Source: Cyanobacteria bacterium REEB459
GTDB taxonomy: Bacteria; Cyanobacteriota; Cyanobacteriia; Phormidesmidales; Phormidesmidaceae
Direction of reading: 5' to 3'
NCBI GenBank assembly: GCA_018970085.1
Contig: JAGWXD010000001.1
Coordinates: 124,001 to 188,000, forward strand
DNA: 64,000 nt
The notes under the pieces: model-generated
Told to the model about the DNA's origin: nothing
Databases searched by the model: none
Seen by the model: only the letters and a program-made list of their open reading frames with translations
Position numbers and translations under genes: made by a program
Shown here: positions 1 to 64,000 of the stretch, piece after piece
Layout of the letters: each line of letters opens with the position of its first letter
How positions within the stretch are numbered: position 1 is the first letter of the stretch

Positions 1-226
1 GGACCTGAAGTTCTGCCGTGCTGCCGCCTAATACAATCACCCCTCCCACCCCCAGGTCTTCAATCCAGTGGCGCAGGGTGCTGGCGGGGGCTTCCCACTG
101 GGGGTAACGAATTTCTTGATCAAAAAGGTGTCCAGAGGTTCGCACCACCAGCAACTGGGCAACCTGTTGGGGCAAACTTAAGGTTTGCCAGGCCGGTAGG
201 ATAGGGGTAGGGAAGGGGGTACTCAA
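1..226 (-). CDS. Glycoside hydrolase family 3 (beta-N-acetylhexosaminidase-like), N-terminal part, cut by window edge
   Basis: Only the first 75 codons are inside the window; the rest lies beyond position 1. The visible protein reads LPQQVAQLLVVRTSGHLFD and later WIEDLGVGGVIVLGG, which matches the start of the GH3 TIM barrel in cyanobacterial NagZ/beta-glucosidase-like proteins. Family members hydrolyse beta-linked GlcNAc or glucosides, often in cell-wall recycling. The frame has a stop (TAA, 245-247) 18 bases upstream of TTG 224-226 and no ATG or GTG between, so TTG is the only sensible start. The catalytic residues are outside the window, so the substrate cannot be judged. Confidence 0.7.
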   Translation of the reverse strand, partial: MSTPFPTPILPAWQTLSLPQQVAQLLVVRTSGHLFDQEIRYPQWEAPASTLRHWIEDLGVGGVIVLGGSTAELQV

Positions 227-389
227 ACCGTTACCTGGACAACGTTACCAAAATTCCCTCAAATTTTAGGCTAAAACGTTCACCTAAAGCATCGGGTTCC
301 CCTTGCCCGCAGGCTATAGGCACCAAGGGTGGGCCCCGCCTAACATGATTTGGGGCGGTTGGCCCTGGCCGTTGGGTGACCGTCTTTGA

Positions 390-463
390 TCGGGATGACA
401 GGATTTGAACCTGCGACATCCTGCTCCCAAAGCAGGCGCGCTACCAAGCTGCGCTACATCCCG
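390..463 (-). tRNA. tRNA-Pro (UGG)
   Basis: A complete 74-nt cloverleaf on the minus strand. The acceptor stem is CGGGATG/CATCCCG, the anticodon loop is TTTGGGA (anticodon TGG), the T arm is GCAGG-TTCAAAT-CCTGT, and the discriminator is A at 390. CCA is not encoded. The acceptor and D arms are almost identical to those of tRNA-Pro(CGG) at 35756. Confidence 0.97.
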
Positions 464-1023
464 TTAAGCTACCGCTACTCTAGCATAGGAAAAATGGTCT
501 ATCCAATTGGTATGCCCCCTTTTAGCGGTAACAGGCAGCTTGTCTGCCCAGCCCCTTCAGTTACCCCCACCAATGGCCTGTTAGCGGCCCTAATAGGAAA
601 TCGGGGGCCGCTAACGCCGACATCACCCCCCGCCCGGTCTTCACCACCACTAGGCTGGGGCTATAGGCCTTAAACCCTTGCCCCCGCCACCAGGCTCTGT
701 GGCCCCGGCGGCGGTCCTGGACAAAACTTCCTATCGATCTAGATCTAATCCCGTGTTACCTTAAATAAGGGTTTTTTGCCTGATCAGGCCAATCCTGGGC
801 AAGGATCAAGGATAGGGCCAGATGAATAGATTGGCCCGTTTCTTTATCCAGGGGTCAGTCGTGATTCATCCAGGTCTATAGGTCTAATTGCGGTTATCTA
901 ACTGCAATTATTAATAGAGCGTCGGCAAATCAGTCTTGCTGATTTTGTCGGTACTGATCTAGCCAGTCAGCCCCTACTCAAGTCATCCTTATCCTTGCTT
1001 ATTGGAATAATAGAGGTATCGAA
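464..1023. other. Intergenic region with a perfect 11-bp inverted repeat; no gene seen
   Basis: No convincing coding frame: the open frame at 386-673 begins inside the tRNA and is an artefact. A perfect 11-bp inverted repeat (GTTAGCGGCCC at 580-590, GGGCCGCTAAC at 605-615, 14-nt loop) lies upstream of the minus-strand tRNA. A weak CCTTA-AA-TAAGG hairpin followed by six T lies near 758-776. A hairpin with AAATCAG (927-933) and CTGATTT (939-945) precedes the RRM gene and probably lies in its 5' leader. Confidence 0.5.
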
Positions 1024-1470
1024 ATGTCCATTCGCCTTTATGTCGGCAACCTATCCAGGGATTTGCAACGCCAGGATTTTGAGAACCTATTTGTCGCCTA
1101 CAATGACGACTTGGTTTCTGTTAAACTTATTGCCGATAAAAAAACTGGCAAATGCAGGGGCTTTGGCTTCGTAACGGTCAAAACCGAGGAAAAAGCCGAT
1201 GAGATTGTGACGCAATTGAACGGTTACTTACTGGAAGAGACCCCTCTAAAGATCGAAAAAGCCTTGCCTCGCGCTAAGGCAGAGGGAGAATCAGAGGACC
1301 AAGAGGCCAACCAAGCTCCCGCTGTTAACGGTAAACGGTCGAAGACCAATAGTCGTAAGTCTCCCTCTGCAGAGCAGTCCAGCCCGGCGGTCGTGCAACC
1401 CGATCCGCGCTGGGCCGATAAACTAGAACAATTAAAAGCGATGCTGGCGGCTCAAGCCACCTCTAGCTAA
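1024..1470 (+). CDS. RRM-domain RNA-binding protein (cyanobacterial Rbp family)
   Basis: A 148-residue protein with one N-terminal RNA recognition motif (residues 2-80). RNP2 is LYVGNL and RNP1 is CRGFGFVTV, with the aromatic residues that stack on RNA. The tail from about residue 85 is charged, rich in Ser, Ala and Lys, and probably disordered. It lacks the glycine-rich C-terminus of cold-inducible Rbp proteins and is longer than those of about 100 residues. Family members bind RNA and some are implicated in cold adaptation or mRNA localisation; the target here is unknown. The ATG follows a GAGG-type ribosome site (about 1013). The 5' leader contains a small hairpin (927-945). The 3' end overlaps the convergent SRPBCC gene by 8 bp. 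Confidence 0.9.
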   Translation: MSIRLYVGNLSRDLQRQDFENLFVAYNDDLVSVKLIADKKTGKCRGFGFVTVKTEEKADEIVTQLNGYLLEETPLKIEKALPRAKAEGESEDQEANQAPAVNGKRSKTNSRKSPSAEQSSPAVVQPDPRWADKLEQLKAMLAAQATSS

Positions 1471-1921
1471 CCGTCAGGCTTTGGTGTTCGGCTATTTGTT
1501 TAAGGCGCTGCAGCTGGGCTGCCATATCTTTTCGAGTCCAGTGGCTGGCCAGGTGGTTGAAACCAAATTCAACTATAGGTTGGGAAATAGTAAATTCAAA
1601 TTGATTGGTTAGCTGGGTGCCTTTCCCCGTAGCCTGCCACTGCCATTGATCCTGACCTTGGAAAAATCCCTCAAACTGCCAGATGATGAGATGGGGCGAT
1701 CTCTGAATCACCGTGCTGGTTAAGGTCGGTCGCCAAAGGGGAATTTCAATAGTAAATCGGCTCTGGGCCCCAGGCTGGGTAGACCAGTTACCTATAGGCT
1801 CACAGCGGAGGGCAGGATGCAGCCAGCGGTGCATCGCTGCCAGGTCGGTGAAGCAATAGTCTACTGCCGCCGGGCTGGCGGCGATGGTAACAGATTGAAG
1901 AAACCGGTGGTAAGCCTTCAT
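1463..1921 (-). CDS. SRPBCC (START-like) family protein
   Basis: About 152 residues with the organisation of polyketide-cyclase/START-like proteins: an N-terminal strand (FLQSVTIAASPAAVDYCFTD), a tryptophan-rich central sheet (WQFEGFFQGQDQWQWQATG) and a long C-terminal amphipathic helix (MAAQLQRLKQIAEH). The fold makes a hydrophobic ligand cavity; the ligand cannot be inferred. ATG at 1921 is preferred over an in-frame GTG at 1930; neither has a clear ribosome site. It is convergent with the RRM gene and overlaps its end by 8 bp. Confidence 0.8.
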   Translation of the reverse strand: MKAYHRFLQSVTIAASPAAVDYCFTDLAAMHRWLHPALRCEPIGNWSTQPGAQSRFTIEIPLWRPTLTSTVIQRSPHLIIWQFEGFFQGQDQWQWQATGKGTQLTNQFEFTISQPIVEFGFNHLASHWTRKDMAAQLQRLKQIAEHQSLTVS

Positions 1922-2296
1922 CAATGGCACTGATCCGTTATGGTTGATAGCTGGTCAGGACTTGCCTCCAGGGACTCTCCACACCTGCCACCCAATTGCC
2001 CGGGGGCTGAGGCAGTAGGCAGGCATCGATGATGGTTTAAGTTTATTAAACTAGCCTTAAAAGAACCCCACAATATTAGACAATAGCAAATCCACTTCAG
2101 AGTGTTTACCCCTCCCGGGTGAACTTCATCGGATTGTCGGCATCCCTTTTTTGCTCACCAGTCAGGTCCATCAAGATGGCCCTGGATTGCAGGTCGCCTG
2201 GGTCAATACACTCTCTCTAGCATTACCCCCCAGCAGTCCGCCGCATCGATTCGCTGGTTGAATGGGTTGAGCCACGAATCGCCCGAGTCTATCGCC
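1922..2296. other. Intergenic region upstream of ppk1
   Basis: About 375 bp between divergent genes. I see a short AT palindrome (AGTTTATTAAACT near 2040-2052) and AT-rich sequence that could hold promoters, but no convincing Pho-box direct repeats and no small gene. A TTG at 2258 is in frame with ppk1 and is an alternative start. Confidence 0.35.
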
Positions 2297-4456
2297 ATGG
2301 CAGTTCCACCCCAGGATGACATGTCCCCTAACGTTGTTAGCTCAGCCCACTACATCAATCGGGAGCTGAGCTGGCTAGAGTATAATCGCCGGGTCCTGTG
2401 GCAAGGTCTAGATCCCCGCACTCCCTTGCTGGAAGCACTTCGGTTTTTGGCGATTTTTAGTAAAAACCTGGATGAATATTTTATGGTGCGGGTGGCCGCC
2501 CTTAAACAGCAAATAGCAGCCCAGGTACATCCTCCCGGCGCCGACGGGCTCAGCCCTGCTGAGCAAATGAGGCTGATTGGCCAGCGGCTGCGGCCTATGG
2601 TTAACCAGCAGCATCAAGCTTTTTTTGGTCACCTCCGTCCCCAAATGGGGCGCCATAGGGTGCGCCTGCTCACCTACGGTGAACTTAGTGCCGAACAGCG
2701 CGCCTTTATGGTCACCTACTTTGAAGATCAAATTTTTCCGGTGCTCACGCCTCTAATTGTCGATACCGGCCATCCCTTTCCCTACCTGTCTAACCTCAGC
2801 CTAAATCTGGTGGTACTGCTTAGCGATCGCCAGAGCAGCCTACCCCAGGTGGCACGGGTGAAAATCCCCAGGGTCCTGCCCCGGTTCCTGCCCTTACCAG
2901 AGGTTTTCCGTCGCCATCCCTACCCCTCCTGCCACTGGTTAGGTATCCCCCTGGAGGAGGTTATTACTCACCATCTTCAGGACCTATTTCCCGGGTTAGA
3001 GGTGCAGGGACACTACCTTTTTCGCCTCACCCGTAACGCTGATTTAGTGGTCGCAGAGGAGGAGGCTGGGGATCTCATGCAGGCGATCGAACAGGAACTG
3101 CGCAAACGGCCCCTGGGCGGATCGGCGGTGCGGTTAGAATTACAACGCCATACCCCCAGATCGGTACGAACCCTGCTAATGGAGTTCCTAAACCTGGGGG
3201 AGGCAGATATCTATGACATTGATGGTTGGCTAGGACTAGGGGATTTAACCAGCCTGGCGAGTTTACCGGTTCCAGAGTTGAAGGACCCTCCCTGGGTGCC
3301 CGCCCTTCCCCCAGCCTTGCGCGCCTTACAGCCCGGGGGGGGAGTCCAGGCAGAGGGCTTACCACCCCAGGGGGAAGGCTTTTTCGCCCTGGTCCGTCAG
3401 CAGGATCAGCTATTTCATCATCCCTACCATTGCTTCGTGGCCACCGTACAGCAGTTTATTATCCAGGCTGCCCATGACCCCCAGGTATTGGCAATTAAAA
3501 TGACCCTTTACCGGATTGCTGGAGGGTCTCCCATCCTCAGGGCTCTAGCGGCAGCCGCAGAGCGGGGTAAGCAAGTAACTGTGGTGGTAGAGCTTAAGGC
3601 TCGCTTTGACGAAGAAAATAATATTAATTGGGCCCGCCACCTAGAACAGGCCGGTGTGCATGTGGTTTATGGTCTGATGGGTCTTAAAACCCGTGCCAAA
3701 ATGGTGATGGTGGTGCGCCGCGAGGCCGATGCCATGATCCGCTACTGTCATCTAGGAACAGGGGACTATAACCCCAAAACCGCCCTTCACTACACCGATC
3801 TCAGTCTGCTGTCGGCCCGGCCCGATCTGGGGGCTGATATGGCTGAATTGTTTAACTATCTCACCGGTTATTCTCGCCAGCATAGCTACCGCCAGCTCCT
3901 GGTAGCTCCCCTGACCCTGCGCCAGAGCCTGGAGAGGTTGATTCAAGGAGAAATAGACCACGCTCAACGGGGGGAGGGGGGAGAGATCATCGCTAAGCTC
4001 AATACCCTGGTGGACCCAGACCTGATTGCCAGACTTTACCAGGCTTCCCAGGTAGGGGTCTCGATTGATTTGATTGTGAGAGGGATTTGTTGTTTGCGGC
4101 CTGGCATGGCGGGAATCAGCGAGAATATTCGGGTAATCAGTATTATTGGACGCTTTCTAGAACACTCGCGGATTCTCTATTTCAGACAAGGGGGTAATGA
4201 AACTTTCTTGTTGGGAAGTGCAGATTGGACCCCTAGCAACCTGGATAGCCGGGTAGAAGTTCTGGTACCGGTGAGAGATCGCCCCAGTCAAGCCGAACTC
4301 CGACTGGTGTTAGACCTGGCCCTGAGCGATCAGCGTCAAGCCTGGGATCTAGCTGCTGACGGCAACTACAGCCAGCGCCACCCGCAGTCCCTAACCAACC
4401 CCTGCAGTTTTCAACAGCGGCTGATGGACCGGGCCAGCCAGCCTAACCGGCGCTGA
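2297..4456 (+). CDS. ppk1: Polyphosphate kinase 1, with arginine at the catalytic phospho-histidine position
   Basis: PPK1 makes inorganic polyphosphate from ATP through a phospho-histidine intermediate. About 719 residues, the normal length. The N domain starts YINRELSWLEYNRRVL, and the two phospholipase-D-like catalytic halves are complete (LYRIAGGSPILRA; ELKARFDEENNINWA; HLGTGDYNPKTA; GRFLEHSRIL; SADWTPSNLDSRVEV). The striking point is codon 466 (3692-3694, CGT): the text reads GLKTRAKMVMVV where the family has KTHxK or KIHAK, so the His equivalent to E. coli H435 is Arg. The histidine equivalent to H592 is present (His623), as is His485. In the second half the usual W-M-x-R-N is W-T-P-S-N. 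The ATG at 2297 is chosen; an in-frame TTG lies at 2258. The end overlaps the convergent CPBP gene by 14 bp. The family assignment is certain; activity is doubtful. Confidence 0.95.
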   Translation: MAVPPQDDMSPNVVSSAHYINRELSWLEYNRRVLWQGLDPRTPLLEALRFLAIFSKNLDEYFMVRVAALKQQIAAQVHPPGADGLSPAEQMRLIGQRLRPMVNQQHQAFFGHLRPQMGRHRVRLLTYGELSAEQRAFMVTYFEDQIFPVLTPLIVDTGHPFPYLSNLSLNLVVLLSDRQSSLPQVARVKIPRVLPRFLPLPEVFRRHPYPSCHWLGIPLEEVITHHLQDLFPGLEVQGHYLFRLTRNADLVVAEEEAGDLMQAIEQELRKRPLGGSAVRLELQRHTPRSVRTLLMEFLNLGEADIYDIDGWLGLGDLTSLASLPVPELKDPPWVPALPPALRALQPGGGVQAEGLPPQGEGFFALVRQQDQLFHHPYHCFVATVQQFIIQAAHDPQVLAIKMTLYRIAGGSPILRALAAAAERGKQVTVVVELKARFDEENNINWARHLEQAGVHVVYGLMGLKTRAKMVMVVRREADAMIRYCHLGTGDYNPKTALHYTDLSLLSARPDLGADMAELFNYLTGYSRQHSYRQLLVAPLTLRQSLERLIQGEIDHAQRGEGGEIIAKLNTLVDPDLIARLYQASQVGVSIDLIVRGICCLRPGMAGISENIRVISIIGRFLEHSRILYFRQGGNETFLLGSADWTPSNLDSRVEVLVPVRDRPSQAELRLVLDLALSDQRQAWDLAADGNYSQRHPQSLTNPCSFQQRLMDRASQPNRR

Positions 4457-5330
4457 TAGGCTGTCGGCTCAAGCGATAGAACACCACCAAAAGCCCGATC
4501 AAAAAGCACAAACCAGTGAGGCCCGCCAGAGGATTACCCTGCACTCCGGTAACCCAGGGCGGTACCTGGCCGGTTGGTTGGGTCAGGTGGGCAACATTCA
4601 GCACATAGTAAGTCCAGACCAAACTACTGTGGAGACCAATCGATGCTCCCAGGCTGGTTTCTCCAGGATAGGCAGAAAACTGGATCCGACGCGCCCAAAC
4701 CAGAGTCATACCCAGCAGGGCTAGACCTAAAAACTGAGGCCAGGTAGCCAGTACCTGATCCAGGGGTTTAATAAAGTGGGCCAGGGCAAAGATCACACTG
4801 TTGGTAGCCAGGGCCAGCCCAGGGGTAAACCCCCGTTCTAACTCCGCCAACAACCAGCCGCGAAACAGCAGTTCCTCAGCCCACCCCACCGCCAGAGCGG
4901 TGACAACTCCACCCAGCGCAACGGGGACCAGGGTGCGGAGATTTAACGCGGCGGGGTTGAGGGCTAACCAGCCCCAGGCTAATTCCACCATCACCATGGT
5001 GCTGAGGCTTAGGCTACCCATCAGGGCTCCTAAGCGCAGGGGCCGCCAGAGCCTGAGCGGGTGCACTAAACCCAGGGTTTGCCAGACTCGGGAACTGCGG
5101 TGCAGGTACCTTTCCCAGGGGGGCAACACCAGAAGAAAAACCAGATAAAGCAGAACCATGGGGAGCACATCGCCCCCTGGTAAGCGGCCCTGCTCCGATA
5201 GCCGATAAAGAGGCCAGGCCAGAGGAAACCAGAGGGCCAGCACCAGGGCAACAAACACCATAATTCTAGCCAGGGGCGATCGCCGCAGGTAGCTAATCAA
5301 ACCGGGCCATCGTTTACTCATCAGGCTCAA
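4443..5330 (-). CDS. CPBP-family intramembrane metalloprotease (CAAX/Abi type)
   Basis: A 295-residue polytopic membrane protein with about seven or eight hydrophobic segments. It contains the glutamate motif EELLFRGWLL (EExxxR) near residue 153 and FALAHF (FxxxH), the metal-binding signatures of the CPBP family related to Rce1 prenyl proteases. Bacterial members are putative proteases involved in maturation, immunity or signalling; the substrate here is unknown. Its ATG lies inside clpS (17-bp overlap), so the two are translationally coupled. Its 3' end overlaps ppk1. Confidence 0.88.
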   Translation of the reverse strand: MSLMSKRWPGLISYLRRSPLARIMVFVALVLALWFPLAWPLYRLSEQGRLPGGDVLPMVLLYLVFLLVLPPWERYLHRSSRVWQTLGLVHPLRLWRPLRLGALMGSLSLSTMVMVELAWGWLALNPAALNLRTLVPVALGGVVTALAVGWAEELLFRGWLLAELERGFTPGLALATNSVIFALAHFIKPLDQVLATWPQFLGLALLGMTLVWARRIQFSAYPGETSLGASIGLHSSLVWTYYVLNVAHLTQPTGQVPPWVTGVQGNPLAGLTGLCFLIGLLVVFYRLSRQPISAG

Positions 5331-5601
5331 TTGTACTAGTCAAGCCCAGGCTTCCCAGCCCCTGACTATAGAACTCTGCCGGCTCAAGAGCACAGGTGAT
5401 CACCAGGGCAACCCCAGCACTATGGGCCTGCATCATAATGTCCACCGCCTGGGGAGGGGTCAGACTGGGCACCACCTTGAGCAAAGATTCGACCACGTAC
5501 TCCATGGAGTTAACGTCGTCGTTATGCAGCAGCACCCGATAACGGGGAGCAGGCTTGCGAACCGTAGACGTTGAAAGGCGCTCAATCGTTTCGACCGACA
5601 C
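5314..5601 (-). CDS. clpS: ATP-dependent Clp protease adaptor ClpS
   Basis: ClpS delivers N-degron substrates to the ClpC/ClpA unfoldase. The 95-residue protein has a short flexible N-terminus, then YRVLLHNDDVNSMEYVV, containing the Asn-Asp-Asp that binds the substrate amino group and the Met gate, then MMQAHSAGVALV with the conserved His. Start: GTG at 5599-5601 with GAGG about 7 nt upstream. It is the first gene of a two-gene unit with the overlapping CPBP protease gene. Which of the cyanobacterial ClpS types it represents is not decided. Confidence 0.93.
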   Translation of the reverse strand: MSVETIERLSTSTVRKPAPRYRVLLHNDDVNSMEYVVESLLKVVPSLTPPQAVDIMMQAHSAGVALVITCALEPAEFYSQGLGSLGLTSTIEPDE

Positions 5602-6191
5602 AGCAGTACCTCATTGAGAAGCAGGGGGCAGAGGATGCAACGGCAGAGGACCGGAGGTCTTAGCCTAGCTACTGGATGGATCTTACCCAGGCTAGAGCGG
5701 TTTGGCTACCCAGCCCAAGCCTTTTTCCCAGACTCCCCGCCCAATGCAGCAAGACCAGGACAGGACCGGTTCGACAAAAACGCCATAAAACAGGAAAATA
5801 CTTCACAATTAGAAAAGTCTCTGTAAACTTTTTGTAAAGACAGCCTTTATATGGCGATGGGATCAAGGGGCTATTGCAAGATTATTCACAATTAATAAGG
5901 ATATTTCCTGTAGTTGGTTACCCAGTTTCCTAATTCTTTGATGGCTCGAAGCGAGGTTTTTCCGTGATTATGGTTCCATAGTTGTGACTTTCGCTACAGG
6001 CGACTCAGAAAATTGTGGTTACTTTAAGCGAAAGTGCTGAGGTGAGATTCTCAAAATTTACACAGCTGTCAAGATTGCGTGCAGCCCTAGGCTGTGGACC
6101 CAACCTTGAGCAGAGACAGTCTTTATACTCATAACGTATTCGCTCTTTAATCGTGTTTAGATTTCGGTTTGAAATTAGGAGTTTATCAGGT
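5602..6191. promoter_or_regulatory. Intergenic region between clpS and the STAS gene with an inverted repeat and probable promoter
   Basis: About 590 bp between divergent genes, no convincing gene. It holds a 9-bp inverted repeat (ACTTTCGCT at 5987-5995, AGCGAAAGT at 6027-6035, 31-nt spacer), which could be an operator or a leader hairpin. A TTATACT element near 6122 could be the -10 of the STAS gene. Confidence 0.35.
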
Positions 6192-6521
6192 ATGCCAACC
6201 GTCACTGAATCGATGGCAGTTGTCCAGCCCCAGGGTTCTCTCAACGCCTCTAATGCCCAAGACTTTCAGGCGGCCTTACTGGAGCGAATTCAGGGGGAAG
6301 CCGCATTGGGTTTGCTAGTGGATATGAGCCATTTGGAATCTTTAGATAGCTCTGGCTTAATTTCTTTAATTGCTGCTTTCAAGCAAGCCCGCCTCCTGGG
6401 TAAACAGTTCTACCTATGTTCTGTGCCTCCTGCCATTCGTATCGTTTTTGAACTAACTCAATTAGACCAAGCCTTTGAAATTCTAGATGAGGGATCGACG
6501 TCCTTTCTGGCTGCTGCCTAG
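6192..6521 (+). CDS. STAS-domain protein (anti-sigma factor antagonist type)
   Basis: About 109 residues forming a single STAS domain. The segment LVDMSHLESLDSSGLISL contains the D-S-S-G site whose serine is phosphorylated by partner kinases in SpoIIAA/RsbV-type antagonists. In a partner switch the unphosphorylated form sequesters an anti-sigma factor. No kinase or phosphatase partner is adjacent. The ATG at 6192 is preferred to an upstream in-frame start (6153) because AGGAG lies just before it (about 6177-6181) and homology begins there. Confidence 0.88.
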   Translation: MPTVTESMAVVQPQGSLNASNAQDFQAALLERIQGEAALGLLVDMSHLESLDSSGLISLIAAFKQARLLGKQFYLCSVPPAIRIVFELTQLDQAFEILDEGSTSFLAAA

Positions 6522-6957
6522 CCTGGCGATAGATCTAGACTGGCGACAGAAATGATGATTTCTAGTTGCTAAATTTCACCAGGTCCAGTCAGAGTCGGTA
6601 ACATTTTCAACGGCATCAAACCCTAAGTAAACTGATCTGCCTCAATCCGGCCAAGGCCCAGGGATTTATTCATTGTCGTCTATGGCAGCGGTCAGTGCCT
6701 GGCCTAAGGGTCTGTCGAGCCTGGCTAGCTAGAACCACTGGCCAGATGCGACCTAAGCCTTTTATAAATGTTAAGAAGCCAGGGGAAACTACCCCCCTTG
6801 CATTATTGTGGGTCCCTGTTAGGGTCCAAGCCAATGGCAAGTCCTAACAGTTTATCAATGGTTTCAAGTATGTAGGGATTGGGGCTATGGCGCAGTATCC
6901 GCCAGAACGTTTTCCCCTTTTCCCTTATCCCATTACTGGACATTAGGATCCATCCCC
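6522..6957. other. Intergenic region upstream of the SLH gene with one hairpin
   Basis: 436 bp without a gene. It contains an inverted repeat CTGTTAGG (6816-6823) / CCTAACAG (6843-6850), probably in the leader of the SLH-protein gene. No U-tract follows, so it does not look like a terminator. Confidence 0.35.
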
Positions 6958-8241
6958 ATGACTTTATTCGCTAAGCTGAAGGCGACCAGCATAACCGCCG
7001 CCACCCTTAGTTTACTGGGGGGTGCTGGTATGCCCTTGGGGGCAGCGCCAACTCCGCTGCAACCTCTGGCGGTACCAGATACTATGCTGCTGGCTCAAAA
7101 CTTTGGCAATACAGCTGTGAACGAAGCCAACTTCTTGGTGGTGGCTGCCCCCGGTAGCGCGGCCCAGCCCTATAAGCTGCTGATTGTTGAGCAAATTAAA
7201 CCCAAGCCCGCCTGCTGGAGTCTGGCCAATGAAAGCCAACGCCCTACCCAGGTTAACCCGCTTTGGAACTCCTTTGATTACACCGGAGTCTGTCGGGTGC
7301 AGAAAGATAGCAATGGCTACGGCATTCGTCTGAACGACCAGGATTTACAGGCCCCTCGCTTTGAAGTCAACCAGCAAAATGGAGAATTGTTGCTGCAGTT
7401 TGCCCCCACCACCACCTCTCGCGATCGCATTACCATTGGTCGCACCGGCGGTATTAGCTCCACCAAGTTTACCAAAATCTATCTAAACCCGGGCTGGTCT
7501 CTAACCAAGCGTACCTTCGGCGGCCAGATCGTCAGTTCCAACCTGATATATTTTACCAACAGTCTCACCCTGGCCCAACTCCAGGGTGAGACTCCACCAA
7601 CCCCGACTCCACCAACCCCGACTCCACCAACTCCACCTCGGCCCACCAGCCCCTTCAAAGATATTCAGGGTAATCGCTACGCTGCCGACATTGAACGGGC
7701 TGCTAGCCTAGGAGTGATTTCTGGCTTTGCTGAAGACAACACCTTCCGTCCCAGCACTCCCCTCACCCGGGAACAGGCCGTATCAGTGGTGATGGAAATA
7801 GCCAAGCGGGTGCTACCCAGCTCAGAGTTAGCCAAACTGCCTCAAACCGTATACGCCAGTCCCTTCCCCGATGTTGCCGCCAGCCGCTGGAGCGCCCTGA
7901 AGTTAGCCCAGGCTAAACAGCTGGGGCTGGTTACCGGCGACTACGGCACCGGCGAGTTTCGCCCGGCAGATCAGGTTTCTCGAGCAGAGTTAATCGCCAT
8001 GGTCAGGAAACTGGCCCTGGCCCGCGGCCAGATCGTCCCCAATATCAGCAATCCTCCTGCCTTTTCCGACCTTGGAGGACATTGGGCGGCTGAGGCAATT
8101 CAGCAAATGGCAGCCTATTGCCGCATAGCAACTCCCCTAAACGAAATGGGTACTAACTTTGCTCCCCAAACTAGTGCCCTGCGGGATTACACCGCCTCTG
8201 TAGCGGTGCGCATAATTGATTGTCCCCAGGCTCGCCCCTAG
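6958..8241 (+). CDS. DUF3747 domain protein with three C-terminal SLH domains
   Basis: A 427-residue exported protein. A signal peptide (about residues 1-30) precedes a DUF3747 region (about 45-205) typical of cyanobacteria. A Thr-Pro linker encoded by 15-bp repeats (7591-7635) follows, then three S-layer homology units starting at SPFKDIQGNRYAADIERA, SPFPDVAASRW and PPAFSDLGGHWAAEA. SLH domains bind pyruvylated peptidoglycan-linked polymer and tether proteins to the wall; in cyanobacteria they often sit at the periplasmic face of the outer membrane. No porin barrel follows, so this is not an OprB-type porin. A perfect 11-bp inverted repeat (7563-7591) lies at the domain junction, and a terminator follows the gene. 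Confidence 0.9.
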   Translation: MTLFAKLKATSITAATLSLLGGAGMPLGAAPTPLQPLAVPDTMLLAQNFGNTAVNEANFLVVAAPGSAAQPYKLLIVEQIKPKPACWSLANESQRPTQVNPLWNSFDYTGVCRVQKDSNGYGIRLNDQDLQAPRFEVNQQNGELLLQFAPTTTSRDRITIGRTGGISSTKFTKIYLNPGWSLTKRTFGGQIVSSNLIYFTNSLTLAQLQGETPPTPTPPTPTPPTPPRPTSPFKDIQGNRYAADIERAASLGVISGFAEDNTFRPSTPLTREQAVSVVMEIAKRVLPSSELAKLPQTVYASPFPDVAASRWSALKLAQAKQLGLVTGDYGTGEFRPADQVSRAELIAMVRKLALARGQIVPNISNPPAFSDLGGHWAAEAIQQMAAYCRIATPLNEMGTNFAPQTSALRDYTASVAVRIIDCPQARP

Positions 8242-8278
8242 TAGGTCTATTCAGACAACTTAAAGACGGCACCTAACG

Positions 8279-8306
8279 GCTGGGGATAGTCTCCCCAGCT
8301 GTTTTT
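8279..8306 (+). terminator. Rho-independent terminator of the SLH gene
   Basis: Arms GCTGGGGA (8279-8286) and TCCCCAGC (8292-8299) with a 5-nt loop, followed by TGTTTTT. It sits 38 bp after the stop codon. Confidence 0.75.
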
Positions 8307-8361
8307 CTACTCTAGGGTAAGGCGGTAGCTGCCAGCCCGTTGCTGCGGGTAGGCCCAGGGC

Positions 8362-9216
8362 TTAGCGTACAGCTTGCAATAGACCATAGCGGATTAGGCC
8401 GCTACTGAGGCCCTGGGCCATTGCCCTCAGCACTAGGGCTCCTTGCAGGGGGCCAGGGCCAGCCTGGAGCAACCCTACCACTGCCTCTAGAGTTAGGGTG
8501 GAGGCGATCACATCATCCCAAAAGGGGGCTACTGCCTGGGACCAGTCAGCGGTTTTAACCAGGGTAAAGCCGCTCTCCTGAGCTATGTCCCGATAGTCAG
8601 GCAGGGCAATCACGTAGGGCAGATGATAGGCCCGATAGATTCGGTCCAGGTGTCTTTGCTCAGTTGGGGTCAGGGGGCCAGCCAGGGAATCGGTAGGGCG
8701 ATGACACCAGGTAGCCAGCAAAAGTTTACCCCCTGGTTTCAGCAATCGGTGGCATTCCCCCAAAAAGGCTGCCTTATCTGGCATATGTTCCCCACTTTCC
8801 ATCGACCAGATCAGATCAAAGCTCTGATCAGCAAAAGGGGTATGGAGCGCATCAGCTACCCGAAATTCGGCACAGGGGGGGCGATCTCCGCCCAGCTTAG
8901 CCGCCCTGGCTCGCTCGCTCGCCCGTTCAGCCTGCACCGGACTTAAGGTAATGCCAACCACCCTGGCCTGAAACCGCTGAGCCAAGTCTAATGCACTGCC
9001 CCCAATGCCACAGCCACAGTCCAGGATGTGATCAGCAGTAGTGATGTCGGCCCAACTGAGACATTGATCAATCAAATCAATTTGGGCCTGGCGCCGATTT
9101 AAGCGGTGATACCCCTGGGGACCGTAGTATCCGTGGTGCATGTGTTCTCCCCAGATCTGTTCCCACAGCCCTGAAGAAGCGTCGTAGAAAGCCTGGATCT
9201 GCTGAGCTAGTGCCAT
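8362..9216 (-). CDS. SAM-dependent methyltransferase, gamma-tocopherol methyltransferase-like
   Basis: 284 residues. The N-terminus contains LWEQIWGEHMHHGYYGPQG, characteristic of cyanobacterial and plant gamma-tocopherol/MPBQ-type methyltransferases. The SAM-binding motif I is ILDCGCGIGGSALDLA, followed by post-I VVGITLSPVQAERA and motif II FDLIWSMESGEHMPDK. Gamma-TMT methylates gamma-tocopherol to alpha-tocopherol, a membrane antioxidant. Unlike the plant enzyme it has no transit peptide. Closely related families methylate other quinols or sterols, so the substrate is inferred. Confidence 0.85.
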   Translation of the reverse strand: MALAQQIQAFYDASSGLWEQIWGEHMHHGYYGPQGYHRLNRRQAQIDLIDQCLSWADITTADHILDCGCGIGGSALDLAQRFQARVVGITLSPVQAERASERARAAKLGGDRPPCAEFRVADALHTPFADQSFDLIWSMESGEHMPDKAAFLGECHRLLKPGGKLLLATWCHRPTDSLAGPLTPTEQRHLDRIYRAYHLPYVIALPDYRDIAQESGFTLVKTADWSQAVAPFWDDVIASTLTLEAVVGLLQAGPGPLQGALVLRAMAQGLSSGLIRYGLLQAVR

Positions 9217-9470
9217 AGAGAAAGATAGTGAGATCAGAGCTACGGCGTGATCATACCCCAGAGATTAACCCCGCGGCTCTCCCCCAGCACCGTCATTACC
9301 AGGTACGGGCTCAGATAGGGGTCGGCCAGCCCATCTCCCTGGCCAGTGCCTCCATCGCTGGGGGAGAGCTTAAACCGAAGCAAACTGCTGGCCAGATTGG
9401 GTGGCAATCGGTGCCACCCGGCCTGGAGTTGGCTATACTAAAGCGGCGCAAATCCAAAGGGTGACATCGA
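9217..9470. other. Structured intergenic region between divergent methyltransferase and ftsW genes
   Basis: Contains a perfect 13-bp inverted repeat (GCTCTCCCCCAGC 9276-9288, GCTGGGGGAGAGC 9357-9369) enclosing a smaller GGCCAG/CTGGCC hairpin (about 9324-9344). A second strong hairpin lies at 9399-9419 (GGGTGGCA/TGCCACCC, 5-nt loop). A TATACT near 9433 could be the ftsW -10 element. On the minus strand an open frame of about 64 codons without an ATG near its beginning also runs through the region. It could be a structured RNA, a leader, or the remnant of a gene. Confidence 0.45.
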
Positions 9471-10688
9471 TTGCAGATCTTACACCTGATTCCATGGGTT
9501 GACCCAACGGTAAGGCAATGGTCAGCCGAAGCTCGTTGGCTACGATGGCTAACCTTTGTGTGGCTGGGTATTGGTTTGCTGGTCTTGTTTTCTGCCTCCT
9601 ATCCGGTTTCGGTGGCCGAGCATGGACACGGCCTGCATTACGTAGTAGTGCAATTAATGTGGATAGGCCTAGGGTTGGTAGTCTTTAATTACATCGTCCG
9701 CAGACCACTGGATCACGCCTTAAAGCTGTCGGGGCTAATGCTGCTTCTACTACTGGGCTTGGTCTTGCTGACCTTGATTCCCTCCCTGGGGGTAACTGTG
9801 AACGGTGCGACTCGCTGGCTACCCCTTGGTCCTTTTATGATGCAGCCGTCGGAACTCATTAAACCCTGCCTGGTTTTGCAGGGGGCGCGGCTATTTGGTC
9901 GCTGGCATCAGTTGGGCTGGAAGACCCGTCTGCTATGGCTAGGCACCTTTATGCTGGTGTTGGCGGCCATTTTGATACAACCCAACCTAAGTACGGCAGC
10001 GGTATGTGGCCTCACCCTATGGCTAATCGCCCTAGCCTCTGGTTTACCCTATCGTTACATCACGATGACTGCCCTGGGGGGAGGACTGGCTGGGGTGATT
10101 AGTATTAGTCTAAAATCCTACCAACGCCAGCGGATCATTTCCTTTCTGAACCCCTGGGCGACTCCCGGAGATCAAGGCTACCAGCTCATTCAAAGCTTAC
10201 TGGCAGTTGGTTCCGGCGGTTTATGGGGAGAAGGCTTTGGCCTATCTCAACAGAAGCTCTACGCCTTACCCATTCAATATACCGACTTTATTTTTGCCGT
10301 TTTCGCCGAAGAATTTGGCTTCATCGGCTGCCTGTTTCTACTTTTGTTCTTGACCATTTATATGACCGTTGCAGTAGTGGTGGTACTACGGCTTACCCAG
10401 CCTGTTGCCAAGCTAGTGGCGGTAGGAGCCATGGTGGTTTTAGTGGGGCAGTCTGTCTTGAATATGGGAGTTGCGACAGGGCTCTTACCCACGACGGGGT
10501 TGCCTTTTCCCCTAATGAGCTACGGCGGCAGTTCAGTGATTGCCAGCCTGGTGACCGCTGCCCTACTGATTAGGGCCGCTCGAGACATCAATCTCCAACC
10601 CCTTTCTGTTTTGCCGGTACCCACCCCTGGTACACAAACCAGAAAGTCCCTGCAAACCCGTGAGACATCGACAAGGCTCGGGCAATAA
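9471..10688 (+). CDS. ftsW: Cell division peptidoglycan polymerase FtsW (SEDS family)
   Basis: FtsW polymerises lipid II at the division septum with a class B penicillin-binding protein. The 405-residue protein has about ten transmembrane segments and the SEDS landmarks GATRWLPLGPFMMQPSELIK, the loop PWATPGDQGYQLIQSLLAVG (with the essential Asp/Gly region), YTDFIFAVFAEEFG, and GLPFPLMSYGGSS near the C-terminus. The start is TTG at 9471; no ATG or GTG lies in frame upstream near the homology boundary. RodA is the alternative name; the PLMSYGGSS ending is common to both, so FtsW is favoured but not proven. Confidence 0.88.
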   Translation: MQILHLIPWVDPTVRQWSAEARWLRWLTFVWLGIGLLVLFSASYPVSVAEHGHGLHYVVVQLMWIGLGLVVFNYIVRRPLDHALKLSGLMLLLLLGLVLLTLIPSLGVTVNGATRWLPLGPFMMQPSELIKPCLVLQGARLFGRWHQLGWKTRLLWLGTFMLVLAAILIQPNLSTAAVCGLTLWLIALASGLPYRYITMTALGGGLAGVISISLKSYQRQRIISFLNPWATPGDQGYQLIQSLLAVGSGGLWGEGFGLSQQKLYALPIQYTDFIFAVFAEEFGFIGCLFLLLFLTIYMTVAVVVVLRLTQPVAKLVAVGAMVVLVGQSVLNMGVATGLLPTTGLPFPLMSYGGSSVIASLVTAALLIRAARDINLQPLSVLPVPTPGTQTRKSLQTRETSTRLGQ

Positions 10689-10783
10689 CAGCCCTGGTTC
10701 GGGCTTGCTTTGGCTGTAGCCCTACTGCCCATAACTCTGCCAAGGATGGCAACAGCATCTGGGATGGCAGCCTTAAGAACGGA

Positions 10784-10972
10784 TCACGGCTTCAGGGTAG
10801 GGGTAGCTGGTAAGGCTAGAGAGGGGCCTGGTAGACCCTTGAGGGAAGAAAAGTGACCAATAATGGCTAGGGGTAAAATCAGGGTTGTGGCTGCAATGAT
10901 AAACCCAAGCACATTAGCAAAAATACTGGGAGGTTCGCCAACAGGGGCATCAGATTGACTGGCAGAATGCAT
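10784..10972 (-). CDS. Small single-pass membrane protein, conserved type in cyanobacteria
   Basis: A 62-residue protein with a short polar N-terminus (PVGEPPSIFANVLGF), one clear transmembrane helix (about residues 22-42, FIIAATTLILPLAIIG) and a Pro/Leu-rich tail. The layout resembles small cyanobacterial membrane proteins of unknown function. No motif identifies it as a known photosystem or NDH subunit. It is convergent with ftsW, and upstream it has its own AT-rich region. Confidence 0.6.
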   Translation of the reverse strand: MHSASQSDAPVGEPPSIFANVLGFIIAATTLILPLAIIGHFSSLKGLPGPSLALPATPTLKP

Positions 10973-11477
10973 AAATCCTATTTTGAAAGCAACAAAGCGG
11001 GCGGTTAAAAACCTATAAAAGGTACTTAAAAAGAACTAATTAGATAGAGGAAAACCAATGGTTCTTTTCAAGATGGCAACTCTTAGAAGCTTGCGGTATA
11101 AGTAAAAACCTATACCGTAACTCAAGAAAGTCCCTTAACCCAACCCTAGTTCTGACAGCGGCAAGTTCAGGATGGAATAATTCTAAGCATCAGGGGAAAG
11201 GAAACCGTTGTGCAGAATACTAAATCAGCCTTTGGTAATTGATCGATAACAGGGTTATCGCCAGACACGTTGCCATCGCCGCAGCTGGAGACAGATAAAG
11301 CTAGAGTCAGTCAGTTGACTGAGCGATATGTTTAGCCCAGTTGCCTGCTTCTAAGCTCTAGTAGCTGAGGTTACAGTAGTTATTTCTGGCTTGACTATTG
11401 TACCATTTTATCCCCTCGGGAGAGCAGAACATGTGATCTAGTGCTGCGGCTATGGCGCACTGTAATTGGTTCAGGGG
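10973..11477. other. Intergenic region with a possible 15-codon ORF and a hairpin
   Basis: About 505 bp. A tiny open frame at 11058-11105 (ATG, GAGG about 9 nt upstream, stop TAA) would encode MVLFKMATLRSLRYK. Its end overlaps a hairpin CGGTATA (11094-11100) / TATACCG (11111-11117). This could be a leader peptide or chance. Nothing else recognisable. Confidence 0.3.
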
Positions 11478-11933
11478 TTAGTCTTTTGACTGAAGCTCCA
11501 ACAGCCGGTGAATAGCCTGGAGCTCTTGTAAAATTTCTCCGAGCAGAGCATTGGTGAGATTTTCGGCCGGGGTTTGTACTTCAATGGTGGGATTAAGGCC
11601 TAACACCTCTTCGGCAAAACGCTGGACTTCCTGGGGCCGAAATTGCAGTGGGTCGTCTTTGTCACGACGAACTTCGGGATTTAATTTCTTCGCATCGTAA
11701 GGAGGATTTAACACCTCGGGATTGGTATTGGCATACCGATAAACCGACGCTCTGGAGCGATTCAGATACTTTTGGATGTCTTCCACCGTTAGCAGGGATG
11801 GCTGGTCATCAAGGGTTGGATGCCAGCTGGATGGATAGATGGGATAGCTGTCTGCTGGGCGGGTTGAAATCGGGCTCTTGTCATCCATGATGGCAGGGGA
11901 TACTCTCGACGGGATAGGCAGATCTTTGCTCAA
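11478..11933 (-). CDS. Helix-turn-helix DNA-binding protein (cyanobacterial hypothetical)
   Basis: 151 residues. The central part, SLLTVEDIQKYLNRSRASVY, looks like a helix-turn-helix of the MerR/excisionase kind. It is followed by a basic stretch and a C-terminal helical segment (LLGEILQELQAIHRLLELQ) that may dimerise. A regulatory role is inferred from this only. The first 20-45 residues are low in conservation cues; ATG codons at 11933 and 11888 are both possible. It is a single-gene unit, divergent from the FAD oxidoreductase gene. Confidence 0.72.
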   Translation of the reverse strand: MSKDLPIPSRVSPAIMDDKSPISTRPADSYPIYPSSWHPTLDDQPSLLTVEDIQKYLNRSRASVYRYANTNPEVLNPPYDAKKLNPEVRRDKDDPLQFRPQEVQRFAEEVLGLNPTIEVQTPAENLTNALLGEILQELQAIHRLLELQSKD

Positions 11934-12116
11934 GGGTACTCATGGATGGCTAAACTGGCATGGTGCTGATCAAACTTTTTGCCAATAGAGCCGATCAAAA
12001 AAACTACCTTAAGCTTTTTGGGGGCAGGGCTTTGTCAAAATTGTTAAGGCAAAATCGTTAAGGGCTAAACTCTGGCATTTCTATATCTCAGGCAAGTTAA
12101 GCCCCATTTCTAGAGT

Positions 12117-14054
12117 ATGAGGAATGAGCGGGTGGCGGCTAAGGGTTGGACGGCGAACATGCATCTCCTATGGTTGCTGGTAAGGGCATTGGTTGGGGCA
12201 GGGGCAATCGCAGGGGTCGCAGCCTGTCAGCATGGGGGGCTCAGATCTAGCCTGAGGCCCCTGTTCAGCCCCCTTACCGTGCCCCAACCGATGTTGTTGA
12301 ATGGTCGGCCGCACCTGTACCCCCAACCCAGCTTTCAGGAGACCTGGCAATGTCGGGTGGTTGTGGTTGGGGGATCTCTGGGAGGGATTGCTGCTGCTAC
12401 CCATGCTATGGGGACTGGGGCCCAAACCTGCCTGATCGAAGTGGCTCCCTGGATGGGAGGTCAGATCAGCGCCCAGGGTGTATCAGCCCTGGATGAGTCC
12501 TTACTAATGCGGCAACGCCGCAACTTTTCGCCTACCTGGTTACGGCTGCATCGTCTGCTGCAACAGCAGCAGGTCAACCTGCCCGACTGGAGCCCAGCCC
12601 CTAAATCGCGCTCGGTCGCCAGCCTCAACAGTTGCTGGGTCGGCACTCTGTGTTTTCTCCCCATGGCCGGCCATCTGGCGGCTGAGCAACTTTTAGAGCA
12701 AACCAAAACCAAGGCACCTGGCAGCCGATGGTCAACCATGACCGCTTTTAAAGGAGCTGAGTTTGACGCCAGTGGCCATCATCTGACCGCTATATATGCA
12801 GTCCGCCGCCTTCCCAAACACCCCAACTATCAGCCCAGGGGCCGGCTATCGGAAGAGTTGGCAGACTGGTATAGCTGGTCACCCAGCCAGGATTTTGATC
12901 GGGTGGCTCTCAGGCTCCAGCCACCCACCGGCCAGTCGATGATCGTGATTGATGCCACGGATACAGGAGAATTAGTGGGCTGGGCCAGGGTGCCCTATCG
13001 CCTCGGGTCGGAGGCCAGAACCACCACCCGGGAGCCCAATGGTGCCGACTTTGATAATCCCCAGTGCACCCAGGCCTTTACCTATCCCTTTAGCCTGGCC
13101 ATACACAACGATGGCGGCGAAAGTCTAAGCCTGCTGACCCGTCTACAACCTACCCATACCTCTAGGGAACACACCGATCGCTTTAGCCTAGAGGGGTTTC
13201 CCTTTCTCAAGGGTAAAAGCTTCTTTCAATACCGCCGTATTGTCAGCCAGACTCGTCAAAACCCCTTGAGCAGTACCCCAGTCCTGGCAGATATTACCCT
13301 GGTGAATTGGAACCAGGGCAATGACTGGAACTGGATGGACCCGCCCCTGATTCTCTCCGATCTCCAGCTAGAGGCTACCGGTCAATACCAAAACTGGATG
13401 GGGGGGGTATCCCAGTCTGCCCTAAAATTTGCCGAGGAACATGCCCTGATGTTTGCTCGCTGGCTACTGACCACCCAGGCTTCTGCCACCTATCCCCTCA
13501 CCTATCTCTACGGGGCCGATAGCCCCATGGGCACCCAATCAGGCCTCAGCATGGTGCCTTACCTGCGGGAAGGACGGCGGATTCTGGGACGACCGGCCTA
13601 CGGTCAAAATAACTTTATGATTCGTGAAAATGACCTGCGCTATGGTTTCCCAGAAAACCGTAACTTTAGCCCCACCGCCGTGGGCATGACCCACTATGCC
13701 ATCGATATCCACGGCTGCCGCTATCGCAACTGGTTACCCTCGGGTGAAGCGACTCGGGCGGCAGCCAGAGATGATTTGGTTAAGCCCCTGGTGATTCCCC
13801 TGGAAAGCCTGATTCCTCAGACAATAGACAACCTGTTAGTGGGAGGTAAGGCGATCGCCGTTAGCCATATTGCCAATGCCTCAACCCGGATTCACTACGG
13901 CGAATGGCAGATCGGTGCCGCCGCCGGGGTGACTGCGGGCTGGCTGGTTTCACCCACCAGTCCGATTGCCTATCCGGCCCAGATTGTTCCCCAAAGACAG
14001 ATGACCACTTTGCAAGCCTTAATGGTACAGCAGGGCTTAAAACTCGCCTGGTAA
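12117..14054 (+). CDS. Exported FAD-dependent oxidoreductase (possible lipoprotein)
   Basis: 645 residues. The N-terminus has a hydrophobic segment ending in AIAGVAACQHG, which resembles a lipobox with Cys at about residue 37, so the protein may be lipid-anchored in the periplasm. A dinucleotide-binding motif follows (VVVVGGSLGGIAAATHA), then IDATDTGELVGWA and, near the C-terminus, NLLVGGKAIAVSHIANAST. This order is typical of the FAD_oxidored family (PF12831), whose substrates are mostly unknown. ATG 12117 is used; a second ATG at 12159 sits immediately before the hydrophobic helix. The stop codon lies inside the terminator hairpin loop. Confidence 0.85.
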   Translation: MRNERVAAKGWTANMHLLWLLVRALVGAGAIAGVAACQHGGLRSSLRPLFSPLTVPQPMLLNGRPHLYPQPSFQETWQCRVVVVGGSLGGIAAATHAMGTGAQTCLIEVAPWMGGQISAQGVSALDESLLMRQRRNFSPTWLRLHRLLQQQQVNLPDWSPAPKSRSVASLNSCWVGTLCFLPMAGHLAAEQLLEQTKTKAPGSRWSTMTAFKGAEFDASGHHLTAIYAVRRLPKHPNYQPRGRLSEELADWYSWSPSQDFDRVALRLQPPTGQSMIVIDATDTGELVGWARVPYRLGSEARTTTREPNGADFDNPQCTQAFTYPFSLAIHNDGGESLSLLTRLQPTHTSREHTDRFSLEGFPFLKGKSFFQYRRIVSQTRQNPLSSTPVLADITLVNWNQGNDWNWMDPPLILSDLQLEATGQYQNWMGGVSQSALKFAEEHALMFARWLLTTQASATYPLTYLYGADSPMGTQSGLSMVPYLREGRRILGRPAYGQNNFMIRENDLRYGFPENRNFSPTAVGMTHYAIDIHGCRYRNWLPSGEATRAAARDDLVKPLVIPLESLIPQTIDNLLVGGKAIAVSHIANASTRIHYGEWQIGAAAGVTAGWLVSPTSPIAYPAQIVPQRQMTTLQALMVQQGLKLAW

Positions 14055-14082
14055 AAGCAGGTTGACCAGGCGAGTTTTAAGC
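14035..14082 (+). terminator. Terminator overlapping the end of the FAD oxidoreductase gene
   Basis: A perfect 17-bp inverted repeat: GCTTAAAACTCGCCTGG (14035-14051) and CCAGGCGAGTTTTAAGC (14066-14082), with a 14-nt loop that contains the TAA stop (14052-14054). The A/T runs at the stem base allow it to act in both directions. Confidence 0.7.
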
Positions 14083-14222
14083 CTTAACGTATCCCCCTAG
14101 ATTTCCTGCTAAGCTGTGTGCAAGTTGTTTACCATGTGACTTGCAGGTAGCCCCTTGGCGGCCTCAGGGCCTGACTGGAAACACTTTCATGTCTACTCTT
14201 TTAGCCCGATAGGAGAAACATC

Positions 14223-14558
14223 GTGGGTTTTCTAGATAAACTTTTTGGTAAAGGTGAGGAAGACAAGGCTAAGGCCGCTCCTCAGTTTGACGTTCAAGCG
14301 GCGGCGGCGGCGGCCCAAATCAATCCTGCCAAAGTCGGATTGGACGGCCAGTTTGACGAAAGCGGGTTGGCCAAACGGGTGGCCAAGGCTCTAGATGATG
14401 CCAATGTCTCTGACACCGTTGGCCTTTGGGTAGCCCAGACCGATTCTACCGTTGTACTCAAATACAACCCTGATGCAGAGTCAGTACTAGAGAGGGCAAA
14501 GGAAATTGCCCTCGGGGTAGAGGGAGCCACCGAGGTGATTACCCAGCCTAATATCTAG
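14223..14558 (+). CDS. Small BON-like/LysM-neighbour type protein
   Basis: 111 residues beginning MGFLDKLFGKGEED, with an Ala-rich helix and then a region (about 40-108) resembling a BON domain: AKRVAKALDDANVSDTVGLW and AKEIALGVEGATEVITQPNI. E. coli YgaU/Kbp has a similar N-terminal helix and BON domain, but this protein stops before a LysM domain. BON domains bind phospholipid or potassium in some proteins; function here is not established. Start: GTG 14223 with TAGGAG about 8 nt upstream. Confidence 0.78.
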   Translation: MGFLDKLFGKGEEDKAKAAPQFDVQAAAAAAQINPAKVGLDGQFDESGLAKRVAKALDDANVSDTVGLWVAQTDSTVVLKYNPDAESVLERAKEIALGVEGATEVITQPNI

Positions 14559-14605
14559 CCCGCCTACTATTTATCGGCAGCCAAGGCATTGCCGGAATTT
14601 TGGCC

Positions 14606-14632
14606 GGCCCCGCCCTTAGATCTGGCGGGGCC
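14606..14632. terminator. GC-rich hairpin between convergent genes
   Basis: A perfect 9-bp inverted repeat GGCCCCGCC (14606-14614) / GGCGGGGCC (14624-14632) with a 9-nt loop, overlapping the end of the minus-strand gene. No U-tract follows on either strand, so termination is only likely, not certain. Confidence 0.4.
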
Positions 14633-15053
14633 ATGCCTCCAGTTGAACATTCAAAAAGCTGATTAAATCGGCAAAGGTGAACAACCTGGTTTCGTCAAAT
14701 TGCTCGCTGATATCAATCCCAAAGCTGTGGTGAAAGTCTGTACAGAGGTCAATTCCCCAGTCAAACCAGCAAATACTGGGAAACTGTAAGTCTTCCACCA
14801 AGCGATCGCTGGGGCGTAGCCGGCCTACCTCCAGACCGGTATAGACCCCCAGGCGGTGATAGGCAAACTGAATCAGGGGCTTGGAGTAGATCTGCTGCAC
14901 CGCAGGTGGCGACCAATAACGCTCAAACCATTGGTCGCATGTCAGGTCGGGGCGATAGAGTAGAATCCGGTAAAGTTCTTGCCGGGCCCCCACGTCGGGG
15001 CTAAGCCAGCTATAGGTCAGCAGGCTACTGGCTAAGTTGTTCAATTGCTGCAT
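14616..15053 (-). CDS. Hypothetical protein with an ACP-like helical region
   Basis: 145 residues, not recognised with certainty. The C-terminal half, from RLRPSDRLVEDLQFPSICWF to FGIDISEQF and FADLISFLNVQLE, has the helix spacing of acyl-carrier-protein-like domains such as DUF1493, but no D-S-L phosphopantetheine serine is visible. The N-terminal half is aromatic and rich in Tyr and Trp. It stands alone, convergent with the BON-like gene. Confidence 0.65.
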   Translation of the reverse strand: MQQLNNLASSLLTYSWLSPDVGARQELYRILLYRPDLTCDQWFERYWSPPAVQQIYSKPLIQFAYHRLGVYTGLEVGRLRPSDRLVEDLQFPSICWFDWGIDLCTDFHHSFGIDISEQFDETRLFTFADLISFLNVQLEAWPRQI

Positions 15054-15203
15054 GGAGTCGATGCTAAAGGTCCCTGATCTTTCCTTGAGTGTGCCCAGAG
15101 TGGGCTCAGAATTGATAATCAGAATTCTTTCTTTATGTTATTTTCAGTTTCCGCCTGCCCGCTGAACAGGCCATTTCCCCTTGGGGTAGAACCTCCGCCC
15201 CCG

Positions 15204-16577
15204 TTAGGCCTCAGGCTCAGGAGGGGCAGCTAGGGCGCACAGCCTGGCCAGGGTGGGGATAAAGCTGGGATAGGAGACAGCAGCGGCGTCAGCTCGGTGG
15301 ATGATGGTTTTACCGGTTACCCTCAGAGCCGCGATCGCCAGACTCATGGCTACTCGATGATCACCGTGGCTATCGACCCAGGCTCCCTGCAGGGGAACCT
15401 GCCCTCGAATCGCCAGACCATCTGGCCGTTCTTCGACTGCGGCCCCCAGACAGGCCAGTTGGCTAGCCATAACGGTGATCCGATCGCATTCCTTGACCCT
15501 TAGTTCACTGGCATCTTGAATGACTGTGGTGCCTTCAGCAAAAGCCGCCGCGATCGCCAAAATAGGAATCTCATCAATCATGCGGGGAATTAAATCGCCA
15601 CTAAAGTGGGCCGCCTGTAGGGGGCGATAGCGTACCCGCAGATCGGCAACCGGTTCCCCTGTCACCTGGCGGGGATTCTCCAGGGTAATATCGGCATCCA
15701 TGGCCTGCAACGCCTCTAAAATGCCGGTACGGGTAGGATTAATGCCAACATTTTCTACCACCAGGTCCGACCCCGGAGTAATGGCCGCAGCCACCAGCCA
15801 GAAAGCCGCAGAGCTAATGTCGCCGGGCACCACAATGGTCTGACCGGTTAGCCGGGCTGGCCCCTCAAGCGTCACACTACAGCTCTCTGGATCGATCTGC
15901 AGATTGGCCCCAAAGGCCCGCAACATGCGCTCACTATGGTCCCGGGAGAGACTGGGTTCGCTCACCGTGGTGGCCCCGTCTACCATCAGAGCGGCCAGCA
16001 ATATACAGGATTTCACCTGGGCGGAGGCCACCGGGGAGTGGTAGTGGATGGGTTGTAGCCTACTCCCCTGCACCGCCAGGGGAGCCAGACGGTTGCCCTG
16101 GCGGCCCCAAATGTTGGCCCCCATATGAGTTAGGGGTTGAATCACTCGATCCATCGGCCGGCAACGCAGGGATTGATCCCCTGTGACGGTAAAAAAGCGC
16201 TGGGGATGGGCCGCCAGCAAGCCCAACATTAACCGCAGGGTAGTACCAGAATTACCGGCATTGAGCACATCCGCAGGCTCCTGTAACTGGCCCAAGCCAA
16301 TTCCCTGCACGGTTACCCAGTCCTGCTCCAGGGAGGACATTTCCACACCCATGGCCTCAAAGCAGAGGGCGGTACTGCGGGGATCCTCCCCCAGCAATAA
16401 TCCATGAATGCGGGTTTCGCCCTGAGCGATCGCCCCTAGCATCAGAGCCCGGTGAGAAATAGACTTATCACCAGGCACTTGCACCCGACCCACCAGAGTC
16501 ACCGACTCTGATAACTCGAGGGTAAGGGTTTGGTAAGGAGGGGAGGGGAGGATTTGAATCGGCGCAGTCATAGTCAT
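15204..16577 (-). CDS. aroA: 3-phosphoshikimate 1-carboxyvinyltransferase (EPSP synthase)
   Basis: AroA joins PEP and shikimate-3-phosphate in the shikimate pathway. 457 residues, slightly longer than average because of a 25-residue N-terminal extension. Diagnostic segments: [18 protein letters not shown] (catalytic Lys and substrate Arg), [26 protein letters not shown], the second-domain [19 protein letters not shown] with the catalytic Asp, [11 protein letters not shown] with the catalytic Glu, and [17 protein letters not shown]. An ATG at 16571 is an equal alternative start. Confidence 0.96.
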
Positions 16578-16652
16578 CTAGGAATGGGTCCGTAGCCGAT
16601 CCTACCGCTTCCTGAGGACACTGCTCTGGGCAGACTGCGGCTGCCGGTGGCC

Positions 16653-17369
16653 TTAAAGGGGGCCGCTAGGGACGGCCGTAATGAATTGATCCTCGGCCCC
16701 GTAGCTTGCCATCACCCGACCGGGGCGACGTAACTGCTGGTGATAGGCTTGACTAATGGGGTCAGACAGGTCGGTTAGAGAGTCAATACCAATGCCATTA
16801 CGGCCCTGATCGACCCCAGAACTATGGATGTAGCGTCCCTCACCCAGGTACAGGGCCACATGTTTGGTGCGTTCCGGCGTGCCAAAAAAGATTAAATCTC
16901 CTGCTTCTAGATCGCTCCAGGCGATCTCCGCTGTAAAGGCCTCTTGCTGATAGGAGTCTCGGGGCAGGCGAATACCAGCGGTGGCAAAGGCTGTCTGCAC
17001 TAAACCAGAGCAGTCAAAGTTAGGCCCTACGGTACCGCCCCAAAGATAGGTGTTGGGCTGGGCCATGGCCTGCTGAGCAAAGGCGATGGCCTGGGGTAAA
17101 CGGCTACAAATGGCGGCACGGGTGAGCACAACCGGTTGGTAAGGGGACGGGGAAGGCACCAGAGCTTTCAAGTCAGCCAGGGCCATCCACCCCGCATAGC
17201 CATCTTCGCAAAGGCAAACCGACAGAGCCGTTTGGGCGGCCTGGGGGGGGGTGGTTAACCGCAGCTGACGGCCGGCACAGGCCTGGGTGACTAACTCCTG
17301 GAGAGCAGGGGTCTGATACAGGTTGATGGTTCTTAAGCATCGATACTCCAGAGCCGATCTAGAACTCAC
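16653..17369 (-). CDS. NlpC/P60 cysteine peptidase with N-terminal SH3b domain
   Basis: 238 residues. The N-terminal 80 residues form a bacterial SH3-like module; the C-terminal NlpC/P60 domain has the catalytic Cys in NFDCSGLVQTAFATAGI, the His in KHVALYLGEGRYIHSSG and a further conserved His in YIHSSG. Cyanobacterial homologues cleave between gamma-D-Glu and the diamino acid in peptidoglycan peptides and act in cell-wall recycling. No signal peptide is visible. It starts 4 bp after the stop of the large membrane protein gene, so the two are probably co-transcribed. Confidence 0.9.
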   Translation of the reverse strand: MSSRSALEYRCLRTINLYQTPALQELVTQACAGRQLRLTTPPQAAQTALSVCLCEDGYAGWMALADLKALVPSPSPYQPVVLTRAAICSRLPQAIAFAQQAMAQPNTYLWGGTVGPNFDCSGLVQTAFATAGIRLPRDSYQQEAFTAEIAWSDLEAGDLIFFGTPERTKHVALYLGEGRYIHSSGVDQGRNGIGIDSLTDLSDPISQAYHQQLRRPGRVMASYGAEDQFITAVPSGPL

Positions 17370-17373
17370 CGAT

Positions 17374-18852
17374 TCAGTCCCCCTTTTTGCCGGTATTGCG
17401 AATATCCACTACCTTTTTCAGCAGGTCATACCAAAAGTTAGAGCCCATGGAAATGGCTAAACCACTCACCAACCACCCCAGAAATCGGCGGGGCACCAGG
17501 GGCAGGGGCCAGGACCTTTCTGCCTGCTGTTGTTGTTCAAGCACCAGGGGATCGTAGCCAATCGGAAAGGGAATTTCTTGCAAAGCCTGGTCTACAGCGG
17601 TTTTGACCTGGGTAAGATTTTCGTTCAGCGGGGTATTAGAGTCCTTGGAGTTGGCCACCAGTTGATCGGCCGCCTGGGTAACGGTGTTGCGCAGTAAGGG
17701 GTCCTTAGCCAGACGGGTAGCAATATGAAAGGAGTCCGCATTAATGGCGATGGCAGTCATCACCCCAATCATCACCGCCACCGCCTTGGCATTGCGTTTA
17801 TAAACACCCGAGGCCCGATCCATACCCCGTTCGTACCACTTTTCCAGTTCTTTACCAAAGGCCTCCACCTCTGTACGCAGGTTATCGCTGGTGAAATCTA
17901 CCTTACGGGCGATGGCCATCAGACTAGCCGTCAAGCCTGGGGTGATGGCTACTTTGTCTAGGTGGTTGACCAGACCCTGGGCAGAAAGGTTACCCTGATC
18001 AGCCAGACGGCTTAACTCTCTGTAGATATCACTGGTGGTGTCAAATACCTCTAGTAAGCTAGTGATGTTGGGACGCAGCCGACTGATCACGGCATTGCGT
18101 TCGGCCGGAGTACTGGTCAGCCCCTGTTTAATGTAGTCCAGTCGTCGCAAAAAGGTTGTTGTTAAGGGATGGCCCACCGGCAGGGCATGCTGGGCCATAG
18201 CTATAAACTGGTCAAGACTGGCCACCAGGCGATCTAGGCTGTCTGGCAGGGAAACTAACCTGGCCTTGAAGTCTTGCAGAATCTGCTGCAAGGAGGTTTC
18301 TAGGTGCTGCAATTCTGGGTTAAGCAAAAATTCGTTAGCGGTATTGGCCCGCAGGTCGCTAAGGACGCTATGAACCGGCAGTAGGGCCTTCTCGCTGATG
18401 AAACTAATCAGGCGCTCATCGGCTAAAACCTCCAGCATCCCCCTTAGCCGCATTCGCTCTACCAGGCTGCTGGCAAAGGCCGCAGGGGGAATATAGGAAG
18501 GGCCGGTGGTTTTACCGGCACCAAAGACATTGCGGCCCCCGGTTATGAAGCGATAAATACCGCCAATCAATTGGGCCCCTCGGCGAAAGGCACGGGCAAT
18601 TCTACCCTTAGCCTCTTGGTTTAAACTTCGAATCCAGGGACTGTCGTAGAGAACATCAGCCAGAGCCTGGGCGGCTTTATCGGTATCGCGATCGTTGCCG
18701 GACAGCAAAACTTCTATAGATTGTTTCAGGTGTTCAGCTCGCCATTGCAACAGGATCCCGATCATTTCCTGAATTTTGCTAGCCAATAAACTCAGCACCA
18801 GGAAGATAAAAGCCATTCCCAGGGCAATCTCTAACACTACAGGTAAGTTCAT
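17374..18852 (-). CDS. Large membrane-anchored helical protein of unknown function
   Basis: 492 residues. It has an N-terminal transmembrane helix (about residues 4-24, LEIALGMAFIFLVLSLLAS), a long mostly helical cytoplasmic or periplasmic region (30-340), a hydrophobic pair around AKAVAVMIGVMTAIAINAD (about 360-380), and a C-terminal hydrophobic segment (FLGWLVSGLAISMGSNFWYD). No enzymatic motif is visible. Similar proteins are found in cyanobacteria as conserved hypotheticals. It is the first gene of a unit with the NlpC/P60 gene, so a role in the cell envelope is possible; that is inference from context. Confidence 0.8.
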   Translation of the reverse strand: MNLPVVLEIALGMAFIFLVLSLLASKIQEMIGILLQWRAEHLKQSIEVLLSGNDRDTDKAAQALADVLYDSPWIRSLNQEAKGRIARAFRRGAQLIGGIYRFITGGRNVFGAGKTTGPSYIPPAAFASSLVERMRLRGMLEVLADERLISFISEKALLPVHSVLSDLRANTANEFLLNPELQHLETSLQQILQDFKARLVSLPDSLDRLVASLDQFIAMAQHALPVGHPLTTTFLRRLDYIKQGLTSTPAERNAVISRLRPNITSLLEVFDTTSDIYRELSRLADQGNLSAQGLVNHLDKVAITPGLTASLMAIARKVDFTSDNLRTEVEAFGKELEKWYERGMDRASGVYKRNAKAVAVMIGVMTAIAINADSFHIATRLAKDPLLRNTVTQAADQLVANSKDSNTPLNENLTQVKTAVDQALQEIPFPIGYDPLVLEQQQQAERSWPLPLVPRRFLGWLVSGLAISMGSNFWYDLLKKVVDIRNTGKKGD

Positions 18853-19130
18853 TAATTCACTCCTTTGTGATCCTCGCCCCAGCCTCAGATCAGTGACCCT
18901 TCCTTTAAAATCCTTTTATTCAGGTAGCCAGAGCGGTGGAGATCTGCCCAGCATAACTCCCTCAGGTCCAGCAGTTTGTCTGGTAGCCCAGGGCTTACCC
19001 TGTCCTAGGGAGCGGGCTGATATTCCCCCACGGGCCAACTGGCACGCCTAATTCTACTGAAGCAACTTAGAAATGGAACAAGTTTGTTACCCCTGAATGC
19101 TATACCAGTGGTGCTGGCTTACCTTAACCC

Positions 19131-19574
19131 ATGAAGCTAACCACTCGCGGCCACTACAGTGTTAAAGCCTTGCTTGACCTCAGGCTGCAGCGTTCTGGTC
19201 AGCCGGTCTCAGTCAGCACCATTGCCCAGCGTCAGGCCTTACCAGTTCCCTATCTGGAGAAGCTTTTAATTGATCTGCGCCGGGCTGGATTAGTGGAGTC
19301 GGTCCGGGGTTCTCAAGGGGGATATCGGCTGGCCAGAGCGCCGGATCAGATTTTCTTAGGAGAAATCTTGGCGGCGGTGGGCGATCGGGTCCCTCCCCTG
19401 CCACGCCACAGGGCCCAAACCGATCAGGTTGAAGACTGGGTCACGCTGGCGGTTTGGCAACGGCTTTCTCAGAAGCTGCAGGAAGCACTTTATAGTATTT
19501 CCCTAGAAGATCTGTACTACGATGCCCGCAGTTGGCGGGCAGCTCAGGGAGATGATACTAACTTCGTGGTTTAG
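19131..19574 (+). CDS. Rrf2-family transcriptional regulator without cysteines
   Basis: 147 residues. The N-terminal winged helix is canonical for Rrf2: MKLTTRGHYSVKALLDL, then ALPVPYLEKLLIDLRRAGLV and SVRGSQGGYRLAR. Many Rrf2 proteins (IscR, NsrR, RirA) bind an Fe-S cluster through three Cys in the C-terminal half; here I see no cysteine at all, so it resembles the cluster-free CymR type. Its last 23 or 53 bases overlap cbiB, so they are co-transcribed, and a role in regulating this locus is plausible. Confidence 0.9.
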   Translation: MKLTTRGHYSVKALLDLRLQRSGQPVSVSTIAQRQALPVPYLEKLLIDLRRAGLVESVRGSQGGYRLARAPDQIFLGEILAAVGDRVPPLPRHRAQTDQVEDWVTLAVWQRLSQKLQEALYSISLEDLYYDARSWRAAQGDDTNFVV

Positions 19575-20544
19575 CGCTGTGATCGTGCTGGTGTTGGCCA
19601 ATGGGTTGGACTACTGCATTGGCGATCCCTGGGGCTGGCCCCATCCCGTTCGGGGGATGGGCTGGGCGATCGAGATCGCTAGCCGACCCGCCCTCAGCCA
19701 TGACTGGCCATCTGGGGTGAAACGGATCTGGGGGGTAGGGCTGGGGCTAGCCCTGGTCCTGGGCAGTGGGCTAGCCGGTTGGACCCTAGTGCAGCTAGCC
19801 AGAGGTATCCATGCTGGGTTGGGGCTGCTGGTAGAAGCGGTATTACTGGCTAGCTGCCTGGCCGGACGCAGTCTGCGGCGGGCGGCTGAGGATGTACTTG
19901 CCCCCTTAGAGGCAGACGATATTGAGACGGCAAGACAGCGTCTCAGTTTCTATGTCGGCCGTGATACGGAGAATTTAGACCACGGGGAAATCCTCCGGGC
20001 AGTGATGGAAACCGTTAGCGAAAATGCCACCGATGGAGTACTGGCACCTTTATTTTATGGACTGATAGGATGTTGTGTTCCATCCCTGGGGGGCGTAACC
20101 CTGGCTCTGGCCTATAAGGCGGCCAGTACCCTCGACTCCATGGTCGGCTATCGGGAATTACCCTATACCGATTTGGGTTGGTTTAGTGCGCGACTGGAAG
20201 ACGGGCTGACCTGGATTCCCTGTCGCTTAACGGTGCTAACCGTTGCCCTGCTGTCAGGCCATCCTGACCAGGTCTGGCGTCTCTGTTGTCGCGATGCCGC
20301 CGCCGATCCCAGTCCAAATGCGGGCTGGAGTGAGTGTGCCTACGCTGCCGCCCTAGGCGTTCAACTGGGGGGTATAAATCGCTATCGGGGAATAGCTAAA
20401 CCTAAACCCCTACTGGCAGAGGCCCGGTATCCCCTAAGCAGCGATCGCGTCACTCAGGCCCTTGCCCTCACCCGCCAGGCAGCCTTAATCTGGCTGGGGT
20501 TGGGGGTCACTGTTATAGTTTTATTAGGAGTTGGCATCGGTTAA
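19552..20544 (+). CDS. cbiB: Adenosylcobinamide-phosphate synthase CbiB/CobD
   Basis: CbiB attaches the aminopropanol arm to cobyric acid in cobalamin biosynthesis. The membrane protein of about 330 residues has the family blocks ANGLDYCIGDPWGWPHPVRG near the N-terminus, FYVGRDTENLDHGEILRAVM, ETVSENATDGVLAPLFYGLI, and AASTLDSMVGYRELPYTDLG. ATG 19552 gives an N-terminus that fits the family (hydrophobic helix at once); an in-frame ATG at 19522 would add ten residues. Overlap with the Rrf2 gene suggests coupled translation. pyrR follows 73 bp downstream. Confidence 0.93.
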   Translation: MILTSWFSAVIVLVLANGLDYCIGDPWGWPHPVRGMGWAIEIASRPALSHDWPSGVKRIWGVGLGLALVLGSGLAGWTLVQLARGIHAGLGLLVEAVLLASCLAGRSLRRAAEDVLAPLEADDIETARQRLSFYVGRDTENLDHGEILRAVMETVSENATDGVLAPLFYGLIGCCVPSLGGVTLALAYKAASTLDSMVGYRELPYTDLGWFSARLEDGLTWIPCRLTVLTVALLSGHPDQVWRLCCRDAAADPSPNAGWSECAYAAALGVQLGGINRYRGIAKPKPLLAEARYPLSSDRVTQALALTRQAALIWLGLGVTVIVLLGVGIG

Positions 20545-20617
20545 TGGTCCCAGCGCCTTGCGGGGCTGGCACAGGTGATGATCGCAGCTCTTGTCCTGGC
20601 CAGGGATATTGATTGCC

Positions 20618-21160
20618 ATGAGTAGCCATAGCACCATTGTTGAAATCCTCTCCGCCGAAGAAATGCGCCGCACCCTGAATCGACTGTCGTCGGAATTGGT
20701 GGAGCGGGGAGCCGATCTAGAGCGCCTGGCACTGTTAGGTATTTACACCCGGGGTGTGCCTCTGGCTCAAATTCTAGCCCAGCATATTCAACGGTTAGAA
20801 TCTATTGCCATCCCGGTAGGCGCTTTAGATATTACCCTTTACCGGGACGACCTAGACAAAATCAGCACCCGTACACCCGCACCTACCCGCATTCCCTTTG
20901 ATCTGACTAACCGGGTTGTGGTGCTGGTAGATGATGTGATTTACAGCGGCCGGACCATGCGGGCCGCTCTTAATGCAGTATTAGACTATGGCCGTCCCAA
21001 TGCCATCCGGCTAGCCGTACTCATTGATCGAGGGCACCGGGAGTTACCCATCCATCCTGACTTTGTGGGTCGCACCCTGCCCACCTCCAAAGAAGAGGCG
21101 GTGAAAGTTTTTGTCCAGAGTATTGACGGTCAAGATGGGGTCCATTTACTTAAACCTTGA
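20618..21160 (+). CDS. pyrR: PyrR: pyr operon regulator / uracil phosphoribosyltransferase
   Basis: 180 residues. PyrR binds pyr mRNA in Firmicutes and makes UMP from uracil and PRPP. The PRPP-binding loop [19 protein letters not shown] (about residues 97-115) is intact, and the segment [13 protein letters not shown] and C-terminal [17 protein letters not shown] are typical. In cyanobacteria the protein more likely acts as the enzyme, as a PyrR-binding attenuator is not obvious here. The start at 20618 is chosen over 20591 because homology begins with the helix [16 protein letters not shown]. Confidence 0.94.
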
Positions 21161-21369
21161 GGGGGCAAAGGGGCTTTGAGACCATCCCTATACCTGCGTC
21201 TTGCCCCTGTCTAGGGTATGATTCATATATCTCTATAACGACTACTGGATCTGGGGCAATTCTTGGGCTAGGGGCAGCAGCCTAGGCCCGGGCAACGTCT
21301 TTAGTCGCCCCTAGACAGCCACTGACCACCAGAATTCTTGTTCCCATTGGGGAAATTCAGGACTTGATC

Positions 21370-22719
21370 ATGCTAGATGGATCGATTTTAAAACAACTGG
21401 TAGCCGGTAGTGCAAGACCCAGCACGACTCCTTTGAATTATGGAGTCTATTACAAAAACACCCTGGTGGCCCTGTGCCACGCCCTGGAGGACGCCATCCT
21501 GAATCTGGAGTTTACCGCCGCACCCCTGGTGATTACTGCGTTTCAGCGCGGCAAATGGTATCTTCAAGAGGCCGATCGCTACGCTGCTATTGCTGATCGA
21601 GCAGAGCAGGTGGTCATCATGGCATCGCCGGATGGGGGCTTTCACGATCATCCCACCGGTCAGCGCCCTAATGTTACCCTGGTGGACCTGGCCGATGACG
21701 ACCCGGTTACCCAGGAATGGCATCTGATTATTCTTTCCCCTGATTACTGCGCCATGGTACTGTGCCAGGAACTATCGGCGTCTGACTACGGCGCAGCAGG
21801 AGTCCCCCTCCATGATTTGGAGCGCAAGTTCTACGGTTTTTGGACCTTCGATGCCAGCCTGGTTAGAACAACCGCTGACCTAGCGATCTCCCACTTAAAG
21901 GGTTATCACCCCCAACTAGGAGCCCAACTTCACCAGCTTCTAGAGCAGCAACTCTATGCCAGTCAGCAGGGCGCTGATGTCAACCATGCTGTTACCCAGG
22001 TGGTGACCTACCTGCAGGATAGTCGCCACCATATTCGGGTTAACTCCGCCTTCAATCGTTTAGAGGATCTCGACCAAAACCTTGCTAACAACGAAATTCA
22101 GGCCTTCCTGTGTATGGCCCGGCTGGTTGATCGCAGCGATGCCCGTAACCCCCTGGCGACAGAAGAAGTGGTCAGCCTCTTGGACATGATGGCTCAGCTC
22201 ATTGATTTACCTGCCTGGCAACTGCAACGTCTACGCCTGGCGGGCTGGCTGCACCGCATTGCCCCGGCTAACAATGCCACTCGCTTGGCCAGCGATGGCC
22301 TGAGTTGCCCCCTAGTGCCCCAGGTGCAATCCTTGCGGTTAATGCCCCGGCTCAGGGCAGTGGCCACTATTATTGCCCATCAACAAGAATGGTGGGACGG
22401 AGGGGGACTGCCAGCCGGATTGAGCGGCGATAGTATTCCCCTGGAATCTCGTATGCTGGCCCTGGTGGTGGAATTTCAGCAACTCCTGGCCCACTGGCAG
22501 CATCACCACCCAGAAGAAGAGCCCGAAACCGGCCTAATTCAGGCTTTAGAGCATTGCCAGCGGGAAGCTAGTAAGCGGTGGGACCCTAAACTGGTAGAAA
22601 TTTTAGAACTGATGGTGACTGCCCTCCAGCAAGGCATGGGACCACCCCAGGTGTCAAGCCAGATTAGCCTGGGCTCTGGTTTACTTAATCCCGATTTACC
22701 TGCCCCCTCTCTTGTTTAA
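21370..22719 (+). CDS. DICT sensory domain protein with degenerate HD-GYP domain
   Basis: 449 residues. The N-terminal half (about 1-160) resembles the DICT domain of cyanobacterial signalling proteins (DGSILKQLVAG; PLNYGVYYKNTLVALCHALE; LVITAFQRGKWYLQEADRY). The C-terminal half is built like an HD-GYP phosphodiesterase, but key residues are changed: the H-D pair reads H-R (AGWLHRIAP), and HHExxDGxGYP reads HQQEWWDGGGLP. It therefore probably lacks c-di-GMP hydrolysis and acts as a receptor or scaffold. ATG 21370 is used; TTG at 21364 is in frame. The pentapeptide gene follows after 22 bp. Confidence 0.85.
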   Translation: MLDGSILKQLVAGSARPSTTPLNYGVYYKNTLVALCHALEDAILNLEFTAAPLVITAFQRGKWYLQEADRYAAIADRAEQVVIMASPDGGFHDHPTGQRPNVTLVDLADDDPVTQEWHLIILSPDYCAMVLCQELSASDYGAAGVPLHDLERKFYGFWTFDASLVRTTADLAISHLKGYHPQLGAQLHQLLEQQLYASQQGADVNHAVTQVVTYLQDSRHHIRVNSAFNRLEDLDQNLANNEIQAFLCMARLVDRSDARNPLATEEVVSLLDMMAQLIDLPAWQLQRLRLAGWLHRIAPANNATRLASDGLSCPLVPQVQSLRLMPRLRAVATIIAHQQEWWDGGGLPAGLSGDSIPLESRMLALVVEFQQLLAHWQHHHPEEEPETGLIQALEHCQREASKRWDPKLVEILELMVTALQQGMGPPQVSSQISLGSGLLNPDLPAPSLV

Positions 22720-22741
22720 TTGTGTTTGACGGCCTTGTCTG

Positions 22742-23413
22742 TTGCTTATTGATGACCCTACGCCTGTGTTTAGCCATACCTTTAATTTAACGGCCCTACG
22801 CTCTGGAGACCTTCGAGACTTAGCTGGAGCCAATCTTCAGGATATGGATCTAGCCTGTAGTCAGATGGCTGGGGTGAATCTGGCCGGTGCCCAGTTAATG
22901 GGGGTGAGTCTGGACCGCTGCTGTTTGCATCAGGCCAATCTGGCGGGGGCCAACTTGATGGGGGCCAGTCTGGCCGGGGCTGATCTGCGGGCTAATCTGT
23001 GCGGTACCAATTTGATGCAGGCTAATCTCAGTGGGGCTGATCTGCGAGGGGCTAATCTCCGGGGAGCCAATTTAACCGGAGCTTGCCTGACTGGGGTGAA
23101 TTTGGCCGGAGCCTGTTTAAGGGGGTGTACCTTAACCGGGGTCAATCTCCAGACAGTCGACCTGAGTCAAGCCGACCTGCAGGGCGCTAACTTGTCCCAA
23201 GCCAATCTCAAACGAGCTAATTTGTACCAGACGAATTTGCGGGGAGCCCGGTTAGACCAGGCTAACCTGGAGGAGGCCAACCTGGAGCAGGCAGATCTGG
23301 GGGGAGCTGAGATGGGGGGAGCCAATTTACTCTGTGCTAACCTCCTCTATACCTCCCTAACGGGTACGGACTTGAGTCAGGTTTGCTTACTAGGTACGAC
23401 TTTAGATAGATGA
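22742..23413 (+). CDS. Pentapeptide repeat protein
   Basis: 223 residues, almost entirely tandem A(D/N)LXX repeats (for example GANLMGASLAGADLRANLCG and DLRGANLRGANLTGACLTG), about 35 units. These fold into a right-handed quadrilateral beta-helix. Cyanobacteria have many such proteins, with mostly unknown targets. The repeats make the DNA internally repetitive and give an artificial repeat frame on the opposite strand (22930-23145). The start is TTG 22742; no ATG is suitable at this position. It is 22 bp behind the DICT gene and may be co-transcribed. Confidence 0.88.
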   Translation: MLIDDPTPVFSHTFNLTALRSGDLRDLAGANLQDMDLACSQMAGVNLAGAQLMGVSLDRCCLHQANLAGANLMGASLAGADLRANLCGTNLMQANLSGADLRGANLRGANLTGACLTGVNLAGACLRGCTLTGVNLQTVDLSQADLQGANLSQANLKRANLYQTNLRGARLDQANLEEANLEQADLGGAEMGGANLLCANLLYTSLTGTDLSQVCLLGTTLDR

Positions 23414-23510
23414 TCACCAGGGTCCTTGGCAAGGGTAGCCACACCATAGCTGGGCCGGTCAGAGCACCGACTAGAGGCAACGCCCCAGCGATAGTTACTG
23501 ATGGGCTGAC

Positions 23511-24173
23511 CTAGGTGCTGTGGGGTTTTGGTGGCTGTAGAAAGGTCCAGATATGACTCCAGATGAGCGCTTCTGTAGCCAGCAGGCTATGGTCGTCATC
23601 GAGTTCGATCAGGCTGACCCAGGGACGACTGGCAGCGTAGGCGCGACTGGTTTCGATGGCAATGACCTCGTCCTTAAGGCCGTGTAAAATCAGGGTGGGG
23701 ACTGGAACCCGGAGCTGGCGATCGCAGTAGGTTGCTGCATCTAGCCAAAAATCGTAATGGAGGGGCAGGGTTTGCCGGGCCTGATAGTGATAAACCCCCA
23801 GGTAACCACTGGCACGCCAGTGATCGATCTGGGCTGGATCCAGGCGCGGTAACCACTGGGGCAAAAAATCAAACGCCGGAGCCAGCAACACCAGCTGCCT
23901 AATGCGGCCCTGCAACTGGGGGTGTTGGGTGGCCCAGGCAGCCGTCAGCCCGCCCAAACTTGACCCAATCATCACCACCGGCTCAGAGCGGGCTAAGATA
24001 TGCTGTTTCACCTGGTCAAGCTGACGACTCAGGGTTAAATGGCAGAAGTCTCCCTGGTTGAGGTCGGGAATTTCTAAATCGAGCCCCTGGCGCTGAAATC
24101 GCAGTGCCATCCGGCGGGCTTTCTGAGAGTTAGGCCCAGAAGCAAAGCCATGCAGATAGAGGTAATGGGTCAT
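23511..24173 (-). CDS. YqiA-like alpha/beta-hydrolase esterase (UPF0227)
   Basis: 220 residues. It starts YLYLHGFASGPNSQKARRM, the oxyanion strand typical of YqiA/YcfP. The nucleophile elbow is GSSLGG (about residue 73), the acid is probably in LILHGLKDEVI, and the His in LDDDHSL. E. coli YqiA hydrolyses short-chain acyl esters; natural substrates are unknown. It is a single gene, transcribed divergently from leuB. Confidence 0.88.
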   Translation of the reverse strand: MTHYLYLHGFASGPNSQKARRMALRFQRQGLDLEIPDLNQGDFCHLTLSRQLDQVKQHILARSEPVVMIGSSLGGLTAAWATQHPQLQGRIRQLVLLAPAFDFLPQWLPRLDPAQIDHWRASGYLGVYHYQARQTLPLHYDFWLDAATYCDRQLRVPVPTLILHGLKDEVIAIETSRAYAASRPWVSLIELDDDHSLLATEALIWSHIWTFLQPPKPHST

Positions 24174-24293
24174 AAAATTCTTGGGGTCATGGCCAATCGC
24201 CCCCCTCTAGACGTATGATAATCACCCAGTCGGCCTCTCTGATGTTGATCTGATCACTAGTCTTGATTGCTGCCACTTGATTGCTGCCAAATT

Positions 24294-25391
24294 ATGAGCC
24301 CGTCCTTTTCCCTTACTCTGCTACCCGGTGATGGCATTGGTCCAGAAATTATGGCTGTGGCCGTTGATGTCCTAACAGCAGTTGGTCAGCGTTTAGATCT
24401 CCGCTTTAAGTTTCAATCAGCCCTAATTGGCGGTGCCGCCATTGAGGCGACCGGGTCTCCTCTGCCTGCAACCACCCTGGAAATTTGCCGAGCCAGCGAT
24501 GCGGTTTTATTGGCCGCCATTGGCGGCTACCAGTGGGATCAGTTACCTCGATCGCAACGCCCCGAAACTGGCTTGTTGGCTCTGCGGGCTGGCCTGGGGC
24601 TGTTTGCCAACCTACGTCCGGCCACCATTTTGCCCCAATTAATCGATGCATCTTCCCTCAAACGCGAGGTGGTAGAAGGGGTAGATATTATGGTGGTACG
24701 AGAATTGACAGGGGGAATTTATTTTGGCACTCCCCGCGGCATTTTTACCACCGAAGATGGACAGCAACGGGCCATTAACACCATGGCCTATACCCCTGGC
24801 GAAATTGATCGCATTGGTCGAGTAGCCTTCCAGATTGCCCAAAAGCGTCGGCAGCAGTTGTGCTCTGTAGATAAGGCGAATGTGCTGGAGGTTTCCCAGT
24901 TGTGGCGCGATCGCCTGACGGCTCTAGCCCCTAATTACCCCGATGTGAGCTTAAGCCACCTGTACGTCGATAATGCCGCCATGCAACTGATTCGCTACCC
25001 CCGGCAATTTGACACCCTTGTCACCAGTAATTTATTCGGTGATATTTTGTCTGATGCGGCTGCCATGCTAACCGGTAGTATTGGCATGCTGCCCTCCGCT
25101 AGCCTAGGCTCAAGCGGACCAGGGGTTTACGAACCGGTACATGGTTCGGCTCCCGATATCGCTGGCCAAGACCAGGCCAACCCTCTAGCTCAGGTGCTCA
25201 GTGCCGCCATGATGTTGCGCTACGGCCTCGATCAGCCAGCGGCGGCTGATCTAATCGAGCAGGCCGTGACCAAGGTTTTAGACCAAGGTTATCGTACCGG
25301 TGACATTATGTCTGCGGGCATGACCCAGGTGGGATGCCAGGCCATGGGAGCAGCCCTGCTAAGCGCTATCGACTCCATTAACATAACTTAA
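24294..25391 (+). CDS. leuB: 3-isopropylmalate dehydrogenase
   Basis: LeuB carries out the NAD-dependent oxidative decarboxylation of 3-isopropylmalate in leucine biosynthesis. 365 residues. Recognised by [20 protein letters not shown] at the N-terminus, [24 protein letters not shown] (substrate binding), [14 protein letters not shown] (catalytic Lys) and the NAD site [20 protein letters not shown] with the conserved Asp. ATG 24294 is chosen over an upstream in-frame start at 24267 because homology begins directly after it. Confidence 0.96.
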
Positions 25392-25451
25392 GGATTTGCC
25401 GCCGCTGAAGATTTCGATTACAGTCTTGTCTAGATGAGTCACAGGTGAGCC

Positions 25452-25736
25452 GTGTACAGTCTTCAGCAGTCTCCCCCCCTAGCCAATCCGCCCATGTCCT
25501 CCAGTGCAGAGGGCAATGGCCTGCTGCCGACCTTGCTGAATCCGGCCCTACTTAAATCGGCCCGTCAAATTTACCGCACCTACTACGAAGTGCATCCTGA
25601 AGATGTGCAGCGGCCCATCGGCATTGCCATTAGTACCAAGACTCATCGGGGTAAGCTGATTTTTGGCGATCGCCCAGTTTTACTACCCAACGAATGTTTT
25701 ATTCCCCTTAACCAGATTGAGCCTGGACTGCATTAA
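25452..25736 (+). CDS. Small hypothetical protein
   Basis: 94 residues from GTG 25452, or 80 from ATG 25494. Not recognised. The core ARQIYRTYYEVHPEDVQRPI and GIAISTKTHRGKLIFGDRP has the composition of a folded soluble domain, and it lies 17 bp upstream of the next small membrane-protein gene on the same strand. A ribosome site GGTGA precedes the GTG. Confidence 0.65.
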   Translation: MYSLQQSPPLANPPMSSSAEGNGLLPTLLNPALLKSARQIYRTYYEVHPEDVQRPIGIAISTKTHRGKLIFGDRPVLLPNECFIPLNQIEPGLH

Positions 25737-25753
25737 CTAGGGCTGTACCTTGA

Positions 25754-26263
25754 ATGAACTACCTGGTAGCAGTAATCCCAGAACGCCTCAAGGCTGAGGA
25801 AGCCTATGCGGCCCTTCAGCGGGCTAACCTGGGGGTAGAAAGCATCGAAATCTTAGGCCGGGGCTTTAAAAGTGCTGACCAGTGCGGACTGATCGACCCA
25901 GCTGAGCGGGCCTGGCGTCAAATTCGTTGGATGCTGGTGTGGCTCCTACCCTTTGGCTTTAGTGCTGGCTTTCTGTTTAACCGTATTACCGGCCTTGATA
26001 CCTTTACCTGGGCGGGGCGCTGGGGCAACCAGTGGCTAGGGGGAGGGCTGGGAGCGATCGCAGCCGCCATGGGTGGGTTTTTCATTGGCGGTGGGGTGGG
26101 CCTACTGGTAGGTAGCGGCAAAGCCCTCTCTTACCGCAGGTGTCTAAACCAGGGTGAGTTTTTAATCGTCGTGCGGGGAACAGACCCGCTGATTCGCCAG
26201 GCCACCACGATTCTGCGGCAGTTTCGCCCTACCACCCTGCAGGGCTACGACCACTCCGAGTAA
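25754..26263 (+). CDS. Membrane protein with glycine-rich helices, cyanobacterial hypothetical
   Basis: 169 residues: an N-terminal soluble ferredoxin-like stretch (MNYLVAVIPERLKAEEAYAA), a membrane helix at about 55-75, and a second glycine-zipper helix pair (GGGLGAIAAAMGGFFIGGG, about 95-120), then a soluble tail ending in a stretch that mirrors the N-terminal one (EFLIVVRGTDPLIRQATTIL). This layout resembles DUF1269/general-stress-17M-like proteins. A GGGGCC/GGCCC-type imperfect inverted repeat near 26283-26322 lies between it and the convergent gene and may terminate both. Confidence 0.7.
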   Translation: MNYLVAVIPERLKAEEAYAALQRANLGVESIEILGRGFKSADQCGLIDPAERAWRQIRWMLVWLLPFGFSAGFLFNRITGLDTFTWAGRWGNQWLGGGLGAIAAAMGGFFIGGGVGLLVGSGKALSYRRCLNQGEFLIVVRGTDPLIRQATTILRQFRPTTLQGYDHSE

Positions 26264-26363
26264 ACCGTTTTACTAGCCCTGAAGGGGCCTAACCCTGGTT
26301 ACCTGGGACAGGGGTTGGCCCTCGGCTCTAGTGTCAGCCTGGTTAAACCGGCACTGCCAGAGA

Positions 26364-26708
26364 TTAATCCTGCCACTCAGCTTTAATCACCGCTGTCGCC
26401 GCTCGGCTCAGGCGAGCCAGGTCCTCCTGCAGCAGGGGAGGCCACTGCACCCCCTGATACAAGCCCGCCTGAAACAACGCCGGACTATCTTGAATAAACA
26501 CTAGCAAGGATTGTACCAGGGGGCGATCGAGACTGGGCTCCTGCCTAAGGCCCTCAAAAATTACCTTGAGGGCCAGCAACAGAGAGGTGACCTGGCCCGG
26601 TACCGGTGGCCGACCCTGACGCAGGCAGGCGATAAAGGTATCCGGGCGTTGATCAGAGCCAGGGCTGGTTTGCCCTAGAACAAATTGACGAGCGGTTTCA
26701 AAGTCCAT
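26364..26708 (-). CDS. Small cyanobacterial hypothetical protein
   Basis: 114 residues starting MDFETARQFVLGQTSPG, then PPVPGQVTSLLLALKVIFEG and a C-terminal PPLLQEDLARLSRAATAVI. It is all-helical in appearance. Homologues are known to me only as cyanobacterial hypotheticals. The longer frame up to 26828 overlaps the DUF2811 gene and is not credible; ATG 26708 lies just after that gene. They form a two-gene unit with a 23-bp gap. Confidence 0.7.
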   Translation of the reverse strand: MDFETARQFVLGQTSPGSDQRPDTFIACLRQGRPPVPGQVTSLLLALKVIFEGLRQEPSLDRPLVQSLLVFIQDSPALFQAGLYQGVQWPPLLQEDLARLSRAATAVIKAEWQD

Positions 26709-26731
26709 AGACCCACTACCTGAGATCGCAA

Positions 26732-26962
26732 TTAGGCGGCATAGTCGAATACCGCATCTAGATACAAGCGGTTGATACGGCGATCGCTGACCCCATTTTG
26801 CATCAAAAACAGGGATAGGGCCGCACAAAAGACCCGATGCTGACTCCAGGCCGGATGGGTCTCCACGTAGTCCTGCATGGCGAAAAATAACTCTTCTGGA
26901 ACCTCTATATTCAAACTAATTCTAGGGGCGATTGACCCTGCCACTGGTTCACTCATTAACAC
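26732..26962 (-). CDS. DUF2811 family small protein
   Basis: 76 residues with the sequence ISLNIEVPEELFFAMQDYVE followed by THPAWSQHRVFCAALSLFLM, the hallmark of the cyanobacterial DUF2811 family. The strand-helix-helix form resembles small ribbon-helix-helix type DNA-binding proteins, but function is unknown. First gene of a probable pair with the 114-residue protein gene. Confidence 0.8.
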   Translation of the reverse strand: MLMSEPVAGSIAPRISLNIEVPEELFFAMQDYVETHPAWSQHRVFCAALSLFLMQNGVSDRRINRLYLDAVFDYAA

Positions 26963-27554
26963 TTCCCCAATTTAGATAGACGCCAAAAAATCTCCCCTGC
27001 CATCCCGCCAAGAGGGGTCACACCCCTTAATTTAGGTATCTCAACCCGGATAAGCATCCAATTGAGGATCCCATTTTGTTCATTGGGGATAGACCAGACG
27101 GGTTAGAAACAAGGGCTGAATTCCTTGGTCGCATCATTGTCACCAGAGTCAGGGGGGATGTCAACCTTGCCAACACCCCTCCTTTTCGCTAGCAGCCATC
27201 ACCCCTCCACGAAGGAACAAGGGTTTCAGGCATCGAGTCTGTATAGTCATGTGATATATATTACTCACATACTCCGTAACCGCTGTGGAATTTGACTCTC
27301 TACAGACCAGACAAAGGCCCATGGTCTCGTACCAGAGTGTGGAAAAATTCCTAAAACTGTGGAAAAGCCTGGGGAAAGAAAAAATAAGGTTAAGAAAAAC
27401 TAAGCATTTAAGAGTTTTTTATGCCCTTTGTATAAAAACCGTTATGGTTACAGGCCACCCCTGTTGGGCCGTGTCTGCCCGCCAGCCAGCCGGGTTAACC
27501 AAACCCCTGGCCGGCTACACCCATGGGTCCCAGGGCGGAATCAGAGGGTCGGCC
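26963..27554. promoter_or_regulatory. Intergenic region with cyanobacterial DnaA boxes and an AT-rich stretch
   Basis: About 590 bp without a gene. TGTGGAAAA, the complement of the cyanobacterial DnaA box TTTTCCACA, occurs twice (27338-27346 and 27358-27366, 20 bp apart), with a related TGTGGAATT at 27284-27292, all in the same orientation. An A-rich stretch follows (27375-27440). This is oriC-like in miniature; it could also be a DnaA-titration or regulatory site. The frame at 27285-27704 that crosses it looks spurious. Confidence 0.5.
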
Positions 27555-28337
27555 CTAGGGAGAAAAATCGTACTCCTGCATCGGCAGGGTGCAGCGGTCC
27601 TGCTGATTGAGGGCACGTTTGATCGGATTAATGTCTCTAAAGCCCTCCGCCCCGCGCTGGGTGAGGCTGAGTTCAAACCGACGGGCAAATTCCGTGACGC
27701 ATAGGTTGGGGCTTTTAGAAAGCTGCTTGAGGCTACCCAGGGCGGTATCTCGGTCCCAAACCGTTACAGCCCGGTGGAGCTGCTCCCAGGCCTGGTCAGA
27801 CTGACGACTGGTAATGGTTTTTAATTGGCGGCGATCGAGAATATTGTAGGCCAACCAAAAGCTCAACCCCAGAATTGTGGCTATGCCTAGGGAAATCAGG
27901 CAACCCGCCAGGGGGCTGTGGCGGTCAAGCAACCCCTTACCCCGGCCAGGGGTATCTTCACGGCCGATCTGCTGATAGTAATCAATAAACGGTTTCATCT
28001 GATCAACAAACCACACCTCAATGCCGGCGGCCTGCAGCTGGTCTGCCAGGAGATAGGTCTCCTCCCAGTCCTGGCTGGGGGTGAGACCGGCAACCACCAG
28101 AGATTGGCCAGATAGGTGATCTTTCTGGTTCTGTATAGTGTCTGCGGCAGACCGCAGGACAGACTGATTCAGTACATAGGGACAGTCAATGGCATAGTCT
28201 TCGGTGAGGATATCAATGTCTCCTCCCCCCGGGCTGGGCACCTGTCGGTAGACCCTGTGGCCATGATCTTCTAGCCAACCAGATAGAAAATCCCTCAAAG
28301 ACTCTTGGCTAGAAAACTCCATCGTGGCCATGCCCAT
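27555..28337 (-). CDS. Membrane protein with degenerate restriction-endonuclease-like domain
   Basis: 260 residues. The N-terminal part (about 8-75) resembles Mrr-like PD-(D/E)xK nuclease folds, with GGGDIDILTEDYAIDCPYV; the (D/E)xK triad is incomplete (IDC-P instead of E-x-K), so catalysis is unlikely. A transmembrane helix follows at about 143-163 (CLISLGIATILGLSFWLAYN), then a helical C-terminal region. Cyanobacterial homologues have no known function. ATG codons at 28337, 28328-28331 region and 28322 are possible starts. Confidence 0.72.
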   Translation of the reverse strand: MGMATMEFSSQESLRDFLSGWLEDHGHRVYRQVPSPGGGDIDILTEDYAIDCPYVLNQSVLRSAADTIQNQKDHLSGQSLVVAGLTPSQDWEETYLLADQLQAAGIEVWFVDQMKPFIDYYQQIGREDTPGRGKGLLDRHSPLAGCLISLGIATILGLSFWLAYNILDRRQLKTITSRQSDQAWEQLHRAVTVWDRDTALGSLKQLSKSPNLCVTEFARRFELSLTQRGAEGFRDINPIKRALNQQDRCTLPMQEYDFSP

Positions 28338-28592
28338 GCGCCCGTCCAGTCAAAACAACTAGTTGTAATAGCTCTCTATTTTAAACAAGCCACCTTTCCA
28401 TGGATCTGGATTTTGTCCAGCCAGGGAGTTCACCCGGCTTGCCGATCTCATTGACCCCGGGTTAACCCCCTAGAGATAGCCCAAAACCCCAGATTTCAGC
28501 CATAGATTGGACCGATCTCTGGCTCGGGGTTCTGGCCCCAGCCACCTATTCTCACCCAGACTCCAGCTCACCTCTACCGGGCCGATGGTTGG

Positions 28593-28883
28593 CTAATGTC
28601 GGGTGGGAAGATCGCCACTGAAGGACTGGGCACCAGTAGCCGGATAATCATCGTGGGTAGGACCAAATAACTCCAGAATCGCTTCTGCGAAATCACCGAA
28701 AAACCCCTTTTGCCGCTGTAACACGGGAATCACTTCCCTCAGGTTTTCGGCCGAAAATCCATAGCCTTGAGCCTGGCCTAAATTCACCAACTCTGAAGCG
28801 GCCTCTGCTTGCTGTATTTGACTCTTCAGTTCAGGGCTGGCAGCAGCTTGACGAAGAAACGAAAGGACATTTTCCTTAGACAT
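28593..28883 (-). CDS. Nif11-domain protein
   Basis: 96 residues. MSKENVLSFLRQAAASPEL with QAQGYGFSAENLREVIP is the Nif11 domain (PF07862), known from nif clusters and from leader peptides of nitrile-hydratase-like RiPP precursors. No double-glycine cleavage site with a variable core follows; the C-terminal tail (TGAQSFSGDLPTRH) contains no Cys, and no lanthionine synthetase, protease or transporter lies nearby. It is more likely a stand-alone Nif11 protein than a RiPP precursor. Confidence 0.85.
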   Translation of the reverse strand: MSKENVLSFLRQAAASPELKSQIQQAEAASELVNLGQAQGYGFSAENLREVIPVLQRQKGFFGDFAEAILELFGPTHDDYPATGAQSFSGDLPTRH

Positions 28884-29165
28884 ACTGTTTTAATCCCATA
28901 ACCTAGAACAACGGTGCTGAGCCTTTAGCAACAATGGTGGTCAGCCGTCGGCTCGGCCTCTAGTTCTAGTCTTACGCTGGTGAGCGGTAACACAGGCATT
29001 TCTCAACAGAACCTTGCATTTCTTGAAATGGTGTAATACTGCGTTGACTGGCAGCCAAGGCCACCTTTGCTTGAGGCCTCCAGGCCATGGGTTGCAGCCT
29101 GGTTAAAGGTAGCCGGAGATTTGACAAAACCTCCCTTACCACCCAGAATAGGAGATACCCCTTGG

Positions 29166-29239
29166 GGGCCTGTAGTTCAACCGGTTAGAGCACCGCCCTG
29201 TCACGGCGGAAGTTGCGGGTTCGAATCCCGTCAGGCCCG
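29166..29239 (+). tRNA. tRNA-Asp (GUC)
   Basis: 74 nt. Acceptor stem GGGCCTG/CAGGCCC, D arm GTTC/GAGC, anticodon loop CTGTCAC (anticodon GTC), T arm GCGGG-TTCGAAT-CCCGT, discriminator G. CCA is not encoded. Confidence 0.97.
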
Positions 29240-29671
29240 TTCTAGATATAGTGTATTCACGCTTGATTAGCTGAGTGTAATGAATTGGGCTGCCTAAATT
29301 TCGGTAGCACGTCGTCCTGATGTTCTGGTGATGGAGTTTAATAGAATCCTTCCTGGAAAATTCTGGCCTTGCCTGGTGGTACTCGACCTACCGGACCAAA
29401 CCACCACCGATGCAGGGATTCAAGACTGCCCTCCGGGGCACCCGGAGAACCCTGTGCGCCAAATTCATCAAGAACTGTCACCTATTGCTGGGAACTGTTG
29501 CTCAAACGGTTGGACCATGGTTTCAAGGGCGACCCTTGCAGGTAAAGTAGGAGCCATCTAGAACTAGCAAGACCCAACCCTTTAAAATCAGGGATTAAAG
29601 ATTAATAATTCCTATAGACTGTTGACGATATAGCCTGTTTTTGGTAATGCAATCATTTTTTAATTTCCTCC
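29240..29671. other. Intergenic region, nothing recognised
   Basis: About 430 bp between tRNA-Asp and trmL. The open frame 29328-29561 has no ribosome site and no protein-like composition. The last 90 bp before trmL are AT-rich and probably hold its promoter. Confidence 0.4.
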
Positions 29672-30154
29672 ATGCCCAAGGTTGTTCTGGTTAATCCTCA
29701 AATCCCACCCAATACAGGCAATATTGCTCGTACCTGTGCGGCTACCCATACCCCTCTGCATCTGGTTGGGCCTTTAGGCTTCGACCTCAGCGATCGCGCC
29801 CTTAAACGAGCCGGTTTAGACTACTGGCCCCAGGTGAACCTAACTCTCCATCACGACTGGTCAGCCTTTTATCATCACTACCAATCCCTGGGAGGCAGGT
29901 TGTTAGGATTCACTACTTACGGACGATTAAGCTATCTAGAGATAACCTATCGGGAGGATGATTGGTTGCTATTCGGTAGCGAAACCTCGGGTTTACGGCC
30001 TGAGGTGCTTCAAACCTGCGATCACGCCCTTAACATTCCCATCTACCGAGATGTGGTGAGAAGCCTGAATTTATCAGCTAGTGCCGCCGTAGGCTTATTC
30101 GAGGCACTGCGCCAGATCAACCTTTCCCGTCTAGCCTTTCCCACCTCCGATTGA
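29672..30154 (+). CDS. trmL: tRNA (cytidine(34)-2'-O)-methyltransferase
   Basis: TrmL methylates the 2'-O of the wobble nucleotide of tRNA-Leu isoacceptors. The 160-residue SPOUT protein has VVLVNPQIPPNTGNIARTCA (motif 1, catalytic Arg), LLFGSETSGLRPEVL (motif 2) and IPIYRDVVRSLNLSASAAVG (motif 3), the knot that binds SAM. This is the minimal SPOUT form without an extra RNA-binding domain, as in TrmL and not TrmH. ATG at 29672 matches homology at once. Confidence 0.95.
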   Translation: MPKVVLVNPQIPPNTGNIARTCAATHTPLHLVGPLGFDLSDRALKRAGLDYWPQVNLTLHHDWSAFYHHYQSLGGRLLGFTTYGRLSYLEITYREDDWLLFGSETSGLRPEVLQTCDHALNIPIYRDVVRSLNLSASAAVGLFEALRQINLSRLAFPTSD

Positions 30155-30898
30155 CTAACCCAGGAACGCTCCGGCATAGGGTGGGTCGCCACCTCAGCAA
30201 GGGTTTTATCCATTAGGAGTTATAGAAAGATGGCAGACTGAAGGGACCAATCCGGCGTCCAGAAATACTAAAAAAAAGGGATCCAGTGGAGTTTCTGAAT
30301 ACTTGATAGGGTCCTCTGCTACTGGGCACGCTAAAGGTTGTACAGAATACAAAAGTTGTGGAATCTAGATAAGGAATTTATATCTATTTTTGTAGAGCTG
30401 GCCTGACCAGGCTAAATGGGCCTTTCATACTATCTTGTCTAGCTGTTAGCTGATCCCCTTAAAACCCTTATCGAGAAAGGGTTTCACAAAGCCTCTTGAA
30501 GCTTTTTCTAAGGCCTTTGGAGAGAGAAATTCATTTATTGGTTTCCCTGACTTGCCGTATTTGCCTACTTGCCAAATCACTTTTGTTAGGGTTACCTATG
30601 GTTGTAATGTGATGGGAAATCTGAGTCCAAGTTGACTGAGTCCATGGCTTCTCCAGCAAGGTAGAGCTGCGATTGATTAGCTTGTTTGCTATGTAAACTT
30701 GCGTAAATTACGGTCGCAAGGTATTCTTACCTATCATGGGTAGTTCTCTTGGGGACAGATTAGCTAAAAATCCATTGGCCCTATGCCTTGGAATTCTGAT
30801 TGCACCGATGTTTGTTTTTTCCCGCCCTGGTGGATCCATAACATCAAGTTAAATATCATTGTGCGATCGCAGGTCAGTTGTTTACAGGAGGTTATTCC
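30155..30898. promoter_or_regulatory. Long leader region of the M23 peptidase gene with hairpins
   Basis: About 740 bp. It contains a hairpin AAACCCTT (30462-30469) / AAGGGTTT (30477-30484), then an AAAGCCT.../AGGCCTTT pair, both about 400 nt before the gene. I looked for the c-di-AMP (ydaO) riboswitch common upstream of such genes and do not find its signatures. AGGAGG (30886-30891) is a strong ribosome site. Confidence 0.4.
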
Positions 30899-32494
30899 TT
30901 GAGTTCCCTGAAGCCAATGCTAAAGAGCAAAAGTTTTTTTATTACTCCTTGTTTAGCGGATAGCAAATCAGTTCAATTGGGTTTGCCTGGTTTGAGCCGA
31001 CTCACCGTTCACTCCCCTGTAACCATTTTGGGAGTGGTTCTATCCCTGGGTGTGTCAATTCCTCTAGCATCAGTATCGGGTTCGGCTTTTGCCGCTGAAG
31101 GGTTAGGAAACCTTGATGGTGTGACTGGAACTCTAGTTACTCCTGTTGCTTCTGACCTATCTACCGACTATTACACCGTTCAAACCGGTGATAGCCTCTC
31201 GCGCATCGCTGAAAAGCACAACGCCAATATAGAACTGCTGAAGAGTGTTAATGGTATTTCTCAGCATGAGGTCTTGAAGGTTGGCCAGGTTTTGAAGGTG
31301 CCAGTACCTAGTCAGGTTGAGACCCTTGCCTACGCTGGCGGCGTTGGTGGCGACCTACCTGTTTTAACTGGCTCTCAGCCTCAGCAGGGGTCTGCCCAGA
31401 ACGTCTACCATGTTACCTCCGGCTACGATATGAAGGGTAATGCTGATGCTTCAGATACCCTGGGTAGAACCTTGGTAAGTTTTACTGACAATGGTGCGTT
31501 AATCGCTATTAATGCCTCCTCTGCCTCGGTTACTCCAGATGGGTGGCACGTTACCGCTGCCCCAGCGGAGCTTACTGGTAAGGCTGAAAATCCATCTATG
31601 GCAGATTCCCCTTCACCGACTAGTGTTTATTTCTCTTCTCCTAGTCGCGAGAAGGCTGTACGCGATGCTCTAGCCCAGAGTCCTGAGGCTAATCAAACGG
31701 TACTAAACCGCGAGCAGTTAAATACTCGCCTGACTGAAGTTCTCAAGCAGGTTGATGGGTCCCATAGTTCAGTTTCTAGTGGCCTTTCCCAGTCGGCTAA
31801 TGATGGTCTTGTTGCCTCTGCCCCTGCATCGACGTCACAACCCAGTTCTGCCCATCAAGCCTCGGCGGCTAGTTCCTCAGGTGCTTGGTCCGTGGTCGAC
31901 GCTACCACTGCGGCAGAGGCGCAGGTGACTGCTGCTGCCCCCTCCTCTCCATCCCCAGCATCTGCCGCCAATGGCACAGATGTTTTAGCGGCTGCTCCCC
32001 TGGGTGCAGAGACCTATAGCCCTTTTTCTGATCAAGCCATTGGTCAACCTGTTTCTCCCGATATGCCGATTTTGCCGGGGGTGAGAGAATTCTTCCCGGA
32101 AGTGCCCTCCCGATTTAATGGTTATCTCTGGCCTGCCCGTGGGGTGCTCAGCTCTGGTTACGGTTGGCGTTGGGGTCGCATGCACCGCGGTATTGATATT
32201 GCTGGGCCCATCGGAACTCCTGTGATGGCGGCAGCTGCAGGGGTTGTGGTCCGTTCTGGTTGGAACTCTGGTGGCTATGGCAACGTGGTAGATATTCGCC
32301 ATGGTGACGGTAGTATGACTCGATATGCCCACAACAGCCGCCTTTTGGTGCGCGAAGGGCAAGAAGTCAAGCAAGGTCAATTAATTTCAGAAATAGGTAG
32401 TACGGGCAATAGTACTGGTCCCCACCTACATTTTGAAATTCACCTGCCTTCCGCGGGTACAGTTAACCCAATTGCCTATTTACCTAGCCGTTAG
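30899..32494 (+). CDS. LysM-M23 family peptidoglycan endopeptidase (NlpD-like)
   Basis: 531 residues. It starts at TTG 30899, placed 7 nt after AGGAGG; the longer frame from 30878 would include the ribosome site and is rejected. An N-terminal hydrophobic segment at about 38-62 (ending AFAAEG) probably is a signal peptide. The LysM domain (about residues 88-133) has YTVQTGDSLSRIAEKHNANI. A long Ser/Ala-rich linker leads to the M23 domain with SSGYGWRWGRMHRGIDIAG (zinc His and Asp) and the HLH motif in STGPHLHFEIH. It cleaves peptidoglycan cross-links or activates amidases. A hairpin terminator follows. Confidence 0.93.
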   Translation: MSSLKPMLKSKSFFITPCLADSKSVQLGLPGLSRLTVHSPVTILGVVLSLGVSIPLASVSGSAFAAEGLGNLDGVTGTLVTPVASDLSTDYYTVQTGDSLSRIAEKHNANIELLKSVNGISQHEVLKVGQVLKVPVPSQVETLAYAGGVGGDLPVLTGSQPQQGSAQNVYHVTSGYDMKGNADASDTLGRTLVSFTDNGALIAINASSASVTPDGWHVTAAPAELTGKAENPSMADSPSPTSVYFSSPSREKAVRDALAQSPEANQTVLNREQLNTRLTEVLKQVDGSHSSVSSGLSQSANDGLVASAPASTSQPSSAHQASAASSSGAWSVVDATTAAEAQVTAAAPSSPSPASAANGTDVLAAAPLGAETYSPFSDQAIGQPVSPDMPILPGVREFFPEVPSRFNGYLWPARGVLSSGYGWRWGRMHRGIDIAGPIGTPVMAAAAGVVVRSGWNSGGYGNVVDIRHGDGSMTRYAHNSRLLVREGQEVKQGQLISEIGSTGNSTGPHLHFEIHLPSAGTVNPIAYLPSR

Positions 32495-32515
32495 GGCTTA
32501 GGTTGCAAGCCATTG

Positions 32516-32556
32516 ACAAGGGCAAGTCGGCCCCTAGGTCAGTTTTCTGCCCTTGT
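32516..32556 (+). terminator. Probable terminator of the M23 gene
   Basis: Arms ACAAGGGCA (32516-32524) and TGCCCTTGT (32548-32556), 23-nt loop, followed by a moderately T-rich stretch. Weakened by the long loop. Confidence 0.45.
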
Positions 32557-32843
32557 TGGTTATTTAAGGTCTAATTTTTCTTTGGGGGTGTAGTCGATAG
32601 GCTTTTACTCCTCAAACCTAGTGGGCACTTTAGAATCCTTAGTGATCGCTGGTGGGGCCACCCTCAGGTTTGATTCCCCATTATCTGTCCTGATAACTTG
32701 ACAGATAGGCCTAATAGAGGGAATAGAAATCCAGGGTTCAATCATCTAAGGCTTGAAAATTTAGTCATTTCCGTCTAGTCTGTGATTGGTTAATAAGGGC
32801 AATTAAGCCTTTCTAACTCTGGTCTTAGTGACCGTCTAACCAC
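32557..32843. other. Spacer between the M23 gene and tRNA-Met with an 8-bp inverted repeat
   Basis: No gene. An inverted repeat TATCTGTC (32682-32689) / GACAGATA (32700-32707) is seen, possibly an operator. The tRNA promoter must lie at its right end. Confidence 0.3.
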
Positions 32844-32915
32844 GGCTCAGTAGCTCAGTGGTAGAGCAGGGGACTCATAAGCCCTTGGTCGCGTGTTCAA
32901 ATCACGCCTGAGCCA
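32844..32915 (+). tRNA. tRNA-Met (CAU), elongator type, or tRNA-Ile2
   Basis: 72 nt. Acceptor GGCTCAG/CTGAGCC, D arm GCTC/GAGC, anticodon loop CTCATAA (CAT), T arm GCGTG-TTCAAAT-CACGC, discriminator A. The perfectly paired acceptor excludes initiator Met, which is unpaired at 1-72 and has GC pairs in the anticodon stem. The closing pair of the anticodon stem is A-G. A lysidine-modified tRNA-Ile(CAU) cannot be excluded. Confidence 0.9.
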
Positions 32916-32999
32916 TGTTTCAATATCGCCTAATTTACACCTCAGGATTCACAGCTGTAGGGGTATAATTTCCTGCATATCTAGGCAGGAATGATAATC

Positions 33000-34241
33000 A
33001 TGGAGACCTTGCAGGTAATTCCAGGGGGCGTGACCGCACCAAAAGGGTTTCAGGCTGCCGGCATAGCAGCGGGTCTTAAGCCTTCAGGGGCAGCCGACCT
33101 GGCACTGATTTACTCTGAGTGCGATGCGATCGCTGCTGGAGTTTTCACCACCAGCCAGGTTCGCGCCGCCTGCGTAGATTATTGTCGCCAGCATCTGGAG
33201 GCCCGTCCTAACGCCAGAGCGATTCTTATCAATGCTGGCCAGGCTAATGCCTGCACCGGCAACCAGGGCTGGCTAGACGCGGTAGATAGTGCTGAAACCC
33301 TCGCTCAGGCTCTGCAGCTTTCCCTCGATTCAGTTTTAATCGCCTCTACCGGAGTGATTGGCCAGCGCCTTAAAATTGATCGACTCAAAGCCGGCATTCC
33401 CTCCCTGGTAGGCAATCTTTCCCCCTCCGGTTCCGAGGCAGCGGCCAAAGCCATTATCACTACCGACCTGGTCACCAAGACGGTGGCGATGGAAACTATC
33501 CTCCATGATCGGCCTGTGCGCATTGGTGGAATTGCCAAGGGCTCAGGGATGATCCACCCGAACATGGCTACCATGCTCGCCTTTATTACCTGCGACGCCG
33601 CCGTATCTCCCACACTCTGGCAGGATATGCTGCGGCGGGCGACCAACGCTAGCTTTAATCAGATCACGGTCGATGGTGACACCAGTACGAACGACACCCT
33701 ACTTGCCCTGGCTAATGGTGAGTCGCGCACGCCAGCCATCACCGACCAGGGAGAGGAGGCTGATCGACTAGAAGCGATGTTAACAGCGGTTTGCCAGTAC
33801 CTGGCCAAGGCGGTTGCCCGCGACGGAGAAGGAGCAACCTGTTTAATTGAAGTAACTGTCGCTGGTGCCCTTAATAACGCCGCTGCCAACCAGGTAGCCC
33901 GGGCCATCGCAGGTTCTTCTCTGGTCAAGTCGGCTATTTTCGGCCACGACCCAAACTGGGGAAGAATTGCTGCCGCCGCCGGCCGGTCTGGTATCAGCTT
34001 TGATCAAGCAGATCTCAAGGTACAACTGGGCGACCTGCTGCTGATGCAGCACGGTCAACCCCTGGCCTTTGATCGGCCAGCCGCCAGTACCTATCTTAAA
34101 ACGGCTTGCCAGGGGGAGTACCTTCAGACTGACACGGTGGCCATTCAAGTGAGTATTGGCGATGGGCCTGGGTGGGGCCAGGCTTGGGGCTGTGATTTGA
34201 GCTACGACTACGTCAAAATCAATGCCGAGTACACTACCTAG
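33000..34241 (+). CDS. argJ: Bifunctional ornithine acetyltransferase / N-acetylglutamate synthase
   Basis: ArgJ recycles the acetyl group in arginine biosynthesis. About 413 residues. The autoproteolysis site is in HPNMATMLAF (cleavage between Ala and Thr), preceded by GGIAKGSGMI and followed by ITVDGDTSTNDTLL. FGHDPNWGRIAAAAGRSGI is near the C-terminus. ATG 33000 (GCAGGA about 9 nt upstream) is preferred over 32991, which sits directly on the ribosome site. Whether it is mono- or bifunctional cannot be read from sequence. It is downstream of tRNA-Met, alone. Confidence 0.95.
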   Translation: METLQVIPGGVTAPKGFQAAGIAAGLKPSGAADLALIYSECDAIAAGVFTTSQVRAACVDYCRQHLEARPNARAILINAGQANACTGNQGWLDAVDSAETLAQALQLSLDSVLIASTGVIGQRLKIDRLKAGIPSLVGNLSPSGSEAAAKAIITTDLVTKTVAMETILHDRPVRIGGIAKGSGMIHPNMATMLAFITCDAAVSPTLWQDMLRRATNASFNQITVDGDTSTNDTLLALANGESRTPAITDQGEEADRLEAMLTAVCQYLAKAVARDGEGATCLIEVTVAGALNNAAANQVARAIAGSSLVKSAIFGHDPNWGRIAAAAGRSGISFDQADLKVQLGDLLLMQHGQPLAFDRPAASTYLKTACQGEYLQTDTVAIQVSIGDGPGWGQAWGCDLSYDYVKINAEYTT

Positions 34242-34687
34242 CGAATAGGTAACTGAGCCAATCACCAAGCAATCAAAATCAAGGATTTTATCCAAACTGG
34301 CCTGATCAGCAGCGGGATATGCTCTCCTTAAGCCCTAGAGGCTAGTAATCTTACCGAGACAAATCACTGATATACAGACTAAATTGAGTTTAAATTAGGT
34401 AATTTTCAGGACGTCGACCCGGGCTACTTCAGAGATAATAAAGTCAACACTGAAGAACGCCGGTGACAACTCTCTAGATTCCATTTGGGGGCATTTGGAC
34501 TTTAGCAGACCTTACCAATTAAGCGGTCTTACAGGTAGCTAAAATGTCTGATCCCAGGGGGCTTATCGGGGTCAGACATTTTTATTTGTGAGTTTACTAA
34601 CATGGTTATTTGAGTTTACCGCGGGGGCTTGACTTGATCCTCAGGCCTCTGGCTAAGACCATGGGGTAAATCCTAACTTTTTACTGG
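34242..34687. other. Region between convergent argJ and dam with a terminator
   Basis: About 445 bp without a gene. Apart from the terminator at 34544-34587 nothing is recognised; the roughly 300 bp between the argJ stop and the hairpin are unexplained and could belong to a long 3' UTR or a small RNA. Confidence 0.4.
34544..34587. terminator. Strong bidirectional terminator between argJ and dam
   Basis: A 12-bp stem ATGTCTGATCCC (34544-34555) / GGGGTCAGACAT (34568-34579, one G-U), 12-nt loop, followed by TTTTTATTT on the plus strand and TTTTAG on the minus strand. It fits between the convergent argJ and dam genes. Confidence 0.8.
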
Positions 34688-35527
34688 TTAGTAAGACATA
34701 ATTAATAGCTCATTCACCTTTCCCCGGCGCGACCCCTGAGAATTAATGGCACGGGCTGCTTGAATGGAATGGAATCTGAATCCATGATACAGCTCTCGAA
34801 TAAAAGCACAGTCAGAGTTAGATAGCATAACAGGAATACCTTGTCGGGCTAATCGCCGAAACACTACCGCTAAAGACTGCTGATTTTGAGCTGTAAATCC
34901 ATACCGATTGTAACTGGTGAAACTACTAGTAGGACTAATTGGGTGGTAAGGCGGATCGAAGTAAATAAAATCTCGTCGGGTAATCGGCCAGCTGGGAATA
35001 TTTTCAAAGGAGAAAGTCGAAAGCTCTGCCTTCTGGAGCGCTTCAGAGGCCCTTTGAATCAAGTCTGGATCACAAATAACAGGATTTTTGTAACGCCCCA
35101 CAGGGACGTTAAACTGGCCCTGGGAATTTTCTCGATAGAGGCCGTTATAGCAAGTTTTATTCAGATACAGCAGCCGGGCCGCTCGCTCAATCGGTGCGAC
35201 CAAGTGATGGCACTGTCGTAGCTGGTAATAGTAGTCAGCATTGTGGTGCTGTTGATGATACCGAAGCAGGGCAATGACCTCGGTGGGGCGATCGCGCACA
35301 CACCGATATACGTTCACCAATTCGGGGTTGATATCTGTCAATACCCCCCGCTGGCATCGATTCACTAAATGAAAAAACACCGCCCCTCCCCCCAAAAAGG
35401 GTTCGTAATAGGTTTCAAAGGCCTGGGGGAAAAATGGCTCATACTGGCTGAGTAGCCGCCCTTTACCCCCCGCCCACTTCAAAAAAGGACGAGCTACAGG
35501 CAGAGAAAGGGCGGGAGTCATTACCAT
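34688..35527 (-). CDS. dam: DNA adenine-N6 methyltransferase (D12/Dam family), orphan
   Basis: 279 residues. Motif I FLKWAGGKGRLL near residue 15, the SAM site YEPFLGGGAVFF, TDINPELVNVY, and the catalytic DPPY at about residue 190 identify an alpha-class D12 N6-adenine methyltransferase. Cyanobacterial members methylate GATC. No restriction endonuclease is adjacent. As GATC is the core of GCGATCGC octamers so frequent in this DNA, it would modify them. Specificity is inferred from the family. Confidence 0.92.
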   Translation of the reverse strand: MVMTPALSLPVARPFLKWAGGKGRLLSQYEPFFPQAFETYYEPFLGGGAVFFHLVNRCQRGVLTDINPELVNVYRCVRDRPTEVIALLRYHQQHHNADYYYQLRQCHHLVAPIERAARLLYLNKTCYNGLYRENSQGQFNVPVGRYKNPVICDPDLIQRASEALQKAELSTFSFENIPSWPITRRDFIYFDPPYHPISPTSSFTSYNRYGFTAQNQQSLAVVFRRLARQGIPVMLSNSDCAFIRELYHGFRFHSIQAARAINSQGSRRGKVNELLIMSY

Positions 35528-35755
35528 TAACCATGATCAGAGCCAGGACAGGTGTACTCAAGCGCGGTTTTGTTTACTATAGCAAAGCTCAGGCAGGATA
35601 ACACGCTCAATCCCGTGGAGGACGCCAAGGATCTACTGTGGTACCCTGTTAACTGTAGGGTGATAGTTAAAATACTGGCTTAGATCTGGTGGTTAGGTTA
35701 CGGGCCAGGCGACCCCCTAGAGATCGTCTCCAGGGTTCTGAGCAAAACCACAGTA

Positions 35756-35829
35756 CGGGATGTAGCGCAGCTTGGTAGCGCACTTCGTTCGGGACGAAGG
35801 GGCCGTGGGTTCGAATCCCGCCATCCCGA
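35756..35829 (+). tRNA. tRNA-Pro (CGG)
   Basis: 74 nt. Acceptor CGGGATG/CATCCCG, D arm GCGC/GCGC, anticodon loop TTCGGGA (CGG), T arm GTGGG-TTCGAAT-CCCGC, discriminator A. Its last 18 nt and the flanking sequence are duplicated 83 bp downstream. Confidence 0.97.
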
Positions 35830-35963
35830 TTTACCTATACACCGCTCGAACCCTTACGGCCTGGGGCCGTGGGTAGCCTGCGGCAAGCACGCTACGAATC
35901 CCGCCATCCCGATTTACCTATACACCGCTCGAACCCTTGCGGCCCGGGGCCGTAGGTAGCCTG
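35812..35963 (+). repeat. Tandem duplication of the tRNA-Pro 3' tail plus flank
   Basis: Two 69-bp copies, 35812-35880 and 35895-35963, period 83 bp, with three mismatches. Each starts with the last 18 nt of tRNA-Pro (CGAATCCCGCCATCCCGA) and contains a hairpin (ACGGCC-TGG-GGCCGT in copy 1) that may be the tRNA terminator. The second tail is not a functional tRNA. Either a replication-slippage duplication or the scar of an integrative element. Confidence 0.85.
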
Positions 35964-36017
35964 GAGCCAACGCCCCAGGGCTATAATTTGCAGATCGCTT
36001 GCCTCCAAGGTCAGGCT

Positions 36018-36731
36018 CTATCCTGGTAATTTAGGCTGGTCTGATCCGTCTAGTCTTTGTAAACGCCGGGAGACTTCCTCGTCGAGGCTGAGTTGCTCCA
36101 GGTCTGATGTTAGTTTTTCGGCGGGATTTTCCGACAGTTCTGCCAGGGCCTGGCTACGTAAATGCCGTCCCTTCACTGCTTCTTTGGCTGTTTCAAAGGA
36201 GGAGCGAGCGGAGCCGATATCAAACTCGTTATTGACTTTAGCAATAGACTCCAGGGCACTATTAATTTCCGCCAGGTCTTTAATATTCTGCATGTCAGTT
36301 TTATACTGCTCTAGCTTCAACCGTTCCCGATTTAGTTTTTCTTTAGAGGTCTCAACAAATTTTTCAGCCTGCTGTACCTGACTTTCCAGCTGGGGCAGCA
36401 GATTTTCTACCTGAATTGCCCTGGTCATGGCCAGGCGGGCGGCTTCTACCTGGCCCGATCGCTGAGCCAGGGCGGCTTGCTCCTCAAACCGCTTGAACTC
36501 CATCACCTTATCTTGATACTTTTGTTTGGCTCGCTGGTAGGCACCCACCTGCATAGATACAGCGGCAGCGAGTTTTTGCACAGAGTCCTGCATCGCTTGG
36601 AGAGATTCTTCAGCGACTGCCACCGCCACCTTCCCGCCTGACTCTACGGGAATTCCCCACAACCAGTTCCAGGTGCCCACCAGGGTTCGTCCGGCTCGAT
36701 CTCCCATCAACCAGTAGATAAAGTTCCTCAT
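36018..36731 (-). CDS. PspA/IM30-like coiled-coil protein with unusual N-terminus
   Basis: 237 residues. The central part (about 40-200) is a long coiled coil as in PspA/IM30 (AVSMQVGAYQRAKQKYQDKV; AEKFVETSKEKLNRERLKLEQ). PspA-family proteins stabilise membranes as ESCRT-III-like polymers. The N-terminus (MRNFIYWLMGDRAGRTLVGT then WNWLWGIPVESGG) is aromatic and unlike the amphipathic helix of PspA or Vipp1, so it is a divergent paralogue and probably not Vipp1 itself. Start: ATG 36731 with GAGGATC upstream. Confidence 0.8.
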   Translation of the reverse strand: MRNFIYWLMGDRAGRTLVGTWNWLWGIPVESGGKVAVAVAEESLQAMQDSVQKLAAAVSMQVGAYQRAKQKYQDKVMEFKRFEEQAALAQRSGQVEAARLAMTRAIQVENLLPQLESQVQQAEKFVETSKEKLNRERLKLEQYKTDMQNIKDLAEINSALESIAKVNNEFDIGSARSSFETAKEAVKGRHLRSQALAELSENPAEKLTSDLEQLSLDEEVSRRLQRLDGSDQPKLPG

Positions 36732-36885
36732 AAAGATCCTCTAGGTGTTGCCAGGCCATGATTATGGAGCCATTATAGCTTCGGCTTTCCTGATTCCCAA
36801 GCCGCACCTCGATAGAGATCGGTGCATGGGGGGTCAGACCCTTACAGCCTACCAGCCCACCTACCGCTAAGATCTTCACTATAAG

Positions 36886-36942
36886 CATGGCTTGTGCTAA
36901 TTTCCCTCTCTGTGCAGGGCCGCTCCGGCGGCCCTTTTTATT
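36886..36942 (+). ncRNA. Candidate small RNA ending in an orphan terminator
   Basis: TATAAG at 36880-36885 could be a -10 box; the following 50-60 nt have a CU-rich open stretch (TTTCCCTCTCTGTGC, 36901-36915) and then the terminator hairpin. The plan, a short 5' part, an unpaired CU-rich segment, a 3' terminator, resembles Yfr1-type cyanobacterial sRNAs, but the Yfr1 core sequence ACTCCTCACAC is absent. Confidence 0.3.
36916..36939 (+). terminator. Orphan Rho-independent terminator
   Basis: Perfect 8-bp stem AGGGCCGC (36916-36923) / GCGGCCCT (36928-36935), TCCG tetraloop, followed by TTTT, then ATT. No plus-strand gene precedes it. Confidence 0.8.
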
Positions 36943-37194
36943 GGCTATTGCAGACTAGAACAGATTGCCCGGTAGAGCCAGCTATTGCCTGGCGGTAAGT
37001 TTTCTGTTGTCGCCAGCATTCCTGCCGCTAGAAGCTATACATTAGAAAATATTCAGGGTGTATCAGGGCTGACCTGTTCGGGTTGGTAGGGGGGGCCTGG
37101 TTCAGTGTTTCTGGCCGCTACTTGTCTGCCTGACAGCCCCTGGCTGCCAGGGTTTAATTTGGATTCCACCGCGACACTGGTTAGGATAGGGTAT

Positions 37195-38313
37195 ATGACA
37201 TCTACACCATCTCCCATTCGTTGGGGCATTTTAGGGTCAGGGGCGATCGCCCGCCAATTCGCCCAGGGGTTAAGGGTAGTCCCGGGGTCCCAACTGTGGG
37301 CAATTGGCTCTCGAGCAGCCGCTACAGCGGAGGAATTTGCCCGAATTTACCAGGTTCCCAAGGCTTACAGCAGCTACCAAGACCTGGTTGAGGATCCAGC
37401 GGTTGATGTGGTGTATGTGGCCACCCCCCACCTGCGCCATCAACATGACTGCCTGCTATGTCTGGAGGCAGGCAAGGCCGTACTATGCGAAAAGCCCCTG
37501 GCAATGACGGCCAGCGCCGCCCAAGAGATTATCGACCAAGCCCGCCAACAGCAGGTGTTCTGCATGGAAGCGATGTGGATGCGCTTTATGCCACTGATCC
37601 AGCGGGTTAAGCAAATCATCGACAAGGGAGACATCGGTGAGATTTTAACCCTAACGGCCGAGTTTGGCTATCCTACAGAATTTGACCCACAAAATCGGTT
37701 TTTCAATCCTGCCCTCGGCGGTGGAGCCCTGCTTGATCGCGGTAGTTACCCTCTTTCTCTGGCCTTTTACCTGCTGGGTGAACCCCTGGCCGTAACCGGA
37801 CAGGCCTACCTGGGGAACACCGGGGTTGATGAGCAGTCGGCCTATCTACTATCCTATGGGGGAGGCGCGATCGCTCAGCTTTCCGCCTCCCTACGGGCCT
37901 ACACTACCAATAGGGCTACCATTACAGGAACGACCGGAAGAATTATTATTCATCCACCCTTTTGCCGGCCCGATCATATTTCCATTACTCCTCTATCGCC
38001 AGAACCGGTGGTCACTACCCACTCCCCCTACCGTTCCCCGACTGGCCTGAAAGCTCGTCTAGAGAATCAGGTAAAGCAGCTACCTGGGGTGAAACAGATA
38101 GCCAACCGGTTACGGGATCGAACCCAAACCCTTTGGTCTGCCCCTGTCGGTAATGGCCTCAACTACGAAGCCGCAGAGGTAAACCAATGCTTACGCCAGG
38201 GCCTACTAGAAAGTTCGATTATGCCCTTAGAAGAATCGTTGCGAATTCTACAGGTGATGGACAAACTCCGACAACAGTGGGGGTTAGCCTATCCCCAGGA
38301 TCTGCAGATCTAG
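37195..38313 (+). CDS. Gfo/Idh/MocA family NAD(P)-dependent oxidoreductase
   Basis: 372 residues. The Rossmann fold starts IRWGILGSGAIARQFAQGL; the catalytic EKP motif is in CEKPLAMTASAAQEI, and FCMEAMWMRFMPLIQRV is typical of the dihydrodiol dehydrogenase/glucose-fructose-like branch. The substrate, probably a sugar or cyclitol, is unknown. ATG 37195 is chosen because the Rossmann motif follows directly; the 30 extra codons from 37105 look non-coding. The next gene downstream, a flippase, might suggest polysaccharide metabolism, but 243 bp separate them. Confidence 0.9.
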   Translation: MTSTPSPIRWGILGSGAIARQFAQGLRVVPGSQLWAIGSRAAATAEEFARIYQVPKAYSSYQDLVEDPAVDVVYVATPHLRHQHDCLLCLEAGKAVLCEKPLAMTASAAQEIIDQARQQQVFCMEAMWMRFMPLIQRVKQIIDKGDIGEILTLTAEFGYPTEFDPQNRFFNPALGGGALLDRGSYPLSLAFYLLGEPLAVTGQAYLGNTGVDEQSAYLLSYGGGAIAQLSASLRAYTTNRATITGTTGRIIIHPPFCRPDHISITPLSPEPVVTTHSPYRSPTGLKARLENQVKQLPGVKQIANRLRDRTQTLWSAPVGNGLNYEAAEVNQCLRQGLLESSIMPLEESLRILQVMDKLRQQWGLAYPQDLQI

Positions 38314-38556
38314 GTCTATCAGTCTGGCCTGGTCATCTATAATTAAAATTTCTGAGCGTTGATCTGCTGCGGACTGCCCTACGTTTTGCCTGACCCTGAT
38401 GTCACCGGGGCTTGAGACAGAGGCTGGGGCTTCTAGCTGTGCCTCACTGTCCTACCTCGAAGCAGGAGCAGTTCACGCCCGGATCAGACACCCTTGAGGC
38501 TCTATAGAAGACCCCTGGGCACTATGGATGTCTGTTCTCCCTTGAGCCCATAGCCT

Positions 38557-39897
38557 ATGTCTATATCCTGGTTGACCGACCTACCCAGGGTCATCGGTCA
38601 AAAACTGAAGGAGTCTGAGACACTGCAGATCACAGTCAACATGAGCTGGCTGTTAGCCGATAAGGTTTTAAGAATCGTTATCAGCATTTTTCTAGGTGCG
38701 TGGGTTGCCAGATACCTGGGCCCAGCGGAATTTGGTACCCTTAACTACGCAGTCGCCTTCGTAGCTCTTTTTGGTAGCCTTGCCAGCCTGGGCTTAGATG
38801 AGGTTGTCATTCGAGATATTGTTAAATATCCTGGACAAAAAGACCTTCTAATCAATACGGCTTTGGCCTTGAGAGTGACAGCCACAGTCATTAATACTGT
38901 GTTCATAACTGCGATCTCGCTGTGGTTGTACTCAAATCAGAGGACGACAAGAGACATTATTATAATCACCGCTATCATAGTGGTTCCACAAATAATCTCC
39001 GAAACCATTGATATTTGGTTCAAATCTCAGGTCAATTCCAGGACCAGCATTATAGTTAGAGATTTTTCCTTACTCCTCTCCAGTGCCCTCAAAATCATCC
39101 TGGTCGTTAACCAGGCAACCCTGATTGCCTTTGTTTGGGCTAGCTTTTTAGAATTTACAACAGCAGCTATTGGATTAATATACCTATACGTTGGCGGTGG
39201 CCATAGCCTAAGTCTTAACTTAATAGATCTAAGGTTAGCAAAACGCCTGCTACGGGATAGCTGGCCCTTTATATTTTCGGGATTAGCAATTATTTTTTAT
39301 ATGCGAATCGACCAGATTATGATTTCAACGATGATTGGCAGCCAGGAAAACGGTCTTTACTCCGCCGCTGTTAAATTGGCTGAAGTCTGGTATTTTATTC
39401 CAATTGTGATTATGTCATCTTACTATCCTAAAATTATCTCTCTAAAGGAGAAAGACAAGATTTTATTTCATAAAAATCTAGAGGATCTATGTCGTCTAAT
39501 GACTGTGATTGCCTATGGCACATCCCTGCCGTTCAGCCTTTTTTCTGGGCCCATTATTAGCCTATTTTATGGCTCCCAGTATCAGGCTTCGGCCCCCATG
39601 CTGGCAGTCATGATCTGGACTACTCTGTTTGTCAATATCGGCGCTGTCAAGGGTGCTCTAATCACGATTATGAATTGGGGTAAGTTGAATCTCTTCACCA
39701 TGGTGATTGCCTGCCTGGCTAATATCGCTTTAAATTTTCTGCTAATCCCCAAGTATGGGGGGGTGGGGGCGGCAACGGCCACCTTGGTGGCCCAGGCCCT
39801 TTCTGCCTACGGCCTGTGCTTTTGTCTCCCTCAGTTGCGGCAGACCGCTGTCATGATGACTAAGGCAATGACCCTGAGCTGGATATTGAGAGCTTAA
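38557..39897 (+). CDS. Polysaccharide flippase (Wzx/MATE-like MOP superfamily)
   Basis: 446 residues with about 12-14 transmembrane helices. The N-terminus after a short cytoplasmic part reads SWLLADKVLRIVISIFLGAW then RYLGPAEFGTLNYAVAFV, typical of Wzx/RfbX flippases. The central part has FSGLAIIFYMRIDQIMISTM and the polar VKLAEVWYF. It moves undecaprenyl-linked sugars across the inner membrane for LPS, capsule or exopolysaccharide. The interior is visibly richer in A+T (for example 38940-39480) than neighbours, a possible sign of transfer. No glycosyltransferases are adjacent. Confidence 0.88.
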   Translation: MSISWLTDLPRVIGQKLKESETLQITVNMSWLLADKVLRIVISIFLGAWVARYLGPAEFGTLNYAVAFVALFGSLASLGLDEVVIRDIVKYPGQKDLLINTALALRVTATVINTVFITAISLWLYSNQRTTRDIIIITAIIVVPQIISETIDIWFKSQVNSRTSIIVRDFSLLLSSALKIILVVNQATLIAFVWASFLEFTTAAIGLIYLYVGGGHSLSLNLIDLRLAKRLLRDSWPFIFSGLAIIFYMRIDQIMISTMIGSQENGLYSAAVKLAEVWYFIPIVIMSSYYPKIISLKEKDKILFHKNLEDLCRLMTVIAYGTSLPFSLFSGPIISLFYGSQYQASAPMLAVMIWTTLFVNIGAVKGALITIMNWGKLNLFTMVIACLANIALNFLLIPKYGGVGAATATLVAQALSAYGLCFCLPQLRQTAVMMTKAMTLSWILRA

Positions 39898-40374
39898 TAA
39901 GCCCCCTAGATCTTGATGCAATGGTCAACCACCTAGCCATTCCATAGCCTATGGGTCGACCCATCAGGGCAGGCGTTTGGCGCCGGACTATGGTGGCGAT
40001 CGCCCTAGGGTTTCAACTTAAACCTTGACCTTGGGGTCTGCCAGCCGATCTCCCCCCCGGCGAGAGAGCCCTGATGGTGAGATTTGAGCCATCGCCTGGC
40101 TGCTTGCTTACCCACTGATTAAACCTAAACCTGCCTGTAACCTAAACCCGCCTGTAAATAGTTGGGTAGTTTCTGGGAAACCTAGGACCTGTTGAGAAAT
40201 ACCTGGGTAAAGCAGCCTTTGAACTGCGTTTGTATGGGTAGGAACCAGCAGACTCCGGAGACGATTTTGAAAAAACCTGATTGTTTCCGGATTTGATTGG
40301 TGAACTTCTGTATACAGAAGAATTCAGGGCTATAGGTAACGTCTTTTTCTATCTACCGTTCATCCGTCCTTCCC
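39898..40374. promoter_or_regulatory. Upstream region of the GGDEF-EAL gene with a perfect palindrome and a 17-bp tandem repeat
   Basis: About 477 bp without a gene. A perfect 16-bp palindrome CTTCTGTATACAGAAG (40305-40320) lies 55 bp before the ATG, in a position for an operator. A 17-bp tandem duplication lies at 40123-40156 (ACCTAAACCTGCCTGTA, one mismatch). Confidence 0.45.
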
Positions 40375-42960
40375 ATGGTGCATTTTCGATCGCGGCCGCT
40401 GACCTTCGGCCTTCAGCCGTTGGCAACCGGCTTTATTAAGCATCTCAACTTTGGCAGCCGCGCTATCCTGCTATCTAGTCTACTGGCCCTGGCTCTGGTG
40501 AGTGGTCTGAAGCGGCTGGGTTTGTTCCAACCCCTTGAGACCCGCAGCTATGACTTAATGACCCGGTTGCAGCCCTATCGCCCCCCCGATCCCCGTTTAC
40601 TAATTGTCGAAATTACTGAAGCAGATTTAGAAACCTATGGCTGGCCCCTATCAGACCAGAAGGTAGCTGATGTGATTAACGCCTTGCAGAAATATCAACC
40701 CGCTATGGTTGGGCTCGATCTCTACCGCAATATCGCCCAATCAGAGGGTAGGGAGGCGCTGATGAAGGCATTTCGGGCTCCTAATGTAATTGGCATTATG
40801 AACGTCGGGCAGCAGCCTGGGGAAGGAGAGGTGCCAGCTCCGCCACAGTGGTCTAAACAACAGGTCGGATTTAACGACTTTGCCTTAGACCCAGATGGGG
40901 TCGTGCGCCGTAGTTTGCTCTACGTCGGGGACGAGCGCCAGCCCTATTACTCCTTTCCCTTACGGTTAGCCCTGGGCTACTACAAAAATCCAGGGCTGAC
41001 AGCGGACGCCCATGGTAATCAATTACGGATTGGCGCTGCTAATCTACCTGCTTTAATGAAAGGAGATGGGGGTTACTCCCAAATTGATGACCATGGCTAT
41101 CAGATATTACTGAACTATCGCACTCCCTACGCCCCTGCTAGAACCTTAACCATTCAACAGGTAATGAGCGGTAGGTTTTCCCCTGAATGGGTACGGCACC
41201 GTATTGTTTTAATTGGCACAACCGCCTCTAGTCTCAAGGACGAATTCTTTACCCCCTTTAGCCTGGAGCAATCCAGCCGGTTTATGATGTCTGGGGTAGA
41301 AGTTCATGCCCAGAGTCTCAGCCAGATCCTTGATGCGATCGCAGGTAAACCAACTCTTTACCGCTTTTTGCCCCAGTGGGGCGAGTTTCTCTGGCTGACC
41401 GGCTGGATTCTAATAGCAGGCCTGCTGGTCTGGACTATTCGTAATCCAATACTGCTGATTGTGGCTAGCAGTTCGCTGATTCTTCTAATTGCCCTGGGCA
41501 ATTACCTGGGCCTCAACTATCTGTGGTGGATTCCCACCGTAGAGCCCATTGCTGGTTTCTTACTAGCAGCCGGCATGGTAGTCGCCCAGAAAGCTCTTTA
41601 CCGCAGTACCTACGACCAGTTGACCGCGCTGCCGGGTCGGGATGTGTTTTTAGAACACCTGAAACGGGAACTGAAGCATCAGCAGCGCAACCACCTAGAT
41701 ACAGTTCTAACAGTGGTTTTTCTGGATATTGATCGCTTCAAATTGATTAACCAGTCCTTTGGCCACTCCGTTGGCGATCAGGTTTTACAAGCCATTACTC
41801 GCCGGCTATTGCAGATTCTACCAGAATCAGCCCAACTGGCCAGGGTGGGAGGAGACGAATTTGCCTTTTTGCTGCCGATGACGGAGCAAGCCAGTGTGGA
41901 AAAACAGTTGAATCAGATCCAGGCAGAGTTATCTCAGCCGATTACCATAGCCAAACATCGCCTGTCTATTACCGGCAGTATGGGGGTCATAATTAGCCGC
42001 GACGATCAAGCTACCAAGCCAGAAGACCTGCTGCGCGATGCTCATACCGCCATGTATCGAGCCAAGGCCACTGGCGAAGATCGTTACGAGGTGTTTGCCA
42101 CCACCATGCGTGAAGAGGCGGTTCGCCGCTTAGAACTAGAAAGCCAACTGTTGCATGGCTTTGAGAACCAGGAATTTCTGCTACATTACCAGCCCATCGT
42201 GTGCCTGGAGACTTTCATGAAAACCGGTACCCTCAAGTTGACGGGCTTTGAGGCACTGCTGCGATGGTATCGCCCAGGGGAAGGCTTTGTATCACCGGGA
42301 CAATTCATTCAGGTGATGGAGGAAACCGGGCTGATTATTACCGTGGGGCAGTGGATTTTTCGTCAGGCTTGTCAGCAGTTGAAGCAGTGGACGGAGGAAT
42401 TTCCCGATCTTCCTCTAAAAATGAGTATTAATCTTTCTCGTCGGCAATTTCAACAGGTGGACCTGGTGACTCAGTTTGCCGACTGTCTGAATAGTCTCAA
42501 CGTAGATGGTCGGCAAATTCAGCTAGAAATCACCGAAAGTATGATTATGCGCAATGTCGAAGAAAGTCGCCAGGTGATGGAGAACCTCAAGGCTTTGGGG
42601 CTCCAGCTAGCGATTGACGACTTTGGTACCGGCTACTCATCCCTCAGCCATCTGCACCGTTTTCCTACCGATACCCTGAAAATCGATCGTACCTTTGTCG
42701 GTCGGATGGAGGACGAAGAGTCTGAGGATTGTGAGATTGTTCAAACCATTATCGATCTGGGACGTAATCTGGGCATGACCCTGATCGCAGAAGGCATTGA
42801 AAGCCCAACGCAAGTGGATATGTTGTTATCCATGGGGTGTTTGTATGGTCAGGGCTATCTATTTGCGAAACCCCTGAGTGGGGCAGACGCCACCCAGTTA
42901 ATTGGGACCCAGCCAGGGTGCTGCACCTATCATCTAGAACCCGATCAGCTGGTGAGTTAG
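40375..42960 (+). CDS. CHASE2-GGDEF-EAL membrane protein (cyclic-di-GMP turnover)
   Basis: 861 residues. An N-terminal helix (about 25-45) leads to a CHASE2 sensor (about 50-320), then three transmembrane helices (about 335-405), GGDEF (about 415-570) and EAL (about 590-840). The GGDEF signature is intact (RVGGDEFAFLL, 492-496), but the product-inhibition site RxxD just before it is absent. The EAL domain keeps EAL (626-628), SINLS, EITES, DDFGTGYSSL and LKIDRTF, so phosphodiesterase activity is likely. It can make and degrade c-di-GMP in response to a periplasmic signal; which activity dominates cannot be read. A 16-bp palindrome lies upstream. Confidence 0.94.
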   Translation: MVHFRSRPLTFGLQPLATGFIKHLNFGSRAILLSSLLALALVSGLKRLGLFQPLETRSYDLMTRLQPYRPPDPRLLIVEITEADLETYGWPLSDQKVADVINALQKYQPAMVGLDLYRNIAQSEGREALMKAFRAPNVIGIMNVGQQPGEGEVPAPPQWSKQQVGFNDFALDPDGVVRRSLLYVGDERQPYYSFPLRLALGYYKNPGLTADAHGNQLRIGAANLPALMKGDGGYSQIDDHGYQILLNYRTPYAPARTLTIQQVMSGRFSPEWVRHRIVLIGTTASSLKDEFFTPFSLEQSSRFMMSGVEVHAQSLSQILDAIAGKPTLYRFLPQWGEFLWLTGWILIAGLLVWTIRNPILLIVASSSLILLIALGNYLGLNYLWWIPTVEPIAGFLLAAGMVVAQKALYRSTYDQLTALPGRDVFLEHLKRELKHQQRNHLDTVLTVVFLDIDRFKLINQSFGHSVGDQVLQAITRRLLQILPESAQLARVGGDEFAFLLPMTEQASVEKQLNQIQAELSQPITIAKHRLSITGSMGVIISRDDQATKPEDLLRDAHTAMYRAKATGEDRYEVFATTMREEAVRRLELESQLLHGFENQEFLLHYQPIVCLETFMKTGTLKLTGFEALLRWYRPGEGFVSPGQFIQVMEETGLIITVGQWIFRQACQQLKQWTEEFPDLPLKMSINLSRRQFQQVDLVTQFADCLNSLNVDGRQIQLEITESMIMRNVEESRQVMENLKALGLQLAIDDFGTGYSSLSHLHRFPTDTLKIDRTFVGRMEDEESEDCEIVQTIIDLGRNLGMTLIAEGIESPTQVDMLLSMGCLYGQGYLFAKPLSGADATQLIGTQPGCCTYHLEPDQLVS

Positions 42961-43015
42961 GGGGTTAAGGCCAGACCAAGGGGGCTGGATCTACCCTGGC
43001 TCCTGAGATCTACGT

Positions 43016-43076
43016 AGTCAGGCCAGAGAACTGGGCGAAAACTGCCCTAGGCCTGACCTCAGGCTCTATTTTTTTT
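43016..43076 (+). terminator. Probable terminator of the GGDEF-EAL gene
   Basis: Outer arms GTCAGGCC (43017-43024) and GGCCTGAC (43050-43057) enclose an inner GGGC/GCCC hairpin; eight T follow at about 43069-43076. The large loop makes it atypical. Confidence 0.55.
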
Positions 43077-43343
43077 AGCCCTGCTGCCAACCCTGCGGTC
43101 TTGGAGAAAAAGGTTAAGACCTGCAAAGAAGACCTTAAAGAACCGTATTAATTGACTGCTTTTGCCTCCCTAGATCCTAGGATGGAGAGGCAAGGCAGGT
43201 TGGCTGGTAGAGTTGCTTCCTGCACTCAGATCCTCGATATCCTTAGCTGACCAAGCCTAGCTCGAACAGATACACTCCCTGACCGGCGCCATGATCAGAC
43301 GTCACTGGTGAGGGAAGATTCATCAGGAATCAGGAGAATTTCT
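43077..43343. promoter_or_regulatory. Upstream region of ppsA
   Basis: AT-rich sequence between terminator and gene; the promoter was not located. CAGGAG (43331-43336) is placed 7 nt before ATG 43344 and decides that start over an in-frame GTG at 43308. Confidence 0.4.
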
Positions 43344-45839
43344 ATGATTTTATCCCATCGACCTGAGCTTAACCGATCCAACTCCGATTCTAAGGAGCAG
43401 GCCTTTATCCTCTGGTTTGAGGAGGTCGGTATTGAAGATATTCCCCTGGTGGGGGGTAAGAACGCCTCTCTGGGAGAAATGATCCAGCAGTTAGGGACCC
43501 AGGGAGTCACGGTACCCTCAGGTTTCGCTACTACTGCCTATGCCTATCGCTACTTTATTCAGCAAGCCGGATTAGAGGCCCAACTACGCCAGTTATTTGC
43601 CGATCTGGACTTGAATGATATGGTCAACCTGCGCGATCGCGGGAGAAAGGCGCGATCGCTGATTTTAACTACCCCCTTCCCCTCGGACCTGGAGGTGGCC
43701 ATCAGCAGGGCGTACCTGCGGCTCTGTGAGCGCTACGGCCAGGATAGGGGCCTGGGTGATTTAGACGTGGCGGTGCGATCGTCCGCCACCGCCGAAGATC
43801 TGCCCGATGCCAGCTTTGCCGGTCAGCAGGAAACCTACCTGAATGTGCATGGAGCCAAGGGGGTAGTCGAAGCCTGTCACCGTTGTTTTGCCTCTCTATT
43901 TACCGATCGGGCGATTTCCTACCGTCACCAGTACGCCCAGCGTCTGCAGGACTTCGATGAATTTTCCGTAGCCCTGTCGGTGGGTGTTCAAAAAATGGTG
44001 CGATCCGATCTGGCCACCTCGGGGGTGATGTTTTCCATTGATACGGAAACCGGTTTTAAGCATGCTGTCCTGATTACTGCCGCCTACGGTCTTGGCGAAA
44101 ATGTCGTCCAGGGGGCCGTTAATCCCGATGAGTATTTTGTGTTTAAACCCACCCTCAAGCAGGGTAAGCGTCCGATTCTAGAGAAACGGCTGGGCAGTAA
44201 AGAAATTAAAATGATCTACGACGTTGGCGGTGGGAAGGAAACCAAAAACGTACCGGTGGCCGATCCCGATCGCCGCAAATTCTGTCTCAGCGATGACGAG
44301 GTTCTTACCCTGGCCCGTTGGGCGTGCGTTATCGAAGATCACTATAGCCGGCGGCGGGGTAAGCAGACCCCGATGGATATTGAGTGGGCTAAGGATGGTC
44401 TCACGAACGAACTGTTTATTGTTCAGGCTCGCCCCGAAACCGTGCAATCCCAGAAGTCTGACCATGTGATTAAAAGTTACCGGCTGAATGGTACGGGGGT
44501 GGTGTTGACCAGTGGGCGAGCCGTAGGGGAAATGGTGGGCACCGGCAAGGCCCGGGTGATCATGGATGTGCAACGCATGGGTGAATTCCAGGATGGTGAG
44601 GTACTGGTTACCAATAAGACCGACCCCGACTGGGAACCCATTATGAAAAAGGCTAGCGCCATCATTACCAACCAGGGAGGCCGCACCTGCCACGCCGCCA
44701 TTATTGCCCGGGAAATGGGCATACCGGCGATCGTCGGCTGTGGCAACGCCACGGAGGTAATTACCACTGGACAGCCGGTCACCGTCTCCTGCGCTGAGGG
44801 AGAGGCGGGTCGGGTCTACAGTGGTCTGGTGCCCTTTGAGGTGGTGGAAACTGCCCTCCATAACCTGCCCTGTACCCGCACCCAGATCCTCATGAATGTG
44901 GGGAACCCGGAGGAGGCCTTTAGTCTCGCCGCCATTCCCTGTGACGGAGTCGGGTTGGCCCGTTTAGAGTTTATTATTGCCAACCATATCAAGACCCATC
45001 CCCTGGCCCTCATGCATTTCGACCACCTTAAGGACGGGGCGGCTAAAGCAGAAATCCACCAAATCACCGCCCACTACGACCATAAGCCCGATTTCTTTGT
45101 AGATAAACTGGCATCCGGGGTGGCCATGATTGCCGCTGCTTTTTACCCTAAACCGGTGGTGGTGCGGATGTCGGATTTTAAGAGCAATGAATACGCCAAC
45201 CTAATCGGTGGCCGGGAATTTGAACCCCACGAAGAGAATCCCATGATTGGTTGGCGGGGGGCTTCCCGCTACTATGATCCCAGGTATACCGAGGCCTTTG
45301 GTCTAGAATGTAAGGCCATAGAGCGGGTCAGGGATGATATGGGGCTGACCAATGTGATTCCCATGATTCCCTTTTGCCGTACCCCCGACGAAGGCCGCAA
45401 GGTGATAGAAACCATGGCCAGCTATGGGCTCAAACAAGGGGAAAATGGCCTGCAGGTCTACGTCATGTGCGAAATTCCCAGTAATGTGATTCTGGCGGAC
45501 CAATTCAGTCAGGTGTTTGATGGCTTTTCCATTGGTTCCAACGATCTCACCCAATTGACCCTGGGGCTAGATCGGGACTCCGCCCTGGTGGCTCATATTT
45601 TTGATGAGCGCAACGAAGCGGTGAAGGAAATGGTGCGCCAGGTGATTGCCAGGGCCAAGGCCAAGGGCCGTAAGATTGGCATCTGTGGTCAGGCCCCCAG
45701 TGACTATCCAGAATTTGCCGCCTTTCTGGTAGAACAGGGCATTGACTCCATTAGTTTGAATCCCGATACGGTGTTAAAGACCATGCTGGCGATCGCTAAA
45801 ACCGAAGCTGGTCTGGAACAGCCATCCAGTCGCGATTAA
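43344..45839 (+). CDS. ppsA: Phosphoenolpyruvate synthase
   Basis: PpsA converts pyruvate and ATP to PEP, AMP and Pi in gluconeogenesis. About 831 residues, typical. The ATP-grasp domain has VGGKNASLGEMIQQLG and SSATAEDLPDASFAGQQETY; the central swivelling domain has the phosphorylated His at 450 in QGGRTCHAAIIAREMG; the PEP/pyruvate domain has VNPDEYFVFKP earlier, then FSIGSNDLTQLTLGLDRDS and ICGQAPSDYPEFAAFL. The start is ATG 43344, after CAGGAG. The stop TAA overlaps the stop of menE, which lies on the other strand. Confidence 0.96.
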   Translation: MILSHRPELNRSNSDSKEQAFILWFEEVGIEDIPLVGGKNASLGEMIQQLGTQGVTVPSGFATTAYAYRYFIQQAGLEAQLRQLFADLDLNDMVNLRDRGRKARSLILTTPFPSDLEVAISRAYLRLCERYGQDRGLGDLDVAVRSSATAEDLPDASFAGQQETYLNVHGAKGVVEACHRCFASLFTDRAISYRHQYAQRLQDFDEFSVALSVGVQKMVRSDLATSGVMFSIDTETGFKHAVLITAAYGLGENVVQGAVNPDEYFVFKPTLKQGKRPILEKRLGSKEIKMIYDVGGGKETKNVPVADPDRRKFCLSDDEVLTLARWACVIEDHYSRRRGKQTPMDIEWAKDGLTNELFIVQARPETVQSQKSDHVIKSYRLNGTGVVLTSGRAVGEMVGTGKARVIMDVQRMGEFQDGEVLVTNKTDPDWEPIMKKASAIITNQGGRTCHAAIIAREMGIPAIVGCGNATEVITTGQPVTVSCAEGEAGRVYSGLVPFEVVETALHNLPCTRTQILMNVGNPEEAFSLAAIPCDGVGLARLEFIIANHIKTHPLALMHFDHLKDGAAKAEIHQITAHYDHKPDFFVDKLASGVAMIAAAFYPKPVVVRMSDFKSNEYANLIGGREFEPHEENPMIGWRGASRYYDPRYTEAFGLECKAIERVRDDMGLTNVIPMIPFCRTPDEGRKVIETMASYGLKQGENGLQVYVMCEIPSNVILADQFSQVFDGFSIGSNDLTQLTLGLDRDSALVAHIFDERNEAVKEMVRQVIARAKAKGRKIGICGQAPSDYPEFAAFLVEQGIDSISLNPDTVLKTMLAIAKTEAGLEQPSSRD

Positions 45840-47251
45840 GCCCTTTCCTGAGCCAGAGCCAGGGCCATACCTCGCAGTAGCTTGCCTTCGGTGGTGCGGG
45901 GTATGGCGGCCACCACCAGCCAGCGCTTGGGTTGTTTATAACTGGCCAGCTGGGACCGCATCAGGGCCATTAACGGGTTTAGCCCGGCAAAGTCAGGCCC
46001 AGGTACGATCAAGGCGCAGAGGCATTGTCCCCAGTGGGGATCGGCTAGCCCTACCACACACACATCTGTCAGTTGCCCCGTAGCCAGCAGTAGCTGTTCG
46101 ACTTCCTGGGGTAAAACCTTCTCGCCACCGGTAATGATGGTCGTGCTGCGGCGGCCCAGCACATGGACATAGCCCTGATCATCCAGGTAACCCAGATCGT
46201 CGGTAACAAATCGTCCCTGGCATGGGGTCGGGAGGGGTGGCCAGTATCCCCGAAATAGGCAGGGGGTCTCCAGGGCGATCGCCCCTACCCCCCCTGGAGC
46301 CAGGCAATCCCCCTGGTCATTGATAATTTCCAGGTGGACATGGGGTAGGGATCGGCCACTGCTCTGGTGACCAGCCAGAAACTCGGAGGGCAGTAGGGTA
46401 GCCGCCTGGCTGGCGGTTTCACTCATACCGTAGGTCAGGGCCAGGGGAATGGCCCGTTGTCGGGCCTGTTCGATCAGGGCGGGGGAGGCGGGCGCCCCCC
46501 CCAGTAAGACAGCCCGATAGGTTTGTAATCTAGCCAGGTAGCGATCGCCCTGGGCCAGGAGCCATTGCAGTTGGGTTGGCACCAGGGAGAGAAAGCTATC
46601 CTGGGGGAAGGGTAACCAGGTTTCCCGCTTTAGATCGCCGTAGCTTTGCAGGGCCAGGCATCCCCCCGAGGCCAGGACCCGGAGGGCCTGCATCAGGCCG
46701 CTGACATGGTGTAGGGGTAGGACGCAATAGGCGTGCACAACCTCAACCCCAAAGTGAAGCCGAAATCCCTCCACGGCGGTCATCAGGGTTGCCCAGGAAT
46801 GGCCCACAAACCGGACTTGTCCGCCGCTGCCCCCACTGGGAATCCAGATGTCGACCAGGGGTTCCGGGGCTAGGGCTCGGCAGGGATAGCACCCCAGATC
46901 GGGGACTACCGGTGCGGACCAATCGGGTTGGATCAAATCCCCTACCTGTTGCCACTCCCGGCTACCCCATTGGGGATTGGTGAGAACTACCCTTCTACCC
47001 TGGCCTAGGGCGGCTAAAATGGTGGCCAGGCAGCGCCAGGGATTGACCTCCCGGATACACAGGGGCCAGGGTGATCCAGCCGTTTTCGCCAGGCTGGAGG
47101 TCAGGGTTTCCAGGCTAGTCCAGAACTGCTGGTGGGCTGGGGTCGCGACCCCAGCCTCCTCGTCTTTTAAGATCAACCAATCCCGCCCCTGACACCGTTG
47201 CAACAGGGTTGGGAGGGAGGGTAGGAGAGATGGGTCTAAAGGCGTTGCCAT
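45836..47251 (-). CDS. menE: o-Succinylbenzoate--CoA ligase
   Basis: MenE activates o-succinylbenzoate with CoA using ATP, in phylloquinone synthesis. 471 residues, an acyl-adenylate-forming enzyme. Motifs: IPSGGSGGQVRFVGHSW (P-loop-like; the usual TSGTTG is replaced by a serine/glycine-rich form), LTYGMSETASQAA, and FVTDDLGYLDDQGYVHVLGR. The third gene of the menA-menC-menE set; it overlaps menC by 16 bp. It is convergent with ppsA. Confidence 0.92.
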   Translation of the reverse strand: MATPLDPSLLPSLPTLLQRCQGRDWLILKDEEAGVATPAHQQFWTSLETLTSSLAKTAGSPWPLCIREVNPWRCLATILAALGQGRRVVLTNPQWGSREWQQVGDLIQPDWSAPVVPDLGCYPCRALAPEPLVDIWIPSGGSGGQVRFVGHSWATLMTAVEGFRLHFGVEVVHAYCVLPLHHVSGLMQALRVLASGGCLALQSYGDLKRETWLPFPQDSFLSLVPTQLQWLLAQGDRYLARLQTYRAVLLGGAPASPALIEQARQRAIPLALTYGMSETASQAATLLPSEFLAGHQSSGRSLPHVHLEIINDQGDCLAPGGVGAIALETPCLFRGYWPPLPTPCQGRFVTDDLGYLDDQGYVHVLGRRSTTIITGGEKVLPQEVEQLLLATGQLTDVCVVGLADPHWGQCLCALIVPGPDFAGLNPLMALMRSQLASYKQPKRWLVVAAIPRTTEGKLLRGMALALAQERA

Positions 47252-48228
47252 AGTTGATCGGGGGAAAGGTCATCCCAATCATCCTCGAAGCTGTGGCGGG
47301 CCCCCAGTCCCAGGGCTAGATGATTGCCGCTGTGCTGCTGGTACTGCGCCGCTAGAGCCAGCACTGCTCGACGGCCGATGCTGGTTTCAAACACCGAGGA
47401 AAATACCAGGGTGAGGCGGTGTTTTGCCCAGATTTGTCGTAATCGCCCAGGAAAACCAGCGATCGCCGGTTTGACGATAAATAGGCCCGGCCAGCCCTGG
47501 CGGTACAAATTCTCCAGTTGGTGGTAGGTTGCCACTGATTCATCCAGGGCCACAGGGGTATGAAAACGTTGGGCCAGAGACTGGAGCAGGGGAAAGGCTG
47601 AGGGTGCCAGGGGTTGCTCTAGGTAGTCAATGGTGCAAAGGTCCGGGGTAGCCCTGAGGCGATCGCAGAGGCTTAGCCACTGGCTGGCCTCCCCCAAACT
47701 CAGGCTACCGTTGGCATCTAACCGCAGATGGGCGGCGGCGGGCAGGGCCGCCACCAGAGCTTGTACCAGGGCCATCTCGGCTACCCCTGGGGCGATGCCA
47801 AGCTTCACCTTAAACGTACGGATACCCTCCTGCCAAAGGGGCGACCAGGCTTCCAGGGCGGCCTCGCCCGGCGGTAGGAGCAGGCTTAAACGACTGGCGG
47901 CAGCCGTGGGAAGGGGGGCCGCGGCGATGGCTTGCAGTTGCTCCAGGGCGGAGGCCAGGGCAAATTGGGTGGCGGGCAGGCGATCGGGAATGGCCCTGAT
48001 ATCGTCAATGGTCAGGGTTGGCCCCAGACCGGCGCAAAAATCCTGGGCCAGGGCCAGGGTCTCACTACCAAAGGACGGCAAAGGGGCGATCTCCCCGTAA
48101 CCGACCCGGCCCAGCCCATCCTCCAGCTTCACCAGCAGGCCCTGCCGCCATTGCCAGACCCCATGGGCGGTATGCAGAGGCTGCCGCCACCGCCGCCGAT
48201 AGACGTGGCTCACCAGGCGGATCACCAT
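47236..48228 (-). CDS. menC: o-Succinylbenzoate synthase
   Basis: MenC dehydrates SHCHC to o-succinylbenzoate. 330 residues, enolase superfamily. The catalytic K-x-K is in FKVKLGIAPG, the metal ligands in RLDANGSLSLGEA, IDYLEQPLAP and VALDESVATY, and the second Lys in FIVKPAIAG. ATG 48226-48228 overlaps the stop of menA (TAATG arrangement), showing coupled translation. Confidence 0.93.
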   Translation of the reverse strand: MVIRLVSHVYRRRWRQPLHTAHGVWQWRQGLLVKLEDGLGRVGYGEIAPLPSFGSETLALAQDFCAGLGPTLTIDDIRAIPDRLPATQFALASALEQLQAIAAAPLPTAAASRLSLLLPPGEAALEAWSPLWQEGIRTFKVKLGIAPGVAEMALVQALVAALPAAAHLRLDANGSLSLGEASQWLSLCDRLRATPDLCTIDYLEQPLAPSAFPLLQSLAQRFHTPVALDESVATYHQLENLYRQGWPGLFIVKPAIAGFPGRLRQIWAKHRLTLVFSSVFETSIGRRAVLALAAQYQQHSGNHLALGLGARHSFEDDWDDLSPDQLWQRL

Positions 48229-49136
48229 TAGCCTAGACTACTTAACCAGAAGCCCAAGGTCAGCAGGAGACCGCTCCAGAAGTGAAAGCCAATGGCATAG
48301 AACTTGGCATTACTGACCTGCTGGGGTTGGTTATGGTAACGACCGACGTGCTGACTTAAGCGCCAGGCGGGTAGGGCACTGGCAAAGATCAGGACTACCC
48401 CAGCCGGGAAAATCCCCGAAGCCAGACCCAGCAGAGCCAGGGCAAAGACCATGCCACAGATCCAGGGCACCAGTTGGGCACCCCGTTTGGTGCCCAGGCG
48501 GACAATGGGCGATCGCTTACCCGCCGCCTGATCATCCTGTACCTGGTGAAAATGGGAGCAAAAGAGTACCAGACTGGTGGTGAGACCCACCATTCCCCCT
48601 GCCAGTTGGCTACCCCAGGACCAGGCCTGGGTTTGGCTATAGTAGGCCGCCCCCAGGGCTAGAGGGCCAAAGCTAAGAAAACACAGAATTTCTCCTAATC
48701 CCTGGTAGCCCAAGCGAAAGGGGGGGCCCTGATAGAGGTAACCCAGTAGGCAGCAGAGTCCGATCAGCCCCAGGACGGTAGGGTCCTGTTGAGTCAGGCA
48801 GATGGTGACAATGGCCATGAGACCCAAGGCCAGGCAACCGTTGGCTAGGGCAAACACCAGACGGTGATTGCGGGTCAGGTTAACGACAGAGTGGGCTTTG
48901 TTAACATCAATTCCCGTGCTCGAGTCAAACACATCGTTACTAAGGTTTTCCCAAGCCAAAATTAAAATAGCCGCCAGCAAAAAACTATAGAAGATACCCT
49001 GGTTCCAATGATGGGTATCGCCGTAAGCCACCATGGTACCAACCGCGATCGGCATAATCGCCACGCTGTACATTGGCGGCTTCATAGCCGCCAGCCACAG
49101 TCGAGGGGTGTTGGAATAGGAAGGACTAGAAGGCAT
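48228..49136 (-). CDS. menA: 1,4-dihydroxy-2-naphthoate phytyltransferase
   Basis: MenA attaches the phytyl chain to DHNA, giving demethylphylloquinone. 302 residues, about eight or nine transmembrane helices. The prenyl-diphosphate motif N-D-x-x-D is in ENLSNDVFDSSTGIDVNKAH, the second aspartate region in CSHFHQVQDDQAAGKRSPIV. Product phylloquinone serves as A1 in photosystem I. First gene of the menA-menC-menE operon. In non-photosynthetic bacteria the same family makes menaquinone. Confidence 0.94.
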   Translation of the reverse strand: MPSSPSYSNTPRLWLAAMKPPMYSVAIMPIAVGTMVAYGDTHHWNQGIFYSFLLAAILILAWENLSNDVFDSSTGIDVNKAHSVVNLTRNHRLVFALANGCLALGLMAIVTICLTQQDPTVLGLIGLCCLLGYLYQGPPFRLGYQGLGEILCFLSFGPLALGAAYYSQTQAWSWGSQLAGGMVGLTTSLVLFCSHFHQVQDDQAAGKRSPIVRLGTKRGAQLVPWICGMVFALALLGLASGIFPAGVVLIFASALPAWRLSQHVGRYHNQPQQVSNAKFYAIGFHFWSGLLLTLGFWLSSLG

Positions 49137-49241
49137 AGACTGACGCTAAAACCAGATAAAAGGCTAGAGGCCGTATGGGTGTAATAGCTAGGACTTTATC
49201 TGACACTCCGCGCAAACCTGTACTGTCTTAGGAGTGTCACC
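49137..49241. other. Spacer with an inverted repeat at the left end of the IS remnant
   Basis: TGACACTCC (49201-49209) and GGAGTGTCA (49231-49239) form a 9-bp inverted repeat just before the transposase remnant. It could be part of the IS left end. Confidence 0.4.
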
Positions 49242-49495
49242 ATGACTACCCAAGCAAAGATTGTCAAAAACAAACTAGGCCTGTTAGAGCTGATTGAGAC
49301 CTCGGCGGCTCCCAAGCCGGGACAGTAATGGGCATCTAGCAAATGGGCGTCTGGCGCGACACCACTGACCTCTATCAGGAATTATACGAAACGGTTAGTG
49401 AATTAGCCTTGCAAGAGATTGACCGTCGCCAACCCTGCGTTAAGAGTTGTGTTGAGGCGGTTATCGAAGAGGTCGTAGTTTGCCTTTGTCATTAA
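49242..49495 (+). pseudogene. Eroded IS481-type transposase, N-terminal fragment
   Basis: Frame 1 from ATG 49242 gives TQAKIVKNKLGLLELIET, matching the N-terminus of IS481-family helix-turn-helix transposases. The continuation of that protein, around S-Q-A-x-x-V-M-G, appears in another frame at 49310-49333 (SQAGTVMG), then stops (TAG 49337), and resumes after it as LYQELYETVSELALQEIDRR and later CVKSCVEAVIEEVVV up to TAA 49493-49495. So a frameshift, an in-frame stop and loss of the catalytic C-terminus have killed the gene. The match is from memory of the family. Confidence 0.7.
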
Positions 49496-49685
49496 GCAAC
49501 CGGCCTAGGGTCAGCTGAGGGTGACTAATAAGACGAAAAAGCGAGGCTTATTCGTTTCTCCTGAGGGGAGTACAGTCGATCTGGTTGCACCATAACCTAT
49601 AAACCGTTGCCAAACGGCTCGAAGTCAGAGCAGCTCAAGAGAATTTAGTTACTTTGATAATCGACAAAACTCCAGGCAGCCAGGT
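49496..49685. other. Spacer right of the IS remnant
   Basis: No recognisable protein sequence; the catalytic DDE region of the transposase is not found here. Confidence 0.4.
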
Positions 49686-50003
49686 TTACCCTTGCATAAA
49701 CTGTCTCTGATAAACCAGATCTTCCTTTTCAGTTTCGATTTTCAAATTGGAACGGGGGTAGGCTACGCAGAGCAAGGTGTAACCCTCTGACTGTAGTTCG
49801 GGGCTAACCCCCATGCCATCGGTCTGATCTACCTGACCCTCTAAAACCAGAGCTGCGCAGGTGGTACAAACACCGGCACCACAGGAATAGGGAAGCTCTA
49901 GTCCTGCGGCTTGAGCCGCCGCTAAAATAGTTTGATGCGCGGGTACGGTCAGTAGACTGCTGGTTCCCTGGTGAGAAATTTCAACGGTGTAACAGGTGGT
50001 CAT
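49686..50003 (-). CDS. Plant-type [2Fe-2S] ferredoxin
   Basis: About 105 residues. The cluster ligands are in LPYSCGAGVCTTCAALVLEG (C-x4-C-x2-C) and LLCVAYPRSNLKIETEKE (fourth Cys). The loop between the first and second cysteine has GAGV instead of the RAGA/RAGS of the photosynthetic PetF, and the C-terminus is longer, so it is a secondary ferredoxin rather than the main electron carrier. ATG 50003 is taken; an upstream in-frame start at 50018 adds five residues. Confidence 0.92.
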   Translation of the reverse strand: MTTCYTVEISHQGTSSLLTVPAHQTILAAAQAAGLELPYSCGAGVCTTCAALVLEGQVDQTDGMGVSPELQSEGYTLLCVAYPRSNLKIETEKEDLVYQRQFMQG

Positions 50004-50038
50004 GACGGATAATAGCAAAAAAAAATGAATTGCTTGAG

Positions 50039-50215
50039 CTATGACTGTGCCGGGAAAGTGCGGTCAAAGTCCTCTAGTAAGTCATCGATTTCTTCTAGGG
50101 CCTGGTTAACATCAATGCGCAGCGTACCTAGATCGGGTTGTTCGAGGAGACGAATCAGGGCCTCTCGCTTGCCCTTAATGGTGGCGATGCGATCGCAAAT
50201 AATTTGAATTTCCAT
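50039..50215 (-). CDS. Small coiled-coil protein, cyanobacterial hypothetical
   Basis: 58 residues from ATG 50215: MEIQIICDRIATIKGKREAL followed by LLEQPDLGTLRIDVNQALEE, a helical hairpin without known function. The frame extends to 50236 but the extra seven residues (MIIEVII) are unlikely. It lies 35 bp upstream of the ferredoxin gene on the same strand, so the two may be co-transcribed. Confidence 0.72.
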   Translation of the reverse strand: MEIQIICDRIATIKGKREALIRLLEQPDLGTLRIDVNQALEEIDDLLEDFDRTFPAQS

Positions 50216-50381
50216 GATGATCACCTCAATAATCAATCTTAATCGCCAACTTGGATAACTTTAGTGCTGATGGGCTCCTAGGGGATAATAATTGATTAGT
50301 GCCTCCTCAGCCAAGCTTAGACCTATGCTTTCAAACCAGCAGGGGGGATGATAGAGACAGTTAATTTACATAACATAAACT

Positions 50382-50951
50382 ATGCTGGGGCGAATTAATC
50401 TAAGTTTAGTGCTGCTGGGGGTTGGGGGGAGTCTAACCTTGATTGGTTTTGTTGCCTATTTTCAGGACAATGCCACCCTAAACCTGGCGGGCTTTTTCTA
50501 TGGGATTCCAATTTTATTAGGAGGTCTTGCCCTGCGGGCAGCGGAACTGGAACCGGTGCCCTACAGCCAGCCCACCTCCGCCGAGGTGGTTCAATTACGG
50601 GACACCCTGGCCACTCCCACCCAAAACCAGGTCCGTCAAGATGTTACCCGCTATCGCTACGGCCAAGAAGCCCATCTAGATGTAGCCCTGCAAAAGCTCG
50701 GTCTAAGTCCTTCGGGTGAGGAATGTCCAACCCTTGAGGGCATCCGGGAATTAGAAATGGATGGTAGCTATGCCCTGATCCTGGAATTTAATTCCCCCAC
50801 AGTGCCCCCTTCTTTGTGGATTGACAAAAAAGCTAAGATAGAGACTTTTTTCGGTCCCGGTATTCGAGCCGACCTCAACTTTCCTCAGGATGGCAGGGTT
50901 GACTTAGCCCTGATTACGGTTCTAACTCCCGTTGCTGTATCACCAGCCTGA
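50382..50951 (+). CDS. DUF2854 family membrane protein
   Basis: 189 residues. Two N-terminal transmembrane helices (about 7-27, INLSLVLLGVGGSLTLIGF, and 33-52) and a soluble C-terminal domain beginning TRYRYGQEAHLDVALQKLGL, with LEFNSPTVPPSLWIDKKAKI, match DUF2854, which occurs in cyanobacteria and chloroplasts. Function unknown; thylakoid localisation is probable from distribution. The gene stands alone. Confidence 0.85.
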   Translation: MLGRINLSLVLLGVGGSLTLIGFVAYFQDNATLNLAGFFYGIPILLGGLALRAAELEPVPYSQPTSAEVVQLRDTLATPTQNQVRQDVTRYRYGQEAHLDVALQKLGLSPSGEECPTLEGIRELEMDGSYALILEFNSPTVPPSLWIDKKAKIETFFGPGIRADLNFPQDGRVDLALITVLTPVAVSPA

Positions 50952-51193
50952 GATATCCAGCCATGGCCCCATGCCCTAGCTGCTGATTAACCCGGCATAG
51001 CTGGGGCAGATTCCCCTAGGAATCTCTGCCATGGCATTGAATAGTTTATGGGTATAAATACTTAAATCCCTCGCTCAAGCCCGGGGACTCTTGCTATAGT
51101 TAGATTAATCATCAGTAATCTTGACGAAAGCCTCTGGTCGAGCCAGGGATTTTGCTTGGATTGCCTTACGTAGCAGGTTCTAGGAGTGTAGAT

Positions 51194-52921
51194 ATGGTAA
51201 CCACTGCCCCACCTCAACAGAAGCGTCTAACCGTTCAGGTTAATTGTCTGGCTGCCGATACTACCACCATTCGCTCCTTAGATTGGGACCGAGATCGCTT
51301 TGATATTGAGTTTGGTCTTCAAAATGGTACCACCTACAATTCTTTTATCGTCAAAGGCGATCGCACGGCCCTGATAGACACCTCCCATGCTAAATTTCGG
51401 GATCTATATTTGCAAACCCTGAAGGGTCAGATTGATCCCCAGACCATTGACTATATCGTGATTAGCCATACCGAACCCGACCACAGCGGTCTGGTGCGGG
51501 ATGTGCTAGAACTGGCACCTGAGGCTACGGTGGTGGGGGCTAAGGTAGCGATCGCCTTTCTAGAAGACTTGGTTCACCGCCCCTTTCACCGGTTAGTTGT
51601 TAAAAGTGGCGATACCCTAGACCTGGGTCAGGGGCATATTCTTGAGTTTATTAATGCCCCTAACCTGCACTGGCCTGACACGATATTTACCTACGACCAC
51701 AAAACTGGCGTGCTGTTCACCTGCGACGCTTTTGGTATGCACTTTTGCAGTGATGCCGTCTACGATGAAAATTTAGAAATAATTTCTCCTGACTTTCGCT
51801 TTTACTACGAATGCTTGATGGCCCCCAATGCCCGCTCAGTATTGGCGGCGATCAAGCGGATGCAGGCTCTACCTGGGGTACAGATGATCGCTACTGGCCA
51901 TGGCCCCTTGCTACAGTACAACGTAGCAGAGCTAATTGATCGCTATCAACGCTGGAGTCAGGAAAAGACCAGTAATGAGGCGCTGGTGGCCCTCTTTTAT
52001 ATTTCTGATTACGGCTATAGCGATCGCCTTTCTCAAGCGATCTCCCACGGTATTGTGAAAACCTCCGTGGCAGTCGAAATGATGGACCTGCGATCGGCCG
52101 ATGCTCAGGAAGCCACTGAACTAGTGAGTCGTTCTAAGGCTGTGATTCTAGGGCTACCCCCTACCTCCGGTAACGGGGCCGGGGAGATTCAAACCATCCT
52201 GGGTACGATTCTAGCCGCAGTAACTGGCAAACAAAGCGTTGGCCTATTCGAATCCTACGGTGGCAACGATGAGCCCATTGATCCCTTGGTCAGCCGCTTC
52301 CAGGAGTTAGGAGCGACCCAGGCCTTTAAGCCCATTCGAATTAAGGATACCCCCAGCGAAGCAACTTACCAGGCCTGCGAAGAGGCCGGTACTGACCTGG
52401 GTCAGACCCTTAACCAGGCGGGCAAGGTTAAACAACTGAAGGCCCTGGATGCAGATTTAGAAAAGGCTCTGGGGCGGATTAGCAGTGGGCTTTATATCAT
52501 TACTGCTAAAAAAGGTGAGTTGTCCAGTGCCATGTTAGCCTCTTGGGTAGCCCAGGCCAGCTTTCAACCTCTGGGCTTTACTGTGGCGGTGGCCAAGGAC
52601 CGAGCCATTGAGTCCCTAATGCAGGTGGGAGACCCATTCGTCCTGAATATTTTGGAAGAGGGTAAGCACCTGCCCCTGATGAAGCATTTCCTTAAGCGTT
52701 TCCCTCCGGGAGCCGATCGCTTTGCCGGTATTCGTATTCGCCCTGGGGTCAACGGCTCTCCCCTATTGGCCGACGCTCTGGCCTATCTGGAATGTGAAGT
52801 GACAAGTCGCATGGAGGTTAGCGATCACTGGATTGTTTATTGCACAGTCCAGGATGGCAAAGTGTCCGATCCTGACGGGGTGACAGCGGTACACCATCGC
52901 AAACTAGGCAATTATTATTAG
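51194..52921 (+). CDS. C-type flavodiiron (diflavin) protein, Flv3/Flv4-like
   Basis: 575 residues in three domains: metallo-beta-lactamase-like diiron (about 30-250), flavodoxin-like (about 265-405) and C-terminal flavin reductase (about 420-575). The diiron ligands are all canonical: H-x-E-x-D-H in ISHTEPDHSGLV, His in APNLHWPD, Asp in TCDAFGMHF, His in ATGHGPLL. That places it with Flv3/Flv4, not with the ligand-poor Flv1/Flv2. These proteins reduce O2 to water with electrons from photosystem I or II. ATG 51194 with TAGGAG upstream. No second flv gene is adjacent. Confidence 0.93.
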   Translation: MVTTAPPQQKRLTVQVNCLAADTTTIRSLDWDRDRFDIEFGLQNGTTYNSFIVKGDRTALIDTSHAKFRDLYLQTLKGQIDPQTIDYIVISHTEPDHSGLVRDVLELAPEATVVGAKVAIAFLEDLVHRPFHRLVVKSGDTLDLGQGHILEFINAPNLHWPDTIFTYDHKTGVLFTCDAFGMHFCSDAVYDENLEIISPDFRFYYECLMAPNARSVLAAIKRMQALPGVQMIATGHGPLLQYNVAELIDRYQRWSQEKTSNEALVALFYISDYGYSDRLSQAISHGIVKTSVAVEMMDLRSADAQEATELVSRSKAVILGLPPTSGNGAGEIQTILGTILAAVTGKQSVGLFESYGGNDEPIDPLVSRFQELGATQAFKPIRIKDTPSEATYQACEEAGTDLGQTLNQAGKVKQLKALDADLEKALGRISSGLYIITAKKGELSSAMLASWVAQASFQPLGFTVAVAKDRAIESLMQVGDPFVLNILEEGKHLPLMKHFLKRFPPGADRFAGIRIRPGVNGSPLLADALAYLECEVTSRMEVSDHWIVYCTVQDGKVSDPDGVTAVHHRKLGNYY

Positions 52922-53111
52922 ATGTCTGTGGGTCAACTGGCCCTGGGGCAACTCCCATTGCAAAAACTTATTGCAAACATTAACGAACCTTATCAATTAG
53001 TAACGCTTCTACCTGGATCAATCCTGTTATCGACTCAGTGACCCAAAATAGTTAGGTGCTTTAGTGGGATTGGGTCCCAAGCAAGTTGTAAGCAATTATC
53101 GAGGTAAACCG

Positions 53112-53318
53112 ATGACGACTCCAAAGGAAGTATTTGATCACCTGCAACAGCTTGAGCAGGTCGATACAGTGCAAAGTGCTTCTTACCGGGAAGAGGCCCA
53201 GGCTGTCCTGGCCGATGACGGGGTGAGTTTGAAATGGCGACAGGCGATCTCCGATCTCCTCAACCAGGCTAACCACGATTTAGCCCTCCATACCGTGGGT
53301 AAGGAAGACAGCTACTAA
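53112..53318 (+). CDS. Small hypothetical protein
   Basis: 68 residues from ATG 53112 with GAGG about 9 nt upstream: MTTPKEVFDHLQQLEQVDTV, a helical-looking protein of about 7.5 kDa. Not recognised. The opposite strand also has an open frame (53061-53276), but this frame has the better ribosome site and an ordinary composition. It lies alone between the flavodiiron gene and tRNA-Lys. Confidence 0.55.
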   Translation: MTTPKEVFDHLQQLEQVDTVQSASYREEAQAVLADDGVSLKWRQAISDLLNQANHDLALHTVGKEDSY

Positions 53319-53386
53319 ATCCTCTAATGTGGCTGGCTAGCGCCACTCTAGGTGAGTCAACTCTAGGTGAGTCAATTTAGGAACCA

Positions 53387-53458
53387 TGGGTGACCTGGGA
53401 TTCGAACCCAGAACCAGCGGATTAAGAGTCCGATGCGCTACCATTGCGCCAGTCACCC
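53387..53458 (-). tRNA. tRNA-Lys (CUU)
   Basis: 72 nt on the minus strand. Acceptor GGGTGAC/GTCACCC, D arm GCGC/GCGC, anticodon loop CTCTTAA (CTT), T arm CTGGG-TTCGAAT-CCCAG, discriminator A (53387). The first anticodon-stem pair is T-C. Reads AAG. Confidence 0.95.
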
Positions 53459-53521
53459 TCTCTGGCACCTAACCCCTCAGCCATGAGTTATACCATACCC
53501 TAGAGGGATTCTGGTGAAGTC

Positions 53522-54478
53522 TTAACGGGTTTCTAGCCAGGCTATAACCTGGTCACCCAGGCAGGTCTGGTTTAGCCGATCAATCTCCCGAATTCCCGTA
53601 GGACTGGTAACATTCACCTCTGTCAGGTAACCACCAATCACATCGATACCCACCAAATAGAGGCCATCCCGTTGTAGGGTAGGGGCCAACTGACGGCAAA
53701 TATGCCGCTCTCGGTCGGTAATCTCGGTGGCAGCCACCCGTCCTCCCACTGCCATATTACCCCGAAACTCGCTGCCAGTGGGAATTCGGTTAACAGCTCC
53801 AATGGGCTCTCCATCTAGCAAGACAATACGCTTATCGCCCTGGCTGGCGGCGGGCAGGTAGGTCTGGATCATCACCGGTTCCTGCCCCTGACGGGTACTG
53901 ATTTCTACCATGGAGTTCAGATTGCGATCGCCGGCCTGCAAAAACAAAATTCCCTCTCCGGCTTTACCGCCCAGGGGTTTGAGCACCGCCCTTCCCCACT
54001 GTTCGACGGTGTCTCGAATTAAGGTCTTATTCTGACTCACAATAGTTTCGGGAATGGCCTCAGTAAATTGCAGAGCATACATTTTCTCGTTAGCCTGTCG
54101 CAGTCCTCTGGGGGCGTTAACCACCAGGGTCTGGGCCCCTACATAGTCGAGAATATAGGTAGCGTAGAGATAGGGCACGCTCACCGGCGGGTCAGTCCGC
54201 ATAAACACCGCATCCATGGTGTCCAGGGGTAACTGTTCTACCCGATCAATCTCGTACCAGAACTCCGTCGCTACCCAATGGCCATCTACCAATTGCACCG
54301 GAGTCAACTGCACCTGACGCAGTAGTCCCCAGGCTTGGCCAGCCACCACGCTCAAGAGCGAAGCCTCGGTAATCCATACCTGGTGGCCCCGCCGTTGAGC
54401 TGCCTCGATTAGGGCCACACTGGTATCGTGACCAGGGTCAAGGCGCTCAATAGGATCGATAATAAAGACAATGTTCAC
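53522..54478 (-). CDS. gshB: Glutathione synthetase
   Basis: GshB joins gamma-Glu-Cys and Gly with ATP. 318 residues. Starts IVFIIDPIERLDPGHDTSVA; central VLKPLGGKAGEGILFLQAG (ATP-grasp Lys and Gly loop) and later IVLLDGEPIGAVNRIPTG, GVDVIGGYLTEVNVTSPTG-type ending (here LVGIDVIGGYLTEVNVTSPT) with the metal-binding Glu and Asn. It matches the bacterial GshB family in length and order. Transcribed divergently from the TPR lipoprotein gene. Confidence 0.95.
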   Translation of the reverse strand: MNIVFIIDPIERLDPGHDTSVALIEAAQRRGHQVWITEASLLSVVAGQAWGLLRQVQLTPVQLVDGHWVATEFWYEIDRVEQLPLDTMDAVFMRTDPPVSVPYLYATYILDYVGAQTLVVNAPRGLRQANEKMYALQFTEAIPETIVSQNKTLIRDTVEQWGRAVLKPLGGKAGEGILFLQAGDRNLNSMVEISTRQGQEPVMIQTYLPAASQGDKRIVLLDGEPIGAVNRIPTGSEFRGNMAVGGRVAATEITDRERHICRQLAPTLQRDGLYLVGIDVIGGYLTEVNVTSPTGIREIDRLNQTCLGDQVIAWLETR

Positions 54479-54567
54479 AGTGCGTCTCCTCCAGGGCCGG
54501 GCTCAGAGCCCCAACCCTGGGTTAATTCAAGCCTCAACCATTTACCATACCTGAGCAGGGGGCAACT

Positions 54568-55344
54568 ATGATCCAGGTGCTGAAGTCAAACCAACTTTCC
54601 CTGGCAGGGTTAGTGCTGCTGGTAGGCTGTCAATCCACACCACCTCTGGCTTTCACTCCCTTGATGCCGTCCCAGGCCATGGTTGAAACCCTGGCCTATC
54701 CTGGCTTTTTGGTCCAGCCCCAACTCGCCGATCGCTATCGCCAGCAGGGGTTAAGGGCCCGCCAACGGGGAGACCTGGGGGCAGCCATTGCGATGCTCAA
54801 AATTGCCCTTGCCCTCGATCCCCATAGCCCCTCTGGCTACACCATTCTGGGTTGGACCCAGCACCTGGCAGGAGCTCGCAGCGAGGCCATAATGACCCTC
54901 AACCAGGCCCTCATCCAGAGGCCTGATCTGGTGCCTGCCCTCAATGCCTTGGGGATTGTCTACCTGGTAGAGGCAGACCTGACGGCGGCCATCCGTACCC
55001 ATAATCAGGCCATAGCCCTGCAGCCTAATAACGAAGTCGCTCACTACAACCTGGCTCTGGCCTACCAGCGGCTGGGGCAGAACCAACAGGCGATCTCCCA
55101 TGGCCGCACCGCCACCCAGCTAGAACCTGGCAATCCCCATCCCTGGTTGGCCCTGGCGCTGGCCTTGAGGAGCGCCGGCGACCTGAACCAGGCCAGGCTA
55201 GCCTATGGCCGAGCGTTAAGCCTGGATGGCCGCTATGGTCAACCTGGCTATTTAAATTCCCTGGAACGGGCCGGCTTTAGTGCCGATCAGATAGCCGCCC
55301 TAGCCAGGCGGGTCGATCACCCCGACTCACCACCATCTCCATAA
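54568..55344 (+). CDS. TPR-repeat lipoprotein
   Basis: 258 residues. The N-terminus ends in a lipobox, LVLLVGCQS (Cys at about residue 21), so it is probably anchored in a membrane. Residues 55-225 contain about five tetratricopeptide repeats (for example AIAMLKIALALDPHSPSGYT; AIRTHNQAIALQPNNEVAHY). TPR modules bind partner proteins; the partner is not known. Upstream 90 bp are shared with gshB as divergent promoters. Confidence 0.88.
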   Translation: MIQVLKSNQLSLAGLVLLVGCQSTPPLAFTPLMPSQAMVETLAYPGFLVQPQLADRYRQQGLRARQRGDLGAAIAMLKIALALDPHSPSGYTILGWTQHLAGARSEAIMTLNQALIQRPDLVPALNALGIVYLVEADLTAAIRTHNQAIALQPNNEVAHYNLALAYQRLGQNQQAISHGRTATQLEPGNPHPWLALALALRSAGDLNQARLAYGRALSLDGRYGQPGYLNSLERAGFSADQIAALARRVDHPDSPPSP

Positions 55345-55415
55345 TGTCAACCGGTTGATAGCTGACTGCGCCCTATTGCTGAGCTTCCCTCAGGTTGGAG
55401 GTAGCTAGCCCCAGC

Positions 55416-56267
55416 TTAGCGTCGATGGCGACTCGGAAAGTCCTCAGTGCCGCCGTGCCCCTCCCTAGGGTTCTGATCCATCAAGGTAGCCAGTCCTTCT
55501 GTCAAAAGCTTAGGATCCATGAAAACCACCTTAGAGTTGCTGCTTTCCCCCAACTTTTGGTTAGCCTCAACATAATCCTGAGCAATCAGAAACTGTAAAA
55601 TACTGGCACCATCAGAACGTTTATTGAGGGCATCGGCTAGCATCTGAATCGATCGCACGGTAGCCTCTGTTCGCTTAATCGCAGACTGCTGCTCTCCATC
55701 AGCCTTCAATACCATAGCGCGACGTTCCAGCTCGGCCGCCCGCTCCATTTCCATTGATTTATGAACTTTCTCGGGAGGGTTAATTTCTTGAAGCTCAACC
55801 CGGGTAACCTTTACCCCCCAGGGTTCAGTGGCGTCATCTAGTTGGGACAGCAGGGCTCGATTCAGTTCATCGCGAGATGACAAGGTTTTCTCAAATTCCA
55901 TGCGACCAATTTCAGAGCGCAGGGTAGTAATCACCAGTTCGCCAATGGCCTGTTCCACATCTTCAATGGCGTAATAGGTGAGCTCCGAATCCAAGATTTT
56001 CCAAAACACCACGGCATCCACTTCCAAAAAAACGTTGTCCTTAGTGATGGTGTTTTGCTTGGCAACATCTAGGATGCGTTCTCGCAAGCTAGTTTTATAG
56101 GCTACATAGTCAAGGGCAGGAACAATAAAATTTAAGCCCGGCTCGAGCTTGCGAGAAAAGCGACCCAGCCGCTCTACCAGGGCTTCGTCTCCCTCTTTAA
56201 TAATGCGAACCGAGCTAACGGTATAGCCAATAATGAGTAAGGCTAGAACACCAATAATGGAAGACAC
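55416..56267 (-). CDS. SPFH/band 7 protein (slipin/QmcA-like)
   Basis: 283 residues. One N-terminal transmembrane helix (IIGVLALLIIGYTVSSV) and the SPFH domain (KEGDEALVERLGRFSRKLEP; TKDNVFLEVDAVVFWKI) are followed by a coiled coil (ELERRAMVLKADGEQQSAIK). These proteins assemble into membrane microdomain scaffolds and associate with proteases of the FtsH or NfeD type. Start GTG 56265-56267. No NfeD gene is adjacent; the neighbour upstream is the beta-barrel gene. Confidence 0.92.
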   Translation of the reverse strand: MSSIIGVLALLIIGYTVSSVRIIKEGDEALVERLGRFSRKLEPGLNFIVPALDYVAYKTSLRERILDVAKQNTITKDNVFLEVDAVVFWKILDSELTYYAIEDVEQAIGELVITTLRSEIGRMEFEKTLSSRDELNRALLSQLDDATEPWGVKVTRVELQEINPPEKVHKSMEMERAAELERRAMVLKADGEQQSAIKRTEATVRSIQMLADALNKRSDGASILQFLIAQDYVEANQKLGESSNSKVVFMDPKLLTEGLATLMDQNPREGHGGTEDFPSRHRR

Positions 56268-56325
56268 AGGCGGGATTTATCCACGGGGGATGAACTAGAT
56301 TTGCAGACAAGTGTACTACTATTAT

Positions 56326-56862
56326 CTAAAATTGGATACCCATGCCTCCCTGCACAGAAATAGCCATGTTACCGCTGCCACGGTAGGCGTCAAAGGCAAA
56401 AATAGCGTTGCCAAAGGCAACCAGGTTACTGTTGGGGAACATATAGTCAATGCCTGGCTGTAATACAAAGGCGGTTTTATTACCGACTACGGTGGCACCA
56501 CTACCCCCTGGGAGGGAAATACCAGCCCCCAGATAGGCATCCATATTCCAGGTGAGGGGAACATCGTAGGAGACCGTCGGCACAACGGCAAAGTCATTAC
56601 CAAAGAGAAAGGCCTGGGCCCGCAGCGATATTGGTGCGGTCAAGAAGCGGTAACGACCCGCCAGGACTCCCTGCAGACTGCCACCCTGACCAGTGGCGGC
56701 ATCCTTAGTTAGGCCCGCCGCAGCGCCAATACCGACGTAGCTGCCGTAGGCAACCTGAGCCCTTGCCGCCCCCGCAGTCATAGCCCCGCCAACGGTGGCT
56801 ATGGCAGTTGCCGACAGGGCCACCAGGGCCCTGTATCCGATCCCACACTCTACGCTTTTCAT
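56326..56862 (-). CDS. Small outer-membrane beta-barrel-like protein
   Basis: 178 residues. A signal peptide is evident (hydrophobic stretch, cut about AARAQ-VAYG), then alternating strands with aromatic ends (GVLAGRYRFLTAPISLRAQA; AFLFGNDFAVVPTVSYDVPL) and a C-terminal Phe (GGMGIQF), as in BamA-dependent 8-strand barrels. The family is unclear. It is 58 bp upstream of the SPFH gene and may share its transcript. ATG 56862 is preceded by GAAGAG. Confidence 0.75.
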   Translation of the reverse strand: MKSVECGIGYRALVALSATAIATVGGAMTAGAARAQVAYGSYVGIGAAAGLTKDAATGQGGSLQGVLAGRYRFLTAPISLRAQAFLFGNDFAVVPTVSYDVPLTWNMDAYLGAGISLPGGSGATVVGNKTAFVLQPGIDYMFPNSNLVAFGNAIFAFDAYRGSGNMAISVQGGMGIQF

Positions 56863-57090
56863 CTCTTCAAATCCTCGCCGTTCAACGATTTCAGGTCAGC
56901 GGTAACAATCGAGCACCCAGGCGTCCTAAAACCTGACCATAAGCTTACTTCATGGTCAGAATTTCGACACATTGATTTTTGGGCTAGCTAGTGGCCCTTA
57001 GCAATCTTAAGGATCTCTAAGAACCCGGTTTCTATCCCCCTGACTATGGTTGGCTGGACAATATCACTAAGCCTGAGGGGAAGGAACCCT

Positions 57091-57432
57091 GTGAGTGCTA
57101 TCTCCACTAGTTTGCCAGACTATGAACGACATCTGTTAATAGCCCTGGCTGTGTTTCTGGGTCGTGATCCCGAAGTCCAGGCCCGTGCCTGCTTGTGTAT
57201 GTATCTACGACAGGCCGAGCCCCGCATTATGGCCCAGGTCAATTACTATGCCCATCGCTATGGGGTAGCAACGGGAGAGGCTATGGAGGGGTACGATCTG
57301 CTCACCCTACTGGCTGACTCACCCCAGAGTCTAAGGGAGGTGCTGCCCGATCTAGGGCGCGTCCACGAGGACCAGCAGCCAGACGTATTTGACTCCCCCG
57401 GGGTGGTAGATCAACCTGCACCCAACCCCTAG
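57091..57432 (+). CDS. Small hypothetical protein, cyanobacterial type
   Basis: 113 residues from GTG 57091, with GGAAGGAA about 8 nt upstream: [20 protein letters not shown] followed by [20 protein letters not shown]. It is helical in its first 90 residues and has a proline-rich tail. Not recognised. An upstream in-frame ATG (57046) would add 15 residues. The stop overlaps the stop region of trpG by 4 bp on the other strand. Confidence 0.68.
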
Positions 57433-58028
57433 GATGGAGGGGGGATAGACTCCAGGAAATTGCTCAAGATAGATTTACCCACGGGAGTCAGAATGCTTTC
57501 TGGATGAAACTGTACCCCTTGCAGATGGGGGTAGTGGCGGTGTCGTACTCCCATAATGGTGCCATCCTCTACCCAGGCGGTAATTTCTAAGACCTCAGGG
57601 CAGGTGGGGCGATCGATGACTAAACTGTGGTAACGCGTAGCCTGAAAAGGACTATCTAAGCCGGCAAAGACCCCAGCCCCTTGGTGATAAATAGGCGATG
57701 TTTTGCCATGCATCAAGGCTGGTGCCGGAACCACCCGGCCACCCCAGGCCTGACCAATGCTCTGGTGACCCAGGCAAACCCCTAAAATGGGAATAGTAGG
57801 GCCCAGCTCGGTGATTACCTGCAAGGAAATACCGGCATCATCAGGGCAACCAGGACCAGGAGAAATAACAATACCTGCAGGGGCAAGGTCCACAATCTCT
57901 GCCAGGCTGATTTGGTCATTACGACACACCTCCAGACTGGCGGCCAGGGGTATGATCTGCCCCAGTTCGCCCAGGTATTGCACCAGGTTATAGGTAAAAC
58001 TATCGTAATTATCGATAACAAGAATCAT
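57429..58028 (-). CDS. trpG: Anthranilate/aminodeoxychorismate synthase glutamine amidotransferase
   Basis: 199 residues, class I glutamine amidotransferase that supplies ammonia to TrpE or PabB. The triad is Cys in [15 protein letters not shown], and His and Glu in [13 protein letters not shown]. The N-terminus [19 protein letters not shown] is typical. In cyanobacteria one protein often serves both tryptophan and folate synthesis, so pabA is an equal name. Overlaps the dgkA gene (ATGA, 4 bp), so it is the second gene of a unit. Confidence 0.92.
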
Positions 58029-58498
58029 AATTTTTGAACCAAATGCCAGAGTGGCGGCACCAGCAGGCAGACTGCTACAAAAATCGAAGTCAGTGCCGAC
58101 AGCAAAACCGCAGCGGCAGCACAGTCTTTAGCGATCTTAGCGAGTTCATGGTAAGTTTGCTGCACCGTCAGATCTACCACGGACTCCAGGGCTGTGTTAA
58201 TCAATTCCATAGTCATTACAGCACCACAGGTCAAGCTGATAATGGCTACTTCCACAGGGCTCAGCCCCAATCCCAAAGCCAGTCCCACCGCCAGGGTGCC
58301 AATCACCACATGGATGCGAAAGTTACGCTGACTGCGAAAGGCATAGCTAATCCCCTGCCAGGCATATTTAAAGCTAACTAACAAATTGGTCGCGACCTGC
58401 CAGGATAGAGCTCGATTAATCGGGGGCAGGGCAGGTTCCGCCAGCGTTGAATCCGCCAGCGTTGAAATAGATTGAGACTTTTTGCTATAGATGGTCAT
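58025..58498 (-). CDS. dgkA: Diacylglycerol/undecaprenol kinase family protein
   Basis: 157 residues. Membrane-embedded kinase with an N-terminal hydrophilic stretch, then [20 protein letters not shown], the catalytic [17 protein letters not shown] helix and [17 protein letters not shown]. Three transmembrane helices. It phosphorylates diacylglycerol or undecaprenol for lipid recycling; specificity is not decidable. A 14-bp tandem repeat encodes the [10 protein letters not shown] duplication near the N-terminus. Confidence 0.9.
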
Positions 58499-58692
58499 AG
58501 ATGAAAAAATAATAATATCGAAATATTAAGCCCTGGATAGGGGTTTGAAAAGGGTAGAAGCAGATCACCTGTGGAGCAGCAGCCCAGGCTCGATGGACTG
58601 TCGTTGGGGATCTGTCAAGAACGTAGGACTGGGGCCTCGGCCCTGGCTAGTATCGGATTGAGGTTGCCCCCAGACCACTACAAAAGCTGATT

Positions 58693-59880
58693 TCAGGGTC
58701 TGGGTACTAAATAAAATAGTCGGCCCACAGTGTTAATGCGACCCGCCAGGTCTCCGGCCTCTACGCCCGAACCTACAAACAGATCAACTCGACCGGGCCC
58801 CACGATCGCTCCGCCCGTATCCTGATCTAGTACCAGCCGGGTGAGGGGTTGGCTGCCCCAAGCCCCGGTGGAGTGACGCTGGGGGAGAGCCAGCTGAATG
58901 AGAGCGATCGCCCCGGGGGGCATGAGGGACTTGTCGGTGGCAATGGAATAGCCCGCCGTCAGCGGTACCCGCAGGCTACCGATGGGCGCGCCTGGGGTCA
59001 CCTCTCGAAAGAAAATAAACCGCTGGTTACGGGGCAGGTAGGTATCTAAATCGGCAGGATGGGCGGCAAAGTACTCGATCAACCGGGGTAGGGATAGTTC
59101 ACCCGCCGGAATCTTGCCATCCTCCACCAGGGCTCGACCAATGCTGGTGTAAGGGTAGTCAGTCCGACCGGCGTACCCCACCGCCATCACCCGGCCATCG
59201 GGCAGGTCGAGTTGGGCCGAGCCCTGCACCTGCACCAAAAAGGCCTCCAGGCGACTAGCTAACCAGACTAGCTCTAATCCCGCTAGAGGCCCCTGACTCG
59301 CTGCCAGGCCATCCTTACCCTCTAGAGCAGCCCGGCTGGGGTGGGGCTGGGGCCAGGCGTCTAGATCGGTGGGACGGCGATAGAGGGGATAGCGGTACTC
59401 CGCCGTGGGTAGAGGGCTAGCCCGGAAGTGGGGCTCAAAGTAGCCCGTAAAAGCTACCGTGCCCTGACCATCCCCGCCGGTTGCCTGATAAAGCTTAAAC
59501 TCCGCCGCCAGTGCGGCCCGAAAGGCGGCCTGGCTAGGGCTGGTGCTGACCAGCTGGCGCAATCGCTGCAGGCTGCGCCAGACGAGATCGCGACTAATCT
59601 CCGGCAGCCAGTAATCCTGGTAATCTGCGGCTGCCTTGGGGCTAGCCAGGTAGGTAAGGCTGCGATCAATTGCCTGTAAGAGGGGTTGCCGATCTAGAGG
59701 CCAGGGGAGGCTGGACCAAACCTGGGCCTGATCGGCGGCAAGTAGAGCGCGCAGGGGTGGGGCCGTCGCCCTATCCTCTGGAGCAGGCTGACGGATCTGA
59801 CCAAGGGCAGGTTGCCCCACCGCCATGGGAATCAGTAAAAGCGCCCACAGCTCTCGCCAAAATCGCCCCCGCTGCGGCAT
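58693..59880 (-). CDS. mltA: Membrane-bound lytic murein transglycosylase A
   Basis: MltA cleaves peptidoglycan glycan strands. 395 residues with an N-terminal signal segment (WALLLIPMAVGQPALG); no clear lipobox Cys is seen. Domain A has VAFTGYFEPHFRASPLPTAE and PLYRRP; the end has the catalytic-Asp region LVLDQDTGGAIVGPGRVDLF and GSGVEAGDLAGR. It starts on the stop of the upstream 84-residue gene (1-bp overlap). Confidence 0.92.
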   Translation of the reverse strand: MPQRGRFWRELWALLLIPMAVGQPALGQIRQPAPEDRATAPPLRALLAADQAQVWSSLPWPLDRQPLLQAIDRSLTYLASPKAAADYQDYWLPEISRDLVWRSLQRLRQLVSTSPSQAAFRAALAAEFKLYQATGGDGQGTVAFTGYFEPHFRASPLPTAEYRYPLYRRPTDLDAWPQPHPSRAALEGKDGLAASQGPLAGLELVWLASRLEAFLVQVQGSAQLDLPDGRVMAVGYAGRTDYPYTSIGRALVEDGKIPAGELSLPRLIEYFAAHPADLDTYLPRNQRFIFFREVTPGAPIGSLRVPLTAGYSIATDKSLMPPGAIALIQLALPQRHSTGAWGSQPLTRLVLDQDTGGAIVGPGRVDLFVGSGVEAGDLAGRINTVGRLFYLVPRP

Positions 59881-60134
59881 TAGAAGCGCTCCACACTGGA
59901 ACTAAAAATAGGTTCTACTCGAATCGCCACCAACCGGGAGGGGCGCAGCACCATGTATTCGCCAGGATTGATTTTAGGCAGAGGCACGGTAATAAAGTCG
60001 TCAGAGCCGGCCTTAGGCATCAGCTCGCCGCTATACCACTTTTGAAACTCCTGGATAGAGGAAAAGCTCACCTCTTCCCGGTGGCCTCCCTCAAACAATA
60101 AATGAATAGTGTACTCACTGGGAGTTCTAGGCAT
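59880..60134 (-). CDS. Small cyanobacterial hypothetical protein
   Basis: 84 residues: RTPSEYTIHLLFEGGHREEV, then FQKWYSGELMPKAGSDDFIT, ending AIRVEPIFSSSVERF. It has a beta-rich look and no known motif; similar proteins are frequent in cyanobacteria. It overlaps mltA by 1 bp (coupled), so a role in cell envelope work is possible. Confidence 0.75.
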   Translation of the reverse strand: MPRTPSEYTIHLLFEGGHREEVSFSSIQEFQKWYSGELMPKAGSDDFITVPLPKINPGEYMVLRPSRLVAIRVEPIFSSSVERF

Positions 60135-60262
60135 AGACGTCTTCCTCAGGCTAATTGCTACCTATTATCAGTCGTTGCATCCTAAAATCCCAGCTTCAAG
60201 ACTGAATTTCACTGTTTTAGGCAGTCTTTGCCTGGGGCTAGAAGGGCGGCTGGAGGGTTGCC

Positions 60263-60664
60263 TCACGGAACAATCAAAACCGGGCAAGGGGAAAGATTAA
60301 TCACCCGGGTGGTGACGCTTTCTGCCTGGGCCTCTTCGATCAGGCCAACTCCGCGGCAGCCCATCACGATCAAGTCGGCACCCATTTCGTCGGCCACATC
60401 GCAGATGACAAAAGCGGGCTGCCCCTGGCGCTCAATCGCCTCAGCCTCAATTCCCTGGGTGGCAAACAGCTGCCTGGCCTTATCCAAAAGCTCAGCCACC
60501 GCGTCAGGAGAAGACTGACTGGAGATTTGACCTGATTCCTGGGGTTCTACCACCGACAGCAACACCAGACGACTGTGATGGAAATTGACCAATTCCACCA
60601 CCTTAGGAGCGGCCTGCTGAGCCTCGGAACTCATATCAATGGGAAATAAAATGGTCTTAAACAT
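60263..60664 (-). CDS. Universal stress protein UspA family
   Basis: 133 residues. FKTILFPIDMSSEAQQAAPK starts the alpha/beta fold, and the ATP loop DLIVMGCRGVGLIEEAQAES resembles G-x2-G-x9-G(S/T), with Cys in place of the usual Ser at position 2; the end is VTTRVINLSPCPVLIVP. The protein may bind ATP. Stand-alone gene. Confidence 0.92.
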   Translation of the reverse strand: MFKTILFPIDMSSEAQQAAPKVVELVNFHHSRLVLLSVVEPQESGQISSQSSPDAVAELLDKARQLFATQGIEAEAIERQGQPAFVICDVADEMGADLIVMGCRGVGLIEEAQAESVTTRVINLSPCPVLIVP

Positions 60665-60859
60665 AGGCGATCAAAGGGAACTCGCACTCCGGTAAAATAA
60701 AGGATCGATAGGTAAATATTACGACAGATTCAGGGTCTAGACGGATTGTGCCCGCCGCTAAGACTAGCTTAGTCAAGGTTGAGTCGGCTTAGTCCCTGTT
60801 GTTCCATAACGTAATAAACAAAAATAAAGACTTAAGCAGTTTTCAGGAGGTTTATCCCA

Positions 60860-62065
60860 GTGGTCAAAAAATCCGTGGCCAGTCTAACTACCGCTGACGT
60901 AGCGGGCAAGCGAGTCCTCATTCGGGCCGATTTCAACGTGCCCCTCGATAAACAGGGCAACATCACCGACGATACCCGCATTCGGGCCGCCCTACCCACC
61001 ATTCAAGACCTCACCAGCAAGGGAGCGAAGGTGCTGCTCAGCAGCCACTTTGGGCGTCCCGAGGGCAAAGTGGTAGATAGTATGCGCCTCACCCCCGTCG
61101 CCCAACGCCTGGGCGAGCTGCTGGGCCAGCCCGTGGTCAAGTGTGATGACTGTATTGGTGCGACCGTCACGGCCGCCGTTAATGCCCTGCAAAACGGCCA
61201 GGTTGCCCTGCTGGAAAATGTGCGCTTCTACGCCGGCGAAGAGGCTAACGACCCCGAATTTGCTAAACAACTGGCCGCCAATGCCGACCTCTACGTTAAT
61301 GATGCCTTTGGTACCGCCCACCGGGCCCACGCCTCCACCGCCGGGGTCACCCAGTACCTCAGCCCCTCGGTGGCGGGATATTTGATCGAGAAGGAACTGC
61401 AATACCTGCAGGCGGCGATCGAACATCCCCAGCGCCCCCTGGCCGCCATTATTGGCGGGTCTAAGGTTTCCAGTAAAATTGGCGTGATCGAGACCCTACT
61501 GGACAAGGTCGATAAGCTGCTGATCGGTGGCGGCATGATCTTCACCTTCTACAAGGCCCGGGGGCTGGCGGTGGGCAAGTCCCTGGTGGAGGAAGATAAG
61601 CTGGAACTGGCCCAGAAGCTAGAGGCTAAGGCCAAGGAACGGGGAGTGGAGTTACTACTGCCCACCGATGTGGTGGTGGCCGATGCCTTTGATGCCAACG
61701 CCAATGCCAAAACCGTCGGCATTGACGCCATCCCCGACGGCTGGATGGGGTTAGACATTGGCCCCGATTCTGTCAAGGTGTTCCAGGCTGCCCTCAAGCA
61801 GTGTAAGTCGGTGATTTGGAATGGTCCCATGGGCGTATTTGAGTTTGACAAGTTTGCCGTGGGCACCGAGGCGATCGCCCATACCCTGGCAGACCTCACC
61901 GGTCAGGGGGTGACCACCATCATCGGTGGCGGCGACTCCGTAGCGGCGGTGGAGAAGGTCGGTGTAGCCGAGAAAATGAGCCACATCTCCACCGGCGGTG
62001 GGGCTAGCCTGGAACTGCTAGAGGGCAAAGTACTACCGGGCATTGCCGCCCTAGACGAAGCCTAA
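60860..62065 (+). CDS. pgk: Phosphoglycerate kinase
   Basis: PGK interconverts 1,3-bisphosphoglycerate and 3-phosphoglycerate in the Calvin cycle and glycolysis. 401 residues: [32 protein letters not shown], the hinge and nucleotide domain with [20 protein letters not shown] and [13 protein letters not shown], and the conserved ending [20 protein letters not shown]. Start: GTG 60860 with CAGGAGG about 8 nt upstream. Terminator follows at 62125. Confidence 0.97.
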
Positions 62066-62124
62066 GCAGACCTCAGACGGCACGGTGATGGCTGAGGATT
62101 AGCCCTCCAGCCTCAACCGATAGG

Positions 62125-62154
62125 GAACCCCTCACGGTTGAGGGGTTCTTTTTT
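62125..62154 (+). terminator. Rho-independent terminator of pgk
   Basis: Perfect 10-bp stem GAACCCCTCA (62125-62134) / TGAGGGGTTC (62139-62148), 4-nt loop CGGT, followed by six T. Confidence 0.9.
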
Positions 62155-62249
62155 GGCCCCAGGGCCAGACTAATCGCTAACGCCTGTGCTGGTCTGGCCT
62201 GGGGCCATGGGTTAAAGCCCTAAGCCTGGAGTTATCGGTAATTGAGCTC

Positions 62250-62292
62250 GACCGTCTATCGCCAGCTCAAGCTGTAGCAGCGATAGACGGTC
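62250..62292. promoter_or_regulatory. Perfect 13-bp inverted repeat upstream of the LOG gene
   Basis: GACCGTCTATCGC (62250-62262) and GCGATAGACGGTC (62280-62292) with a 17-nt spacer that contains its own CAGC/GCTG pair. It has no U-tract. An operator or leader hairpin for the LOG gene 48 bp downstream. Confidence 0.5.
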
Positions 62293-62339
62293 CGATTCTG
62301 ACTAGAATGTAGAATGCTGCTCCTGAAAAATTTACCGCT

Positions 62340-63455
62340 ATGGTTGCCTTACCTTCCGACCTGCCCGCCTCCATCCAGTCTGACCTAACAGCTGTACTGG
62401 AAAATCTCTCAACCATGGAGCACGGAAAGTTAATCAGGCAGGTCCTGGAAACCATTTTGCGAATGATGGGGCGGGAGGCCGATCGCCTGGATTGGAAAAT
62501 TCTTAACCATGCCCTACTAGATATGGAGCAGGGATTTCAGATTTTCTATCCCTACCGCCATATTCGCAAAATCACCATTTTTGGATCAGCTCGGATGGGA
62601 TCGGACCATCCTGACTATCAACTTGCTCGAGATTTTGCCCAGCGCATTACCAGGGCCGGCTTTATGGTAATGACCGGGGCTGGGGGCGGGATTATGGAGG
62701 CTGGTAACCTGGGGGCCGGTCACGACCAATCCTTTGGATTAAATATTCAACTCCCCTTTGAACAGGGGGCGAATCCGGTCATGACGGGGAACGCCAAGCT
62801 TATTAACTTTAAATACTTTTTTACCCGCAAGCTATTTTTTCTGCGAGAAAGTGATGCCCTGGCGCTGTTTCCAGGAGGCTTTGGCACCCAAGATGAAGCC
62901 TTTGAGTCCCTTACCCTGATTCAAACCGGTAAGGCTGACCCCATGCCCATTGTGCTAGTGGACCATCCGGGAGGCACCTACTGGCAGGGATGGGATACCT
63001 ACATTCGCACCCATTTGCTGGACCGGGGCCTGATTAGTGCCGATGATCCCAGTTTGTACACCATGACCGATAACGTAGAAGACGCCTGTGCCGCCATTAG
63101 CAATTTTTACCGCATTTACCATTCCTGTCGCTATGTGGGCGATCGCCTGGTGATTCGACTTAAACAGCAGTTATCTGATCAGGCAGTGGCTAAGCTCAAC
63201 CAGGACTTTGGAGACATTCTAGAGCAAGGGGAAATCACCAAGACTGCCAGCCTACCGGAGGAACGCAACGACCCGACAATCCAGTTACCCAGGCTGGTGA
63301 TGAACTTTAATCATCGGGACTTTGGCCGATTACACCAGTTTATTCGTCAGTTAAATCAACTAGGAGAACATGGACCGGCCTGCCAGCATCCTGAACAGCG
63401 ATCTCCACACCCACCAGAAATGGAGCTAAGCGGATTCGAACCGCTGACCCCTTGA
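62340..63455 (+). CDS. LOG/TIGR00730 family protein (nucleoside 5'-monophosphate phosphoribohydrolase-like)
   Basis: 371 residues. The LOG domain (about 75-260) has ITIFGSARMGSDHPDYQLAR, MTGAGGGIMEAGNLGAG and the catalytic PGGFGTQDEAFE. LOG enzymes release the base from nucleoside monophosphates. The N-terminal 75 residues and C-terminal 110 are extra compared with the small plant form and are common in the cyanobacterial long form. The reading frame runs 35 bp into the 3' half of tRNA-Ala on the other strand, so its last 11 residues (ELSGFEPLTP) are encoded by the tRNA gene; I keep TGA 63453-63455 as the stop because no earlier one is in frame. Confidence 0.9.
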   Translation: MVALPSDLPASIQSDLTAVLENLSTMEHGKLIRQVLETILRMMGREADRLDWKILNHALLDMEQGFQIFYPYRHIRKITIFGSARMGSDHPDYQLARDFAQRITRAGFMVMTGAGGGIMEAGNLGAGHDQSFGLNIQLPFEQGANPVMTGNAKLINFKYFFTRKLFFLRESDALALFPGGFGTQDEAFESLTLIQTGKADPMPIVLVDHPGGTYWQGWDTYIRTHLLDRGLISADDPSLYTMTDNVEDACAAISNFYRIYHSCRYVGDRLVIRLKQQLSDQAVAKLNQDFGDILEQGEITKTASLPEERNDPTIQLPRLVMNFNHRDFGRLHQFIRQLNQLGEHGPACQHPEQRSPHPPEMELSGFEPLTP

Positions 63456-63493
63456 ATGCCATTCAAGTGCTCTACCAACTGAGCTATAGCCCC
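63421..63493 (-). tRNA. tRNA-Ala (GGC)
   Basis: 73 nt on the minus strand. Acceptor GGGGCTA/TAGCTCC (one G-U), D arm GCTC/GAGC, anticodon loop ATGGCAT (GGC), T arm AGCGG-TTCGAAT-CCGCT, discriminator A (63421). Its 3' end overlaps the end of the LOG-family reading frame. Confidence 0.97.
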
Positions 63494-63696
63494 TAGACTG
63501 TTCTTCATCCTCTCCTAAGGAAGGCGATCTCGTCAAGCCTAACTTTTTGATCACCGCTGGTCCCCTGGGGGACTATCCGCGCTAAAGTCAAACATGGCAA
63601 ATACGGTCGCTAGCGGCCCGGCCTGGTCCTGGCTGGGCTTAGACTGAACGGCTGTCCGGGTTCTGGCCAAAACTGTAGAGTCTCAGGTCCCTGATT

Positions 63697-64000
63697 ATGG
63701 TGTTTCCTAATTCCTCCAATCCCGCTTCCTTTGCCCCTGAAACCATCGAGGCTACGCTGCTGGCTTTGCGACGCAAGCAGGGCAGCTGGGTAGATTGGGC
63801 CCAGGGCTGCCAGCTATTACAAAAAGCCGGTTTTAATCCCCAGCAGATTTTTGAGGAAACTGGCTTTGAACCGATTCAACAAAACCAGATTATGGTGGCC
63901 GAGCAGGTCTACCAATCTCTGGTGAAGGCCGGGGTTTCCCCACCGACCCAGGCCCACTTTAACCAGCGGGGCAGTGATCAGCTTTACGAACTCCGGGTGC
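63697..64000 (+). CDS. raf1: RuBisCO accumulation factor Raf1, N-terminal part, cut by window edge
   Basis: About 101 codons visible. TLLALRRKQGSWVDWAQGCQ and QIFEETGFEPIQQNQIMVAE match the N-terminal helical domain of Raf1, a dimeric chaperone that brings RbcL subunits together for RuBisCO assembly. ATG 63697 precedes an ordinary N-terminal stretch (VFPNSSNPASFAPETIE). The beta-domain that makes the dimer is outside the window. Confidence 0.88.
   Translation, partial: MVFPNSSNPASFAPETIEATLLALRRKQGSWVDWAQGCQLLQKAGFNPQQIFEETGFEPIQQNQIMVAEQVYQSLVKAGVSPPTQAHFNQRGSDQLYELRV

Follow-up and report, generated by a model that had tools for sequence, protein, structure and literature searches.

A cyanobacterial PPK1 paralog with arginine at the phospho-histidine position

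A full-length PPK1 gene and its locus

The window analysed here is a stretch of 64,000 nucleotides from Cyanobacteria bacterium REEB459 (contig JAGWXD010000001.1, positions 124,001 to 188,000). It contains a gene of the PPK1 family, PPK1-A, on the forward strand at 2297-4456, recognised by TIGR03705, four PP_kinase Pfam domains and a fold model. The frame is already open from a TTG at 2258 (2258-4456, 732 codons), but alignment with orthologs favours the ATG at 2297 as the start. The predicted protein scores 797 bits against TIGR03705, which has a curated cut-off of 465.85. It matches PPK1 along its entire length, with all four PP_kinase domains in order (PF13089, PF02503, PF17941, PF13090), and the PPK2 domain PF03976 is absent from the Pfam matches. 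An AlphaFold2 model of the protein (pLDDT 84.5, pTM 0.86) has E. coli PPK1 as its top PDB match (1xdo, TM 0.84), with 9uuh and 2o8r also matched; the TM score to 1xdo and 2o8r is 0.84-0.85. Descent, as read from the sequence, and predicted fold both place PPK1-A within PPK1. We found no stops and no frameshifts over the 732 codons, and the conserved columns are largely intact. A preliminary description had held that this is a full-length frame and not a decayed gene, and the complete frame and the predicted PPK1 fold bear this out.

The neighbours of PPK1-A are conserved within the genus, which the genome taxonomy used here names Nodosilinea. An RRM RNA-binding protein gene lies at 1024-1470 on the forward strand, followed by an SRPBCC (polyketide cyclase-like) gene at 1463-1930 on the reverse strand. 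Downstream, also on the reverse strand, is a CPBP-type membrane protein gene (4443-5330), which is homologous to the neighbour in congeners and whose family name was given by inspection. The gene order common to this locus and its congeners is RRM, SRPBCC, [MscS], PPK1, CPBP-type, a 98-aa gene and STAS. In most congeners an MscS-like channel gene sits between SRPBCC and PPK1, and this pairing of MscS with PPK1 recurs widely across the host family. In the host the usual site of MscS (1931-2257) lacks the gene, which lies on another contig (G000:C48:6620-8044). The reverse is seen in a sister species (G040), where SRPBCC and MscS are still together and PPK1-A is about 187 kb away. The pairing is thus broken both in the host genome and in the sister species (MscS is also at L032 2610-4121).

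The preliminary description suggested a search of the genome for a second ppk1 with the histidine, and one was found. This gene, PPK1-B (G000:C100:75590-77665), is 55% identical to PPK1-A and carries the motif KTHTK. In the tree it falls among the copy B sequences of its congeners, and is therefore unlikely to be a contaminant. The genome, at 3.24 Mb smaller than the 4-7 Mb of most congeners, also encodes two PPK2 proteins, whose genes lie elsewhere than PPK1-A, and one PPX. Searches of phages and plasmids returned only distant PPK1s, below 60% identity. We read PPK1-A as one copy of an ancient pair of PPK1 paralogs in the host's cyanobacterial family, still at its ancestral locus.

The active site of PPK1-A

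The column of the phospho-histidine, E. coli H435, holds the codon CGT, encoding Arg, at 3692-3694 of the forward strand (codon 466 from the ATG at 2297, codon 479 from the TTG at 2258). Here E. coli PPK1 reads GLKIHAK and PPK1-A reads GLKTRAK. The column holds His in 139/139 canonical-type cyanobacterial PPK1 sequences and in 12/12 of the divergent type. The in-frame codon and its column therefore confirm the earlier reading of an arginine at the catalytic histidine, and the phospho-acceptor expected of an active PPK1 is replaced in PPK1-A. The preliminary description had also advised looking for a clade that shares the arginine. Alignment and a pattern scan of the phylum found no relative with Arg; the residue is private to the host genome, and we rejected it as a clade marker. 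Among the PPK1 motif sites listed for 65 genomes of the host family, the codon is CAC or CAT everywhere but in PPK1-A. A pattern scan of the motif for Arg and Arg-like codons across 386 genomes of the phylum returned only PPK1-A and one unrelated match (G402), which we rejected as a chance out-of-frame match.

Among the columns with 98% or higher conservation across 128 relatives, PPK1-A departs at E. coli positions F17, R37, V376, D379, V399, H435, N459, R616, Y620 and T648. The substitutions below were located by alignment, all on the forward strand. The most telling, apart from the histidine, is at N459 (M. tuberculosis N515), the last residue of the HxGTGN motif, where PPK1-A has Asp (GAC, 3764-3766). 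This column is Asn in 139/139 canonical-type sequences and is replaced only in PPK1-A and in a diverged lineage at the same locus, so that a second residue expected of an active PPK1 has been exchanged. D379 is Gly (GGG, 3524-3526; IAGGSP for TSGDSP) and R616 is Ser (AGC, 4235-4237; WTPSN for WMPRN). Ser also replaces the first R of LDRRVE, at E. coli Y620 (AGC, 4247-4249), in a column that is invariant in other cyanobacterial PPK1. A simple hypergeometric count gives only p 0.04 for an enrichment of active-site residues among the changed invariant columns.

Other landmarks are kept, namely N45, R375, R405, K437, H454, Y468, R564, H592, R594, S610 and E623. All of the nucleotide/polyP contacts (N45, R375, R405, Y468, R564) are thus present, as is the second histidine, H592 (CAC, 4163-4165, FLEHSR). 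The statement in the preliminary description that all other landmarks are retained stands for FLEHSR and others of the set and fails at N459, D379, R616 and Y620. The WTPSN that it pointed out is present in PPK1-A. We rejected this motif as a mark of catalytic loss, since Calothrix brevissima NIES-22 has SADWTPSN together with an intact KTHAK. The Calothrix sequence (L111) is His-bearing with many other changes in conserved columns, and is another fast-evolving PPK1.

The effect of losing the histidine can be judged from published mutants. In M. tuberculosis PPK1, H491A and H491Q lose autophosphorylation, polyP synthesis and ATP synthesis alike, and N515 belongs to a set of residues at which mutation impairs NTP synthesis alone (PMC3215733). 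The two numberings differ by a constant 56, which pairs H491 with E. coli H435 and N515 with N459. E. coli PPK H435A serves as a catalytically inactive variant (PMC7387796). By analogy with these variants, PPK1-A should be inactive in both directions. A PPK1-A that is still active, through another phospho-acceptor (His511 or H592) or in one direction only, is highly improbable. H592, R375, R405, Y468 and R564 are kept, and a His codon private to PPK1-A (residue 511, 3788-3790) adjoins Tyr512 (E. coli Y468), the ribose-contacting Tyr; His511 is the only candidate for a newly acquired substitute histidine. However, the M. tuberculosis mutants were inactive although other histidines remained, and N459 is lost in PPK1-A as well. 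Activity in one direction only, as had been suggested, is disfavoured because H491A and H491Q abolish both reactions, and the use of another histidine gained no positive support, even though His511 lies beside the active-site Tyr.

PPK1-A shares with the E. coli (1xdo/1xdp) and M. tuberculosis enzymes the four domains, the full length and the predicted fold, and differs from E. coli PPK1 in H435 to Arg, N459 to Asp, D379 to Gly and R616 to Ser. The laboratory-made variants E. coli H435A and M. tuberculosis H491A/H491Q resemble PPK1-A in that the same single position is removed from an otherwise complete protein. Unlike them, PPK1-A is natural, has Arg rather than Ala or Gln, and carries the extra motif changes.

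Altered copies and relaxed selection at the same locus

PPK1-A is not the only altered PPK1 in the family. A diverged copy, clade C, occurs in twelve genomes of a four-genus lineage (G002-G007, G010, G048-G051, G060; sequences L142, L144, L146, L148, L178-L185) and is about 45% identical to PPK1-A. All 12 sequences have K437N, H454Y, N459D, N461L and N617G and are without N45 and R405, while H435 and H592 are invariant. Clade C thus shares with PPK1-A an altered active site, N459D and the MscS-like, mostly also SRPBCC, neighbour, but retains H435 and has N45, R405, K437, H454, N461 and N617 replaced throughout. MscS adjoins the gene in 4/4 loci with enough flanking sequence, and SRPBCC in 3/4 of these. 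The best tree found joins clade C to copy A (its log-likelihood exceeds that of the free search by 16.3; p-AU 0.80). A tree joining it to copy B was not rejected, and the locus is therefore the stronger argument for regarding clade C as copy A. Copy B is also present in the drafts of 11/12 of these genomes. A class-wide pattern search found the clade C motif nowhere outside the host family. From its residues, clade C is a candidate for either a new PPK1 activity or a pseudoenzyme. One member, L185 (G051:C453:79-2091), has an internal TGA stop and comes from a low-completeness draft genome.

A third alteration is found in a congener (G021, contig C265; L112/L170), where about 300 residues, including the domain with H435 (C1), are deleted in frame from PPK1-A. 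The deleted copy lies inside a 60 kb contig with its flanking genes intact. Canonical residues are kept in all of 11 further family genomes that we fetched, in which copy A is the full-length PPK1. The catalytic site has thus been altered at this locus three times or more (PPK1-A, clade C and G021), mostly where copy B is present; the association with copy B is a correlation across few independent events. We set aside a Fisher count of altered copies with and without PPK1-B, which rested on provisional numbers and was phylogenetically non-independent. The apparent loss of copy A in G039 was likewise set aside because the contig ends just after the MscS gene.

These alterations bear on whether the CGT is real. 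The codon might instead reflect a mistake in sequencing or assembly, or variation among strains, in an enzyme that is otherwise active, as CAT and CGT are one base apart and the Arg occurs in a single draft assembly of 102 contigs. This is nevertheless very unlikely. N459D, D379G and R616S, all within that catalytic region, would each have to be a further error or be tolerated, and catalytic residues have changed independently at the locus elsewhere in the family, which gives a real loss a far higher prior probability than an error at exactly this codon.

The terminal branch of PPK1-A is 0.73, compared to 0.10-0.16 in its sisters. The branch of the host's PPK1-B is also long (0.22) and its MscS has diverged too, so the long branch of PPK1-A is partly genome-wide. 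For the host, dN(A)/dN(B) has a median over pairs of 1.8, compared to a median of 1.3 elsewhere (5-95%: 1.04-1.85). In three sisters (G035, G040, G042) copy A has a pairwise dN/dS of 0.13-0.15 and copy B one of 0.03-0.04, while the two copies have similar values in other genome pairs. Purifying selection on copy A is clearly weaker in these sisters, though not absent. These sisters still have the His; relaxation of copy A probably set in earlier than the loss of the His in the PPK1-A lineage. Their copy A sequences (L011, L016, L018), which have no MscS/SRPBCC neighbours, also carry G456S in HxGTG and SADWRPRN for SADWMPRN. Pairwise dN/dS with PPK1-A itself was not used, as dS was saturated (1.8-2.2) or, for some copy B pairs, not computable.

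Constraint on PPK1-A persists. It has changed 4/130 invariant columns (3%) and 48% of the most variable ones, like long-branched PPK1s that bear the His. On this pattern of substitutions, a long neutral decay of the gene is excluded. Excess changes in its C1 domain were significant against the sister subclade (p 0.0009) and not against PPK1s generally (p 0.25), and we did not take them as proof of selective acceleration in that domain.

Catalytic loss and the role of the locus

We consider PPK1-A to be a genuine, catalytically dead paralog that is dispensable beside the intact PPK1-B, with a probability of roughly three in four. The presence of PPK1-B may have freed copy A to lose catalysis, which would have been lost with the exchange of the phospho-acceptor His for Arg, plus that of Asn for Asp in the same HxK...GTGN motif. 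Going by the published mutants, PPK1-A would neither autophosphorylate nor make or use polyP, and polyP synthesis in the cell would be left to PPK1-B. It would still fold as a PPK1 and might bind nucleotide or polyP via N45, R375, R405, Y468, R564 and H592. A folded protein, perhaps with such binding, is plausible given the confident AlphaFold model and its match to 1xdo and 2o8r. PPK1-A may now serve as a pseudoenzyme in binding or as a partner, or it may be in early decay. The interpretation offered in the preliminary description is therefore partly supported. Its suggestion of a pseudoenzyme is the best-supported reading, with fold, frame and locus intact, PPK1-B present and N459 lost too; its suggestions of one-directional activity and of another histidine are not.

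The dead copy may be kept by selection for a non-catalytic job, e.g., joining PPK1-B in a hetero-oligomer, modulating it, or sensing polyP or nucleotides; we hold this tentatively, at not quite even odds. The frame is intact, the conserved columns are little changed despite the long branch, and the gene has been kept in a genome smaller than those of most congeners. The uniformity of the new residues in clade C (12/12) implies that altered copies can be long-lived. Against this, the catalytic domain was lost in G021, and the inactivation of PPK1-A might simply be recent. A late arrival of the Arg in a dispensable duplicate on its way to loss is about as likely, at only slightly lower odds. It would fit conserved columns almost as constrained as those of active PPK1s, the relaxed selection on copy A in the sister species, and the in-frame deletion within the same genus. 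However, at least two more motif or motif-adjacent residues (N459, R616) have changed, which suggests more than one step, and other draft genomes of the genus mostly have an intact copy. A broader reading, in which the PPK1 of the SRPBCC-MscS locus would be a lasting non-canonical class, decatalysed or re-purposed at least three times to act as a regulator, scaffold or polyP/nucleotide sensor beside an active PPK1-B, is doubtful.

In the literature searched, we found no report of a natural PPK1 without the phospho-histidine or of a PPK1 called a pseudoenzyme. PPK1-A is a warning for annotation, as it scores far above the curated cut-off of the general PPK1 model yet is without the catalytic residue. 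If real, it would be a naturally occurring test of non-catalytic PPK1 functions, with the intact paralog as a built-in control. The recurrent change of the active site at one locus provides a manageable group of genes in which to study whether polyP synthesis is regulated by PPK1 paralogs.
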